A stretch of DNA of 64,000 nt from Lepidurus packardi (Eukaryota; Arthropoda; Branchiopoda; Notostraca; Triopsidae): assembly GCA_023053545.1 (NCBI GenBank), contig JAKZAN010000002.1:852375-916374 (forward strand), read 5' to 3'. The position numbers and the translations under genes are program-made. The notes under the pieces were generated by a model. The model worked only from the letters and a program-made list of their open reading frames with translations. It did not search any database and was not told the DNA's origin. Shown here piece after piece: positions 1 through 64,000 of this stretch. The stretch's first letter is position 1. The number at the start of each line of letters is the position of its first letter.

Positions 1-1
1 C

Positions 2-439
2 CTTCTCTCGCCAAGATGCCGAACATCTGAACTAGAGAACCAGTGGAGGAATGTTTTATCCGTAAACTGGAGATTATTTTTAAAAGAAAATGTTCCTCTG
101 GATAGCTGTGAATTTTGGGGAAGCGTGTATTCTTTTGTCGATTCAATGGGTAATACCCCATTCCAAGATATAGCATTGTATGTTTTGTCGTTGCTGTCTT
201 TGCCCTTCAGCAATGCAGCGTGCGAAAGGGTGTTCAGCCATGTCAACAGCGTCAAGTCGAAGCTCAGAAATAGGCTGTCAACGTCAACTCTCACACAGAT
301 TTTGCATGTCAAGTACGGGTTACGTATGAAGGGGATATGCTGTAAAGACTTTCAGCCCTCTGAAAAGATGTTAGAAAAGTTTAACTCAGTTATGTACACC
401 TCGGAAGACGACGAAGATATTTCCGAATATCTAGAATAA
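2..439 (+). pseudogene. hAT transposase, C-terminal fragment (cut by window edge)
   Basis: The frame is open from base 2 and ends at TAA 437-439, so the start lies outside the window. The translation carries the hAT C-terminal dimerisation signature: LPFSNAACERVFSHVNSVKS at about residues 69-88, followed by a basic stretch and an acidic tail. In hAT transposases this domain mediates dimerisation and contributes the end of the catalytic core. Only about 145 residues of what is usually 500-700 are visible. No frameshift is seen in the visible part, so the element could be intact upstream. The type 'pseudogene' reflects incompleteness only. The hAT assignment is secure; the subfamily is not determined. 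Confidence 0.8.
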
Positions 440-605
440 ATGCGCTTAAAGTAACATTTAATTCATGTTTTTACTGTACAACTTATTTTGTATTTCAGCT
501 AAACAGTGGCGACTTTGGCGACTTGTCTTCCGCTATTTTTGGCGACATATAGGCGACTTCGAGTTTGAATTTGGCGGGCTCTGGGAAAAAAATCTGGCAA
601 CACTG
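440..605 (+). mobile_element. 3' non-coding end of the left hAT element with terminal inverted repeat
   Basis: After the transposase stop, the sequence has several GGCGACTT-like repeats and ends in CTGGCAACACTG at 594-605. Its reverse complement CAGTGTTGCCAG is a typical hAT terminal inverted repeat. The partner end is outside the window, so the 8-bp target duplication (expected to begin at 606) cannot be checked. Confidence 0.6.
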
Positions 606-2225
606 GACAGCTTTAGTTTGGAAAGAGCGTCTGCACATAGAGTGTTTAAGTTGGCGAAGAGTGTTTGTTAAATAAGTTATATTAAATCAGTTAATTTTCA
701 ACGGGTACGTATTAAAGCATTAATAACTGGCATTGGAATTGAAAAGCTACATCATTTTCTAACGTTTCAGAGTCAACATCGTGCAGAATGATCTTATCTT
801 TTGATCGTAGGGCCTGTTACGAAGCCTCATTGCCTAGATTTCTCATTCTTGGATAAATGAAGCAAGATAAGTGTGACTTAGTTGGGTAACTTAGAGTATA
901 TGGTCGGAAAATTTCGCTTATTCGTTTCCTTTTAGGCTTTGCTACTATGATGCAAGGAAACAGAGCACGCCAGAATACTTAGCAAACGGAGAATGCTTTT
1001 GAAGAAGCTGTTGTTTGGATTGTGAAGATTTAACCTCGGGAAAACATTGAGTAGCTCTTGTAGTTGCTCAATGCCTTGGTTAAGTAATCTCCTGCTGGCT
1101 TACAATAATTATATTTTAAGTTAGGGTGTTGCCAACTTCAAGGGTTTTCTGTTTTGGTCGTGTGAAAAAGTGGAAGTAGCAGGCTTGGATATTAAGGAAG
1201 CTCTTAGGCAGCCTTTACTCAACACGGTTATTCCTACCTTTGAATGTATAGTCTGCTGGTATGTACGAAAAATTTGCTGAAAATAGGGGTATTTATTGTG
1301 TTTTCGTAATTTCAGGCAAGATTGAAGGGTTAAGTGTGGGAGACTGGTTAAAGACTGGGACCTGATGTCGTTCAGAGCATCTTCTGGGAGGGATTAATGC
1401 ATTTCTTGGTGGTTTCTTGCCTGACCAGGCCCAGAACATACTGATGTTGTATTTAAGGTGTATTGTAATTAATTTACCGCGTCGAATGGATCATAATTGG
1501 TCCACTGAAAGGTGTCCAAAGTTCAGAAGATGGCAACTTACGGACTCCCTGTGTTTTACGAAGCCAGCGATTAAAAGAAAACTGCCGTGCAAAGCTCTTG
1601 GAAAGCAAACAGGATAGTATATTATCCTAATCCGGCGCTGCCGTTCTCCAGTCAGTGTTAGTGTTGGAGCAGAGTACGCAGCTGTTTTTTTTTTTTTTTT
1701 AATTTTTAACTAGCCCCTTTTCCCCCTTGTATGCCTTCTTTTCCTTCGTTTTTCCAGTTATTTTTTTTTATTTTAGCATAATACTGAAAATGCGGGGGCC
1801 ACGTCTTGCGAGGTGTCCGTTTCTGGAGCTACATTTCTGGCAGTTGCCACGGTATCTACCACCTTCTTCATACTAAGGTAATAGCGGGCTGTAACTGGAG
1901 CGTTCGCCGGTCCATTTTTTTCAGCAATTTAAAAGTTCTGCTGGGAGTGGTTCATCCTCTAGCCGGTGCTCCAAATATTTTTTAGTAAGACCTTGGCTGT
2001 AAAAAGAAAGAGGCTAAGGAAGCCAACGGGTCGTAAATTGACGGTACTGCACCCAAGTGTCTGCCATTTGTCTGTAAGGTTGTTGGACAGCGGTGCTGAC
2101 ATGGAACGTGTCTATTTCGCAGTAACAAAGGAAGCCGGGGGTCCTCTCGCTTGGTTGTCTATCCAGGTCTTAAGTTCAGGAATGGGTCGTTTCGCTGGTT
2201 GGTTGGAATTTCACTTAAATTTTTA
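606..2225. other. Spacer without recognisable gene
   Basis: AT-rich DNA with only short open frames that show no domain, codon pattern or splice structure I can support. A T-run lies at about 1685-1700. Nothing else stands out. Confidence 0.5.
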
Positions 2226-2470
2226 ATGGGGGAAGCCATCCGTTCACGTAAGCGAAATCCTCCTTTAGCAATTCAAGTAGCCGTAACGAGATCCTTGTGG
2301 GTTTTTGACTTGTTTACCGATTCAAGGTAATTGTCAACATACAAGGTGTCCTTGACCTTTGCCGCTAATTCAGGAAAGTCGTCTAAATTGTCCTCTGCGG
2401 TTTTGTACACGGTGATGAACCACACGGCTGGTGAAAATACTATGAGAAAAACGTGCACCATCGTTTCGGG
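2226..2470 (-). pseudogene. BEL/Pao reverse transcriptase fragment
   Basis: The minus strand reads a short piece of BEL/Pao polymerase. It includes YKTAEDNLDDFPELAAKV followed by LYVDNYLESV, which aligns by eye with the FYVDNYLDSL active-site region of the intact BEL/Pao element at 26780-26860. Further downstream, beyond an in-frame stop, a KGGFRL-like stretch follows, as in the intact copy. YVDN is the BEL/Pao variant of the RT active-site motif. Only about 80 codons survive. The residues differ enough to indicate a different BEL family from the intact element. Confidence 0.65.
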
Positions 2471-2605
2471 CATTTGGACATTGCCGGGTCACAAGATTAA
2501 CCGAAAGGCTGACCGATCCCTTGTGTGGCCAGCACTTGATTACAAATTTTTTCAATGAATCCGAAATACTAGAATCTGGATCGGAATTGATATCAGTATT
2601 GAGGC

Positions 2606-2651
2606 CCAATTTGGAGACACCGCGTTCTAACGAAGTCTCCAATTTGGGCAT
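2606..2651. repeat. Near-perfect inverted repeat (hairpin)
   Basis: Arms GCCCAATTTGGAGAC and GTCTCCAATTTGGGC match as reverse complements with one mismatch around a 16-bp loop. No element boundary was identified with it. Confidence 0.55.
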
Positions 2652-3125
2652 CAAACTCACTGAACCCCAAACACTAGCATCTGTATCAGAATCGACACGC
2701 GACCCAACTCCGCACGAATTAGTAGCCATACCGTGCGATCAGTGGCTCTTGAGAACGAATGACGTGTTCTTAGTTGTATGGAGCGTACTCATCTAATCAC
2801 CTGCGGGGAGATTAAATAAGTGGGAGTTCGTTATCGATACACGGGGTTAGTTTAAGGCAGATCATATTAACCTGCTGTCATTTCATGTTCATAGCCAATG
2901 ATCTGCTTATGTTCAGCAGCAAAAGCTTAATGGTGGTTAAAGTCGGTTTCTTGCTTCGCAACATACTCGTTCAAGCACTTGGCCACCACATCACACAAAG
3001 CTCGGCCTTCGCCCGGCGAACCCAATTTTGGACCAAGAACGGGAAGCCGCCGTTAACACGATATCCATATAACGGACGAACGCCTAGAACGCTAAATCGA
3101 GAGACGTACCCTTATCGAGAGACGC

Positions 3126-3360
3126 AAGTGCTTCATGATAGGCGTAACATCCGAGAAGACGATGTGGTCCTCATCGTCGGCCCGAATTCGCAAACGGAAG
3201 ATTGGCCGCTAGGCCGCGTAATCAAGCCATTACCGGGGCCGGACGGAGTAGTACGCGCCGCGCGGGTGAAGACCGCTACCGGCGAGTAGTAAGACCTGTT
3301 GCTAAGCTATGCCTTCTAGAAGAAGCCGACTAGGAGGATGAACTACGGCGATTGGCTGAA
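3126..3360 (+). pseudogene. BEL/Pao polyprotein C-terminus (DUF5641-like) relic
   Basis: The plus strand encodes RRNIREDDVVLIVGPNS and then WPLGRVIKPLPGPDGVVRAA. This is almost the same as the C-terminal end of the intact BEL/Pao polyprotein at 24300-24450 on the other strand. The frame ends at a TAG at 3286-3288, where the intact element has a leucine codon. After that stop the same frame still reads recognisable sequence (PVAKLCLLEEAD), so this is a nonsense mutation. Upstream of about 3126 the match is lost. It lies in the opposite orientation to the RT scrap at 2226-2470, so the two are separate insertions or a rearranged copy. Confidence 0.75.
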
Positions 3361-3707
3361 GAACCCCTGTGTCAATTATGCATATTAACCAAGTAGTAAA
3401 ATATCTAGCGGTTTAAGCTCCGCCCCTTTCCGCCAAATTTCAAATTTTCCTATCCTTTGAAGAAGGCTAGTGCGAAAGAGAAAAGTTGTCGATACTAAAA
3501 GTCAAACGCAAGAATTTTCCAGAAGGGTATGCGTGAAGAAATATTGTTTACGAGTCTACTGGGAATTGGATGCCTCCCGCCCAAAAAATAAACTTAAGAG
3601 ACTGCCGTTTAGCGTCAAAGGCCACATTGCAATGGGCATACAAAATACGGAAAGTTTACTGAAACGAATTGCCAGTAATCTAAGAATCCAAAGAAATGCC
3701 AGGGTTT
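3361..3707. other. Left flank of the tandem array
   Basis: No separate gene is recognised. On the minus strand the last exon-like frame of the array's flanking locus continues leftwards past 3708 to a TGA at 3615-3617. The last shared bases with the array are GAAT at 3708-3711. Confidence 0.4.
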
Positions 3708-3990
3708 GAATTTTAAGCGATAGATTGACCTACTCGAACGATTTGCTCGAGCTGGAAGGTAATTTGAAGTCCGTGGGGCCTGAAAAATGACAATTATAGA
3801 AACAAAGTTAAACTTAACGAATAATTCACCTTTCTCCTAATGGAAACCCTCCCCGCCTGTACTTTCCTTGCGGAAATAGTAGTCCGTCGTCTTCCAACGT
3901 CACGTACGACAATTTGTTTCCAATTCCTGTAATAAAAAGAGAGAAAAATACTAGTCACTTTATGGAAAGCAAACTTGTCGACTAGCTTAC
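3615..3990 (-). other. Predicted downstream exons and introns of the array locus (unit 1)
   Basis: On the minus strand, donor AG|GTAAGC at 3991/3990 and acceptor TTTTTATTACAG|G define a 64-nt intron (3927-3990). Exon B is 3830-3926. A second intron, 3780-3829 (50 nt), has donor AAG|GTGAAT and acceptor TTTTCAG. Exon C runs from 3779 to a TGA at 3615-3617. Joined, the frame stays open from the N tail through both junctions and gives a basic, serine- and arginine-rich tail (QAGRVSIRRK at the end of exon B). No domain is recognised. The same splice signals recur in unit 10. This is a prediction from sequence; the locus could be a host gene or an older element. Confidence 0.45.
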
Positions 3991-5295
3991 CTGGTCTTTA
4001 TAGACGTGGATGGAAACGACATCGGTAGCTCTTGTCGCTGTCGTGCTTGTTCTCGCCAATGCCGTCTTGACTTATCCACGCGCTTATGGCACTGCGGAAC
4101 AGGGAATCTCTTCTTTGCCACGAAATATTGGAACACAAAGAAGCCAAGTGCATTTCCCAAATACCATTGAATCCACTCATAAGAATCCCTAACTGTTGGA
4201 TAAGGGTTCGTCTCAGTTTCCAGAGGTAATGGAGCTTGAAGAAATAACTCCTTCTCACCGTTGACGATATATTGCCTCTCGAGCCCGGCTTGAGTTCTTA
4301 GAGCGTAAGCCATTAGTGCCGCATTTACATGTATGTTCGAGAGAGAGAACTCTCCCGGAATCCTAGCATTCTTTGATCTTTCAGATCCAAGATACAGGGC
4401 CACCATATGGGACCACATGTGGAGAGCAGGATTAGCTGTAGCTGAGTAGGGCGACTTGTTAGGAATACCCATGTCCGACATATAAGGCATATATGAATCG
4501 GACACATCTATTTCGTTCCCAGGGGCCATAATGTTATCCACCTCATTTGCCATAGGCGCTGTTGCCACCCAACTCTGGATTTCTGTCAAACTCAAGGCAG
4601 TGATGTTCTTCAGATGGACAATGGTGGAAATTATCACACAATCCTTGTACCGGGAAATCACTGTACCATACCGCACCGCGGCTTCCTTCGCCTTTGGGAA
4701 TTTAGAGTAAAACATGTCAAATCCCGCAACAATCTTAAGGTACCCAGGATCATGGATCCATCCTGTATAACTGGCAGTCATCAGGTGGAAGGTCTTAGGA
4801 GCCCCATGTGTGTGACAAAGAACCACCGCCCTATCCTTCACTTTGGCAGCGTAATCAGGATAACTCGACGCCAGAACAATCCTTCCTACGGCCAAAAGTG
4901 CCAGAACCATCCAGTAATCATCTTCTGGTGTGGCATCTACGCCTTGACATTGTACGGAGGAGGCCTGGTCTCAACTAATGCTTCACCTGCACTACCTATT
5001 TTCACATTAAAAGACGTCCAATCCTGATCTAATGTCTGCCTCCACTGTGATCCAATGGCGTATAAATACGACTTAACCATGCCCGTCTCCATATTAGCCC
5101 CACTTGTCAACGCCGCTTTGATGGATTTTCTAAGACCATCTATTGTTTCTGAATTAGGTGGTTTCCAGATTTCCAATGATGGTTTTTTGGATCATTCAGA
5201 AAGAAATCCCGGGGATAAGACGGCTTGATCTCTACAGACACCTCCAACATGTCCACAACTCTTCCTGTTTTCTTTCGTATGAGTGAGTTCGCCAT
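3987..5295 (-). pseudogene. N (EVE): Rhabdovirus-like nucleoprotein, endogenous copy 1 (two frameshifts, distinct C-terminus)
   Basis: Nucleoproteins of rhabdoviruses coat the viral RNA. The long frame 3987-4910 carries the family's core, including GFDMFYSKFPKAKEAAVRYG and SPYSATANPALHMW. The ATG equivalent to the intact copies is at 5295, but two one-base deletions interrupt the N-terminal part: a T-run with six instead of seven T near 5188, and GCC for GTCC near 4940. Unlike copies 2-9, the frame crosses the LTR-like end into flank DNA and reads about 20 extra residues to a GTAAGC splice donor at 3990. An intron of 64 nt (3927-3990) with a pyrimidine-rich acceptor would join it in frame to the next exon. 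Virus family is inferred from conserved motifs only. Confidence 0.8.
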
Positions 5296-5358
5296 TTTAC
5301 AGATTTCAATAATCTTATTGATATCTTATTGAAATCCCTTTCGGCTTCGTCCGGAACA
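4048..5358 (-). mobile_element. Solo-LTR-like segment carrying the N gene (unit 1), with GTGCT target duplication
   Basis: The segment starts TGTTCTCGCC and ends CGGAACA on the plus strand, so it has TG...CA ends and a 5-bp inverted repeat TGTTC/GAACA. It is flanked by direct repeats GTGCT at 4043-4047 and 5359-5363. Unit 10 has the same flanks joined through a single GTGCT, which is the empty site. A 5-bp duplication with TG...CA ends is the signature of integrase-mediated LTR retroelement insertion. The segment is 1311 bp and about 1250 bp of it is N coding sequence. On the sense (minus) strand only 63 bp precede the N ATG, and the N frame runs out through the CA end. Equivalent segments: 5700-7010, 7352-8662, 9004-10315, 10657-11968, 12310-13620, 13962-15274, 15616-16926, 17268-18580. 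Confidence 0.8.
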
Positions 5359-5662
5359 GTGCTGAAGAACCCGTATTGCCACTAGCCAAAATAAACGGCT
5401 CCCTCGTTGAGGCAAGTAAGCCGGGAATTTTAAGCGATAGACTGACCTACTCGAACGATTTGCTCGAGCTGGAAGGTAATTTGAAGTCCGTGGGGCCTGG
5501 AAAATGACAATTATAGAAACAAAGTTAAACTTAACGAATAATTCACCTTTCTCCTAATGGAAACCCTCCCCGCCTGTACGTCTTCTTGTACGGCGGCTGC
5601 CGCTACGGCTTCACGTCTTTGTGACATGCTGATACCACAACCAAATTATCCAAAATTATGAC

Positions 5663-6947
5663 TTACGGTTTCGATGAGTTCCCGGTCGATGCACCATAAT
5701 GTTCTCGCCAATGCCGTCTTGACTTATCCACGCGCTTATGACACTGCGGAACAGGGAATCTCTTCTTTGCCACGAAATATTGGAACACAAAGAAGCCAAG
5801 TGCATTTCCCAAATACCATTGAATCCACTCATAAGAATCCCTAACTGTTGGATAAGGGTTCGTCTCAGTTTCCAGAGGTAATGGAGCTTGAAGAAATAAC
5901 TCCTTCTCACCGTTGACGATATATTGCCTCTCGAGCCCGGCTTGAGTTCTTAGAGCGTAAGCCATTAGTGCCGCATTTACATGTATGTTCGAGAGAGAGA
6001 ACTCTCCCGGAATCCTAGCATTCTTTGATCTTTCAGATCCAAGATACAGGGCCACCATATGGGACCACATGTGGAGAGCAGGATTAGCTGTAGCTGAGTA
6101 GGGCGACTTGTTAGGAATACCCATGTCCGACATATAAGGCATATATGAATCGGACACATCTATTTCGTTCCCAGGGGCCATAATGTTATCCACCTCATTT
6201 GCCATAGGCGCTGTTGCCACCCAACTCTGGATTTCTGTCAAACTCAAGGCAGTGATGTTCTTCAGATGGACAATGGTGGAAATTATCACACAATCCTTGT
6301 ACCGGGAAATCACTGTACCATACCGCACCGCGGCTTCCTTCGCCTTTGGGAATTTAGAGTAAAACATGTCAAATCCCGCAACAATCTTAAGGTACCCAGG
6401 ATCATGGATCCATCCTGTATAACTGGCAGTCATCAGGTGGAAGGTCTTAGGAGCCCCATGTGTGTGACAAAGAACCACCGCCCTATCCTTCACTTTGGCA
6501 GCGTAATCAGGATAACTCGACGCCAGAACAATCCTTCCTACGGCCAAAAGTGCCAGAACCATCCAGTAATCATCTTCTGGTGTGGCATCTACGCCTTGAC
6601 ATTGTACGGAGGAGGCCTGGTCTCAACTAATGCTTCACCTGCACTACCTATTTTCACATTAAAAGACGTCCAATCCTGATCTAATGTCTGCCTCCACTGT
6701 GATCCAATGGCGTATAAATACGACTTAACCATGCCCGTCTCCATATTAGCCCCACTTGTCAACGCCGCTTTGATGGATTTTCTAAGACCATCTATTGTTT
6801 CTGAATTAGGTGGTTTCCAGATTTCCAATGATGGTTTTTTGGATCATTCAGAAAGAAATCCCGGGGATAAGACGGCTTGATCTCTACAGACACCTCCAAC
6901 ATGTCCACAACTCTTCCTGTTTTCTTTCGTATGAGTGAGTTCGCCAT
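5663..6947 (-). pseudogene. N (EVE): Rhabdovirus-like nucleoprotein, endogenous copy 2 (two frameshifts)
   Basis: This has the same core as copy 1, with the last 299 codons open (5663-6562). It shares with copy 1 both one-base deletions in the N-terminal third, so the first 130 or so residues are out of frame. The frame leaves the LTR-like segment at 5700 and ends HYGASTGNSSKP*, residues read from the primer-binding site and leader rather than from virus. This C-terminal tail is common to copies 2-9. Confidence 0.8.
5679..5696 (-). promoter_or_regulatory. tRNA primer-binding site after the N-bearing LTR (unit 2; repeated in units 3-9)
   Basis: On the minus strand the LTR-like end GAACA is followed by TTA and then TGGTGCATCGACCGGGAA. 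These 18 nt are identical to the primer-binding site that follows the left LTR of Gypsy-1 at 35301-35318. They are complementary to a tRNA 3' end with CCA; the acceptor pairing suggests a tRNA-Gly-like primer (inference). The same 18 nt lie three bases from the LTR-like end in units 3-9. Unit 1 lacks it. A splice-donor-like ACC|GTAAGT follows at 5667/5666, and an ATG with a short open frame (MSQRREAVAAAAVQEDVQ) lies further downstream. That is compatible with a retroelement leader and the start of gag, truncated by a deletion into the flank at GTACAGGCGG. Confidence 0.75.
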
Positions 6948-7314
6948 TTTACAGATTTCAATAATCTTATTGATATCTTATTGAAATCCCTTTCGGCTTC
7001 GTCCGGAACAGTGCTGAAGAACCCGTATTGCCACTAGCCAAAATAAACGGCTCCCTCGTTGAGGCAAGTAAGCCGGGAATTTTAAGCGATAGACTGACCT
7101 ACTCGAACGATTTGCTCGAGCTGGAAGGTAATTTGAAGTCCGTGGGGCCTGGAAAATGACAATTATAGAAACAAAGTTAAACTTAACGAATAATTCACCT
7201 TTCTCCTAATGGAAACCCTCCCCGCCTGTACGTCTTCTTGTACGGCGGCTGCCGCTACGGCTTCACGTCTTTGTGACATGCTGATACCACAACCAAATTA
7301 TCCAAAATTATGAC

Positions 7315-8599
7315 TTACGGTTTCGATGAGTTCCCGGTCGATGCACCATAATGTTCTCGCCAATGCCGTCTTGACTTATCCACGCGCTTATGACACTGCG
7401 GAACAGGGAATCTCTTCTTTGCCACGAAATATTGGAACACAAAGAAGCCAAGTGCATTTCCCAAATACCATTGAATCCACTCATAAGAATCCCTAACTGT
7501 TGGATAAGGGTTCGTCTCAGTTTCCAGAGGTAATGGAGCTTGAAGAAATAACTCCTTCTCACCGTTGACGATATATTGCCTCTCGAGCCCGGCTTGAGTT
7601 CTTAGAGCGTAAGCCATTAGTGCCGCATTTACATGTATGTTCGAGAGAGAGAACTCTCCCGGAATCCTAGCATTCTTTGATCTTTCAGATCCAAGATACA
7701 GGGTCACCATATGGGACCACATGTGGAGAGCAGGATTGGCTGTAGCTGAGTAGGGCGACTTGTTAGGAATACCCATGTCCGACATATAAGGCATATATGA
7801 ATCGGACACATCTATTTCGTTCCCAGGGGCCATAATGTTATCCACCTCATTTGCCATAGGCGCTGTTGCCACCCAACTCTGGATTTCTGTCAAACTCAAG
7901 GCAGTGATGTTCTTCAGATGGACAATGGTGGAAATTATCACACAATCCTCGTACCGGGAAATCACTGTACCATACCGCACCGCGGCTTCCTTCGCCTTTG
8001 GGAATTTAGAGTAAAACATGTCAAATCCCGCAACAATCTTAAGGTACCCAGGATCATGGATCCATCCTGTATAACTGGCAGTCATCAGGTGGAAGGTCTT
8101 AGGAGCCCCATGTGTGTGACAAAGAACCACCGCCCTATCCTTTACTTTGGCAGCGTAATCAGGATAACTCGACGCCAGAACAATCCTTCCTACGGCCAAA
8201 AGTGCCAGAACCATCCAGTAATCATCTTCTGGTGTGGCATCTACGCCTTGACATTGTACGGAGGAGGCCTGGTCTCAACTAATGCTTCACCTGCACTACC
8301 TATTTTCACATTAAAAGACGTCCAATCCTGATCTAATGTCTGCCTCCACTGTGATCCAATGGCGTATAAATACGACTTAACCATGCCCGTCTCCATATTA
8401 GCCCCACTTGTCAACGCCGCTTTGATGGATTTTCTAAGACCATCTATTGTTTCTGAATTAGGTGGTTTCCAGATTTCCAATGATGGTTTTTTGGATCATT
8501 CAGAAAGAAATCCCGGGGATAAGACGGCTTGATCTCTACAGACACCTCCAACATGTCCACAACTCTTCCTGTTTTCTTTCGTATGAGTGAGTTCGCCAT
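7315..8599 (-). pseudogene. N (EVE): Rhabdovirus-like nucleoprotein, endogenous copy 3 (two frameshifts)
   Basis: The open part is 7315-8214 (299 codons). It carries the same two N-terminal deletions as copies 1 and 2, and also substitutions K to E (SRYEDC) and A to T (MVTLYL) that it shares with copy 4. These shared changes mark copies 3 and 4 as neighbours by descent. Confidence 0.8.
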
Positions 8600-8966
8600 T
8601 TTACAGATTTCAATAATCTTATTGATATCTTATTGAAATCCCTTTCGGCTTCGTCCGGAACAGTGCTGAAGAACCCGTATTGCCACTAGCCAAAATAAAC
8701 GGCTCCCTCGTTGAGGCAAGTAAGCCGGGAATTTTAAGCGATAGACTGACCTACTCGAACGATTTGCTCGAGCTGGAAGGTAATTTGAAGTCCGTGGGGC
8801 CTGGAAAATGACAATTATAGAAACAAAGTTAAACTTAACGAATAATTCACCTTTCTCCTAATGGAAACCCTCCCCGCCTGTACGTCTTCTTGTACGGCGG
8901 CTGCCGCTACGGCTTCACGTCTTTGTGACATGCTGATACCACAACCAAATTATCCAAAATTATGAC

Positions 8967-10252
8967 TTACGGTTTCGATGAGTTCCCGGTCGATGCACCA
9001 TAATATTCTCGCCAATGCCGTCTTGACTTATCCACGCGCTTATGACACTGCGGAACAGGGAATCTCTTCTTTGCCACGAAATATTGGAACACAAAGAAGC
9101 CAAGTGCATTTCCCAAATACCATTGAATCCACTCATAAGAATCCCTAACTGTTGGATAAGGGTTCGTCTCAGTTTCCAGAGGTAATGGAGCTTGAAGAAA
9201 TAACTCCTTCTCACCGTTGACGATATATTGCCTCTCGAGCCCGGCTTGAGTTCTTAGAGCGTAAGCCATTAGTGCCGCATTTACATGTATGTTCGAGAGA
9301 GAGAACTCTCCCGGAATCCTAGCATTCTTTGATCTTTCAGATCCAAGATACAGGGTCACCATATGGGACCACATGTGGAGAGCAGGATTGGCTGTAGCTG
9401 AGTAGGGCGACTTGTTAGGAATACCCATGTCCGACATATAAGGCATATATGAATCGGACACATCTATTTCGTTCCCAGGGGCCATAATGTTATCCACCTC
9501 ATTTGCCATAGGCGCTGTTGCCACCCAACTCTGGATTTCTGTCAAACTCAAGGCAGTGATGTTCTTCAGATGGACAATGGTGGAAATTATCACACAATCC
9601 TCGTACCGGGAAATCACTGTACCATACCGCACCGCGGCTTCCTTCGCCTTTGGGAATTTAGAGTAAAACATGTCAAATCCCGCAACAATCTTAAGGTACC
9701 CAGGATCATGGATCCATCCTGTATAACTGGCAGTCATCAGGTGGAAGGTCTTAGGAGCCCCATGTGTGTGACAAAGAACCACCGCCCTATCCTTTACTTT
9801 GGCAGCGTAATCAGGATAACTCGACGCCAGAACAATCCTTCCTACGGCCAAAAGTGCCAGAACCATCCAGTAATCATCTTCTGGTGTGGCATCTACGTCC
9901 TTGACATTGTACGGAGGAGGCCTGGTCTCAACTAATGCTTCACCTGCACTACCTATTTTCACATTAAAAGACGTCCAATCCTGATCTAATGTCTGCCTCC
10001 ACTGTGATCCAATGGCGTATAAATACGACTTAACCATGCCCGTCTCCATATTAGCCCCACTTGTCAACGCCGCTTTGATGGATTTTCTAAGACCATCTAT
10101 TGTTTCTGAATTAGGTGGTTTCCAGATTTCCAATGATGGTTTTTTTGGATCATTCAGAAAGAAATCCCGGGATAAGACGGCTTGATCTGTACAGACACCT
10201 CCAACATGTCCACAACTCTTCCTGTTTTCTTTCGTATGAGTGAGTTCGCCAT
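8967..10252 (-). pseudogene. N (EVE): Rhabdovirus-like nucleoprotein, endogenous copy 4 (one frameshift near the start)
   Basis: An open frame of 388 codons, 8967-10133, covers all but about the first 40 residues. The seven-T run and GTCC are intact here. A different one-base loss (CCCGGGA for CCCGGGGA near 10165) breaks the frame between the ATG at 10252 and the body. The LTR-like end reads TATTC instead of TGTTC at 9004-9008, a G-to-A change that would spoil the terminal TG. It shares SRYEDC and MVTLYL with copy 3. Confidence 0.8.
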
Positions 10253-10619
10253 TTTACAGATTTCAATAATCTTATTGATATCTTATTGAAATCCCTTTCG
10301 GCTTCGTCCGGAACAGTGCTGAAGAACCCGTATTGCCACTAGCCAAAATAAACGGCTCCCTCGTTGAGGCAAGTAAGCCGGGAATTTTAAGCGATAGACT
10401 GACCTACTCGAACGATTTGCTCGAGCTGGAAGGTAATTTGAAGTCCGTGGGGCCTGGAAAATGACAATTATAGAAACAAAGTTAAACTTAACGAATAATT
10501 CACCTTTCTCCTAATGGAAACCCTCCCCGCCTGTACGTCTTCTTGTACGGCGGCTGCCGCTACGGCTTCACGTCTTTGTGACATGCTGATACCACAACCA
10601 AATTATCCAAAATTATGAC

Positions 10620-11905
10620 TTACGGTTTCGATGAGTTCCCGGTCGATGCACCATAATGTTCTCGCCAATGCCGTCTTGACTTATCCACGCGCTTATGACA
10701 CTGCGGAACAGGGAATCTCTTCTTTGCCACGAAATATTGGAACACAAAGAAGCCAAGTGCATTTCCCAAATACCATTGAATCCACTCATAAGAATCCCTA
10801 ACTGTTGGATAAGGGTTCGTCTCAGTTTCCAGAGGTAATGGAGCTTGAAGAAATAACTCCTTCTCACCGTTGACGATATATTGCCTCTCGAGCCCGGCTT
10901 GAGTTCTTAGAGCGTAAGCCATTAGTGCCGCATTTACATGTATGTTCGAGAGAGAGAACTCTCCCGGAATCCTAGCATTCTTTGATCTTTCAGATCCAAG
11001 ATACAGGGCCACCATATGGGACCACATGTGGAGAGCAGGATTAGCTGTAGCTGAGTAGGGCGACTTGTTAGGAATACCCATGTCCGACATATAAGGCATA
11101 TATGAATCGGACACATCTATTTCGTTCCCAGGGGCCATAATGTTATCCACCTCATTTGCCATAGGCGCTGTTGCCACCCAACTCTGGATTTCTGTCAAAC
11201 TCAAGGCAGTGATGTTCTTCAGATGGACAATGGTGGAAATTATCACACAATCCTCGTACCGGGAAATCACTGTACCATACCGCACCGCGGCTTCCTTCGC
11301 CTTTGGGAATTTAGAGTAAAACATGTCAAATCCCGCAACAATCTTAAGGTACCCAGGATCATGGATCCATCCTGTATAACTGGCAGTCATCAGGTGGAAG
11401 GTCTTAGGAGCCCCATGTGTGTGACAAAGAACCACCGCCCTATCCTTTACTTTGGCAGCGTAATCAGGATAACTCGACGCCAGAACAATCCTTCCTACGG
11501 CCAAAAGTGCCAGAACCATCCAGTAATCATCTTCTGGTGTGGCATCTACGTCCTTGACATTGTACGGAGGAGGCCTGGTCTCAACTAATGCTTCACCTGC
11601 ACTACCTATTTTCACATTAAAAGACGTCCAATCCTGATCTAATATCTGCCTCCACTGTGATCCAATGGCGTATAAATACGACTTAACCATGCCCGTCTCC
11701 ATATTAGCCCCACTTGTCAACGCCGCTTTGATGGATTTTCTAAGACCATCTATTGTTTCTGAATTAGGTGGTTTCCAGATTTCCAATGATGGTTTTTTTG
11801 GATCATTCAGAAAGAAATCCCGGGATAAGACGGCTTGATCTGTACAGACACCTCCAACATGTCCACAACTCTTCCTGTTTTCTTTCGTATGAGTGAGTTC
11901 GCCAT
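10620..11905 (-). pseudogene. N (EVE): Rhabdovirus-like nucleoprotein, endogenous copy 5 (one frameshift near the start)
   Basis: An open frame of 388 codons, 10620-11786, with the same CCCGGGA deletion as copy 4. It keeps E in SRYEDC but has A in MVALYL, and a private T-to-I change (WRQILDQDW). Its mixture of copy-4 and copy-6 markers fits unequal exchange or gene conversion. Confidence 0.8.
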
Positions 11906-12272
11906 TTTACAGATTTCAATAATCTTATTGATATCTTATTGAAATCCCTTTCGGCTTCGTCCGGAACAGTGCTGAAGAACCCGTATTGCCACTAGCCAAA
12001 ATAAACGGCTCCCTCGTTGAGGCAAGTAAGCCGGGAATTTTAAGCGATAGACTGACCTACTCGAACGATTTGCTCGAGCTGGAAGGTAATTTGAAGTCCG
12101 TGGGGCCTGGAAAATGACAATTATAGAAACAAAGTTAAACTTAACGAATAATTCACCTTTCTCCTAATGGAAACCCTCCCCGCCTGTACGTCTTCTTGTA
12201 CGGCGGCTGCCGCTACGGCTTCACGTCTTTGTGACATGCTGATACCACAACCAAATTATCCAAAATTATGAC

Positions 12273-13557
12273 TTACGGTTTCGATGAGTTCCCGGTCGAT
12301 GCACCATAATGTTCTCGCCAATGCCGTCTTGACTTATCCACGCGCTTATGACACTGCGGAACAGGGAATCTCTTCTTTGCCACGAAATATTGGAACACAA
12401 AGAAGCCAAGTGCATTTCCCAAATACCATTGAATCCACTCATAAGAATCCCTAACTGTTGGATAAGGGTTCGTCTCAGTTTCCAGAGGTAATGGAGCTTG
12501 AAGAAATAACTCCTTCTCACCGTTGACGATATATTGCCTCTCGAGCCCGGCTTGAGTTCTTAGAGCGTAAGCCATTAGTGCCGCATTTACATGTATGTTC
12601 GAGAGAGAGAACTCTCCCGGAATCCTAGCATTCTTTGATCTTTCAGATCCAAGATACAGGGCCACCATATGGGACCACATGTGGAGAGCAGGATTAGCTG
12701 TAGCTGAGTAGGGCGACTTGTTAGGAATACCCATGTCCGACATATAAGGCATATATGAATCGGACACATCTATTTCGTTCCCAGGGGCCATAATGTTATC
12801 CACCTCATTTGCCATAGGCGCTGTTGCCACCCAACTCTGGATTTCTGTCAAACCCAAGGCAGTGATGTTCTTCAGATGGACAATGGTGGAAATTATCACA
12901 CAATCCTTGTACCGGGAAATCACTGTACCATACCGCACCGCGGCTTCCTTCGCCTTTGGGAATTTAGAGTAAAACATGTCAAATCCCGCAACAATCTTAA
13001 GGTACCCAGGATCATGGATCCATCCTGTATAACTGGCAGTCATCAGGTGGAAGGTCTTAGGAGCCCCATGTGTGTGACAAAGAACCACCGCCCTATCCTT
13101 CACTTTGGCAGCGTAATCAGGATAACTCGACGCCAGAACAATCCTTCCTACGGCCAAAAGTGCCAGAACCATCCAGTAATCATCTTCTGGTGTGGCATCT
13201 ACGCCTTGACATTGTACGGAGAAGGCCTGGTCTCAACTAATGCTTCACCTGCACTACCTATTTTCACATTAAAAGACGTCCAATCCTGATCTAATGTCTG
13301 CCTCCACTGTGATCCAATGGCGTATAAATACGACTTAACCATGCCCGTCTCCATATTAGCCCCACTTGTCAACGCCGCTTTGATGGATTTTCTAAGACCA
13401 TCTATTGTTTCTGAATTAGGTGGTTTCCAGATTTCCAATGATGGTTTTTTGGATCATTCAGAAAGAAATCCCGGGGATAAGACGGCTTGATCTCTACAGA
13501 CACCTCCAACATGTCCACAACTCTTCCTGTTTTCTTTCGTATGAGTGAGTTCGCCAT
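12273..13557 (-). pseudogene. N (EVE): Rhabdovirus-like nucleoprotein, endogenous copy 6 (two frameshifts)
   Basis: The open part is 12273-13172 (299 codons). It has the same two N-terminal deletions as copies 1-3. Marker changes are S to G (ITALGLTEIQ) and P to S in the region out of frame (ETRPSPYNV). Both are found only here and in copy 8. Confidence 0.8.
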
Positions 13558-13924
13558 TTTACAGATTTCAATAATCTTATTGATATCTTATTGAAATCCC
13601 TTTCGGCTTCGTCCGGAACAGTGCTGAAGAACCCGTATTGCCACTAGCCAAAATAAACGGCTCCCTCGTTGAGGCAAGTAAGCCGGGAATTTTAAGCGAT
13701 AGACTGACCTACTCGAACGATTTGCTCGAGCTGGAAGGTAATTTGAAGTCCGTGGGGCCTGGAAAATGACAATTATAGAAACAAAGTTAAACTTAACGAA
13801 TAATTCACCTTTCTCCTAATGCAAACCCTCCCCGCCTGTACGTCTTCTTGTACGGCGGCTGCCGCTACGGCTTCACGTCTTTGTGACATGCTGATACCAC
13901 AACCAAATTATCCAAAATTATGAC

Positions 13925-15211
13925 TTACGGTTTCGATGAGTTCCCGGTCGATGCACCATAATGTTCTCGCCAATGCCGTCTTGACTTATCCACGCGCTTA
14001 TGACACTGCGGAACAGGGAATCTCTTCTTTGCCACGAAATATTGGAACACAAAGAAGCCAAGTGCATTTCCCAAATACCATTGAATCCACTCATAAGAAT
14101 CCCTAACTGTTGGATAAGGGTTCGTCTCAGTTTCCAGAGGTAATGGAGCTTGAAGAAATAACTCCTTCTCACCGTTGACGATATATTGCCTCTCGAGCCC
14201 GGCTTGAGTTCTTAGAGCGTAAGCCATTAGTGCCGCATTTACATGTATGTTCGAGAGAGAGAACTCTCCCGGAATCCTCGCATTCTTTGATCTTTCAGAT
14301 CCAAGATACAGGGCCACCATATGGGACCACATGTGGAGAGCAGGATTAGCTGTAGCTGAGTAGGGCGACTTGTTAGGAATACCCATGTCCGACATATAAG
14401 GCATATATGAATCGGACACATCTATTTCGTTCCCAGGGGCCATAATGTTATCCACCTCATTTGCCATAGGCGCTGTTGCCACCCAACTCTGGATTTCTGT
14501 CAAACTCAAGGCAGTGATGTTCTTCAGATGGACAATGGTGGAAATTATCACACAATCCTTGTACCGGGAAATCACTGTACCATACCGCACCGCGGCTTCC
14601 TTCGCCTTTGGGAATTTAGAGTAAAACATGTCAAATCCCGCAACAATCTTAAGGTACCCAGGATCATGGATCCATCCTGTATAACTGGCAGTCATCAGGT
14701 GGAAGGTCTTAGGAGCCCCATGTGTGTGACAAAGAACCACCGCCCTATCCTTTACTTTGGCAGCGTAATCAGGATAACTCGACGCCAGAACAATCCTTCC
14801 TACGGCCAAAAGTGCCAGAACCATCCAGTAATCATCTTCTGGTGTGGCATTTACGTCCTTGACATTGTACGGAGGAGGCCTGGTCTCAACTAATGCTTCA
14901 CCTGCACTACCTATTTTCACATTAAAAGACGTCCAATCCTGATCTAATGTCTGCCTCCACTGTGATCCAATGGCGTATAAATACGACTTAACCATGCCCG
15001 TCTCCATATTAGCCCCACTTGTCAACGCCGCTTTGATGGATTTTCTAAGACCATCTATTGTTTCTGAATTAGGTGGTTTCCAGATTTCCAATGATGGTTT
15101 TTTTGGATCATTCAGAAAGAAATCCCGGGGATAAGACGGCTTGATCTCTACAGACACCTCCAACATGTCCACAACTCTTCCTGTTTTCTTTCGTATGAGT
15201 GAGTTCGCCAT
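13925..15211 (-). CDS. N (EVE): Rhabdovirus-like nucleoprotein, endogenous copy 7, intact 428-residue frame
   Basis: This is one of two copies with an uninterrupted frame from the ATG at 15211, MANSLIRKKTGRVVDM, to the stop at 13925. About 416 residues lie inside the LTR-like segment, which is close to the usual rhabdovirus N length of 420-430. The last 12 come from the primer-binding site and leader. Visible family features are the TASYTGWIHDPGYLKIVAGF block near residue 174, DMFYSKFP near 194 and SPYSATANPALHMW near 282. The N of a live virus binds genomic RNA; whether this copy is expressed or does so is unknown. Markers: RMRGFR-type change in another frame (CCTCGCATT), shared only with copy 9. 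An alternative is a nucleoprotein of a related unclassified mononegavirus. Confidence 0.8.
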   Translation of the reverse strand: MANSLIRKKTGRVVDMLEVSVEIKPSYPRDFFLNDPKKPSLEIWKPPNSETIDGLRKSIKAALTSGANMETGMVKSYLYAIGSQWRQTLDQDWTSFNVKIGSAGEALVETRPPPYNVKDVNATPEDDYWMVLALLAVGRIVLASSYPDYAAKVKDRAVVLCHTHGAPKTFHLMTASYTGWIHDPGYLKIVAGFDMFYSKFPKAKEAAVRYGTVISRYKDCVIISTIVHLKNITALSLTEIQSWVATAPMANEVDNIMAPGNEIDVSDSYMPYMSDMGIPNKSPYSATANPALHMWSHMVALYLGSERSKNARIPGEFSLSNIHVNAALMAYALRTQAGLERQYIVNGEKELFLQAPLPLETETNPYPTVRDSYEWIQWYLGNALGFFVFQYFVAKKRFPVPQCHKRVDKSRRHWREHYGASTGNSSKP

Positions 15212-15578
15212 TTTACAGATTTCAATAATCTTATTGATGTCTTATTGAAATCCCTTCCGGCTTCGTCCGGAACAGTGCTGAAGAACCCGTATTGCCACTA
15301 GCCAAAATAAACGGCTCCCTCGTTGAGGCAAGTAAGCCGGGAATTTTAAGCGATAGATTGACCTACTCGAACGATTTGCTCGAGCTGGAAGGTAATTTGA
15401 AGTCCGTGGGGCCTGAAAAATGGCAATTATAGAAACAAAGTTAAACTTAACGAATAATTCACCTTTCTCCTAATGGAAACCCTCCCCGCCTGTACGTCTT
15501 CTTGTACGGCGGCTGCCGCTACGGCTTCACGTCTTTGTGACATGCTGATACCACAACCAAATTATCCAAAATTATGAC

Positions 15579-16863
15579 TTACGGTTTCGATGAGTTCCCG
15601 GTCGATGCACCATAATGTTCTCGCCAATGCCGTCTTGACTTATCCACGCGCTTATGACACTGCGGAACAGGGAATCTCTTCTTTGCCACGAAATATTGGA
15701 ACACAAAGAAGCCAAGTGCATTTCCCAAATACCATTGAATCCACTCATAAGAATCCCTAACTGTTGGATAAGGGTTCGTCTCAGTTTCCAGAGGTAATGG
15801 AGCTTGAAGAAATAACTCCTTCTCACCGTTGACGATATATTGCCTCTCGAGCCCGGCTTGAGTTCTTAGAGCGTAAGCCATTAGTGCCGCATTTACATGT
15901 ATGTTCGAGAGAGAGAACTCTCCCGGAATCCTAGCATTCTTTGATCTTTCAGATCCAAGATACAGGGCCACCATATGGGACCACATGTGGAGAGCAGGAT
16001 TAGCTGTAGCTGAGTAGGGCGACTTGTTAGGAATACCCATGTCCGACATATAAGGCATATATGAATCGGACACATCTATTTCGTTCCCAGGGGCCATAAT
16101 GTTATCCACCTCATTTGCCATAGGCGCTGTTGCCACCCAACTCTGGATTTCTGTCAAACCCAAGGCAGTGATGTTCTTCAGATGGACAATGGTGGAAATT
16201 ATCACACAATCCTTGTACCGGGAAATCACTGTACCATACCGCACCGCGGCTTCCTTCGCCTTTGGGAATTTAGAGTAAAACATGTCAAATCCCGCAACAA
16301 TCTTAAGGTACCCAGGATCATGGATCCATCCTGTATAACTGGCAGTCATCAGGTGGAAGGTCTTAGGAGCCCCATGTGTGTGACAAAGAACCACCGCCCT
16401 ATCCTTCACTTTGGCAGCGTAATCAGGATAACTCGACGCCAGAACAATCCTTCCTACGGCCAAAAGTGCCAGAACCATCCAGTAATCATCTTCTGGTGTG
16501 GCATCTACGCCTTGACATTGTACGGAGAAGGCCTGGTCTCAACTAATGCTTCACCTGCACTACCTATTTTCACATTAAAAGACGTCCAATCCTGATCTAA
16601 TGTCTGCCTCCACTGTGATCCAATGGCGTATAAATACGACTTAACCATGCCCGTCTCCATATTAGCCCCACTTGTCAACGCCGCTTTGATGGATTTTCTA
16701 AGACCATCTATTGTTTCTGAATTAGGTGGTTTCCAGATTTCCAATGATGGTTTTTTGGATCATTCAGAAAGAAATCCCGGGGATAAGACGGCTTGATCTC
16801 TACAGACACCTCCAACATGTCCACAACTCTTCCTGTTTTCTTTCGTATGAGTGAGTTCGCCAT
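15579..16863 (-). pseudogene. N (EVE): Rhabdovirus-like nucleoprotein, endogenous copy 8 (two frameshifts)
   Basis: The open part is 15579-16478. It carries the same two deletions and the same private markers as copy 6 (ITALGLTEIQ, ETRPSPYNV). Together with copy 7/9 sharing, this shows that units 6-7 and 8-9 are a duplicated pair about 3306 bp apart. Confidence 0.8.
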
Positions 16864-17230
16864 TTTACAGATTTCAATAATCTTATTGATATCTTATTGA
16901 AATCCCTTTCGGCTTCGTCCGGAACAGTGCTGAAGAACCCGTATTGCCACTAGCCAAAATAAACGGCTCCCTCGTTGAGGCAAGTAAGCCGGGAATTTTA
17001 AGCGATAGACTGACCTACTCGAACGATTTGCTCGAGCTGGAAGGTAATTTGAAGTCCGTGGGGCCTGGAAAATGACAATTATAGAAACAAAGTTAAACTT
17101 AACGAATAATTCACCTTTCTCCTAATGCAAACCCTCCCCGCCTGTACGTCTTCTTGTACGGCGGCTGCCGCTACGGCTTCACGTCTTTGTGACATGCTGA
17201 TACCACAACCAAATTATCCAAAATTATGAC

Positions 17231-18517
17231 TTACGGTTTCGATGAGTTCCCGGTCGATGCACCATAATGTTCTCGCCAATGCCGTCTTGACTTATCCACG
17301 CGCTTATGACACTGCGGAACAGGGAATCTCTTCTTTGCCACGAAATATTGGAACACAAAGAAGCCAAGTGCATTTCCCAAATACCATTGAATCCACTCAT
17401 AAGAATCCCTAACTGTTGGATAAGGGTTCGTCTCAGTTTCCAGAGGTAATGGAGCTTGAAGAAATAACTCCTTCTCACCGTTGACGATATATTGCCTCTC
17501 GAGCCCGGCTTGAGTTCTTAGAGCGTAAGCCATTAGTGCCGCATTTACATGTATGTTCGAGAGAGAGAACTCTCCCGGAATCCTCGCATTCTTTGATCTT
17601 TCAGATCCAAGATACAGGGCCACCATATGGGACCACATGTGGAGAGCAGGATTAGCTGTAGCTGAGTAGGGCGACTTGTTAGGAATACCCATGTCCGACA
17701 TATAAGGCATATATGAATCGGACACATCTATTTCGTTCCCAGGGGCCATAATGTTATCCACCTCATTTGCCATAGGCGCTGTTGCCACCCAACTCTGGAT
17801 TTCTGTCAAACTCAAGGCAGTGATGTTCTTCAGATGGACAATGGTGGAAATTATCACACAATCCTTGTACCGGGAAATCACTGTACCATACCGCACCGCG
17901 GCTTCCTTCGCCTTTGGGAATTTAGAGTAAAACATGTCAAATCCCGCAACAATCTTAAGGTACCCAGGATCATGGATCCATCCTGTATAACTGGCAGTCA
18001 TCAGGTGGAAGGTCTTAGGAGCCCCATGTGTGTGACAAAGAACCACCGCCCTATCCTTTACTTTGGCAGCGTAATCAGGATAACTCGACGCCAGAACAAT
18101 CCTTCCTACGGCCAAAAGTGCCAGAACCATCCAGTAATCATCTTCTGGTGTGGCATTTACGTCCTTGACATTGTACGGAGGAGGCCTGGTCTCAACTAAT
18201 GCTTCACCTGCACTACCTATTTTCACATTAAAAGACGTCCAATCCTGATCTAATGTCTGCCTCCACTGTGATCCAATGGCGTATAAATACGACTTAACCA
18301 TGCCCGTCTCCATATTAGCCCCACTTGTCAACGCCGCTTTGATGGATTTTCTAAGACCATCTATTGTTTCTGAATTAGGTGGTTTCCAGATTTCCAATGA
18401 TGGTTTTTTTGGATCATTCAGAAAGAAATCCCGGGGATAAGACGGCTTGATCTCTACAGACATCTCCAACATGTCCACAACTCTTCCTGTTTTCTTTCGT
18501 ATGAGTGAGTTCGCCAT
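17231..18517 (-). CDS. N (EVE): Rhabdovirus-like nucleoprotein, endogenous copy 9, intact 428-residue frame
   Basis: The frame is uninterrupted from the ATG at 18517 to the stop at 17231. It differs from copy 7 by one residue that I can see (DMLEMSVEI instead of DMLEVSVEI). It has the same N core motifs and the same 12-residue tail read from the primer-binding site. It is the most upstream copy on the minus strand. Only 63 bp of LTR-like sequence and then flank DNA precede the ATG (..AAATCTGTAAAATGG), and I see no convincing TATA box there. Its intact frame, with copy 7, contrasts with the seven broken neighbours. That may mean selection or simply recent origin. Confidence 0.8.
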   Translation of the reverse strand: MANSLIRKKTGRVVDMLEMSVEIKPSYPRDFFLNDPKKPSLEIWKPPNSETIDGLRKSIKAALTSGANMETGMVKSYLYAIGSQWRQTLDQDWTSFNVKIGSAGEALVETRPPPYNVKDVNATPEDDYWMVLALLAVGRIVLASSYPDYAAKVKDRAVVLCHTHGAPKTFHLMTASYTGWIHDPGYLKIVAGFDMFYSKFPKAKEAAVRYGTVISRYKDCVIISTIVHLKNITALSLTEIQSWVATAPMANEVDNIMAPGNEIDVSDSYMPYMSDMGIPNKSPYSATANPALHMWSHMVALYLGSERSKNARIPGEFSLSNIHVNAALMAYALRTQAGLERQYIVNGEKELFLQAPLPLETETNPYPTVRDSYEWIQWYLGNALGFFVFQYFVAKKRFPVPQCHKRVDKSRRHWREHYGASTGNSSKP

Positions 18518-18646
18518 TTTACAGATTTCAATAATCTTATTGATGTCTTATTGAAATCCCTTCCGGCTTCGTCCGGAACAGTGCTGAAGAACCCGTATTG
18601 CCACTAGCCAAAATAAACGGCTCCCTCGTTGAGGCAAGTAAGCCGG

Positions 18647-19051
18647 GAATTTTAAGCGATAGATTGACCTACTCGAACGATTTGCTCGAGCTGGAAGGTA
18701 ATTTGAAGTCCGTGGGGCCTGAAAAATGGCAATTATAGAAACAAAGTTAAACTTAACGAATAATTCACCTTTCTCCTAATGGAAACCCTCCCCGCCTGTC
18801 CTTTCCTTGCGGAAGTAGTAGTCCGTCGTCTTCCAACGTCACGTACGACAATTTGTTTCCAATTCCTGTAATAAAAAGAGAGAAAAATATTAGTCACTTT
18901 ATGGAAAGCAAACTTGTCGACTAGCTTACCTGGTCTTTATAGACGTGGATGGAAACGACATCGGTAGCTCTTGTCGCTGTCGTGCTGAAGAACCCGTATT
19001 GCCACTAGCCAAAATAAACGGCTCCCTCGTTGAGGCAAGTAAGCCGGGAAT
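18647..19051 (-). repeat. Unit 10: empty (pre-insertion) version of the array unit
   Basis: This shortened unit keeps the flank exons and introns but has no N segment. At 18980-18990 the sequence TCGTGCTGAAG joins the two flanks through one GTGCT, where unit 1 has two copies around the N-bearing LTR. On the minus strand introns are predicted at 18866-18929 (64 nt) and 18719-18768 (50 nt). The frame reading through them is open upstream to about 19112 and includes FILASGNTGSSARQRQELPM. The protein is not recognised. Loss of an LTR would leave a solo LTR, not a clean single GTGCT, so this looks like the original site. Confidence 0.75.
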
Positions 19052-19900
19052 CCATTTCGAGACGCTTGGCTTCACACTAAAGAGTGAAGCTGGGCATGAT
19101 GTTCTCGGTCACCGGGGGGAAGATAACAAAAGAAGGGGGAAAACAATGCAAACAAATAAATAAATATGGCGCGGCCATACGAATTAGACGCCGCGCGACT
19201 CCAGCCATCTTGTAAGAAGAAGACAGCACCCGTCAAGGAGTCATCCCTGTCTCGTACGCTTCCTGCATCAGTGCCACCCGACATTGCCCGGCCTCACCCT
19301 AATAGTGGGCCATTTAAAAAGTCTACCCGACTCGAAATCTGTGCATTGAACTTAAGCAGTTTAGAGCTTGTTTAGAGCTTGATTCACCTTCCCCCACCCC
19401 ACAACTACGGTCAGCTCGTGCAGAATAGCTGACTAGTTCTGTTAATGAAGCGAACATAGAAAGTTTCCTACCTGTAAAAAACCCGGCGTGGAAGTTACAC
19501 AATCCAATGACGAGAAAACACGGAGAAAATAAAAAAGGGAAGTGAAAGGAAAGGAGAAGCTGCCTTTCAAAGCTCCCAGTCAACTGCAAGAGAACAAAAT
19601 ATATTGCGAATCTTAAAAAATATCATATACTGTAGTCAAAGGTCCGTAGTAGATGCCACTTATTGCGATCCCTGGTTGTTAGAATCAGCGGGTTTATGGA
19701 ATTAAGTTTTAAAGGACTGATGTTGGTTCTCAAAGTTCTCAAACCGTGTTGAGAACCCTCCCTAAGCGTAGGAGTAGGCTTCAACAGTGTTGGTTGTGTT
19801 TTAGACATGTGGTTATATAAAAATGGCGGAAATCACAGAAAAAGAATAAGAAATAAGCGTTGATTGAAATGTAACAGAGCAGTTGTGGCTCGCATTGAAA
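19052..19900. other. Spacer, right flank of the array
   Basis: There is no supportable gene apart from the possible upstream continuation of the array's flank exon to about 19112 on the minus strand. A short direct repeat TTTAGAGCTTG occurs twice near 19361-19383. Confidence 0.4.
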
Positions 19901-19907
19901 TGACAAG

Positions 19908-20102
19908 TTGAATTTAAAAGATTTGCAACAAAGGAAAGCGGCCGTTAATTTAGGAATTCCTCAATCGTCTCTATCAAAATTGTTGAAAAATCGTTTCGTT
20001 CTTAATATCACTATTTTTATTTTGCTTATTTACATCATAAAACAACCTACGCACATGTACTTTACACATTTCCGATTTTCGGTTATTAGAATCTCCGCTT
20101 AA
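19908..20102 (+). pseudogene. Possible psq/CENP-B type helix-turn-helix scrap
   Basis: A short plus-strand frame reads LKDLQQRKAAVNLGIPQSSL followed by SKLLKNR. This resembles the N-terminal helix-turn-helix of pipsqueak or CENP-B/Tigger-type proteins, in which the second helix ends in a similar 'GIP.STL...LK' pattern. The frame has no acceptable continuation: after the motif it becomes low-complexity hydrophobic sequence. If real, this is a remnant of a pogo/Tigger transposon or an isolated exon. The resemblance is short and could be chance. Confidence 0.3.
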
Positions 20103-20461
20103 TCGAAGTAATATTCACTTGACAAACGTGATCACAAGAAGCGACATCTACTCTGATGAAAATGGTATCAAAAACACCTGCACTTAAATAGATCAACTAT
20201 ATTTTACTCTTATTTTAAAGCTTACGAATGTTGTTGACAAAGGAGACTTGGCTTCATTAAACCATGCAGGAAACAAGTCTTTAACGTCCAGAAAAATGGC
20301 ACCCTATTTAGAAAAAAATGAGTTGTGCTCTTACCATTAAAAAATATAAATTAAAAAACTCGCGTTGATAAAATCCAAATCTTTTTCACTTGATCAATCG
20401 GTACAAGCATCCAGAATTCCGAAATGGGAAGGAGACTAGTAATGCATTTCCTGAATTTAGA
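20103..20461. other. AT-rich spacer
   Basis: No gene or repeat could be supported here. Confidence 0.4.
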
Positions 20462-22167
20462 TTAGTATTTTTTTTTACTCGATATTGAGCTTATTTTTAA
20501 CTGACGTGTGTCGTTTAATGAAGCCGGACACCTTGTGGCCACCGACCACCACCAACTCTTCCCGTTGTCTTTCCAGCCATTCTGCTGGGGATAACTCCGC
20601 CCCCACCGGGCAATAGCGTGCACCGTGAAACCGTGAATGTCCTCCGGTACTAACGGGCTGCCTACATTTGCCACAATTGTAAGTCCGTAAGTCCGAGTAA
20701 TTTTGCCAGCAGAAGCATCGTCCGGTTCGGCAGCCGCCTTTTTTCGGTGCCTCCAAGCCGTCGTCCTTGACATCGGTGGAGGGGTTGCGTACACCGAAGG
20801 TGGTGGAGGCGGCGCAGATACTGGCAAAGAGGGGCCTTCACCAGGGTCTTCCACTGCGGGTGCAGCTTCAGTCCCCAATGGAGGAAAGTCACACGGCGAC
20901 GTTTAACTTTTGCCTGACCGACCGTGTCTACTACTTCCTCAAAAACAAGCGGCTCGTGAGCTGGTCGAGGTGCTGTTTGAGGAAGCTGGCGCGAGGGCAA
21001 AAGCGGCGTCGCACTCGTTAATGCGGGTTGAGGCAGGTTAATACCCTGCAGTAGCATACTGATGTCGCTAAAGCGGGTCTTATCCTGGTACCTAAGAGTT
21101 TAAAAGAAATGTGTTATTATTAACCTCGACATGTGCCGGGCATTAATAAAGCTTGCCAGAGGCTCAAGGTAGTCTCGTTAATGAGCTACAAAACCAGGCC
21201 GGTACCTTCTGAAAGGGTGCCACTTAGAAGGACACGACTCCGTATCTCGTTGTACTTGCCCAGAATGAGCTTCCAGCGAGACAGGTAAGGAGGACCTCGG
21301 ACTGGTGCCGTGTATGTGTTGCAAAGGCGAATGCAAATTGCCTCCACTACACGACTCTTGGAAGGAAAGAGGGCCGGCAAACCAGCGCTTATAAAGCACC
21401 TAAAAATCGGAAGCAAGGGTTTTAGATTCCAAAGCATGCTTAAAGAACCAGACGACATAACAACGCTTACCTCTGCATGGCTTCCACTCCAACGTATCCA
21501 GTCCTATACTGGGACCGAGACGGTCGTGGCGCAGGATGCTCCCGCACTTCAGAGGCCGTTTGTCGTACTCCTCCAACGCCTCGTAGAGGCGAATGACTTC
21601 GTCAGCCTGGGTTTTGCTGACAGCAAGGCCTTCTGTCTTGATCAACGCCCCTGCCAACTGGTCCACGTTGTCCCAGCCACCGATCAATCGGTAATCCAAG
21701 GCTTCTTCAGTTGGTTCTGGCATTGCCTCGACAGTCAGCTCGCTGTCCCTGTCATCTTCCGGTTCTTCGGGTTCCACCGGATTCCCCGGAATGGTGGCGT
21801 CCAGCTCTTCCGGCTCCTGCAGCACGGTGAGGGAATCGGATTCCAAAAAGACATCCATGTCCTGAACACCCTCGTCAATCCCCTCATCGACTGCAGTGTC
21901 ATCCGTTGGGAGGGTCCAGCCAGTTTGCTGGTAGAGGAATTCCACTCCCAGCAGCTCCCCTGTATACTGTCCTGGAGCGCGATACTCTGGCAACAATGGA
22001 TGGCCCAGTACTTGCTCATACAGCGTGTTGACTCGCTGCATCAACTTGGCGTCGAAGCAACGCAGTGGCGAGGGTCGAGAGTTGGCAACGGCTGCAGAAG
22101 CTCTGGCAGCGTTCCAGCGTGTGACGCCATCCAAAAGTCCACAGCCCACACTCTTCTGGGCATCCAC
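20462..22167 (-). pseudogene. Decayed gene of an unclassified transposon-associated family
   Basis: The minus strand has three blocks in one order. Block 1 (22167-21400) is an acidic region followed by SKTQADEVIRLYEALEEYDK. Block 2 (21458-21186) contains SRVVEAICIRLCN and SRWKLILGKYNEIRSRVL. Block 3 (about 20700-20475) has a CXXC...C-like zinc-binding pattern (NCGKCRQPVSTGGHSRFHGA, then YCP and EWLERQRE). I recognise this order from uncharacterised, repeat-associated proteins in fish and invertebrate genomes but cannot name the superfamily. A canonical-looking intron (AGAG|GTAAGC ... TTTTTAG) lies between blocks 1 and 2, but the joined frame does not stay open. The copy is therefore decayed or the junction is different. 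Confidence 0.4.
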
Positions 22168-22764
22168 AGGAAAAGCCGACGAAGAAAATACGCGTCAGGC
22201 TTGGGCTGCGCTGTGTGGCTTGGGGGTCAAACTACACAGTAAAAGCTCAGGGAATCGGAAGGCTTTATTGTCTGCAGCTGGCATAATGAAACAGGAAATG
22301 AGAAAAAGATTCCAAAGGATTCGAAAATGTGAAAAAGATTCAACCGACATAATGAAACAGCCAAGATGAAAAAAGATTGTGAATCAGTTCATTCCCAGAA
22401 CGCTTCGAAAACAGGAGCCTACTGCTCCAGAAAAAGTAGAAGGCGTTTTTTCTCAAAAGTTTTTCTTTATTTCAAACGAACGGGCATGCATTCTCCCACA
22501 GTCCAACATGTTTGCATAACTGGCATGAAAAGGGGGTGCTCATTGCACGTTTTCCAAAGTCCGGAGCGATTGGCTAAAAAATCCGCTCTCCCGCGCTTCG
22601 TTTCGTCGCTTTCGTTGCATTCTCGGAGCGGATGTCCCGCATCGGAAAGCCGGGCAAGTGCGTAAGAAGCCCGCATGGAAGCGCCAGCTCGCCAAGGTCG
22701 GTTGAGCGGTTGAAAGCGTCCGGAGTCGCCACGGAGTCGAGGAGAGGGGAGAGGCACCAATGAA
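22168..22764. other. Spacer, possibly the leader of the LTR element to its right
   Basis: There is no convincing coding frame. If the LTR at 22765-23194 is real, the minus-strand sequence TTGGTGCCTCTCC directly after it (about 22750-22762) would be the place for a primer-binding site. Confidence 0.25.
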
Positions 22765-23194
22765 CCCGGCTGCAACGTCTAACATGTCCGATGTATCTAC
22801 TTGGTGGTTCGCAAGTGAGTGGGGATAGGGGGCAGTTGGTAAGTGGATAACCAAGAAAGCGGTCGCTGTGATTTACAGTCAGCAAATTATAATTAATAAA
22901 CGGATTCATTAACAACCGGTTTATTACCAAATAACCCTCACTGAACGACATAACAAATTAAAATGTCGCGATCTGCCTTTTCCAAATGCTTTATTTCCTT
23001 CACTGTCCAAAACCGGACCCTATACTTCCTCTACATTTCCTTCTCTTTTTATATCACTTGGCGACCCCTTTCTTAGCGAACATTCTTTCTTAGCTTCTTT
23101 CAACGTTGGTCCTTCATTGACCCGACCTTGCCCTTTACCAAGAATCCACCAAAACATGCAAATGAACCAAGACCAACGTTTAAAAAGGGTCATT
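22765..23194 (-). mobile_element. Possible LTR of a gypsy-like retrotransposon
   Basis: Read on the minus strand, the segment begins TGTAGCGAATGACCC at 23194. It contains a TATA-like GATATAAAAAGAG near 23045-23057 and an AATAAA signal near 22990, and may end in CA before TTGGTGCC. Upstream of it is a frame with an arginine-rich tail such as gypsy polyproteins often have. No second LTR was found in the window, so the boundaries and even the identity are tentative. Confidence 0.35.
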
Positions 23195-23258
23195 CGCTAC
23201 ACTCGGCCCTTCACTCGACCCCGAGTGAACTCGATCCTCGTGTCCCAGCTGCCGTAGA

Positions 23259-23470
23259 TCAGGTTCTTCCTCCGGCGTAGTAGCGTCTTCCCCGTCGTGG
23301 TCCTACCCCCGTGCCGTCCATGGCCCTCGCGTCCTCCACAGACGTGATCTCGCCCACTCCCCGGTCGTGACACTGCTTCTCTGCCGCTGCACACTCGCCA
23401 TCGTCCTCGCCTGGCCTCTCTACAATATGTGATAGTAAAGGGGGGAGGATGGCTGGGAATGGTTGGCGAA
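23259..23470 (-). pseudogene. Possible C-terminal tail of a gypsy-like polyprotein
   Basis: The minus-strand frame includes GVGPRRGRRYYAGGRT* directly upstream of the possible LTR. Short arginine-rich ends like this are common after the integrase of gypsy elements. No catalytic motif is present, so the call rests on position and composition alone. Confidence 0.25.
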
Positions 23471-23882
23471 GCTTAGCATGAGCTTGCCTTAGGGTCATGC
23501 GTTGTGTTTTTTGGGGAAAGACGGCTCTGTCCGTTACTTAACAGAGAAATCTCACGTTTACAGAAAGATAGTGATTTAGAACATTTGTTTTCACTATTTG
23601 AATAGCCTAATGAACTGTTATGGCCCATAAGACCACTCATTGCAAAACAAGTCACTTGAGCTCGAGACGTTGCATATTTTGCTTCGTGCGTTTACTGACT
23701 GCCCTCTTGAGCGTTAACACAGAGAACTATATGGTGCAGAGAACTAGTGGAAGAAACAAACGTTGAAGGAAAGAGCAAGCGGCAAAAGCAAAATGAAAGC
23801 GTTTTCTTAGAAGTAGGTTTAGTCACAAACGAGAAAAGGATCATTTTTAGGTCAGAAGGTAAAGGGCAAAAGTGCATACAAG
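23471..23882. other. Spacer, left flank of the BEL/Pao insertion
   Basis: Nothing recognisable was found. The first base of the target duplication is at 23883. Confidence 0.4.
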
Positions 23883-23887
23883 GTTTC

Positions 23888-24183
23888 TGTTACCTAGCTC
23901 TAGTAACATTGGGTTCGGTTCTTGTTTACTAATTTATTAACCACATACATGGGAATATAAATGAAACTGAAACTGAAAATGAGGAACAAAACTGAAACAA
24001 CACGTCTAGCAGGTCTGTTCGTCACCGCTTCTGCAGAGCCACTCGCCTTTTCCGTTTTGCAGGGGAAAAGGCTGATGGTTTCGCAATCCCCCCTTATACC
24101 TATGTGCGTAGGTATAGGGGGCCTCCGGCTAGTTTCGGTGCGGTTGTGCGGGGAAACAACTTTTTACGGACTTGTCCGTAACA
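23888..24183 (-). repeat. 3' LTR of the BEL/Pao element
   Basis: 296 bp, TGTTACCTAG...GTCCGTAACA on the plus strand. An internal CCCCTTATACCTATGTGCGT block near 24091 and its near-inverse downstream may form a hairpin. Confidence 0.9.
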
Positions 24184-24212
24184 TCGCCGGCCCTGTTTCT
24201 TGTATAGAAACA

Positions 24213-27200
24213 CTAGTCTCGCCGTACTTCACCCTCGTAGTCGGCTTCTTCCAGAAGGCATAGCTTAGCCACAGGTCGTACCAACTCACCGGTAGCGGTC
24301 TTCACACGTGCTGCGCGTACTACTCCGTCCGGCCCGGGTAGTGGCTTGATCACGCGACCTAGCGGCCAATGTCCCCTTGGCGAATTCTTGTCGACGATGA
24401 GGACCACGTCGTCTTCTCGGATGTTACGCCTATCACGAAGCCACTTACGTCTCTCGATAAGGGTAGGAACATATTCGCGCATCCATCTTCGCCAGAACAA
24501 TTCGACAATCGCCTGGGAACAACGCCATCTCTTCCTCGAGTCTACCTCGTCTTCACAAAAAATGTCAGGCGGTATGTTTGGGTTGGGCCTGCCCAGGAGG
24601 AAGTGATTTGGCGTGAGTGGGTCTAGGTCTGCGTGGTCTAAGCTTACATGAGTCAAGGGGCGTCCATTAATTAGGGACTCGACTTCCGCCATAACTGTTG
24701 CTAAAACTTCTTCGTTCACGGTTCGCTTGTTTAGGGTATAACGCAAAGCGGACTTAGCCGAACGCACTAAACGCTCCCAAACTCCACCGAAGTGTGGCGA
24801 TGAAGGGGGGGAGAAATGCCAAGTGATGCCGCGCTGAAGGGCAGTTTCGTAGATTCGGCTTTTGTTCAGGTGGGAGAGACATTCTCTGAGTTCGCGCTCG
24901 GCGGCCACGAAATTCGTGCCGTTGTCGCTGTAACATACAGCCGGGCATCCTCGCCGGCCGATGAAACGTCGTAAGGCTAAAATAAACGAGTCGGTGTCCA
25001 GACTCTGAGCAATTTCAATGTGAACCGCTCGCGTGACTAGACAAGTGAATAAACAGCCGTAACGCTTGTGTACTCTCCTGTGTATGACTACGTTGAGCGG
25101 TCCAAAAAAATCAACTCCCGTGTTCGTAAAAGGCGGCTTAAAGGCTTCCAGACGTTGTTTCGGTAATGCTGCCATAAGCGGGACTTCGGGTTGTGTTCTC
25201 AGTCGTTTGCACATCGCGCAGTGTCGAATAAGATGCTTGACTGTCTGCCTTCCCTTAAGCACCCAATAGTTTCGTTGTAACTCGGCCAGTGTCCGTTCGG
25301 TTGAGGAATGAAGCGTTCGCTCGTGACAGTCCAGAATTACCAATCGCGTTAGTGGGCTTTTCGGACACAGGAGTATCGGGTTTTTCGTGTTGGGGTCAAT
25401 TTGGGCGTGGCGTATTCTGCCATCGGCCCGAATAATACCGTCGGCATCAATGTACGGTGTGAGTTTCAGTAGTCGCGAATCAGACCTAATAGGCTTTCTG
25501 GTCCTTAACGCAAGCGTTTCTACCATAAACGCGTTTCTTTGCGCTACACCTAGGCAGGTTCGCAGTGCATTACTGGCTTCAGAGACTTGTAACGGTCCAA
25601 GGATTCGTGCGCATCTGTCTGAGCGACAGTTTCGGATGAAACGTTGCACGTAGGCGACGACACGTTTCAAACGACTCAAATTGCCGATCCTCCAGAACAA
25701 GTCGAGAAGGGGTTCCTCCAATGACGCGAGTAGACCGATCCATTTCAAGGGTACAATTTCCGGGTCGTCGTGTTCGGGAGTTTGGTCCAGCTTAAATCCC
25801 ATCGGCCAATCTTCTGGGACCCCTTTCAGAAATTCCGGGCCTTCGAACCAAAGTCGCTGATTAGTCAGACTAGTGACGGAGGTGCCTCTGCTGCAGAGAT
25901 CAGCTGGGTTGCTTAATCCAGGGACGTGGTTCCACTGGCCGGGTCGACTGGTTTCAATTATCTCGCCTACGCGATTGGCTACGAAAGTTGTAAATCTACA
26001 TGTGCGAGAGTTTATCCATTTGAGGACTGTGGTTGAGTCCGTCCAGAAGAATACTTCGTTCAGCTTGATTCGCAGTTCTGTCGCGATGAAGTTAGCCAGT
26101 CTAGTGGCGGTCACAGCTCCTAAGAGCTCAAGGCGTGGTATAGTGACCCGTTTTACCGGGGCTACTCTTGCCTTGGACATGACCAAGGACACTACGACTG
26201 CTCCGGCTGTGTCGGCGAATCGAAGATACGAAACGGCGCCGTACCCCGTTTCCGAGGCATCTCCGAACGTGTGGAGCTGTACAGAACCCAAGGTCTGGCC
26301 AAAGCGTAGATATCGCGGGATGCTGAAGTCCGTCAGGTGTTCAAGTTCGGATACCCAGGTGTTCCATACATCCTGCAAGGGGGAGGGTAATTTGTCGTCC
26401 CAGTCAAGGCGTTGTCGCCATACCTCCTGCATGATGGACTTCGCCGCTAAAATTATAGGCGACAGGAAGCCAAGGGGGTCGAAGATGCTAGCTATGGTTC
26501 TTAGGACCTGTCTCTTTGTCGGGTTCGTGACTTCGCGGCTTACCGTAGTATTGAATCCAAAGGTGTCGGTTTCGGCGTTCCATAACACTCCCAATGCTCG
26601 CTCAATTGGGAGATCGTCGAGGTCAATATTCATTTTCGGATTCGCAAGTTCGTTCACTGGAAAGGACGCTACTACGGTGCGAGAGCTCGAGAGCCATTTT
26701 GTCAGCCTGAATCCTCCCTTGGAAAGCAGAGCTGTCAGTTGTTTAGAAGCCGCAATTGCTTCCTCTTCGGTATCCAGAGAGTCTAGATAATTATCAACGT
26801 AGAAGTTCCGTTGTACCTTTTCCATCAGATTTGGTTGGCTTGTTCCGAAGTCTTCCGCGGTCTTGTTAAGTACGTACATGCATATTGACGGTGACGAGAC
26901 GGCGCCAAAAATCTGTACGTTCATCTGGTAGGTGTGTGGTGCGGATTTGTCCTTTGGGCTTCTCCAAAGGAAACGCAGTACATTTTTATCTTCGGATCTT
27001 ACTCTGACTTGGTGGAACATCTTTTCGATATCCGAAGAAACGGCCACCATATTCTCACGGAAGCGTATCAGCAACCCAGGGAGACTTACGAGCAAGTCAG
27101 GTCCTTGTAAAAGGCTGGCGTTCAAAGATGATCCTTCGTAGGACGCAGACGCATCAAACACGACTCGGACCTTGTCTGGCTTGTTGGGGTTCACGACCCC

Positions 27201-30095
27201 GTGGTGTGGCAAATACCAAGTTCGACCGGCTGGCCCGTCCAACTCCTCCCTTGAAAGCTTCCTAGCGTGGCCCAGTGAAGCATATTCGGACATTACGGCG
27301 TCGTACGTTGCGGCGTAACGTTCATTGCGTGCAAACTTACGCTCAATTGCGAAAAGGCGGCGTAACGCTGCACTTCTATTATCGGGGAGAGCGACATCCG
27401 ATGATCTCCACGGTAACCCGACTTCATAGTGGCTGCCGTCGTGTCGTAGGGTAGATTCGAAAATCTGTAGTGCCTTCCTGTTGTCTGGACTGATTGGACG
27501 CTTTGCCGTACCCACTCCGAATGATTCGATGGTCCAAAATTTTTCGAGCAGTTCATCCAGGTGGTCGTCCCTTGTAGATGGTAGGTTGAGGAGGTTGCAA
27601 CTAGGTGGCGCTGTGATCCGACCTTTGGGAATCTTGCCCACTGCACACCAGCCGAAGGGAGTCTGTATCGCGATCGGAGCTGCTGCTGTTTCTCTCGATG
27701 TTCGGAGCTTCAACTGGCGATGGGCTCCCGGGACGTCCATACCCGGAAGCACTGTTACCTGTGTCGAATCGACGGCTGGGATGTCAATGCCGGACAGGTG
27801 CGCCCATCGGGTCTTTAATTTTGGCCAGTTAACTGATCTTCTTGAGACATTCAATTTTGGTACGGTTAGGGCATCTATTACGTCAAGGCACGTGTTCTGG
27901 TCCAGGGACTCGACCTTAACTGTAACCTTCCTGGTATTCAGGATTGGGTCCTGGCCGTGGAAGGTCCCGATCCGCAGAACTTCGGTTCCGCCCTCGAGAT
28001 GGAGCTTGTCAGCGATGTCCTGGCGGATCAAGGAGACTTCGCTCCCGCTGTCTAGCAAAGCGAAGGTGTCGAGGTAGGTGTAATCCGAGCGGAGTCTGAC
28101 GGGTACTACTGCCAATAACACCTCAGTGTTATTCGCATTTGTTGTCACATGGTTAACATGTCGGTTGTCGTCAGGGTCTTCGGCGTCACCTCCGGATGTA
28201 AGGCCATTTCGGTTTGCTGTATCGCTTGGACCTTTCCGGTCAAAGGCTCGTGGGGCGTCATGGAGAAGAGGGTGGTGGTAGCGCTTACAACCGCTCGTAC
28301 CACACTCCTTCGTAGAAGCGCAGTCTCGGCCAATATGCCCTTTCCGCAAACAGCGAAAACAAATGCCATTTTCCTTCGCCAATCGGATTCTTTCGGAGGG
28401 AGACAGGGACGTAAACTTCTTGCAATCCTTCGTTTGGTGCTTCTCCTTGCAGGCGAAGCAAACCCAGCTTCCTTCAGTGTCTTCGGCCGCTAATTTTGTA
28501 GCGAGGACCGTCGGGTATGGCGTCTGGTCCCTGCGTGGTTTCAATCCAGCTTTATTAGTCTTGTGACCCTCGCTCCCTTTCGGTTTATATATGTCGGTGT
28601 TGCCCTCTATCGGTCGTACTCGTGTCTCAGCCTTGACCTCGTACTGGAGCCAAGAGTCAAAGTCTAATAACGTAGGAAGTCGCGGTTCTAGACGTAGTAC
28701 CTGGCGACCCCATCTGCTTCGTATACCCACGGGCAATTTACCTAACAGTTGCTCCAATGTGACGGCCGATGATAACTCCTGCTTGTATCCGCTGAGGAGT
28801 AACGTGGTGACCGATCCGTGGAGTTTTCGCGAAAAGGTCTTTAGGGATTCAAAATCGTAATTCTTCAGATTCGGAAGGTCAATGAGGGTCTTGACATAGG
28901 AGCGAGCCACTAGGTGGGGGTGGCCGTACTGGTCTTGTAACTCCCTTAACGCTTGTCGATACAACACAGGGCTGTGTAGCGTCTCTGCGATGCTTTCGCG
29001 GATCTCCGGCGTCAGCAATTGACGTAGAATCGCGATTCGTTGGGAGTCACAGGGCACCACGTCGTGTACTAGTGTTTTAAAATTTCCGATGAAGAGGGGC
29101 CACTCCCTCGGGTCGCCATCAAAGGGATTCAGATCGAGCCTTGGCATGACGCCTGCAAGCCAAGGCGCGTAGGGAGGGGCTGCTTGGGAAGGCAACGCTG
29201 GTGTGTTTGGGTCGTCTGTGTCGCTAATCCACTCATCGGGCTGGGTAACGAAAGTTCGCATGTCGGCCGGCCCGTTTGCAGAGCGCGGTGGGTCGGTGTC
29301 CGGTCGGTGGTACGAGATTTTCCGAGGGAAGGGGTTCGGAGATCGTGGGAGAGCCAAGTCATTACGGTTGTCCTGCTGGGCTATTGGCGAAGCGTATGGT
29401 GATTGCAACGATGTAATAGGGGGCGTGGCCTCCTCTGGTCTCGTACATTCAGCTTCGCCATCGGGTGGCAGCTCTTCCTCTTCAACGGCGCTCTCGTACA
29501 ACGCCACTTGAAGGTTGGTGAGTTCCAGCTCGTCCGCTAGGGCGCGTTGTTGCTTCGCTGATTCTATACGAATCGATTGCTCCTCTAAATCGGCTTGCAG
29601 CTTCCGAAGCCTCGCGGCCTCCTGCAGGCGATTTTCTTCAGCCCTCGCGGCTTGTTGAAGTCGTAGTTCCGTTTCCTTCGATTTTCGTTTAGCTTCGGAA
29701 AGTAGAGTGCGAGGGGAGGAGAGTACTGTTGACCGAGACGACACAGACGAGACGCTATTCGCCCTTGAAGCTAAATAATCATCGATGTCGGTGTAGCATC
29801 TCCGTGTAGTTTCATCTACTTCCTGGACCCAGTCGTCCGATGATGCGATGTCGGCTTCGATGTCTGTTTGCCTCATATAGTTTCGGTGGGCGTTCATACA
29901 ATCCTCGAAAGCGTCGGTTAGGTGGATACGATGAACCTTCAGTGCACTTCGACTCCCTCGCTCAGCGACATGGGTGGAGATTCGGTTGATAACACGAGTG
30001 AGGGTACGTTTGGCGTTTGTGCGCGTTTGTTTAAGTCCCCTCAGGTCGTTTGCGAACGGCACGTCTACGGTCGGGGCGAGGTCACTTGTAGCCAT
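24213..30095 (-). CDS. BEL/Pao gag-pol polyprotein, 1960 residues
   Basis: This is one uninterrupted frame. Order of parts: a coiled-coil-rich gag start (about 130-200); a DUF1759-like gag region (about 320-470); two zinc knuckles, CFACKEKHQTKDC near 541 and CFRCLRKGHIGRDC near 579; an aspartic protease, LLDSGSEVSLI near 680; reverse transcriptase with FYVDNYLDSL near 1096 (YVDN in place of YVDD, usual for BEL/Pao); an RNase H region with WTDSTTVLKWI near 1340; an integrase zinc finger HCAMCKRL near 1623; an integrase core from TGVDFFGPL near 1660; and a DUF5641-type C-terminus, WPLGRVIKPLPGPDGVV, near 1905. It makes virus-like particles, copies the RNA and integrates the cDNA. The ATG at 30095 lies just after the primer-binding site, which supports this start. 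Family assignment is secure. Confidence 0.93.
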   Translation of the reverse strand: MATSDLAPTVDVPFANDLRGLKQTRTNAKRTLTRVINRISTHVAERGSRSALKVHRIHLTDAFEDCMNAHRNYMRQTDIEADIASSDDWVQEVDETTRRCYTDIDDYLASRANSVSSVSSRSTVLSSPRTLLSEAKRKSKETELRLQQAARAEENRLQEAARLRKLQADLEEQSIRIESAKQQRALADELELTNLQVALYESAVEEEELPPDGEAECTRPEEATPPITSLQSPYASPIAQQDNRNDLALPRSPNPFPRKISYHRPDTDPPRSANGPADMRTFVTQPDEWISDTDDPNTPALPSQAAPPYAPWLAGVMPRLDLNPFDGDPREWPLFIGNFKTLVHDVVPCDSQRIAILRQLLTPEIRESIAETLHSPVLYRQALRELQDQYGHPHLVARSYVKTLIDLPNLKNYDFESLKTFSRKLHGSVTTLLLSGYKQELSSAVTLEQLLGKLPVGIRSRWGRQVLRLEPRLPTLLDFDSWLQYEVKAETRVRPIEGNTDIYKPKGSEGHKTNKAGLKPRRDQTPYPTVLATKLAAEDTEGSWVCFACKEKHQTKDCKKFTSLSPSERIRLAKENGICFRCLRKGHIGRDCASTKECGTSGCKRYHHPLLHDAPRAFDRKGPSDTANRNGLTSGGDAEDPDDNRHVNHVTTNANNTEVLLAVVPVRLRSDYTYLDTFALLDSGSEVSLIRQDIADKLHLEGGTEVLRIGTFHGQDPILNTRKVTVKVESLDQNTCLDVIDALTVPKLNVSRRSVNWPKLKTRWAHLSGIDIPAVDSTQVTVLPGMDVPGAHRQLKLRTSRETAAAPIAIQTPFGWCAVGKIPKGRITAPPSCNLLNLPSTRDDHLDELLEKFWTIESFGVGTAKRPISPDNRKALQIFESTLRHDGSHYEVGLPWRSSDVALPDNRSAALRRLFAIERKFARNERYAATYDAVMSEYASLGHARKLSREELDGPAGRTWYLPHHGVVNPNKPDKVRVVFDASASYEGSSLNASLLQGPDLLVSLPGLLIRFRENMVAVSSDIEKMFHQVRVRSEDKNVLRFLWRSPKDKSAPHTYQMNVQIFGAVSSPSICMYVLNKTAEDFGTSQPNLMEKVQRNFYVDNYLDSLDTEEEAIAASKQLTALLSKGGFRLTKWLSSSRTVVASFPVNELANPKMNIDLDDLPIERALGVLWNAETDTFGFNTTVSREVTNPTKRQVLRTIASIFDPLGFLSPIILAAKSIMQEVWRQRLDWDDKLPSPLQDVWNTWVSELEHLTDFSIPRYLRFGQTLGSVQLHTFGDASETGYGAVSYLRFADTAGAVVVSLVMSKARVAPVKRVTIPRLELLGAVTATRLANFIATELRIKLNEVFFWTDSTTVLKWINSRTCRFTTFVANRVGEIIETSRPGQWNHVPGLSNPADLCSRGTSVTSLTNQRLWFEGPEFLKGVPEDWPMGFKLDQTPEHDDPEIVPLKWIGLLASLEEPLLDLFWRIGNLSRLKRVVAYVQRFIRNCRSDRCARILGPLQVSEASNALRTCLGVAQRNAFMVETLALRTRKPIRSDSRLLKLTPYIDADGIIRADGRIRHAQIDPNTKNPILLCPKSPLTRLVILDCHERTLHSSTERTLAELQRNYWVLKGRQTVKHLIRHCAMCKRLRTQPEVPLMAALPKQRLEAFKPPFTNTGVDFFGPLNVVIHRRVHKRYGCLFTCLVTRAVHIEIAQSLDTDSFILALRRFIGRRGCPAVCYSDNGTNFVAAERELRECLSHLNKSRIYETALQRGITWHFSPPSSPHFGGVWERLVRSAKSALRYTLNKRTVNEEVLATVMAEVESLINGRPLTHVSLDHADLDPLTPNHFLLGRPNPNIPPDIFCEDEVDSRKRWRCSQAIVELFWRRWMREYVPTLIERRKWLRDRRNIREDDVVLIVDKNSPRGHWPLGRVIKPLPGPDGVVRAARVKTATGELVRPVAKLCLLEEADYEGEVRRD

Positions 30096-30134
30096 GTCAG
30101 ATCAAAATCAAGTTCGTGACACTATTCAATGAGC

Positions 30135-30152
30135 TCTCGGGTTTCGGCACCA
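30135..30152 (-). promoter_or_regulatory. Primer-binding site of the BEL/Pao element
   Basis: On the minus strand, five bases (TTCTC) after the 5' LTR, TGGTGCCGAAACCCGAGA begins with TGG, as expected for pairing with the CCA end of a tRNA primer. The primer identity was not determined. Confidence 0.65.
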
Positions 30153-30157
30153 GAGAA

Positions 30158-30453
30158 TGTTACCTAGCTCTAGTAACATTGGGTTCGGTTCTTGTTTACT
30201 AATTTATTAACCACATACATGGGAATATAAATGAAACTGAAACTGAAAATGAGGAACAAAACTGAAACAACACGTCTAGCAGGTCTGTTCGTCACCGCTT
30301 CTGCAGAGCCACTCGCCTTTTCCGTTTTGCAGGGGAAAAGGCTGATGGTTTCGCAATCCCCCCTTATACCTATGTGCGTAGGTATAGGGGGCCTCCGGCT
30401 AGTTTCGGTGCGGTTGTGCGGGGAAACAACTTTTTACGGACTTGTCCGTAACA
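30158..30453 (-). repeat. 5' LTR of the BEL/Pao element
   Basis: This is the second copy of the 296-bp LTR, identical by eye to 23888-24183. It would hold the promoter for the minus-strand transcript. Confidence 0.9.
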
Positions 30454-30459
30454 GTTTCA

Positions 30460-30680
30460 GAGGACCGAACTTATCGGTTCAGAATGGTCAACAATCAATA
30501 CCAAATGTCAAATAAGGTCGCAATCAACGTTGAAGGAATACATTCCGACAGCCTCTCCTATATCCAGCTATTGATCTTCAAGGTCAGCGCCCGACAGCTT
30601 CGCCATCGCCGATGTAGTCGTTTCCGTGCCACAGGTAGTGGTGGGCTGTGATGGCGACGAGCCTCGCGGCCCATGCCTAT
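30460..30680 (-). pseudogene. Leader and broken gag start of an LTR retroelement
   Basis: Downstream (minus strand) of the primer-binding site at 30684-30701, a short frame begins MAKLSGADLEDQ and is soon interrupted by a stop, followed by more broken sequence up to the BEL insertion. It is in the right place for a gag start. No gag domain can be confirmed because so little is left. Confidence 0.35.
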
Positions 30681-30683
30681 CAC

Positions 30684-30768
30684 ATCCCACTCCTGACACC
30701 AAAATGTAGCAATACACCCGACATGTTAGACATTGAACTTCTAGATCATTACATTTCTCCCCTTTTTA
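30684..30768 (-). mobile_element. Retroelement junction: polypurine tract, 49-bp LTR, primer-binding site
   Basis: On the minus strand, AAAAAGGGGAGAA (about 30754-30768) precedes TGTAATGATC...TATTGCTACA (30705-30753, TG...CA, 49 bp). Then come AAA and TGGTGTCAGGAGTGGGAT (30684-30701), whose complement is a tRNA 3' end of tRNA-Leu type (inference). The order PPT-LTR-PBS is what separates two head-to-tail copies or what a one-LTR circle has, not the order in a normal single insertion. The LTR is too short to be functional and has probably lost its middle. Confidence 0.55.
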
Positions 30769-30852
30769 GTAAAAGAAAATGACACAAAAAAACTCATTCC
30801 ATAGTGAATAATCTCAAAGAGTAAACAAACTCATTGACTCAGACAAACATAG

Positions 30853-31085
30853 TTACTTTGACATTACATAATCATCCAAATGTTTAGGAGGTTTTCTTTC
30901 ACGCTGAGAATGTGGTATCGGCATTTCCAGTGTTTTGTCCGACTTTGCTCCATGTTGCTTCTTCCGATTTTCTAATCCTTCTTGAACAGGATTTTCTTGA
31001 TCTTCAACTACTACTTGTTTTTCATTTGTTTTTCCATCTTCTTCATATAAAGCTGCTTGCTGTGGAAACGTTTGCTATCTGGATT
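30853..31085 (-). pseudogene. C-terminal fragment of a retroelement polyprotein
   Basis: The minus-strand frame ends PPKHLDDYVMSK* immediately before the polypurine tract. It contains PIPHSQRERKPP, a pattern common near polyprotein ends or in the linker after the integrase of copia- and gypsy-like elements. The position before the PPT supports its being the polyprotein end. Upstream coding sequence is lost at about 31090. Confidence 0.45.
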
Positions 31086-31299
31086 GCCCTAAACGTTGAG
31101 AGGCACAGGAAGTGATGCTCCTCGTAACACATTCACTCCAATGTAATGGCACTTTCATTGATTGCCCTGGAGAATGTTTCTCTTACTTCTAATTCAGTAC
31201 ACGGCAATCAGCTGTTTTAAAACTTCTCGTAGTAAGAAAGTTGTGCTCCAGAGCAGCCACAGGAAAATGCTAGGAATTGCTCTACTTGTATGCCCGTCT

Positions 31300-31366
31300 A
31301 GCGACCCACTTCCTATCAGTTCGCGACCCATCAGTGGGTCGCGACCCATAGTTTGGGGACCGCTGG
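31300..31366. repeat. Single hAT-type terminal inverted repeat
   Basis: GTGGGTCGCGACCCATAGTT followed by TGGGGACCGCTG ends at 31366. The reverse complement, starting CAGCGGTCCCCAAACTATGG, is typical of hAT/Charlie-type ends. No matching opposite end was found to the left, so this is a truncated or cut copy. Confidence 0.5.
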
Positions 31367-31459
31367 GTAACCAACATCAATATATAACAGAGGATATAGC
31401 AAAGGACAAGGTCAAGCTACTATGAAGGACATGCCAATCAAACCCTACGGTTAGGTCAC

Positions 31460-32240
31460 ATACCACTGCAGCTACCAAAGGCACTCTTACAAAGTGGAGT
31501 GGGCCTTTGTTCCAAAGCGGGGACTCTTAAACCTGTTTTATGTTGATACCGCGAATCAGCAGGTCTGCCGGATTCTCTTTGGATGTGCAATAATGAACAG
31601 AATGTGTCCGCTTTTCGGTTTGCCTGAGTTTGGTTCCCTTTGGCTCGTTTAAAAAACTCACAGTTCCTATCCGCTGCAGTATGTTGCTTGCTTATTACAG
31701 TTTGCACATGGCTCCTTTCCCTCTTTCTTGTTTTCGCAGATTGTCGTGGCGTGTTTTCCACCATAGTGCCCACATCTATCTCTTGATTTGCAGACAGCTG
31801 ATATGTCCAAATCTTTGACACTTATAACATCTGATGGGCCTTGGTTCAAATTGATGAACTTTTATTTTTAGGTATCCTAAGTTCAAATGGGATGGCAATT
31901 TGCCGTTTTCAAAAATAAGGTGGAAGCGGCTAGTTTCCTCTTTAACTTTTCCCCCGTTATCTAATCTTCGCTCTTTGTACAGGGCTCATACCCCGACTAA
32001 TCCTGCAAAATTATCTTCCTCGATTTCCTTTTTAGTCGCCCCGTATATGGTTACAATCCCGTGTTGCAGAAATTTAGGTTTGGTTATCCTGGCCTGAACT
32101 TTTATTTCCCCTATCTGTTTTATCTTTAGGAATCTATCCGTTTCGTCCTGATTGGTCGGGAAAACCGACAGTTCTCCTGCACGCGTTACTTTGGTTTTCA
32201 TTTATTTCATATTCAAATCTCCCACCATTTTATTAATTTT
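31460..32240 (-). pseudogene. LINE (Jockey/I-like) ORF1 relic
   Basis: The minus strand has a block (32201-31986) resembling the RRM-like part of ORF1 in Jockey/I-type elements, with RFLKIKQIGEIKVQARITKP. A cysteine-rich block follows (about 31849-31640) with CKSRDRCGHYGGKHATTICE and CANCNKQ. These are zinc knuckles of the CCHC type used by ORF1 to bind RNA. The blocks are split among frames, so several frameshifts have accumulated. No reverse transcriptase is present nearby. Confidence 0.6.
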
Positions 32241-32364
32241 GAAGGGGCTTAGTTTATCGAACCTCTCCTCATTTTTTACTGCTCGGTATGCTACTGGGCA
32301 TTTCTCCTCCACTTTTCTCTAATTCTTCCTCTGTATCCGTTTCCGTAGTCGACAGAGTTGCAGA

Positions 32365-32480
32365 TCGCTCGTTTCGAAACGAGCGCGCTCGCTCGCGCGC
32401 TCGTTGCAAAAAACATGTGCGCGCTCGCTCTCCGCTCACGATTTTTAAAAAAGAGCGCGCTCGCATTTGCGCTCGTGTAT
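32365..32480. repeat. GC-rich palindromic stretch
   Basis: GCTCGTTTCGAAACGAGC (32367-32384) is a perfect palindrome. It overlaps a second hairpin, GAGCGCGC-TCGCTC-GCGCGCTC (32381-32402). Further GCGCTCGC-like repeats follow to about 32480. It stands out against the AT-rich surroundings. Confidence 0.7.
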
Positions 32481-32614
32481 GTTTTTTTGAAAAAAAATAC
32501 AGCTATGTAAAACTATGCAAGATAAATAAGTAAATAGAACAAATAATTACGAAATATATAGAAATGGTAAGTTAACCGATAAAAAGAAGGCTTTACTTCA
32601 TTTCAATAACGAAA

Positions 32615-32895
32615 TTAACGATGAACAGAATCATTTTGAGCCTTGTTGGCGTTTCCTGTAATACAAGGGTTACATTTATACAAGAAAGTAATTGCACCAT
32701 GACTAAAATCATCCGTAGCATTTTTGGCGTTTCCATTAAGACAAGAATTAAACTCATTCAAGATAATAATTGCACCATGACCAAAATCATTTGTAGAATT
32801 TTTGGCGTTTCCCGTAAGACAAGAATTAAACTCATACAAGAAAATAATTGCACCATAACTAAAATCAATCGTAGAATTGTTTACTTCTCTCCTGA
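32615..32895. repeat. 78-bp minisatellite, about 3.5 copies
   Basis: The block TTGCACCATGACTAAAATCA and its following GTTTCC...AAGACAAGAATTAAACTCAT recur with starts at 32693, 32771 and 32849, giving a 78-bp period (26 codons). Both strands happen to be open across it, so the predicted peptides are by-products of the repeat. Confidence 0.8.
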
Positions 32896-32969
32896 CAATT
32901 ATGAAATTCGCATAAAAAAGCAGTTGCACTGCAATGCACAAAGTTATTACTGACCAGTACCGTTTCGAA

Positions 32970-33233
32970 AACTATCACAAGTTCATCACATATTTTAAAT
33001 ACTGAACTTGTAACTGATAGTACGATTTAACAGCTGTTGCCATTGATAGGCGAAGCCTACAATCAAATGCAAAACGAAAACACAGTTGAACTCCGAAGTT
33101 GTCAACCTATCCGTTGTCTAGAAGGCACACATACGTCAAAGACGATAATTTGGAATGTGATTTTGATTTTGTCAACTATCTGACTTCTCATCTGATCTTT
33201 CTTATCGGTTGACAAGAACGGAGTTCAACTGTG
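32970..33233. repeat. Two inverted-repeat pairs left of hAT-1
   Basis: AACTATCACAAGTTCA (about 32970) pairs imperfectly with TGAACTTGTAACTGATAGT (about 33004). ACAGTTGAACTCCGAAGTTG (33081 on) pairs with the reverse complement at 33208-33233 with three mismatches. They may be subterminal repeats of hAT-1 or of a small MITE. No clean ends were found. Confidence 0.5.
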
Positions 33234-33294
33234 ACTCGAAGCACTGAAGATCACTTAGGAAAATAGCTTAGAAAAGTGTGTTTACTTTTCTAAG

Positions 33295-34791
33295 TTATTT
33301 TGCTGGGTCAGAGCCCCAATTTCTGTAACAAACGTCGTTGATCTTCATAAAAGTCAGTTTCTCAAAATTTCCGTCCGAAAGGCGGGATCTCTTTGGGGCG
33401 AAAATTAACCCAGCGGTAGAAAAAAGGCGCTCGCACGCTGCTGATGATGGCAGGGCTGCATTGTGCTCCCTAAATATCACAGTTAATAATTAATAAAAAT
33501 AATGGTTACGAACCGTATTAAACAAAACTTACATGAAAATATCCTTAATGGTAGGAAAACGATCAAGTTGGTAAAAATCAGAGTCGAGATCCGCTATATC
33601 TTCCGATAGGAATCTGTCCACTTCGTCGAAGTCCATGCTCCTTCGTTTTCGGTAAGTGTCAAAAAGCCTCCTTTTCCGCTTACGAGAAGGGCTTCCGGTT
33701 TCGTCACTGTGATTACTGCTTTCTTCGTCGCTAATGGTTGCTCTGAGAAAGTACAAAACATGGAAGAATTAGTTAACTGTGAAACTTATTTAGATGTAGC
33801 CAGCTTACCTGTCAACTAATTTCCTTTTGTTAACCTCTTCCTTAAGCCGGCAGACGTCGGCGGCTTTTTCGTGATCAGAATTGATCCACACAGTCTTAAA
33901 GTGAGGATCAGTGAGGGATGCCAGGCGAAACTGATTTTCTTGGAACAAGTGGTCAAAACGACTTCGGATCGAAGTAATCAAAGCGGCAACCAAAGCTTTA
34001 CAGTGGACGATTTTTGAATCCCGGGCGAATCCCTTGTACTTGTCTAACAGGATGGTGAGTGTAGGAAGCACACAGCCAGCTGACATGTGTTCCTCGTTCT
34101 GAAAAACGTCTAGGGCTTCGGTTAGAGGTTCGAAAATCCTGATCATCTCTTTTAAAAATTCTTCATCTTGAGAACGGAGAACAGGGACTCCTTCCTTCGC
34201 GAAGACTTCCTTCAAGGCGTCGCTCTTGTTGTTAATGAAGTGTCGAACTCGCACTAGTGCGTCGTAGTACGAGTTCCATCTGGTTTTATTCGGCAGACGA
34301 ACAATAATTGCAGTTTTAGCCGAATAAAATCAGCGGAACACGTACTACGCGACTGGGCGTTCCATAATGCTTGTAGCTTCCCATCTAGTGTCCGCTTCAT
34401 TTTCTTAAAAACGGGGTTCGTTATCTTCCCGACGTCTGTTGTCGCAATTAAATTCAGAAGATGACAGTTGCAACGCATATGTGGAGGCAAAACAATCGAT
34501 TCACTCTCCGAGTCTTGTAAATCGTTTTCGTCGAATTCGGTAGGAACTTGAACCTCTTTCTGGGACAGAATGTCCGTTATGGGAACGGAAAATAGCTCTA
34601 CTTCGCCTTCTTCTTCTTCCGAGTCCTCTTCTTCCGGAACCTCTTGGGAAGAATTCTCGTTGTTGGCTTCGCCAAATACTCGGAAACTCTTTACAAAGTT
34701 TGCCCCATTGTCTGTAATGGTGCACGTAATTTTTCCGTGAATGCCAAATTCACAATGCAATGTGTCGATTGCACGAGCCAACACATCATAT
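33295..34791 (-). pseudogene. hAT-1 transposase, C-terminal segment
   Basis: The frame resumes DVLARAIDTLHCEFG and reads ITDNGANFVKSF (catalytic core), an acidic insert, LPPHMRCNCHLLNL, then TRWNSYYDALVRVRHF. A frameshift lies near 34330, between CSADFIR and PNKTRWNS. Introns with canonical ends follow: donor ACAG|GTAAGC near 33810 to acceptor TTTCTCAG near 33750, and CAT|GTAAGT near 33532 to TATTTAG near 33480. The last exon holds the dimerisation motif LPSSAACERLFSTAGLIFAP and stops at 33295. It is a pseudogene because of the frameshift and the two insertions. Confidence 0.8.
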
Positions 34792-35298
34792 TGTCACGGT
34801 TATATTTCGCATTGCTTGCTTTTCTCACGCTTTGCTAATCTTTGCAGCCAACTTAGCCCAGAGCTAAGCTGATCCCTGACCCCATGTACTGGGTTACCTA
34901 CATGGTGTCGCTTTTCGCTAAACTTCGCAGCTTAGTTAGCACGGAGCTTCGGTGATCCCTGACCCCATGTGCCGAATTGCAATCCTGCTGACGCACATGG
35001 TGTCGGATAGAGCACCGGAGCTACGTGGGATTGCATGCCCAGCTTTGGCGAAGAGTGCCAAGAAGAGTTTAGTTGGTTAGAGAGTTGAAGTACGAGAGGG
35101 CAGTCGGTTAGTGGGAGCGTAAGAGGGTAGACTCTCCTAGTAGTGTGTTAGGCAGTAGTCCTCTGCTTTTCATGTAGTGTTTTCGTCCTCTTAACTTTAC
35201 CACTGTAATTTTCCCAAATACAGTTCTGTAAATCCACCTTTCCCGAACATACTCTAATTCCTGACGGATTTGATGCCCTGTCAGATTTAGACGCGACA
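34792..35298 (+). repeat. Gypsy-1 5' LTR
   Basis: 507 bp with TG...CA ends. Inside, the block GATCCCTGACCCCATGT occurs twice (near 34872 and 34951), a short internal duplication present in both LTRs. Confidence 0.92.
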
Positions 35299-35300
35299 AT

Positions 35301-35318
35301 TGGTGCATCGACCGGGAA
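35301..35318 (+). promoter_or_regulatory. Gypsy-1 primer-binding site
   Basis: TGGTGCATCGACCGGGAA begins two bases after the LTR. It is the same 18-mer found next to the N-bearing LTRs at 5679-5696 and in units 3-9. Confidence 0.85.
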
Positions 35319-35386
35319 AGGTGGTTTGATTGGTAAAGTTAGGCTACGTGTTTTGTGTTAGAACCTAACTAGGACTTGGGGGTTTC

Positions 35387-36961
35387 ATGAGTGACACTGG
35401 GGCGATCCCGAAGACTGAGGGAATCGGTAAAGGCGTTCCTTGCCCGAATCGCCAGGGTACACGAATCCCAGGTGCCCCAACGTTGCCCCCAAGGGAGTCA
35501 TCGTTCGCCCGTTCCGTGTCGGTACGCCGTCAGCCCGGAGAGAAGCGGAAGGAAGCAGTCACTCCCTCGTGGCTCCACTCTAAAAGCGCCAAACGAGCCA
35601 TTGCTGCCTCGAGCCCACGGAAACCTACTCTGGAAGCGCAAGAGTTTCCGTGGAGCTCAGCTGACCCGTCCGAAGACGACGAAGCCGACCGCCCCCAGAA
35701 TCCGGACCCAGACCTCACCTGCTACGCCGTTCCTAGCGAGCCGGAATCCAGCCCGGAAACCCCTCGCAGGAGGTACCAGTTCTCCGCGGTACGGGAAGAG
35801 TTGGAGGCGATTGAAAGGTCGACTATTGAAGCCGGCCGTACCACCCCTTCACCGCGAAGATCCGTTGTGAGACTCGTAGACCTCCTTGCCGAGCCAAACC
35901 GCCCTACATCAACCATGGCAAACCCCGGTGCGCCCGGTAGGTTGCGGAAGGCGATGAGTGCGCCGCGGTTCGCGGGAACCCACGATGAGGACCCCCTACG
36001 CTTCTTGGCCAAGTACGAGCAGATTGCCGTTTTCAATGGATGGAGTGACCAAGATCAGCTCGAATGCTTCGGCACCAGTCTCGACGGTCTGGCAGACACG
36101 TGGTACCACAACAAATATCCCGTTGGTGTATCGTCTCCACCGTCCTGGGGAGTGTTGAAAGGCGAGTTTTGCAAATTCTTCGTCCCGCAGGGGCGGGTCT
36201 TGCGTAACACCGCCCGCCTGCAGATGCGTGTACAACACCCCGAGGAAAGTGTGAATGCATACTACCTGGATGTAATCAACATGTGCCGCGAAGTGCACCC
36301 CACCATGTCAGATTATAGCAAGCTTAACCACTTGTTTCGCGGTTTACGGCCCGCCTTGGTGGAGCCGTTATCACGCGCGAATGTGCAAACATGCGAAAAG
36401 TTTTTGGAAGAGGCGAACCTCCTGGAGTTCAGCCAGGAAAGAAGCCGGGTGTCGCAATCGTGGTGGACCAGCGTGATGAGAAACGAAGAGGCCAGTGCAA
36501 GGCAGGCCGCAATAGCCGGTGTGAACGTGTGGGGACAAGGACCCCCCACCCCTGTTGTGCCGGTTGAACCTCCAAGGCCGAGAAACGGTTCGTCGGCGGG
36601 ATCTGGTGCCCTCGAGGAGGCCGTTCAGAAACTCGCCAGTGAATTCCAGCAGTTCCGCGAAAGTTTCGCGAAACCGCCAGGTAAGGTTGGCCGTCCTTAT
36701 TCCCCAACTCGTCCCTATCCCCCCCATTCCCGCACGCATGATGGGAAACCTGTCTGCTATCGCTGTCAGAAACCAGGGCACATTGCACGTTACTGTGCCA
36801 ATCCCGAGTCCAAGGAACGTGGGCCAAACCACAAGGGAAGCGGGAAGGGAAAGGGGGATAAAGAATCTCAGAACAGGGATAAGGGTGGCAAGTCGAGATT
36901 GGATAGACCATCAGGACGGCGCTCGGATAGCGATAGAGGAGATTCGTGTTCGGAAAACTAA
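35387..36961 (+). CDS. gag: Gypsy-1 Gag
   Basis: 524 residues from the ATG at 35387. The N-terminal 180 residues are proline- and serine-rich. A retrotransposon gag domain follows (about 190-330) with RFAGTHDEDPLRFLAKYEQI and LADTWYHNKYP. The C-terminus has one CCHC zinc knuckle, CYRCQKPGHIARYC, near residue 457, and a basic tail. Gag forms the particle and the knuckle binds RNA. The frame ends TCG GAA AAC TAA. Pol is open in the -1 frame over the same bases, so pol is probably made by -1 frameshifting near 36950-36961. No damage is visible in this frame. Confidence 0.9.
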   Translation: MSDTGAIPKTEGIGKGVPCPNRQGTRIPGAPTLPPRESSFARSVSVRRQPGEKRKEAVTPSWLHSKSAKRAIAASSPRKPTLEAQEFPWSSADPSEDDEADRPQNPDPDLTCYAVPSEPESSPETPRRRYQFSAVREELEAIERSTIEAGRTTPSPRRSVVRLVDLLAEPNRPTSTMANPGAPGRLRKAMSAPRFAGTHDEDPLRFLAKYEQIAVFNGWSDQDQLECFGTSLDGLADTWYHNKYPVGVSSPPSWGVLKGEFCKFFVPQGRVLRNTARLQMRVQHPEESVNAYYLDVINMCREVHPTMSDYSKLNHLFRGLRPALVEPLSRANVQTCEKFLEEANLLEFSQERSRVSQSWWTSVMRNEEASARQAAIAGVNVWGQGPPTPVVPVEPPRPRNGSSAGSGALEEAVQKLASEFQQFRESFAKPPGKVGRPYSPTRPYPPHSRTHDGKPVCYRCQKPGHIARYCANPESKERGPNHKGSGKGKGDKESQNRDKGGKSRLDRPSGRRSDSDRGDSCSEN

Positions 36962-38174
36962 AAAGGGCGGCTCCGGGGGGCGGAGTCGCCCAGGTCATTG
37001 AGATCCCCCTCTTATGTGTGTTTTGTCCCAACCTCGTCAGGGAAAAGGTAGTGTGTAATGGAGTCGAAACGATAGCCATCATCGACACTGGTGCGGCCGT
37101 GAGCGTGGTTTCTGAAGACTGGGCCTTACGTACCCAGGCGCAGCGGGTAGCCTGGGAGGGACCCGAGATAGTTGTAGCAAACGGCGAGCGTGCTCAGATT
37201 CGAGGTGGTGTGAATATCGGGGTTCGACTCGCAGGGAATGAGGTATACACGAAAGCCGTTGTCTTTAACAACGGCTTGGCAGAACTGATCATAGGCAACG
37301 ATTTGCTTAGGCAATTAGGTGATGTGACCCTCCGATATAGGGATGATGGGTTTACCCTCGCAGGTCATCGGGAAAGTGAGGAAAAGCCCATCGGAGATAG
37401 CGCTAGCAACGTAATTGCACAGGCGACCTGTTGCCTAAAGAGGGTTAAAAAGAAGGACAAAACGGTAGTGGGAATGCTCAATGCCACCGAGCTAGATGGA
37501 ACCAGGGAAACTAGAGCCGATCGAAAGCCGAGTGTACGGGGACGAGTGGAGCTGCCAATTATCCTTTCCAACGAGGAAAATAAAATAACTGGGATAGTAG
37601 AAATCCACGAGGAACGAACAGAAAAGCAAGATAGGAGAATGAAGGATCAGATGGTAGGGAAGGCAAAGAAAACTCAGAGAAGCCTTGTGCATCCCGAGAT
37701 CCTGCTGCGGGGAAGCCCTGCCACAGTACCCGTTTCAAGTTTTCAAGCACAAACTGATCTTGCAGACTGTTCGAGAATTCCTCAACAGGTGGCGCCCCTA
37801 GTCTCTCCATGTACTGACGCCCTTGCTAACGGCGTGAGTGCCCCACGGGAAGCCCCCGCAGGGCAACCCGAGATACGCCACGAGGAATGTGCACGCGATA
37901 CCGTTTGTGAGGAGGCCCTGACCTTCGTGAGGCAGATTCAGGATGTAGCTAGTGAGCTTAACACCGTGGTATGCGCGATCCAGGGACAACGGGAAATCAC
38001 CTCCCCTGGTGAGGCGCGTGTGAGCGCAAGATCTGAAAAAGGGTGTTATGGAATCCCTCTGGAGATACGGCGAGATACTGAAGAAGAGAGGCAAGAAGAG
38101 AGGCAAGAAGAGAGGGGAAGACATTCTACACCCCTCTCTCTAGTGCCACCCTTCTTGCGTTCCATGTGCATTTT

Positions 38175-38181
<7 letters not shown>
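36946..38181 (+). pseudogene. pol: Gypsy-1 Pol, first part: protease region (interrupted)
   Basis: The frame is -1 relative to gag. It begins in the overlap and carries the retropepsin motif IAIIDTGAAVSVVSEDW near 37071 and a second conserved block, ELIIGNDLLRQLGDVTL. A long charged linker follows. At 38182 the viral cDNA insertion begins. The target bases are repeated at 39869-39911, and the frame resumes in phase there (the 1730-bp shift moves the frame exactly as observed). Pol was therefore intact here when it was interrupted. Confidence 0.85.
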
Positions 38182-38222
<41 letters not shown>

Positions 38223-38379
38223 AGAAGAAAGAATTTTATTGGTTGTTGTAAGGGTGGATTAGCACCTGTTGAACAGGTTCCCGTAGGTTCTTTTACCCCC
38301 ATTACAATAACAATCTCATCGTGACTTTACTCGTTACTCCCTTTGGTCAACCACGTTTTTATCCTTCCTCGTTACTTAC

Positions 38380-39762
38380 CTACGAAATATCTTTACTGTT
38401 AATGGCCTTTATTTCATCATCGTATGTTGCAGACGCACGTGCTTCAAGCGTCTCTCCTTCAGCTGACAATGCAGTTCTTTGTTCCAGATATTTGTCTATT
38501 AAGTTCTTGATGATGGTTTTCTGCCACCCTAGGTCGTTGAACTCCATGAAAGTACGAGAATCAGTTAACGATGTTTTCCCGAGGACTTGAATGCAAATCA
38601 TTGAGCCGACTTTTGCCAGTTTCGGAAATTTAGTTGCTGCCACCTCATTCCTCTCCCGCATAGTTCCGAACCCACCGTACGGGTCAATTTTCGTATTTGG
38701 GAGTGTTAACTTTCCCAGAACAGATATAAACGACGCCCATTCATCGGGAAACAAACCGTTAACCTTTTTCCATGGGAAATCCTTTACTCCTTTCATAGCT
38801 TCTACCAGTGTGATAATACTGGTCATCCCAAAAAACTTGCATTGGTTTACAAGGTTCCTAAGACCCAAGATTTCGGGAGGAGACGATTTAACTAACTCCT
38901 CGATAACATCCCGCATATACATACGGGATTTACCTTGTCCGGTGTGGGCGAAAATGGTGGAAAAAACGGTGGGGTCAGCTGGCCAAGGGATATCAGATCG
39001 GGTAAGGTTACATTGGGCCACATATTTGTCAAATTTTCGACGGTTAGAAGACCCTGAGTAAATCAACGAATACCATAAATAAAAAGTCGATGGTTTGACC
39101 CATAAAATTCGAGTTACGCGCTGATGCGCAGTTGAAGTTATTGTGAATACTGTAATATGATTGAGAATTTCGGGCAGAGGAATGAGAGCAGCCAATACAG
39201 CATCTAGATCCGCATAAACTCCACAATTTAGAGCTATATCCGAATTGGGAGGTGTTCTATCGGCTTCAGATTTTTTCGAATTGTTTAAGATCATAAGCGC
39301 CAGGTCGGACGAGATATTAGTAGGAATCACTTTGCCATTCAAAGCTCGAGCCCCGTTCTTAATCGCATTAAACATTTTTATGATGTATGTCTGGGCTTCG
39401 ATCTCGGCTAGGTAGACCATCCTATCAAAATGGACAGGACCAGTATGTTCATAGTACCAAGCTACCCCGAGCTCGGCTTCTAACGGGGTTGCACCATATG
39501 TATATACGCAATTTAGCCAGGTGTAGAAGGCTAACGCTAACGTTTGGTACAAAGTGTCCATTTTGGTAAATACCGGAATACCGAGATGATAAAGTGCAAA
39601 AGGGGTTTGAATCGCCTCCCCTATTATCATCCTTCTTAAATGCAAAGCTTTGGTCACCTGAACTGTGGCCCAGCGACCAGGAGTATAACCAGTTTCATCA
39701 GGAGTTATCTCTTCTTCCGACTCGCTTCCAGAATTTAATTCTTCGACGTTAGCCATCATCAA
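38380..39762 (-). CDS. N (EVE): Chuvirus-like nucleoprotein, endogenous copy, 460 residues intact
   Basis: The frame is uninterrupted from the ATG at 39762 (MMMANVEELNSGSESEEEIT) to TAA at 38380. The acidic N-terminus is followed by a body whose C-terminal half has FAHTGQGKSRMYMRDVIEEL, NQCKFFGMTSIITLVEAM, PYGGFGTMRERNEVAATKFP and GKTSLTDSRTFMEF. I recognise these as the conserved block of nucleoproteins of chuviruses and their endogenous relatives in arthropod genomes. Live viral N coats genomic RNA. The copy has 3' UTR and poly(A) but no intron, so it came from an mRNA. It is unrelated in sequence to the N genes in the array. The full-length frame suggests a recent capture. Family identity rests on memory of the pattern and should be searched. 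Confidence 0.7.
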   Translation of the reverse strand: MMMANVEELNSGSESEEEITPDETGYTPGRWATVQVTKALHLRRMIIGEAIQTPFALYHLGIPVFTKMDTLYQTLALAFYTWLNCVYTYGATPLEAELGVAWYYEHTGPVHFDRMVYLAEIEAQTYIIKMFNAIKNGARALNGKVIPTNISSDLALMILNNSKKSEADRTPPNSDIALNCGVYADLDAVLAALIPLPEILNHITVFTITSTAHQRVTRILWVKPSTFYLWYSLIYSGSSNRRKFDKYVAQCNLTRSDIPWPADPTVFSTIFAHTGQGKSRMYMRDVIEELVKSSPPEILGLRNLVNQCKFFGMTSIITLVEAMKGVKDFPWKKVNGLFPDEWASFISVLGKLTLPNTKIDPYGGFGTMRERNEVAATKFPKLAKVGSMICIQVLGKTSLTDSRTFMEFNDLGWQKTIIKNLIDKYLEQRTALSAEGETLEARASATYDDEIKAINSKDIS

Positions 39763-39868
39763 GACAATTTTTTAATAAATAATTTTATTTAATAATTAAT
39801 ATTTAATATTAATATTTAATAATTTTATTTAATAATTTTTATTAATAAATAATAATAGATAATTTTTT
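39763..39868 (-). other. AT-rich leader of the viral cDNA
   Basis: Upstream of the N ATG on the minus strand is about 105 bp composed almost wholly of A and T, in repeats of ATTTAATAAT type. It may be the viral 5' leader, or bases added or slipped during reverse transcription or repair. Confidence 0.5.
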
Positions 39869-39911
39869 TCTAGTGCCACCCTTCTTGCGTTCCATGTGCA
39901 TTTTTCTTTTT

Positions 39912-42410
39912 CAGGGATCTCCCCGCGAGACCCTCAACGGAGCTCTTCTAGTTGCCCCTCCCACGAAAACGGTAAACCAAGGCGCGAATTTGAATTTTTC
40001 CGCTGTTCGCCCGTTAACCCCCACCGAGGGCGAAACCAAAAGTACTGGCTCTGCCGCGAGAGAGGATTCCCACGGACTTGCGGTGGTGGATGTGGAGTGC
40101 CACGAGGCAAGGTTAGGTCAGGACGAGGCATGGGACCCAGGAGGCACAGATTGTTGCGAAATTCTTTCAGAAATCCATAGCGAAAGTCCCAACTGTAGAC
40201 CCCCTCTGACAAGTGAAAAAGCCGGAAGTGACAGTGACATAGACGTTAGTAAGATCGCTGATCCTACCTCTAGCGATCCCAGCGAGAGAGAGAATCCTTT
40301 CAGTTGCCTGTTGCTGGCCGCAAAAGGGAAAAGTCAAAAGAAGCAAGGTAGGCCGCTTAGGTTAGCCTCCTTGCAGGCCCACAAAATTCCCCCACGATCG
40401 GGAATACCCATTAATGTCCACCTTGTGAACCAGGGTTCAGACAAATGGGGCGAATGTAAACTAACACCGCCGTCTGAAGACGAAGCTCAGGATTTCCTGG
40501 TAGAACCCGAGAAGCGATTATTAATCGAAAAAGGGATCAGCTTAGGTCGAAGCATAACTACCTTTCAGGGTGGGTACGGTCCGGTAATGCTAGTAAACTT
40601 TGGTCCGGAGGCCCAATGGGTGGCTGCGGGGACAGTTTTAGGCAGTGTCGAAGACCAGGTACCCCACGTAGTGGAAGCAGAGGAAGGAGTAGTTACTGAC
40701 GAGACCCTGGATGGCTGTATCTCTGATCGATTAGACGATGATCAAAGGCAAGCGCTTAGAGAGGTGCTAAGTAAGCATCGCCAGTGCTTTGCCGGGGGTT
40801 CAGAAGATTTAGGTGCATCCAACGTGGTAGAGCACGGAATAGATACGGGTAACGCAAATCCCGTTTCGCAGGTTCCCTACCGGAGCGCCTACAGGGAAAA
40901 AGAGCTGATTAGGCAGCAGGTGGAAGAAATGATAGAGGCAGGGGTGGTAGAACCATCAAGCAGTCCATGGTCTTCCCCCGTAGTTTTGGTAAAGAAGAAA
41001 GACGGTACTTGGCGCTTTTGCGTTGACTACCGGAGGCTAAATTCCGTCACGATCAAGGACGTTTATCCTTTGCCCAGGACGGATGATGCCTTGGACTCCA
41101 TGCAAGGTTCGAAATTCTTCAGCACTTTAGACCTCATGTCAGGTTACTGGCAAGTAGGAGTAAAGGAGGAAGATAGGGAGAAAACGGCATTCATAACACC
41201 GGATGGCCTATACCAATTCACGAAAATGCCATTTGGGCTTTGTAACGCACCGGCCACCTTTCAAAGGATGATGGACGTTATCTTAGCAGGTTTCAAGTGG
41301 CAAATTTGTCTAATCTATCTAGACGATGTGGTAATTTTCTCCAAAACTTTCGAGAAGCATGTGGTAGATGTTGACGCCATTTTGGCATGCTTAGGTAAAG
41401 CAGGGCTGAAGCTAAAACCTAGCAAATGTCGCTTTGGCTGCGAAACTGTTCAGGTGCTTGGACACATAGTGGACCGGGAGGGTATTAGGCCGGATGACGG
41501 TAAATTAACAGCCGTCACGGATTTTCCAACGCCGGCAAATCTTACGGCGGTTCGTAGTTTCACGAGCCTATGCTCGTACTACAGAAAATTCGTGAAAGAT
41601 TTTTCAGCTAGGGCCGAACCTCTCTCAAGGCTTACAAAATTAAATACACCATTTGTATGGGGTGTCGAGCAACAGTCTGCTTTTGAAGACCTCAAGCAAG
41701 CTCTTGTTTCGGCGCCTATTCTAGCTCACCCAGAGTTGGATGGTGAATTTGAGATCCATCCTGACGCATGTGATTTTGGCATAGGAGCGGTTCTGGCACA
41801 GCGCCAAGATGGCGAAGAGCGGGTTATCGCTTATGCGAGCCGGCTCCTTAATAAAAGTGAACGGAATTATTCCACCACCGAGAAAGAATGCTTAGCTCTC
41901 GTATGGGCCGTAAAGAAATTTAGGCCGTATGTTTGGGGTAAACCTTTCAAAGCTGTCACAGACCATCACGCATTGTGTTGGCTAATGACCAAACGGGAGT
42001 CCACAGGGCGGTTAGCTAGGTGGGCCCTCGCTCTGATGGAATACGAGTTTCAAATCGTACATCGGAGTGGGAGGGTTCATAATGATGCTGACCCTCTGTC
42101 ACGCAACCCCGTTGACCCCCCAGCTGGAGAAGGCGACGACAACGGCCCGGTAGTGTTCGGGATTGGTGTCCAAGCAGTTGATACTCGTTTAGCTGATGTG
42201 GAACAAGAACAACGTTCAGATCCGAGATGGGCAAAGCTTATTGCCATCTTGGAAACACTTAATCCGCGGGCCGTACAGAGGCGCCAAGTCGTGCAATACA
42301 CGATGAAGGAGGGGAAAACTTTTTCGGATTTTAGTAAGAAACGGCGAATGTCGCCTAAGGCTCTGCGTACCTGCTTCTCTGAAAAGGGAGGTTTTGTACG
42401 CCTGTCATGA
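39912..42410 (+). pseudogene. pol: Gypsy-1 Pol, second part: reverse transcriptase and RNase H
   Basis: The frame is the continuation of 36946-38181. After a linker with GYGPVMLVNFGPEAQWV, the reverse transcriptase runs from about 40740. It has PSSSPWSSPVVLVKKKDGTW, FSTLDLMSGYWQ and the active site YLDDVVIF near 41318. RNase H follows, with HPDACDFGIGAVL near 41758 and TDHHALCWL near 41960. The frame fails near 42330-42410: after PKALRT the sequence slips, and the integrase is read in the +1 frame from 42394. That is a damaging indel in this copy, since the two parts belong to one protein in the family. Confidence 0.88.
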
Positions 42411-43743
42411 CGGCGTCACTGCTGGTCATTTAGGTCTCAAAAGAACCTGGGACAAGATCAGCAAAAGGTACTATTGGGCCAAAATGATGAATGAAGTAGC
42501 TCGTTATGTCGCCTCCTGTACGGATTGTCAAACCCGGAAAGGAGAAGCGACGAAAAAGAAAGGGCTAATGGTCCCGATCAAGGTTGACAGGCCTTTCGAG
42601 AAAGTCGGGATTGATCTACTTGGCGCGTTCCCCGAGACCCCGCGCGGTAACAAGCACATTATTGTAGCAGTCGACTATCTAACGAAGTGGGCTGAGACCA
42701 AGGCGGTCCCATCAGCTTCGGCCGAGGAAGTTGCCAAATTCTTCGTGCAACAACTCGTGTTGAGACATGGGGCACCGGAGACTTTGTTAAGCGATAGAGG
42801 TACCTGCTTCACAGCAGAGTTTACCGAGGAGTTGATTAGGATTCTTCAAACTAATCACGCTACGACTACGGCCTATCATCCCCAATGTAATGGTTTAACC
42901 GAACGCCTCAATCACACTCTAGCGGACATGCTTTCCATGTACGTAAGCAGCGACCACCGTGATTGGGATGAGTGCTTAGACGCGGTGACCTTCGCGTACA
43001 ATACGGCGAGGCAGGAGTCCACCGGGTACTCCCCATTCTATCTCCTCTACGGGAGGGAGCCAAAACTCCCCCTCGATGTGGCGATGGGTGCCAATGCCGA
43101 GGTAGACGAGATGGAAGACTCCGCTGACATAAGCAGGGCAGGTCAAATGGCCAGTCGTATAACGAAAGCTTTTAGCGTTGTAAGACAGCGCCTGGGTAAA
43201 GTTCAGGCAAAACAAAAGGAGCGTTATGACGAATCTCGCGAGGAGCGTTTCTATGATGTAGGGGACGTTGTATGGGTTTATACTCCGGTTCGGAAAGTGG
43301 GGAAGTCGGAAAAACTTCTCCATCGCTTCTTTGGCCCATATAAGATTCTCCGTAGAACGTCTCCCGTTGATTACGAGGTTCAGGGGGTCAAAAGACGGAA
43401 ATCCGACATAGTCCACATTTCTCGCCTGAAACCCTTTGTGGACAGGGTTAACGACTTTGATGAACCAACTTTGTTCGTCAAGTTGGGAGAAGAGCGAGAT
43501 CTCGAAGTGCGCAATCGGACACTCGAGGTATCGGGTGAAGCTAGCGAGTTGGCGATAGAACCTGCTGACTTGCTTACCCACGAAGCGACCGGGGATGACA
43601 ACGTAAACCCTCCGGAGCCTGAGGCTCGCGTTACGGAGAGAGTAACGGACAGTGCTCGCCCGGATGAGCCCGTGGGTTTACGACGATCTCAAAGGAATAA
43701 GGGGAAAGTCAGGTTCTATGGGTGCGATGACGACGAGGTGTAG
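42394..43743 (+). pseudogene. pol: Gypsy-1 Pol, third part: integrase
   Basis: This begins just after the frame slip. The zinc finger is HDGVTAGHLGLKRTW ... SCTDCQTRK. The catalytic triad is visible: D in GIDLLGAFP near 42612, D in LLSDRGTCF near 42790, and E in GLTERLNHTL near 42902. A GPY-type C-terminal domain follows, FFGPYKILRRTSPVDYEV, near 43332, and then a charged tail ending GCDDDEV*. Integrase inserts the cDNA. All catalytic residues are present, so only the frame break upstream disables it. Confidence 0.88.
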
Positions 43744-43797
43744 GAAAGGAGGAGGGTTTAACGAGGAGCAACGGCGTTCTGGTTTTGGCAAGCTTAA

Positions 43798-44541
43798 GTA
43801 AACAAATGGAAGGTGGGGCCCCGTAAATGGTTGTACTCAACCGGTAAGGCCATTGGAGTGACAATTGCTTGCCACCCAAACCTAAAAGGGAACGGGGAAG
43901 GTCAGACTAATACTTTAAAAATTCAGGGGATAGGAATCATCGAGGTACCTGTTGTATGCTTGGCCATCAGCCCAGAGTGGATTTTGGCCGCCTCCTTGGA
44001 CTCTTTCGGGCAGTCAAACCTCACTTCACGCATGCCTGCTTGGTCCCTTTCCGCTTTGTCCATTAACCTGACCCAACAACATCTGCCCACGGCCAACCTT
44101 ACCTGGTTGGATCCAAAAATAGCCGACCACATCAAGACGCTAGAGAAGGAGAGTGGTGACATAGCCGCCAGTTGGAGAACGACTTGGGACGCGTTCCAGA
44201 AGGCCGCCGAGCAGCGCAAAAACATCTTCAAGGGAACCCCAGATGGGTGGGATCACATCAACTATCCCACAATCACCATCTCGGGATCGTTCACAGCCCT
44301 AGTGTTAGTAATCGGTGCCCTCCTGAGCTGGTTCCTGTGGCGGGCCACCACCGGGCGTGACCACGCCCTCCAGGTACGCGTCGAGCACCTGGAGTCCGCA
44401 TTACGCCTCCAGGGGCCCGCCGCGGTTGAACGACCAAGTTACAATCTGGATACGCTCTTACGACGTGTTCATGTGCTCGAAGCGAAGGCGCGGGCCCATG
44501 GAGGCGCTTTCCCTGTAGCCATAGAAGAGGCTAGTGTTTAA
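43798..44541 (+). CDS. env-like: Env-like membrane protein of Gypsy-1 (N-terminally incomplete)
   Basis: This frame of about 247 codons lies between pol and the 3' LTR, open from just after a stop at 43795-43797 and with no early ATG. It has cysteines and NLT sites in an outer part (CHPNLKGNGEGQTNTL, IIEVPVVCLAISPEW), a predicted coiled-coil stretch, then one strong membrane segment, SGSFTALVLVIGALLSWFLW, at about 44280-44340, and a basic cytoplasmic tail. This is the layout of the C-terminal part of an Env/fusion-type glycoprotein, as in errantivirus-like gypsy elements. The usual ectodomain start is absent. It may be truncated, or the protein may be made from a spliced RNA, which is how env is often expressed. 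Homology is not proven. Confidence 0.5.
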   Translation, partial: VNKWKVGPRKWLYSTGKAIGVTIACHPNLKGNGEGQTNTLKIQGIGIIEVPVVCLAISPEWILAASLDSFGQSNLTSRMPAWSLSALSINLTQQHLPTANLTWLDPKIADHIKTLEKESGDIAASWRTTWDAFQKAAEQRKNIFKGTPDGWDHINYPTITISGSFTALVLVIGALLSWFLWRATTGRDHALQVRVEHLESALRLQGPAAVERPSYNLDTLLRRVHVLEAKARAHGGAFPVAIEEASV

Positions 44542-44675
44542 GAAATGCGTGTCGTTATTAGTGACCACGTGCTTGTAAGTTTATGCCTAACTCCTTCGGG
44601 CATTGCCCCTAGATGGTGTAGCTGACTAGGGTCCGCTTGTTTCGACCGGGACGTTCGAAAGCGGGCCGGGGGTAA

Positions 44676-45182
44676 TGTCACGGTTATATTTCGCATTGCT
44701 TGCTTTTCTCACGCTTTGCTAATCTTTGCAGCCAACTTAGCCCAGAGCTAAGCTGATCCCTGACCCCATGTACTGGGTTACCTACATGGTGTCGCTTTTC
44801 GCTAAACTTCGCAGCTTAGTTAGCACGGAGCTTCGGTGATCCCTGACCCCATGTGCCGAATTGCAATCCTGCTGACGCACATGGTGTCGGATAGAGCACC
44901 GGAGCTACGTGGGATTGCATGCCCAGCTTTGGCGAAGAGTGCCAAGAAGAGTTTAGTTGGTTAGAGAGTTGAAGTACGAGAGGGCAGTCGGTTAGTGGGA
45001 GCGTAAGAGGGTAGACTCTCCTAGTAGTGTGTTAGGCAGTAGTCCTCTGCTTTTCATGTAGTGTTTTCGTCCTCTTAACTTTACCACTGTAATTTTCCCA
45101 AATACAGTTCTGTAAATCCACCTTTCCCGAACATACTCTAATTCCTGACGGATTTGATGCCCTGTCAGATTTAGACGCGACA
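44676..45182 (+). repeat. Gypsy-1 3' LTR
   Basis: 507 bp, identical by eye to 34792-35298, ending GCGACA at 45182. Confidence 0.92.
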
Positions 45183-45186
45183 GTAT

Positions 45187-45412
45187 GTGTGGCTACCGGT
45201 GATCCTCCGAAGGCCCAAACAGGCACTACGTCTTCGAAAATCATTTCCCAGCCAATGTACCGTCATACCAAGGAAACTTTTATTTCTGGCCGACCAACAA
45301 TCCGCTGTCGTGCAAACGTACTTCGCCTCCTTAAGGGAAGTAATAAGAAGTTGTTTCCTAGCCAAATATTCATCTGCTATCATGTTCGTGAAGAAAAAAC
45401 GACCCTTAATCT
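45187..45412 (-). pseudogene. hAT-1 transposase, middle segment
   Basis: After removal of hAT-2 the frame continues from ..WDLKIK into [20 protein letters not shown] and reads [20 protein letters not shown], a well-conserved hAT core block containing the first catalytic aspartate region. The piece is cut at 45187 by Gypsy-1 and continues at 34791 (..GSHTY / DVLARAID..). Confidence 0.8.
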
Positions 45413-45573
45413 CAGTGACGGCGGAACGAGTGTTTCTCAGGGGGGGCAGTGGCCATTACTGTTGAAACCCTTATCATTATTTCCATTATTTCCTTATCAA
45501 TTTCCATTTTTGAGAACACGTTTCATACCCGATTTAAAGCTTTTTTCCAAGTTATCCTGAAACACATTTTAAT

Positions 45574-47171
45574 TTATTTTGCTGCTCCAAATGTACGTCG
45601 TCTCTCTGGATTCCTGTCAACAAATTCACGCATAATGTCACACTTTTTTAGCTGCAAAGTTTCAGCTGAGTAAACATTGAGTAACATAAGATGTGTCAAA
45701 CGAGCAGCAGACATTGTGGATCGTAGGTAAGTTTTTATTCGTCGAAGTGTGGAGAATGAACGTTCTGCTGATGCGGCAGATGTTGGAACTGTGAGAATAA
45801 GCTCGATTAGCTTCACAACCTCGGACAGCATGCGAAGAACGGTGGGGGATTCAGTGCGAAGCTTCTCAACGATTGCGCTCACACTATTCTCAGCGGTAAG
45901 CGCATTGAGGCATCGCAACTGCGCAGACAACTGAGGCACATCGAAATCACTTGCGTGGTCTCCCAAACACTCCTGAATCTGTGAAATGGCCTCATGGGAT
46001 GTCCTGTAATCAGGTTTTGTAAGGATTTTCTCAAAGAGTGCCACTCTAAAATGGATATGTCAGTAGGTCATCAATAGGTCTCATATTCATACCTTTTCAA
46101 TCCTGGTTGATCAAAGCACCTTTTCACTGTTGCTATCAGCACGTCCACAGCCTCATAGTAGATTTTGGAACTACTTGACTTGGCATCCAGTTGTACACTG
46201 GGTTGATGTTCCTCGTTGCACTCAAATCGTCTTGGGCGGTAGATTGGTCTGCCAGATGGTTTAGGATCACGGATAGTCATACTTTTGAGGCTTGTAGCAA
46301 ACTTTTGCGATTCCGTGAACACTCTTTCGAACGCCGAATCACTTCTGAGATTTTGCAAAATTTCAATGAGAAGGGCAGAACCACGTAGGGCGTCACTTGC
46401 AGTGATTCTTGGATTTTACAGCTCCTTTGCAAATTTCTCGCAAGGTCCAAAAAGTGCTATGCAGAGATGGAAAGCAAACACACTTTCAAACTTTTGCAGG
46501 TATTTGGCATATCCTTGTAGCTGAATGCGGGCGTCAGAGCGGCTGTCTCCAGCAGCACAAATTTCAACAATACTGTTGTAGACGGCTTCATAATTTTCAA
46601 TGAACCGGACCAAGGCCTTGTGCCTCACAGTCCAGCGCGTTGGGCAGATTGACATCAACTTGCGCGGGGCTAACTTTCCATTAGTCTCGCCTTCCGCATC
46701 GATAACATATTTAATAAAAGTGTATTGCCGCTTGTTGGTGTTGAAACTGTTTGCTATTACTCGAACAGCTGTCAGGGCATCGGAGATTGCAATCACCTAC
46801 AAAAGAAAATTTCCATAGAGATGACAACAACAAATACATATGTGCAGAAGGATGAATCCCACTCAACATCTGATACTCACTTGTTTTGCTTCCTCAACCA
46901 ATGCCAGGTCTAAACTGTGGTTACAACAGTGAATATAAAGAGCCAAAGGTTGAAGTTCACTTATTCTGGTGCAGCACCCTGTAAGTCTACCTTTCATATT
47001 AGCTGCGCCGTCGTAGCATTGCACTCGGAGCTTGTTCAAATCTAAGTTTAGACGAGTAAAGACGTCCTGTAAAATGGTGGATAAAGTGCCCGCTGTTGAA
47101 TCTGGTGCCTCATACAGTCCAACGAAAACTTCGTGCGTTTGCATCGCCACGTCTACATAGCGAATGCATAT
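45574..47171 (-). pseudogene. hAT-2 transposase, C-terminal part
   Basis: After Gypsy-2 the frame reads CIRYVDVAMQTHEVFVGLYE, then CYDGAANMKGRLTG (second catalytic block) and IHCCNHSLDLALVEEAKQ, ending at donor CAA|GTGAGT near 46880. The next exon (about 46796-46416) has MSICPTRWTVRHKALVRF. A TAA replaces an expected codon near 46414, between FAKEL and NPRITASDALRGSA, and the same frame continues after it, so this is a nonsense mutation. The last exon (46044-45574) carries the dimerisation motif TVPTSAASAERSFSTLRRIK. Confidence 0.82.
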
Positions 47172-47407
47172 TGTGGCGTGAGGCCCAGGAGATAGCCCGT
47201 AGCCATCCTTCCTCAGCGTACGTTCCTTTGTACTCTTTTCTCTTTCTCCTCTTTTTCCGTGTTTGTGCTGTTTGTTTGGCTGGTTTGGGTTTTTGGCGAG
47301 TGGTGCTGGTTTTGGCAGTCGGTCTTTGGTACGAACTCGAGAATAAACGGTGACTTTACTCTCTCCAAACAAAGGAGTTTAGTAGATTAATTCGGCTACT
47401 TGCTACA
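47172..47407 (+). repeat. Gypsy-2 5' LTR
   Basis: 236 bp, TGTGGCGTGAGG...TTGCTACA. It contains a pyrimidine-rich tract and an AATAAA at about 47342. Confidence 0.92.
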
Positions 47408-47411
47408 CATT

Positions 47412-47429
47412 TGGTGGCAGCGGTGGGAT
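47412..47429 (+). promoter_or_regulatory. Gypsy-2 primer-binding site
   Basis: TGGTGGCAGCGGTGGGAT begins four bases after the LTR. It starts with TGG and has the composition of a tRNA 3' end complement (tRNA-Leu-like by inference). It differs from the Gypsy-1 site. Confidence 0.65.
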
Positions 47430-47710
47430 CTGCGTTGCTGTCTATTGCACGCAGGCTGCATTTTTCGTGGAAAATTAGGCTGGTTGGTGAGTGGCTGCGA
47501 TCTTTTAGGAGTGATAGGAGTCCTGGGTGTGGTCGCTGCACGGTCTTTTGAAAACGCGTACGAGGCGGGCCGCGGAGCGCCTTAAATTGCCTTGGTTACA
47601 GAGACGCAGTTGACCTCAACCTGCCTATTACATCCGCGACGACCTTTGATTCCCCTTATTTTAAGCCAAAACCACCAGTCCTAAAAATCACCCGGTTCTT
47701 TCTGCCGGTT

Positions 47711-48877
47711 TTGATATTCCCTCGAACGGATTATATATCAACGTCGGCCCTGGTGCCTCACATGTATGGGGTAGATCTGGGTGACGCATCGAGTGACAGT
47801 TCCTGTCGAAGTGACGGTGACCCAGACCCAACCAAAAGACGGGTTTCGGGAACCCTACTGAGGAGCGGCAGGTTGCTCCCTCGTACCCCCTCGACACTGC
47901 TCTGCCTTTCGTCCGACTCTTCCACGATGGCGAAGTCAGAAGAGTCAGGAGAGACGTCGCGGGCGATGGTGGCCATGATGGCTCAATTCCAGCAGTTCTT
48001 AGCCCAGCAGCAGACGCAACAGCACGCACCTGCGCTTGCCCTCCCGGCATTCAAGGGGGACAGCGATGTAGCAGGTTGGCTGCGCGACTTCGAACAGTTG
48101 GCCGGGCTACAGGGATGGGACCCATCGACAAGGCTGCGGTTCGCGATATCGAAACTGAGCGGCGTTGCCCGTACGTGGCAAGACGTTGAAGGTAGCGGTC
48201 TGAAGGATTGGGCAAAGTGGTGCCAGCGGCTCAAAGCTGTTTTTGGTCGAAGCCTCACTCTGGAGGAATGGCTCCGCCAAGTACAGGAGAGGGTGCAGCA
48301 GCCTAGCGAACCTGTAATCCAGTACGTCCTGGAGAAGGCGGAGTTGTGCCGGCGATGCCCGCATGGTATTGTCGAGGCGGACATAATCCCTTACCTCATC
48401 CGGGGTCTTGTTTGTAAGCAATACGTCCCCGCATTGCTAGTGAACCCTCCAACGACTGTCGGGACGTTCATAGACGTGATCCAGCGGTTAGCGAGCGTAA
48501 TGGCCTCACCCGAGGCTGAGGCGTTAGCAGGACACCTGTCGGCTACGCCCACTACCTCCTTGCCACCCACTTTTCTTCCTCCTGTCGCCACGAGGTCGGT
48601 GTTGGCGCTGGAATCGAGCTCTCCGCAGATTCCAGACCCCGTTAAGGAATTAACGGAAGCCATGACTCAGCTTTCAAATCAGCTGAGGCGCAATACTCGT
48701 CGTGAGGGCAGGGATCGCAGCACCGGCGATACTACGGAGACGGGGGAGGGAACAACGGGTCCCCGAAGACCACGGGAACAAATCCAATGCTATGGGTGTA
48801 AGGCGTTGGGCCACTTACGGCGGGACTGTCCAGCTAATGTCCCCAAGCCGTCGGGAAACGGGAGGGCCGCCCCGTAG
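47711..48877 (+). CDS. gag: Gypsy-2 Gag
   Basis: Open frame of 388 codons. The first codon of the track is ATT, and the first ATG in frame is at 47762 (MYGVDLGDASSDS). A glutamine-rich stretch precedes the gag domain (LALPAFKGDSDVAGWLRDFE ... WCQRLKAVFG). One CCHC knuckle, CYGCKALGHLRRDC, lies near residue 360. It forms particles and binds RNA. The stop is TAG 48875-48877. The protease frame is -1 and open across the stop, as in Gypsy-1, so frameshifting is likely. Confidence 0.87.
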   Translation: MIFPRTDYISTSALVPHMYGVDLGDASSDSSCRSDGDPDPTKRRVSGTLLRSGRLLPRTPSTLLCLSSDSSTMAKSEESGETSRAMVAMMAQFQQFLAQQQTQQHAPALALPAFKGDSDVAGWLRDFEQLAGLQGWDPSTRLRFAISKLSGVARTWQDVEGSGLKDWAKWCQRLKAVFGRSLTLEEWLRQVQERVQQPSEPVIQYVLEKAELCRRCPHGIVEADIIPYLIRGLVCKQYVPALLVNPPTTVGTFIDVIQRLASVMASPEAEALAGHLSATPTTSLPPTFLPPVATRSVLALESSSPQIPDPVKELTEAMTQLSNQLRRNTRREGRDRSTGDTTETGEGTTGPRRPREQIQCYGCKALGHLRRDCPANVPKPSGNGRAAP

Positions 48878-48879
48878 GG

Positions 48880-49520
48880 GCAAGGGCGGCGTTAATCACC
48901 CAAGTCCCCGATGGAGTGATGGAGATGCCCACTCAGCGAGCCAGGATCGCGGACGTGGGGTGGGTAGAAGCGCTGGTAGACTGCGGAGCTCGCGTCAGCC
49001 AGATTAGGGAGAGAGATCTGGGTCCGCTGGTTAATTCGGTTCGGTCGACCGACTGCGCCAGCTATGAGTGCGCGGATGGACGGTTGACAGGCACTCTTGG
49101 CTCCATTCCTCTGACCGTGGAGGTACTCGGACAGGTAGTGAAGTTGCCACGCGTCATGGTCGTGGAGAACGCGCCGTTTGCGCTAATTCTTGGTGGCGAC
49201 TGGTTCAGGGCAACCGAGGCGACTGTTCGTATGAGGAATGGCAGCTACGAGGTCGAGATAGGAAAGTCCGTGCTCTCACACTCTGACTCTGGAATCGTTA
49301 TGGACCCACTCGAGCATGACAACGATATTAGGGCGATTGAGACCTGTGAAGTCGTCAGCAAGGCATCTGAAGCGTTTTCGGGGCAGGAGGCTGACGTACC
49401 TGCAGGTGCCCTTCGGTTTGTGCAAGCCACGGTGGCGGTCGACGATAAAGTTTTACGGATGGAGCCGAAGCTGAACTCCGAGCCTGGGTGCGAGTGGGCT
49501 ACTCCCAGCTGTCTGCTGAC
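48880..49520 (+). pseudogene. pol: Gypsy-2 Pol, first part: protease region (interrupted by hAT-3)
   Basis: The frame is -1 relative to gag. It has VEALVDCGARVSQIRERDLG near 48964. The retropepsin motif is normally D-S/T-G-A, and here it reads DCGA. A second conserved block, FALILGGDWFRATEATV, follows near 49180. The frame is cut at 49521 by hAT-3 (..CLLT) and resumes at 53593 with VERGVVHVPVLNFGDQAV. In that continuation it reaches TAA at 53732-53734, whereas reverse transcriptase lies in the next frame, so one more indel or a programmed shift separates them. Confidence 0.82.
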
Positions 49521-52500
49521 CAGTGTTTCGGAACGGGCATTTTTGCCGGAACGGCGATAATTACGTTCTTTTGCAATTTTTGGCCGTTCCGTTCCCGTTC
49601 CTCTAGCAGTTTTCACTGTTTCTTTCCGTTCCGTTCTGGTGCATTTTCGAAAAATTTCCGTTCGTTCCATAACGTTCCGATATAAATATCGATTTTTAAA
49701 TCGAAGAAAAAATATCGATAGAAAATCGTTATATACGAATTCCAAAGCGGGAATTTTAAAATACATAATATTCGACAAAAGCGATCTTGTACTGGTCACA
49801 TCATTATTATTTACAACAATAATTAACACTACTTCAAAAATGTTAGTAAAAAAACTACCTCTAAGAGATATTATGCAGCGAAACTTAACTGGAAATAAAC
49901 AAAGATCTGTCTAGAACGTATTTTCATCAGATAGTGAAGTAACATCAGTCTTAATAATGAAGCGGTATTAGTATCTTAAAGTAGTACCTTAAAGTAGACC
50001 TTTACTCACCCCAGATATTTATTTATTCTTTTCAGTGGTGAAGGAATGGAGAGGGGAATCATATTCCCAGCAGGTTCCTTGTTAGACAAATAAACTTAAT
50101 TACTAAACAAAATCAAATCTTTTATTGAATTCACTTCAGGTACTTATTGATCGTAACTGCACTAGATTAAGACAAATTGCACTTGAGTAAGCTAATTGCA
50201 CTGTTAGTTAATTAAAATTTTAAACGAGATGAGCATTTCGTTTTATAAAAAGAAGGGAGGAGAACAAGTCAGGCTTAGTTCTATTCCTTTTACATGAGAG
50301 GATGTCTGCAGCGGTGCTAAAAATACGCTCTATATTTGCCGTGGAGGCAGGAACCGCGAAAATGTCTTTGGCAACTTCTGACAAAATAGGGAATCTATGA
50401 GCATTGACTGCCCAATAGTTCAGAGGGCTGAAAGAAAGGTCCACTTGTGGATCTCGTGTGGCCTCTTGGCTTACATAGACAGGTTCCCTGAGGTAGGATT
50501 CTAGTTCACTGTAGACTTTTTCTGTACCGCGCAAAGAAGGACGAGATGAGATCACTGCACTAAAGAGAGGACGGATGACGTTTGCCTTCACTTCCAATAT
50601 GTCACTGGCCCCGGCCAACGGCTCACTGGATTCTTGTTGTGCTAATAGGGAAAAAGTTAGACAAATCAAGATTATTTTGTTTTATAAGCACCTATGATTC
50701 TTACATAGAAAGGGATATCGCATTTCGAGTTCCTGCTTGACTTGACTCAGAATAGCTATTTCTGAACGTCCAGATAAACTTATCCAGCTTTTTTTGAACC
50801 GTGGATCGAGTATGGCTCCTACGAAAAGAAATTACATTTTCGCAAAATACGGTTGATAAATACATTACCTAGAACGTAAAACGTGTCGTCAAGGACGTTT
50901 TGCATTCTACGTTCTAAGGAGCAATGTAAAGCCCTAGCAACATTTTTGCAGTAAATAACCATGGTTGCATCTGGATTGACGCTTTTGTCAAGCGACGTCT
51001 TGCTCATCATATCAAGGTAAGCCGGTATTACAAGGCCTGTGGTCTCGAACTCTTTCTGAAAGGCATCGGTAGCCAGCTTAAATGGCCCCAGGAGCATCAC
51101 AAGCTCTTTCAGCATTTTCATCTGGAACGCCGACACTTTTCCAATCTTGGCACAAGCATTAAGCTTGTTTTGTAGGTCCTTGTCCATGTCGATTGCTTCA
51201 ATAAATTTATCCAGCATGTTGTATTGAGAACTCCATCTTGTTACGGTCTGCATTGGTATCCTGAAGCCTACTGCAGTACTAAGGATTTCGCTGTCGATCG
51301 TACTTTTGCGTATGTACGAAATAATACGAGCGACCAGGCGTACAGCATTTTGCAATGTTGCCTATTCGTAGTGTTAAGACTAAAATGAGGACAAAGGTTA
51401 TTCGATTTGTTTTACTTACGTCTGATGCTTTCATGCCATCTTGTACAACAAGCTGCAGGGAATGTGCAATGCAGCTTGCCCGAGAAGTGGCAGACAACGC
51501 AGTACAGGGCAGTACTTGCGCAAACGCATTGTTGAGGAACATTTGGTTAACGTCTTCTTCGATGCTTTCGTAAATTACCTCTTCTTCCTCGTCAACTTCA
51601 TCTAATGCTGCCATATCTTCCCTTAGTTCGTCGGGTACATTGTACGAACAGATCTCAACTTCACATTGTATGTCGAGATCAGTCAGCTCGACAGTATTGG
51701 CTGCAGCACTTTGGGTGGACCCAATACTGTCGAGCGAAAGCGGTGTCCAGCCAGGAAGTTCGATATCAAAGGCGCGCTTCATGTTGCTGGCGCTATCAGT
51801 TAATATGCGTACAACCTTGTAGAGGGGACGTATTAAGTGTGTAAAGGGATACAAAAGTCAAGAATAAATAATACCTTGTGTTGCAATCCCCACTCTTTCA
51901 ACACACTTTCATACTCGGCATAGATAGCCGCAGCCGTGTGACGCCCGGTCATCTTTTTAATGGAAAGTAAGCAAGCGATGGGTTCAAATTTTGAGGTCAC
52001 TGCTGAACACGAAATTCCGATGTAACCTTCCATCTTCTTGGACGACCATATGTCGACCATTATGGCACAAGACTTGACTGTCTCAAGTTTTTGACTAACT
52101 GACTCAGTCGTCTTCTTCATGAGTTCAGGAATAAGGGTACCCCGAAGGCGTTCTTTGCTTGGGATACTATAGTCCGGATTTAAAGCCTACATAATCGCAA
52201 CAAAAGTAGAAATAATTAGCCGTATTTCTCGAGTAAAACCAAATAATAATTTAAGGAAAAACTATCTTAGAAACCAAACAAATTTTACCTTACTGAAGTT
52301 CTTGAACCCTTTCCGACAAATAAAGCTAAGAGGCAGGTTATCATCGGCAATCATTGTTGCAAGCAGGTTATCCAATGTTGACCGCTTGGATGCTGTCATG
52401 CTTTTGGTTGTCAAGAAACTATATGGTCAACTGGTTAGTACTAAGATTACTATAATCTTAAGTTAATATCCATACCTGCTCAAAACTAATTGGCTCCCCA

Positions 52501-53584
52501 TACTCATTTTGTCTTCTTGCTCACATTTCTTAAATGCGTCATGATGAAATCGCTTAGCGTGACGGCTGAAGTTGGCATACGTCGAAGCATCTCCGGAAAT
52601 AAGGCACGGACGATTCACACAAAGCGTACATTTAGCGAAGTTCTTTTTTCCGTTTGATTTCCAGTCTTCAAATATAGAATGTTTCCATTGCTGCCAGTTT
52701 TTCTTGGACGCCGCGTTAATTGGGACACAATCCAGTGATATATCAGCTGACTCATCGTCAACCTCTACATGCTGAGGGCTAGATGAAGCCAGCCCACAGC
52801 TGGTGGAGGTTGGATCGGCTTGATCTTGATGTTGAGCTGTTCCATTGTGATCACTTGAGTAGCTCGAGTTTTGAGATTGCTTTCTCTTGCCATATTGGTT
52901 TGGCTTGTTTGTCCCACGTCCAGCCATCTAAAATGAAATAAACGGGGAATCAGAAGAAAGCCATTTTTGTTTCTATTCGAGATATTTTTCTATACAAGAA
53001 TAAACCTAGCATATATTCTAAGACGAGTCTGTAAATAAACTGATTTAAATTGTCATTTAAGTCAAAGCTTACACCAAAACTGCTGCGATACAGTTCTACA
53101 AGTAAATGCAATATCTTGACCTGAACTTCCAAGCAAACGCGGCTAGGCTAGGTTTTAAAAAACAATCTTCGTGTTCGTGTCGATCGGGCAACTGCATCTA
53201 GAAATTATACGAAACATAGTCAAATAAACCACAAATCTGCATTTGAATGCATATAAACTGTAAAGTATAATATGTCAGTAAAACAATAATTACCAATAAT
53301 GGTCTTAATGTTTTGGAGGGAAGCACGTTGCACGTGAATCGCCACGTTTCTTTGTTTCGTGGTGTTTGGTTCGTGAAGTTCATAGCTTAATCAATGGCCA
53401 ATAGATGGCTTGCTCGGAACGGAATGAACGGCCCAGGAAAGCCGTTCCTTTCCTGTTTGCTTGCTAGCAAATGCCGTTCCGTTCTCGTTCATTTTACGAA
53501 TTATGACATCTTGTTGCGTTCCGTTCAAATGAACGGAACGGAACGGAACGAACGGAACGATTCTGGATACGTTCCGAAACACTG
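49521..53584 (-). mobile_element. hAT-3: complete hAT element inserted in Gypsy-2
   Basis: 4064 bp with terminal inverted repeats CAGTGTTTCGGAACG at 49521 and CGTTCCGAAACACTG ending at 53584, and a perfect 8-bp target duplication CTGCTGAC at 49513-49520 and 53585-53592. Subterminal GTTCCGTTCC-type repeats are dense at both ends. The single transposase gene has no visible lesion, so the element may have moved recently. Confidence 0.95.
50220..52927 (-). CDS. hAT-3 transposase (multi-exon, apparently intact)
   Basis: Exon 1 (52927 to about 52476) starts MAGRGTNKPNQYGKRKQ and has a BED zinc finger, NFAKCTLCVN ... STYANFSRHAKRFH, with donor CAG|GTATGG. Exon 2 (about 52418-52288) has ASKRSTLDNLLATMIADDNL and exon 3 (from 52188) ALNPDYSIPSKERLRGTLIP and VDIWSSKKMEGYIG. 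Exon 4 (about 51824-51420) has ILTDSASNMKRAFDIELPGW. Exon 5 (about 51355-50822) has MQTVTRWSSQYNML. The last exon ends at 50220 with VPASTANIERIFSTAADIL, the dimerisation motif. All six exons are joined by GT-AG junctions that I can see or infer, and no internal stop was noticed. It cuts and pastes the element via the BED-bound ends. The exact exon edges are by eye. Confidence 0.82.
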
Positions 53585-53592
53585 CTGCTGAC

Positions 53593-56500
53593 AGTGGAGA
53601 GAGGAGTGGTACACGTTCCGGTGTTGAATTTTGGGGACCAGGCTGTTCGACTATCGAAGGGAAAAGCGTTGGGGCGTTGGGATTTGGTTGATGATCCTCC
53701 GCCGGAGCCATCCTCTCCTCCCTGCTACGCGTAACGTTATGTGTGTTGCATCTTCGCCAATGGTCGGCCGCGACAATGGGCTGAATTTACAACTGGGGGA
53801 AGAACTCCTTCCCGAAGAACGCAGCAGGTTGGCCACGATGCTCCAAGATTATGGAGACTGTTTCGCAAGGTCCAAGACGGACCTAGGGTTATGCAGCTTG
53901 ATGCCTCATACCATCGATACCGGATGTTCGTTCCCAATTTCGGTCCACCCAAGGCGAGTACCTTTCCGGGAACGGGAGCTTATTCGCGAGCAAGTGAACG
54001 AGATGTTGAAGATGGACGTCATTGAGCCCTCTACAAGTCCTTGGTCATTTCCGGTTGTCCTCGTGCGCAAGAAGGACGGGAGTCCTCGGTTTTGCATCGA
54101 TTACAGAAGACTCAACGACGCGACTCGGAAAGACGCGTATCCTCTCCCCAGAGTGGACGACGTTCTTGATCGACTGGCAGGGGCCTCGTACTTCAGTACG
54201 CTGGATATGTGCCACGGATATTGGCAGGTGGGCATGGCCGAGGGAGACCGTCCGAAGACAGCCTTTTGTACACCTGATGGCCTCTTCCAATACAAGCGTA
54301 TGCCCCAAGGATTGTGCAACGCCCCTGCATCCTTTCAGCGTCTATTGGACCGGGTCCTCGGAAGCCTTAAGTGGCGCTTTTGTTTAGTTTACCTGGATGA
54401 CATCATGGTGTTTTCTCGGACCTTTGAGGAGCATCTTGAACGGTTGTCATCTGTACTGATTTCCCTTAGGCAAGCAGGATTGTTGCTCAAACCGAGCAAA
54501 TGCCTTCTCGCCAGTCGGAAGATCTTATTTCTGGGACACGTTATATCGGGAGATGGCATTCGGCCGGATCCTAACAAGATTGAGGCAGTTTCAAATCATC
54601 CAACCCCTAGGAACGTCCGCGACGTGCGGAGCTTCCTGGGCTTAGCTTCTTATTACCGCCGATTCGTTCCAGGCTTCGCAAACACCGCGAGTTCGCTGAA
54701 CGATTTGTTGAAGAAAGATGTCGGTTGGACTTGGGGGAGCGATCAGGAGCTGGCCTTCCGAAGTCTGATTGCCGCTCTGACCTCCTCTCCTACCTTGGTA
54801 CACTACGACGAGAACGCTTCCCTCGTTTTGCGAACGGACGCCAGTGGTACGGGGCTGGGAGCAGTGTTGTCACAGCTGGACGGCGATAAGGAAGGGGTCG
54901 TCAGTTACCTTAGCCGTAGATTGTCCGATGCCGAAAGGAAATGGCACAGCAATGAGCTCGAATGCATGGCCGTCGTCTGGGCCGTTCAGAAGCTCAGGTC
55001 TTATTTGCTGGGAAAACACTTCACACTGCAGACAGACAATAGCGCGGTGATGGGGCTTTTTAAGAAAAAAAACATCACAGGGAAGTTCGCGCGGTGGGTA
55101 CTGGCTCTACAAGAGTTCGATTTTGAAATCCGACACATCAAGGGCAGCCAGAACGTTGTCGCCGATGCGCTATCCAGGATCCCCGAGATGAGCCCAACGC
55201 CCGTGTGTGCGGCAATGGTCGTCCAGAGGGATGATTTCTTACTACAGCAGAGAAGCGACCAGCAACTGTCTGCCATTATGGAGTCTCTGGAGGCTGGAGA
55301 ATCTGAGCACTTCCGCAGTTATGTTATGAAGGAAGGCGTTCTTTATCATACCACCGGAGACCAGGGTAGAAAACTGCGTTTGGTCGTACCTCGCTGTCTG
55401 CGAAGAACTGTACTCTCAGAATGTCACGACAGTATTAGTGGGGGTCATCTGGGCATCGCGAAAACCTTCGATAAGGTTGCGAATCGGTATTGGTGGACGA
55501 AAATGACGAAACACGTGCAGGATTACGTAAGGTCCTGCATTAGATGCCAGACTTTCAAGCCTATGACAGGGAAACCCATGGGCAAATTGCAGTCGATAAC
55601 ACCCCTGAATATCCCGTTTCTAACTATGGGAATCGATCATGTTGGGCCCCTTCGGACGACAATGCGGGGTAATCAGCATGTGTTGGTGGCGGTAGATTAT
55701 GCGACCCGTTGGGTGGAGGCCTCAGCTGTTCCGGATACCTCAGCTTCGGTGGCGGCTGAGTTCCTCCTGAATCAAGTCGTCTATCGTCACGGTGCACCGG
55801 ATAAGCTGATCAGTGATCGAGGGACGGCTTTCACTGCGCAAATATTCGAAAAAGCATTGGAAACCATTGGAGTCCGTCATGCGATGGCGGCAGCGTACCA
55901 CCCGCAGACCAACGGCCTGTGCGAGCGGACTAACAAAAGCCTGATGGCAGTAATGGCCCTTTGTATTGGCGGACTTGAACGGGATTGGGACCTTTTCGTC
56001 CCTGGTGCCGTATTCGCGCTTAACACCTCCCGTCAGGAGACAACCAAGTACTCCCCGTTTGAGCTCGTATACGGAAGGTCTCCCGTCTTGCCAGAGTACA
56101 CGCAGTACCCCTGGCCATGTGAGCCCGCCATTAGCTATCGCACCTTCCTGAGAGAAGTGAGAGGAAAGCTACGGAAAGCCCGACATCGAACGCTTATAGC
56201 GCAACGGAAGAGGACTAGTCATATTAATGCTCGCCGACGCCCTGCTCCCACTTTTGCTAAGAACTCCCTGGTGTGGGTGCTTCGACCCCGGAGGAATGGC
56301 AATGGGAATCGAAAGTTTCAACCTCGATTTCAGGGTCCATTTCGGGTCATCAAGCGAGTCACACCGGTGACTTATAAAGTGGGCGATCTACCTGGCCGTC
56401 ATACGAGGAAAAGATGGCGAATATTCCCGGCTCACGTGAGTCAGCTGAAGAAATTCAAAGGAGGATTCGTGAGTGACAGCAATTCAAGTGACGGTGAAGC

Positions 56501-56633
56501 TGATCACGCAGAGGATGGCCCGAACGAATCGTTACCGTTGGCACCCACCGGTGAGGAAGTTGGCGCGGAATCCCGCACCCGGATAGGTCGAACTGTTCGC
56601 CGACCCCGTCGTTTTGCGGATTACGTCGCCTGA
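53593..56633 (+). pseudogene. pol: Gypsy-2 Pol, second part: protease end, reverse transcriptase, RNase H, integrase
   Basis: From 53593 to 53734 the protease frame continues. The reverse transcriptase frame is +1 to it and open to 56633. Motifs: DVIEPSTSPWSFPVVLVRKK near 54020; FSTLDMCHGYWQVGMAEGDR; active site YLDDIMVF near 54390; RNase H RTDASGTGLGAVLSQ near 54834; integrase zinc finger GGHLGIAKTFDKVANRYWW ... SCIRCQ; core D in GIDHVGPL near 55630, D in LISDRGTAF near 55806, E in GLCERTNKSL near 55917; and a GPF C-terminal domain, FQGPFRVIKRVTPVTYKV, near 56330. Apart from the hAT-3 insertion and the frame step before RT, the polymerase is intact. Confidence 0.88.
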
Positions 56634-56760
56634 GATTCTTTATTACTTATGTTGTGATTGTATCACTGGGTGATGGGTGTTAAGTTCTTATGGATAGTCA
56701 AGCGAGCAACTGTTTGGTTAGGCCGCGCCGGGGACGTCGCGTGGGGGGTAGGTGGCCGAG

Positions 56761-56996
56761 TGTGGCGTGAGGCCCAGGAGATAGCCCGTAGCCATCCTTC
56801 CTCAGCGTACGTTCCTTTGTACTCTTTTCTCTTTCTCCTCTTTTTCCGTGTTTGTGCTGTTTGTTTGGCTGGTTTGGGTTTTTGGCGAGTGGTGCTGGTT
56901 TTGGCAGTCGGTCTTTGGTACGAACTCGAGAATAAACGGTGACTTTACTCTCTCCAAACAAAGGAGTTTAGTAGATTAATTCGGCTACTTGCTACA
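56761..56996 (+). repeat. Gypsy-2 3' LTR
   Basis: 236 bp, identical by eye to 47172-47407, ending GCTACA at 56996. Confidence 0.92.
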
Positions 56997-57192
56997 ATAT
57001 GCTGAACTGTTCTTTTCCACTGATATCAGTGGTTCCGTCAGCAATAACTGCAAAGAAATTGGCTTTCTGAATTGCTTGAACTTGTTCCCGTTGTACCATA
57101 TGCGCCATTATTTCAAGAAGCTCATTTTGAATATCATGGCTGAGGTAATTACCACGTCGCTGAAGCCAGTCTTTCAGTTCCTTAGACTCCAA
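56997..57192 (-). pseudogene. hAT-2 transposase, segment between Harbinger-1 and Gypsy-2
   Basis: It reads ESKELKDWLQRRGNYLSHDI, then FFAVIADGTTDISGKEQFSI. The aspartate in IADGTTD belongs to the first catalytic block of hAT transposases. It joins in frame at both ends: upstream across Harbinger-1, and downstream across Gypsy-2 to ICIRYVDVAMQTHEVF at 47171. Confidence 0.82.
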
Positions 57193-57558
57193 GGGTGCGT
57201 TCCAATTGCGAACTCGACTAGGGAGTTGAGTTTTCTGAACTCGGGTTGAGTAAACCCGCGTCCCAATAGGCACTTGTACTATTCAATCGGGTTATGGTTG
57301 GAATCGATATAACTTGTAATCAGAGACAATGAATCGCTGTATTGCACTCAGTGATACAATACTACTTCATCAAAATTTTAAATAAAAACAAAGTGTTTGG
57401 AAATATTGCAACGTGCGTTTTCTTTAAATAAATAAACTGAATGATGGACGAAACATCTATATTTCTTTTTCTTCAAAATATGGTGATGGACTTTTCAGTG
57501 TCGCAGCAAAGTAATACCTTTAAATTAGGAATGAAATATGGACTTACGTTAAAATATT

Positions 57559-58791
57559 ATGTACGTTTTAGATTGCATTTCAGCAAGTTTTCCTGCGAGG
57601 CTTTCCCAACAAATAAGAGAAAATCGTGACATTGAGCTGCTCTTGGCTCTTTCAAGCATTGCTGAAATTCGAAGGAAACGCCTGTATATGGTATTCACCC
57701 TGGCTTTAGAAATCTTGACAAGAAAAGCTGCTCGTCGATCACTTCGTAAAATTCACAGGACGGAAACTTTCTGGACGGAGATCATAAACAAGACCTGGAC
57801 TGACAAAGAATGGAAAACCAACATCCGTGTAACGCGACGCACTTTCCAGTACATTTGTGATCTCCTGCGAGAAAACCTAACCAAAAAGAAAACCAACTTC
57901 TGTGTACCCATCTCTTGTGAAAAACAAGTTGCCCTCACGCTATGGCGCCTAGGAACAAATATCGAATTTCGGTCTCTGGCTACCATTTTTGGTGCAAGCA
58001 AAACAACTGCATGGCGAGCATTCCATGAAACTTGCGACGCCCTGGTTGTTCTCCTAGGGCACTCCATAATAACAATGCCTAAAGGTGACCGGTTGCAAGA
58101 AATGATATCGGGCTTTCAGAGGAGAAAATTGCCCCAGTGTGTTGGAGCCATTGATGGTACACATATCCCTATTTTGGCACCGAAAGAACACAGTTCTGAC
58201 TATTACTGTGTACGAAAGGGTACGTACACGGTTGTACTTCAAGCTGTAGTGGATTTCTCAGGGCGTTTTATCAACATCAACGTTGGCTGGCCTGGCTCGG
58301 TGCACGATGCAAGAATTTTTGCAAACAGCAAACTGCACCGGCTTGGCCAGCAAAATCGTCTATTCCCCAATCTAAGAAAACTTGTCAACGGGATAAATGT
58401 CCCATGTTATGTCATTGGTGACGCCGCTTATCCACTCTTATCTTGGCTTATGAAGCCGTATCCTACACATGCGATTACTGACGAGAAGGAACGTTTCAAC
58501 AGCATTTTGAGTAGTAATCGCATGGTAGTAGAACGGGCCTTCGGGAAACTGAAAGGTCGATGGAGATGTCTCCTGAAAAGGAATGATACAAACATTTTCC
58601 GCATTAACAGAGTTATATATGCATGCTGTATATTACACAACATTTGCGAGGACCAAGGAGACCTCTTTGATTCGTGCTTCAGACTGCCTGCGGTTGAAGA
58701 TGATTTTGAGGAACAAATCGAAAACGTACCTCGTCCACAACCTACGACGTTCCCAAACTCTGTCAGGGACGCCTTGTGTGATAGTATGTAA
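57559..58791 (+). CDS. Harbinger transposase (DDE, HARBI1-like)
   Basis: 410 residues from the ATG at 57559. The helix-turn-helix-like region is TNIEFRSLATIFGASKTTAW near 133. The catalytic D in CVGAIDGTHIPILAP is near residue 198, the second D in CYVIGDAAYPLLSWL near 285, and the E in NRMVVERAFGKLKGRW near 325. GWPGSVHDARIF is another family block. It cuts and joins the element together with the Myb-like partner. Length is normal for the family (about 350-450). No break is visible. An upstream exon is possible because the frame is open before the ATG. Confidence 0.92.
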   Translation: MYVLDCISASFPARLSQQIRENRDIELLLALSSIAEIRRKRLYMVFTLALEILTRKAARRSLRKIHRTETFWTEIINKTWTDKEWKTNIRVTRRTFQYICDLLRENLTKKKTNFCVPISCEKQVALTLWRLGTNIEFRSLATIFGASKTTAWRAFHETCDALVVLLGHSIITMPKGDRLQEMISGFQRRKLPQCVGAIDGTHIPILAPKEHSSDYYCVRKGTYTVVLQAVVDFSGRFININVGWPGSVHDARIFANSKLHRLGQQNRLFPNLRKLVNGINVPCYVIGDAAYPLLSWLMKPYPTHAITDEKERFNSILSSNRMVVERAFGKLKGRWRCLLKRNDTNIFRINRVIYACCILHNICEDQGDLFDSCFRLPAVEDDFEEQIENVPRPQPTTFPNSVRDALCDSM

Positions 58792-58899
58792 TGAATTATG
58801 AAAAGTAAAATAGTTCCAAATTGCACTGGTGTATTGCACTGTTAATCAAATGCATGACAAAAAAGACCAGAGAAAACCAGATAATTGTTCATTATATTG

Positions 58900-59756
58900 T
58901 TATTTTCTTTGAGAACGGGTGTTTGCTTTATCTGCAGATTTATTGCCGACGAGCAATGCCATAAGCTCGAGCATCTTGTCTTTTCTCTCTTCATCGCATT
59001 TGCTACGCTCTTCTTCTCTAGCAAGGCGCTCCGCTTCTTTTTCACGGAACTCCTGCTCTTTTAAGCGCCAAGTATCTTCCCGCTCCCTCCTTTCGTTAAG
59101 ATCATTCAAAATCCTGTTCTGCTGCTCCAAAAACTGAGCATCTCGCTCAGCAAAGCCCTGCATGAGAGACTCGATTGACTTCAAAGCGTCTGTCTTGCTT
59201 CTCTTTCTCGGAGGCGGCCTACCCCCGACAGAACTTGAAGATTCGTTACGCGTATCTACTTTCAAGTATAATTAATTTGTGCTAGGAATAGATCAAAGTA
59301 ATTACCGTCAGAATCACTTTGTAATGCTGATGTGTCATCATCTATACGATCGTCAATTGGAGTAATGGAATAGGGTATGGAACAAGATGTGGACGGAACA
59401 GGAGACATTGAATCCAAAATTTCAATGGGGCTCGAACTTGGACGATGCCCCAATACTTTGTTTATATCTTCGAAGTATGGATTATCGTCCATATTGAGGT
59501 CACCAGCACCACTTTGTGAAATTGTCTTCAACGTTTCCCGATAATCCCTTTTGAGGTTCTTGAGTTTCTCCTTAATTTGGTGCGAGGAACGGACGTACTT
59601 GTACTCAAGCATTTTGTTTTCCAGTTCCTTAAATAGGGTATCCTTTCTCTTCATTCCTTCGAATTGCGTCTGCATAGCAGGGTCTCCCCATAGACTAATC
59701 ATAAACCTCGTTTCTTCTACTCCCCAGATGGATCGTTTTTTTATGGGGTCAGCCAT
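58900..59756 (-). CDS. Harbinger Myb/SANT-like DNA-binding protein
   Basis: Exon 1, from the ATG at 59756 (MADPIKKRSIWGVEETRFMI), reads a Myb/SANT-like trihelix domain, with SSHQIKEKLKNLKRDYRETL in its third helix. It ends near 59307 at GACG|GTAATT. Exon 2 begins near 59257 after TTGAAAG and keeps the frame (SD/VDTRNESSSS), then PPPRKRSKTD, a nuclear-import-like stretch, and a long charged coiled coil to the stop at 58900. In PIF/Harbinger elements this second protein binds DNA and carries the transposase into the nucleus. Both genes look intact, so the element may be autonomous. Confidence 0.85.
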
Positions 59757-60164
59757 AACTGCATTAAAATAAACAGAACTAAAATTAACGCACTTGCCGG
59801 TAGAAAACTTTATACAAATTCACCTGTCACTTCAAAGTGAAAATTTAAGGAAAGGATAATATTTCTAAAAACTACCTTTTTATGTGACGATACAATAAGA
59901 TAATATAACTGTCAACGAAAAGAGTGAAAATGCTTGAAAAGCTTTGTTTTGTATACATGGAACCACGACTCCACCTAGCACCCAGACGCGAAACGTCCCC
60001 CAACTCGCTTCTGCTGTGTTCAACCCTGATCCAAAGTGGAGTCGAAAAACCCTAAACTCAACTCCGCTTTGAACCCGAGTTTGGCCACTTGAAACAGGCG
60101 AGTTCTGGAACCCGAGTTGAAAACCCACTTCAACCCGGGTTGAGTCGCCAATTGGAACGCACCC

Positions 60165-60992
60165 CAAGGCTTTTTCTTCAAGGAAAGCTCGAAGATTTCC
60201 ATCGCTGTCAAGGAGACCGCTTGTAGCCAGTCCCTGGCGTGCCAAAGAGCGCAAAGTACCAATTACCTCCATATACGCTACGTAGTGTTTCCTTTGTTGA
60301 TGAGCCATTGCGGAAGCCATTTTTGCATTGATTGGTTCACATTGCAAATTGAGATTCTTTTCAACGCATCGTCGGTGAATTTCAGATTGGCTGTGGGTCC
60401 TGAACTTTTCAATTCCCTTTTTCCAATTGGAAAACCCGGTGAAGAACGCCTTTTCTTTTACATCCTCCATAGAGATTAATCCTTTTTTCAAGCTGCAACA
60501 ACATGTGAAGCAGTACACCTTGTCCTGAACTTTGTCATAGTGCAAAAACGGGAAATCCTTGAACCAGGCTTCATTGAAACGGCGCCCATCAGTGGCGGGA
60601 TACTTGTACTGCAGGGGCTGGCATGGGAATGTGTCCAGTGGCAACTGTAGTGAGCAAGGGGCTTTTTGAGGAACCGTGTCTTCTTTCTGAAAACATAAAC
60701 ATGATACGAATATTCTATTCCTATGGCCATGAGATATATAATAGCCCAACTGAATAAAATAAATTTTGAACAGGTTGAACCATTCTGTTACATTACATAC
60801 CGGAAAATTTGTTAAATCCACAACCCTCTCTGAGCCATCTGAGCCACTATATTGATCAATGGATTGACTTGAAGATGCTGAAGATTCCGGTAGCGGTAAT
60901 GTTGTTTTTGTGGGCAGCGGTGATTCGGAAGTTATTCTGCTAAAATAGCTAAGGAGATTCGGTCGTGGGCGTTTTCCAGGAGGTGGAAGCAT
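60165..60992 (-). pseudogene. hAT-2 transposase, N-terminal part with TTF-type zinc finger
   Basis: From the ATG at 60992 (MLPPPGKRPRPNLLSYF), exon 1 ends at CCG|GTATGT (60801/60800). Exon 2 begins after TTTTCAG at 60686. It holds the TTF-type zinc-finger region GRRFNEAWFKDFPFLHYDKV, VYCFTCC, FSNWKKGIEKFRTHSQSEIH, then SDGNLRAFLEEKA. Proteins of this group are the ZMYM1-like hAT transposases. The frame is cut at 60165 by Harbinger-1 and resumes at 57192 (..EKAL / ESKELK..). A run of CA repeats upstream adds a spurious extension. Confidence 0.82.
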
Positions 60993-61094
60993 GCTATGCA
61001 ATTCCAAAGTGTTAGAAACATACAAAGGACACAATAGACTAAAGAGATTTGAGTCTTCTGTTGATTCCTGTATCGCACAACGCACACTCAAGCA

Positions 61095-61117
61095 GACACA
61101 CACACACACACACTCAC
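61095..61117. repeat. (CA)n microsatellite
   Basis: ACACACACACACACAC-type run upstream of the hAT-2 transposase. It creates the false MCVCVCL extension of that reading frame. Confidence 0.8.
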
Positions 61118-61132
61118 ATACTGCGTAGCAAG

Positions 61133-61687
61133 TAGAGCTACCATCTCACGCGGATAAAATTTAAGGACTACTTAGGAAATTTTTAAGGACACACAATAAT
61201 TCCATTAATTATGCATACTTACTTAGTCAAGACACCTCCTAAGTATGGTAACTGAAGACTGTGGAGAGCCGTACAATGTCTCAGAGCAGCCAGCAACACA
61301 CAAATGATTACACACGAGTGCGTATAGTATACGCACGTATACATTACACACGTATACGCCGTATACTTGCGTCGTCACTAGCGACTTACCATTAGCCAAT
61401 AGGAAATGACAGTTGCATTCCCCTTCAGCAGCGTGTGTTTGACTTTGACGGCTATAGCCGTTGTCCACGGCCCGCTATGCCGAACGGCTAGCCATTTTTA
61501 AACAGAACTTGAAACTGCATGCGGCCGGCATGTATTATTGATGGTTTAGTCCTTTTATTCTGACGAAATGTCTACAAATTTAGCAGCAACTCCCATTTAA
61601 GGACATATTTAAGGACAAACACCCTTAAGGACGGGCATACCAAATTTAAGTACTGTCCTTATCATTTAAGGACGGATGGTAACCCTA
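61133..61687. mobile_element. Non-autonomous hAT-type MITE, 555 bp
   Basis: The ends TAGAGCTACCATC and GATGGTAACCCTA are imperfect inverted repeats. They are flanked by a perfect 8-bp duplication GTAGCAAG at 61125-61132 and 61688-61695. TTTAAGGAC-type subterminal repeats occur at both ends. No coding capacity. It sits in the 5' non-coding part of hAT-2. Confidence 0.75.
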
Positions 61688-62084
61688 GTAGCAAGGAAAG
61701 AGCAGTCATCATGAGGGGTGGGGGCAGGTTGTCTCACATAAATATATAAGCCAATCCTGTGGTTGGATAATAGTCGAACTGCAGTTGGTTTTAAAGCCCG
61801 CTGCAAGCTTCTCCTTCTGTCCATCTGACTGGGTCACCGGGGCTCTATAAGGAGTGGTACGAGTGTGTGTGTACGAGTGAGTGTGCACATGGAAAGGATT
61901 AGGGAGTTGTGCTGCAGATGTGTAGTGACTGCATGAGTAAGGTGAGGTGAGGAGATTTTTTTGTCAGAAGATCCCAGCCCCCTGAGCGAGGAGAGAAAAG
62001 TTGAACATTTACCAATATTTTAGAGTGCTGGGCCAAGGTCCTTGTGCTGAGCTGCTGACATGTGTTGATGTGCAATTTTAAGCA

Positions 62085-62179
62085 CTTTTCCAGGGGGGGC
62101 AAAATCATACCTTTGCCCCCCCTGGAAAATTTTAGGGGGGGCAGCTGCCCCCTCTGCCCCCCCAGTTCCGCCGTCGCTG
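62085..62179. repeat. Subterminal hairpin of hAT-2
   Basis: CCAGGGGGGGCAAA (62089 on) pairs with TTTGCCCCCCCTGG close by. A further C-run leads to the element end. It is likely part of the transposase-binding subterminal DNA. Confidence 0.6.
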
Positions 62180-62885
62180 CTTAATCTTCAGATCCCAAAT
62201 AAGGGGCTTAAGGAGGCCTTCAAATCCCGGCTTACTAACAATGCTAACGGGATTAATATCCTTCACGATGTAGTCCTAGAAAAGATGTCATTTTAGTATA
62301 TAAACATACTAGTCTTTCAGATAAACTTTACGTACTAGAATCAATTTGTCCAATGTTGATTGTGACACCGGCTTGCGTTTTAATTCCCCGAAGGAAGTTA
62401 AGGTGGTCTGTTTTGACGTCTTGCCAGGGACGGGTGTTTCCTTATCAGGTGTTCCTTCCGCGCAGGCGTCAACAAAATCTTGAAGATTTTTCTTCGTATG
62501 TCTTGACTAATTTTAAAAACAAAAATGATTAAATGGACGTGAATAAGTTACAAAGGCGTGGTGTTTTTACTCATCTTACCTGAAGATGTCTTTTCAGATT
62601 GTAAAGCGAGTTGTTGTTAACTGACAGGGACTTTGATCCCCACGAGCAGTGAGCAATAGCGCAGCGGTAAATGGAAACCGAATCTTTGGTAGGATGCGCG
62701 CCTTGAAATTTAAAAAACTTAGGAGGAACAAAGAGTCTCTTAACGTTGGAGGAAGCGGAGTCTTCTGAAGATGTCGTTGGAACTGCTGTTGGGTCCACTA
62801 CATCGACTTCTGCAGCATCTGACGTTGAATTCGGTGCAGATTCCGCTGAAGAATTTGGTGTTAGGTTTCTCACCGAATCCGCCAT
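62180..62885 (-). pseudogene. hAT-1 transposase, N-terminal exons with BED zinc finger
   Basis: Exon 1 (62885-62580) starts MADSVRNLTPN and holds a BED-type zinc finger (YRCAIAHCSWGSKSLS followed by LYNLKRHLQ), which binds transposon ends. Its donor is CAG|GTAAGA. Exon 2 (62506-62333) contains QTTLTSFGELKRKPVSQSTL. Exon 3 starts at 62275 after TTTTCTAG and contains NPVSIVSKPGFEGLLKPL, typical of this hAT group. It is cut at 62180 by hAT-2 and continues at 45412. All junction signals are canonical and frame-keeping. The gene is broken only by the later insertions and by a frameshift further on. Confidence 0.8.
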
Positions 62886-62903
62886 GGCGAACTGTGAAAA
62901 CAA

Positions 62904-63300
62904 TCTTGAGGTACACAGCGATCAGGCTCAACGCCTTTGGAACGGCTCACTGTAACTCTGTAAATGAAAGAAAAATATTTGATATTGGCTGCAAAATAGA
63001 GTCAAATAAGTCTAAACAATTAGGCAAAGCAAACACAACTTACTTTGAATCCAGTGAATGGCGGTTTGCACGAGGAAAACGCAAAGAAGACGAAAGAAAA
63101 CTACAGGGTTTGGGGCAGCATCAGCTTGAACACAGCGATCAGGCTCAACGCCCTTGGAACATTTGATATTGGCTGCAAAATAGAGTCAAATAAGTCTAAA
63201 CAATTGGGCAAAGCAAACACAACTTACTTTGAATCCAGTGAATGGCGGTTTGCACGAGGAAAACGCAAAGAAGAGGAAGAGGAAGACAGCTCCTAAACAT
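62904..63300. repeat. Direct duplication of about 160-180 bp (217-bp offset)
   Basis: CACAGCGATCAGGCTCAACG begins at 62914 and again at 63131. The following GATATTGGCTGCAAAATAGA ... GAAAACGCAAAGAAGA is repeated with few changes. The second copy lacks about 35 bp after TTGGAAC. It lies upstream of the hAT-1 BED exon and may be its promoter region or flank. Confidence 0.75.
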
Positions 63301-63329
63301 GAATCTATTGGTACCACTCACCGCTTGGC

Positions 63330-63520
63330 GGCGCTTATTATTTTACTCCAAAAGGGTAACAAAAAATGGCTCTCGAGCCGGCATGGATTATTTTACTCCA
63401 AAAGGATTACAAAAAATGGCTCTCGAGCCGGCATGGATTAATTAACTCCAAAAGGGTAACGAAAAATGGCTCTCGAGCCGGCATGGGTTGTTTTACTCCA
63501 AATGTTATACGAAAAATGCC
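63330..63520. repeat. 50-bp tandem repeat, about 3.5 copies
   Basis: TCTCGAGCCGGCATGG recurs at 63371, 63421 and 63471, with TTTTACTCCAAAAGGGTAAC between. The last copy is degenerate. Confidence 0.85.
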
Positions 63521-63684
63521 TGCCTCTCGAACACGTTCTCCGGATTTAAGTACATACGTACGTAATGTACCCCCGAGTCAAAAATGACACTATAGTGTGT
63601 CACTGGCCAACAATGAATTTGTCTTTTTTCAGCTAATGGAGTGAAAGAAAGAGCAAGTTTTAACGACTCTCATGAGAATCGTTA

Positions 63685-63780
63685 ACCTAATGTAACCTAT
63701 AACCTAACCTAAGGTAACCTAATCAAACTTAAGCTAACCTAACCTAACCTAACTAACCTATCCTAACCTAAACTAATGCA
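63685..63780. repeat. Degenerate telomere-like (CCTAA)n repeats
   Basis: AACCTAACCTAACCTAAC and related pieces are interrupted by variants. (TTAGG)n is the common arthropod telomere repeat. Here it is short, degenerate and internal. Confidence 0.6.
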
Positions 63781-63844
63781 TTTCCAATCCAACTACCACT
63801 TTTGAACTCGCGTGACACCTTGTCGCATGTCGCATCAGTCATTT

Positions 63845-63905
63845 GTCAGGTAATTGTGAGGTAACGTTCTGTTAACGTTAAGGTAATTGTGAGGTAACGT
63901 TCTGT
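63845..63905. repeat. 33-bp direct repeat pair
   Basis: GGTAATTGTGAGGTAACGTT followed by CTGT occurs twice in close succession (about 63849 and 63882). Confidence 0.7.
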
Positions 63906-64000
63906 CGGTCACATGTGCCTCATGATCGTCTTGCTGGTAGATGCCGTCTGCACAAAGAAACCCAAGAGGTAATAGCACAGAAACTTACTGTCGGTATCTC

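Follow-up and report, generated by a model that had tools for sequence, protein, structure and literature searches.

In the 64,000-nt stretch of Lepidurus packardi DNA analyzed here (contig JAKZAN010000002.1, hereafter the window), a rhabdoviral nucleoprotein (N) gene sits inside the long terminal repeat (LTR) of a BEL/Pao retrotransposon. The placement follows from three observations: both LTR ends are kept, the LTR middle is replaced by N, and the viral similarity stops where the LTR resumes. We propose, with a probability of about 0.65, that a BEL/Pao retrotransposon took up a rhabdoviral N mRNA into its LTR while being reverse-transcribed. The N-bearing LTR is a one-off chimeric insertion that was amplified afterwards and not a propagating element, because N-bearing LTRs were found only in one array.

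The array comprises nine tandem units at positions 4048-18580 with minus-strand sense and unit starts 1652-1654 bp apart (Table 1). The N-bearing segment has a length of 1311 bp in units 1, 2, 3, 6, and 8, 1312 bp in units 4 and 5, and 1313 bp in units 7 and 9. Read in element sense, it starts with TGTTCC in all nine units and ends with GAACA in eight; the TGTTC/GAACA inverted ends described in the initial annotation are thus present except in unit 4, which ends with GAATA. In eight units N precedes a primer-binding site (PBS), and in unit 1 it precedes the target duplication. A single private difference was identified in unit 1, located in its U5 part.

Table 1. Positions in the window of the N-bearing units, their parts, and the target-site copies.
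Feature	Positions	Strand	Remark
Unit 1 N-bearing LTR, 1311 bp, solo-LTR context	4048..5358	-	target duplication on both sides
Unit 2 N-bearing LTR	5700..7010	-	
Unit 3 N-bearing LTR	7352..8662	-	
Unit 4 N-bearing LTR	9004..10315	-	3' end GAATA
Unit 5 N-bearing LTR	10657..11968	-	
Unit 6 N-bearing LTR	12310..13620	-	
Unit 7 N-bearing LTR	13962..15274	-	
Unit 8 N-bearing LTR	15616..16926	-	
Unit 9 N-bearing LTR	17268..18580	-	
Unit 2 U5 end, last 102 bp of BEL/Pao LTR	5700..5801	-	common to L031
Unit 2 foreign insert with rhabdoviral N, 1182 bp	5802..6983	-	frame broken
Unit 2 U3 end, first 27 bp of BEL/Pao LTR	6984..7010	-	identical in L031, L032, L033, L035
Unit 2 PBS, tRNA-Gly(GCC) 3'-end complement	5679..5696	-	after TTA (5697-5699)
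Unit 2 TTA, PBS, and leader, 121 nt	5579..5699	-	
Unit 2 spacer, target sequence X joined to leader	5359..5578	-	ends in GTGCT target copy
Unit 7 N reading frame	13925..15211	-	open 428 codons from ATG
Unit 9 N reading frame	17231..18517	-	open 428 codons from ATG
Target duplication GTGCT, unit 1, at LTR 3' (U5) end	4043..4047	-	
Target duplication GTGCT, unit 1, at LTR 5' (U3) end	5359..5363	-	
Single GTGCT, empty uninterrupted target copy beside array	18982..18986	-	

An ordinary BEL/Pao family with LTRs of 506-507 bp, the ends of which are the same as those of the N-bearing segment, was identified in the same genome. Two of its members possess paired LTRs of 506 bp (L031, 99.2% alike, target duplication GTGTC) and 507 bp (L032, 98.6% alike, target duplication ATTGC). 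The Pao-type domains Peptidase_A17 (2.3e-52), DUF5641 (1.2e-34), and DUF1759 (1.1e-9) were identified in L031, and RVT_1 and Integrase_H2C2 were matched below the Pfam cut-offs. The family was assigned to BEL/Pao by its paired TG..CA LTRs with duplication, its Pao pol domains, and its PBS after the 5' LTR. The two-LTR gag-pol element with its own 5-bp duplications that the initial annotation proposed to look for elsewhere in the genome was therefore found in the form of the parent elements L031 and L032, both without N. Among the 120 matches listed out of 2432 in an integrase search, the best with a species name stood at about 60% (Trichuris muris) and 52% (Daphnia magna). The named matches of a mitochondrial-like COX1 piece included arthropods (Penaeus monodon with 90% over 90% of the query, flies with 86-87%), in agreement with an arthropod host, perhaps a crustacean.

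Of the parent LTR, the N-bearing segment keeps the first 27 bp (26/27 in units 7 and 9) and the last 102 bp, so that N is flanked by the ends of a real BEL/Pao LTR, as had been suspected from the window alone. The middle 377 bp, into which TATATAG (position 82) and AATAAA (position 99) fall, have given way to an 1182-bp insert with N in element sense. The U5 102 bp of unit 2 together with TTA, PBS, and leader showed one mismatch to L031 in 223 positions. All 13 other loci examined (L018-L030) match the N frame only from approximately residue 378, i.e. in its LTR-derived tail, and at 11 of these 13 the U3 end and the LTR end lie about 506-527 bp apart. Chance LTR-like ends were ruled out, since both the 27-bp and the 102-bp end recur in a multicopy LTR family at other places of the genome (ends common to L031, L032, L033, and L035). 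By eye, the U3-N join also resembles a satellite next to the L033 LTR over about 13 nt; this resemblance was set aside as low-complexity.

In units 2-9, the LTR is followed by a tRNA-Gly PBS and 100 bp of leader. The PBS is an 18-nt complement of tRNA-Gly(GCC), and its reported position three bases past the LTR end was confirmed by TTA and TGGTGCATCGACCGGGAA downstream in 8/8 units. tRNAs acquire their CCA later, and without the three bases at its start the PBS is complementary to TTCCCGGTCGATGCA. The latter occurs 138 times in the genome, a number that includes the array's own eight PBSs and PBSs of other elements, versus 0 occurrences of the reversed control. In the one stretch tested (L066, 311 bases), two TTCCCGGTCGATGCA copies were located at the 3' ends of two ARAGORN tRNA-Gly gcc genes, one ending on the called tRNA end and the other a base short.

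The 5-bp GTGCT duplication noted earlier for unit 1 is present on both sides, and two empty-site paralogues with one GTGCT each were identified, the copy beside the array and the C5 paralogue L038. Upstream of units 2-9, AGCAC (= GTGCT) was observed in 8/8 cases. The N-bearing segment was classified as an LTR by its terminal ends and its target duplication.

The insert encodes a rhabdovirus nucleoprotein (PF00945, E 4.3e-80) with 50% identity to P0001 and 35% to Cocal virus N, and its naming as rhabdovirus-like in the initial annotation was accordingly upheld; against solved nucleocapsid structures an E value of 6.2e-61 was obtained. N homology extends over most of the protein, which identifies it as a rhabdovirus-derived endogenous viral element. 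The viral similarity stops at N residue 393 (the query ran to residue 400), exactly at the point of LTR resumption, and the final 45 residues of the unit 7 frame derive from U5, PBS, and leader. N is open over 428 codons in only 2/9 units, and the 11 ungapped variable sites of the viral part comprise three synonymous and eight replacement sites. Thus, there is no sign of constraint on N, and purifying selection was dropped. A scan of Viral_contigs with N gave one stretch fitting the pattern, in which no relative was encoded. An ordinary LINE-type retrocopy was rejected, as neither a poly(A) tail nor a target duplication was present at the N/LTR joins.

At the U3-N join, an 11-bp inverted repeat (reached in 9/20000 shuffles; fold z -3.5) and a short direct repeat (232/20000 shuffles) were found. 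The GATTT at this join is compatible with microsimilarity. The U5-N jump falls within the N message rather than at the tail of the mRNA. A second, distinct, and more distant N, also in sense orientation, is present in another LTR element of the genome. The 5' ends of the two N sequences resemble each other weakly (AGATATC, or AGACATC in units 7 and 9); a shared 7-mer arose in 1752/20000 shuffles. In the C3 case the 3' LTR is truncated inside, so that it may not be a clean reverse-transcription product.

According to the proposed order of events, tRNA-Gly-primed minus-strand DNA would copy 102 nt of U5, switch to an internal position of the N mRNA, and run toward the mRNA 5' end. The nascent strand may then fold back on itself by about 11 nt, and synthesis would re-enter the element RNA at U3 position 27 and proceed through the polypurine tract. 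Such a detour would take the place of the usual first-strand transfer, and the completed cDNA would carry N in each of its LTRs, whose intact ends would still be usable by integrase. The promoter and the R region were probably lost, and the element would for this reason have been unable to spread further. A later deletion from the leader into target sequence would have removed gag-pol at the locus, leaving a solo-type copy, and growth to nine units may have occurred via unequal exchange between target-sequence repeats. A template switch to a viral N mRNA in first-strand synthesis had already been suggested in the initial annotation; the sense orientation of N and its abutment on U5-PBS fit, and the switch itself we infer. 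Both PMC8166107 and PMC5497376 treat switching of this kind, between LTR-element and RNA-virus templates.

A more specific version, about which we are evenly divided, holds that what first inserted here was a complete BEL/Pao provirus whose two LTRs carried N at the same position, the product of a single reverse-transcription round via the viral-mRNA detour, and that LTR reverse transcriptases of this lineage captured rhabdoviral N messages more than once. The suggestion of N copied into both LTRs is backed by unit 1 and the PBS-side contexts, which both carry N. Its weak point is that two N-bearing LTRs in one provirus were not found: a search of the assembly revealed no provirus with an N-bearing LTR at both ends and gag-pol between. 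N need not have been in both LTRs, because one N-bearing LTR and an ordinary LTR may have crossed over within their common 102 bp to produce unit 1. The target duplication is silent on whether N preceded integration. In the genome outside the array, no N-bearing LTR was found, which rules out a mobile family; confinement to the array had been named beforehand as half of what would favor a one-off insertion over a true LTR, and this half applies.

It is unlikely that an N cDNA was instead inserted at the DNA level by end joining, perhaps that of polymerase theta, into an integrated BEL/Pao LTR with deletion of 377 bp, unit 1 being an LTR crossover. The single locus agrees with such an event, as do the inverted and direct repeats at the U3-N join, which resemble templated end-joining insertions; DNA end joining likewise gives rise to fold-back and to short templated insertions. 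However, N would have had to hit a 506-bp LTR in sense orientation and leave both termini intact, a crossover within 102 bp would be required in addition, and the second N in an LTR element suggests a recurrent reverse-transcription route. Capture by reverse transcriptase in another step order (plus-strand or late cDNA switch), with N in one LTR only, would fit all sequence facts except the double N context; we regard it as improbable, given that N abuts U5-PBS, copied first in minus-strand synthesis, and that it occurs in PBS-side and duplication-side contexts. It is very improbable that the array is an assembly artefact or that its ends resemble those of an LTR by chance: high-identity tandem arrays are prone to misassembly, but the units are told apart by 18 variable columns (though units 6 and 8 are identical), the array lies on a 13.5 Mb contig, and the 27-bp and 102-bp LTR matches are exact or near-exact.

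The route by which genes of RNA viruses without reverse transcriptase enter chromosomes is often argued from retrotransposon proximity. Here, the ends of the foreign segment, the PBS, a matching tRNA gene, the target duplication, and empty sites are all readable, and a template-switch order can therefore be proposed and tested base by base. The N-bearing LTR is an unusually clear fossil of RNA-virus gene entry into animal DNA and points to a way for a foreign gene to enter both LTRs in one cycle.

RNA-virus gene capture by LTR elements has precedents in LCMV-IAP chimeras and in the chuvirus glycoprotein of mosquito BEL/Pao elements. In Aedes aegypti, AeBunya1 is likewise a viral integration inside a full-length Pao-Bel element; the passage describing it gives no junctions and does not locate it in an LTR (PMC5497376). 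LTR-mediated retroposition of host mRNAs (Tan et al. 2016) also involves a microsimilarity switch from LTR-element RNA to mRNA, and in the section of the review concerned the mRNA enters the emerging cDNA, with the LTR not named as the place (PMC5408686); in contrast, the donor here is a viral message that replaces the LTR interior. The LCMV-IAP chimeric cDNAs share copy choice between an LTR element and an RNA virus followed by integration, in some cases described without target duplication (PMC8166107), whereas the present insertion retains the two LTR ends together with a 5-bp duplication, and its foreign part lies between the U3 and U5 ends. In Anakin, as here, a gene of a negative-sense non-retroviral RNA virus was captured by a BEL/Pao element; its chuvirus glycoprotein is located between the LTRs of elements with many copies, 13 of them complete (PMC7642597), whereas N replaces the LTR interior itself at the one locus found.

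Nine tandem units with a spacing of 1652–1654 were found in the window (C2:852375–916374 of an assembly of 108.6 Mb in 344 contigs), and the end of another BEL/Pao-type pol (DUF5641) lies a short way to the left of this array. In the sense of the element, which lies on the minus strand, each unit begins with a segment of 1311–1313 bp bearing a rhabdovirus nucleoprotein gene (N), followed in units 2–9 by TTA, an 18-nt primer-binding site (PBS), 100 bp of leader, and approximately 220 bp of the target sequence X; all of these are absent after unit 1. The X spacer ends with AGCAC directly before the next N-bearing segment. The nine units differed in 18 of 1313 alignment columns. Units 6 and 8 were identical and units 7 and 9 differed in a single column, as expected if a two-unit block had been duplicated.

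Matches elsewhere in the genome were found for the leader together with the final ~100 bp of the segment, and the LTR end was recovered at 84–100% identity in at least 17 places outside the array (40 of 95 candidates scored). Two elements of the parent family, L031 and L032, carry LTRs at both ends (506 bp, 99.2% alike, flanked by GTGTC; and 507 bp, 98.6% alike, flanked by ATTGC, respectively). The interior of L031 encodes Peptidase_A17, DUF1759, and DUF5641, with RVT_1 and Integrase_H2C2 below the cut-off, and is assigned by its sequence to BEL/Pao. In 11 of 13 related places (L018–L030; exceptions L019 and L023), the U3 end lay ~506–527 bp from the LTR end. Two stretches are common to the segment and the parent LTRs. 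The first 27 bp were identical among the six LTRs compared, from which units 7 and 9 depart by one base; in the last 102 bp, unit 1 showed one private difference and unit 4 one at the last but one base. A comparison of these 102 bp plus TTA, PBS, and leader with L031, which took in four of the eight PBS-bearing units, gave one mismatch in 223 positions for units 2, 7, and 9 and two for unit 4. Positions 28–404 of the parent LTR (377 bp) are replaced by 1182 bp, with two further bases in units 7 and 9, giving without these 27 + 1182 + 102 = 1311 bp. The common ends and the PBS next to units 2–9 thus agree with the initial annotation, which had placed N inside an LTR.

The insert matched PF00945 (E 4.3e-80) and solved nucleocapsid structures (E 6.2e-61 and lower-ranked matches); structure entry 2gic is VSV N. 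Among six protein matches in all, the best was P0001, a viral N protein on a 10.9-kb contig (50% identity over 84%), followed by Cocal virus N (35%), confirming the rhabdoviral nature of the gene. With 400 residues of the 438-residue frame as query, the alignment with P0001 reached no further than residue 393 (residue 377 of 413 in P0001), and the shared 102-bp LTR end starts at the third base of codon 393. Thus, N is cut at its 3' side by the LTR junction, and the reading frame continues for 45 residues through U5, PBS, and leader. From the ATG, 428 codons are open in two of the nine units (7 and 9); the frame stops after 32 codons in units 4 and 5 and after 51 codons in units 1, 2, 3, 6, and 8. 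The viral part has 11 ungapped variable sites, eight of them replacement and three synonymous, so that nothing suggests constraint on N.

Unit 1 is flanked on both sides by GTGCT, the direct repeat noted initially, and uninterrupted target copies in the window and on contig C5 have a single GTGCT. The insertion therefore resembles the parent family in its integrase-like ends and its 5-bp duplication; the duplication is silent on the order of N acquisition and integration. Near the C5 paralogue with the empty site, a fragment of the parent LTR's U5 end and PBS start is joined to apparent antisense integrase sequence (by eye), possibly a further product of switching or of autointegration. A PF00945 scan of the genome gave 17 matches, 14 of them within the array (nine main ones plus five N-terminal pieces), with one more on contig C3 and two on contig C6; a protein search of the genome gave 35 (37 of 37 candidates scored), including a fragment on contig C1 and LTR-tail matches. 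Neither search found high-identity N outside the array, so that a single N-LTR insertion is seen, and no provirus with N in both LTRs was found. Two-LTR elements with 5-bp duplications of their own were found in the host genome for the parent family (L031, L032) and not for the N-LTR.

The host has a primer tRNA that fits the PBS: the PBS complement without CCA occurred 138 times in the genome, the array's own PBSs included, versus 0 for the reversed control, and in the one stretch inspected it lay at the 3' end of two called tRNA-Gly(GCC) genes. Reverse transcription begins from the PBS, with U5 as the first part to be copied. We propose that the reverse transcriptase would have left U5 after 102 nt for the N message, and run to the 5' side of this message before entering U3 at position 27. 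This would yield a minus strand with the order PBS-U5-N-U3-polypurine tract, from which plus-strand synthesis would put N in both LTRs. Such a path would account in one step for the sense orientation, the abutment of N on U5-PBS, the retention of both ends, and the loss of the middle. An 11-bp perfect inverted repeat (GATTTCAATAA/TTATTGAAATC) at the U3-N join extends over U3 and insert; when the intervening 36 nt were shuffled, one was present in 9 of 20000 cases, and a 9-nt direct repeat in 232 of 20000. Unit 1 folded as a single strand with a z of -3.5. A first strand folding back near the mRNA 5' end and extended there would end in AAATC, which could pair with GATTT of U3. We infer this fold-back; polymerase-theta repair can leave marks of a like kind. 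In the parent LTR, TATATAG (position 82) and AATAAA (position 99) both lie in the lost part; the chimera thus probably lacked its own promoter, which would account for the failure to find further copies.

N stands before the PBS in units 2–9 and before the target duplication in unit 1, as expected if both LTRs had N. A crossover with an ordinary LTR inside the shared 102 bp would also give unit 1. In the unit 2 spacer, ...GAAGACG marks the end of the leader and X (TACAGG...) follows with an overlap of at most ~1 base, a join suggesting a deletion of gag-pol, the 3' LTR, and a portion of X. Because X was already repeated, with an empty copy adjoining unit 9, unequal exchange between X copies could have made the array, leaving a solo-type N-LTR as unit 1.

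A second N-like frame, in sense on C3, has a gag-like frame on one side and, on the other, the last 369 bp of another high-copy LTR family. The gag-like frame has no Pfam match and a zinc-knuckle-like end by eye; 11 further matches cover 441 or more of its 460 residues (90–99% identity). The 928 nt after it matched 13 other places at 94–96%, with 12 of these matches ending precisely at position 928. A 66-bp repeat, present at 18 other places, precedes the N start and ends exactly with AAACAGATATC. As far as described in PMC8843114 and PMC4234470, AACAG is the VSV mRNA start and the N-gene start of one salmon-louse rhabdovirus, and the other uses TAAGAA. The motif belongs to the host repeat and may be a homologous switch point or simply the repeat's own sequence. 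Because the 3' LTR has an internal truncation and the 5' LTR runs into other repeated sequence, the locus is only suggestive of a second retrotransposon-borne N capture. In a nine-row tree, C3 N fell outside array N, P0001, and C6 N, with values of 100/98 for the four-row set and 87/89 for an inner fork that is drawn open; C6 N covers only 25% of columns. C3 N is thus from another virus lineage and represents another event. Separately, COX1-family frames without stops on C43, C52, and C214, unlike mitochondrial-type copies with TGA, are perhaps on bacterial contigs.

Coordinates of the array, of N-related loci, and of neighboring features
Feature	Location	Strand	Remarks
Tandem units 1–9	window 4048-18580	minus	
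End of BEL/Pao-type pol	window 2816-3289		
Uninterrupted target, GTGCT	window 18982-18986		
U5/PBS fragment	L038 5943-6043 (C5)		
Second N-like frame	L036 4885-6219 (C3:2828000-2837999)	minus	438 codons open, 41% identical to array N
Baculovirus F protein matches	L036 1616-3676	minus	two frames, one just under Pfam cut-off; beside C3 N locus
50-bp tandem unit	window 63337-63502; L036 255-554		same unit in both; L036 copy beside C3 N locus
Degenerate N copy	L037 ~5613-6541 (C6)		59-70% identity to array N in pieces
N remnant	L039 ~4828-5016 (C1)		region ~96% duplicated between C6 and C1; C1 without most of N
Mononegavirus L polymerase pieces (PF00946)	C2:10941881-10942855; C2:10949544-10950503		each open frame listed as 1044 codons; one with TAG inside match

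No report of a non-retroviral gene replacing an LTR interior was found in searches of an open-licence library, which does not prove absence in print. Among the nearest known systems are a chuvirus glycoprotein in mosquito BEL/Pao elements (PMC7642597), AeBunya1 in a Pao-Bel element together with LTR enrichment near mosquito viral integrations (PMC5497376), LCMV-IAP copy choice (as summarised in PMC8166107), and LTR-mediated retroposition of host mRNAs (reviewed in PMC5408686). As described in these sources, none of them has a viral gene inside an LTR.
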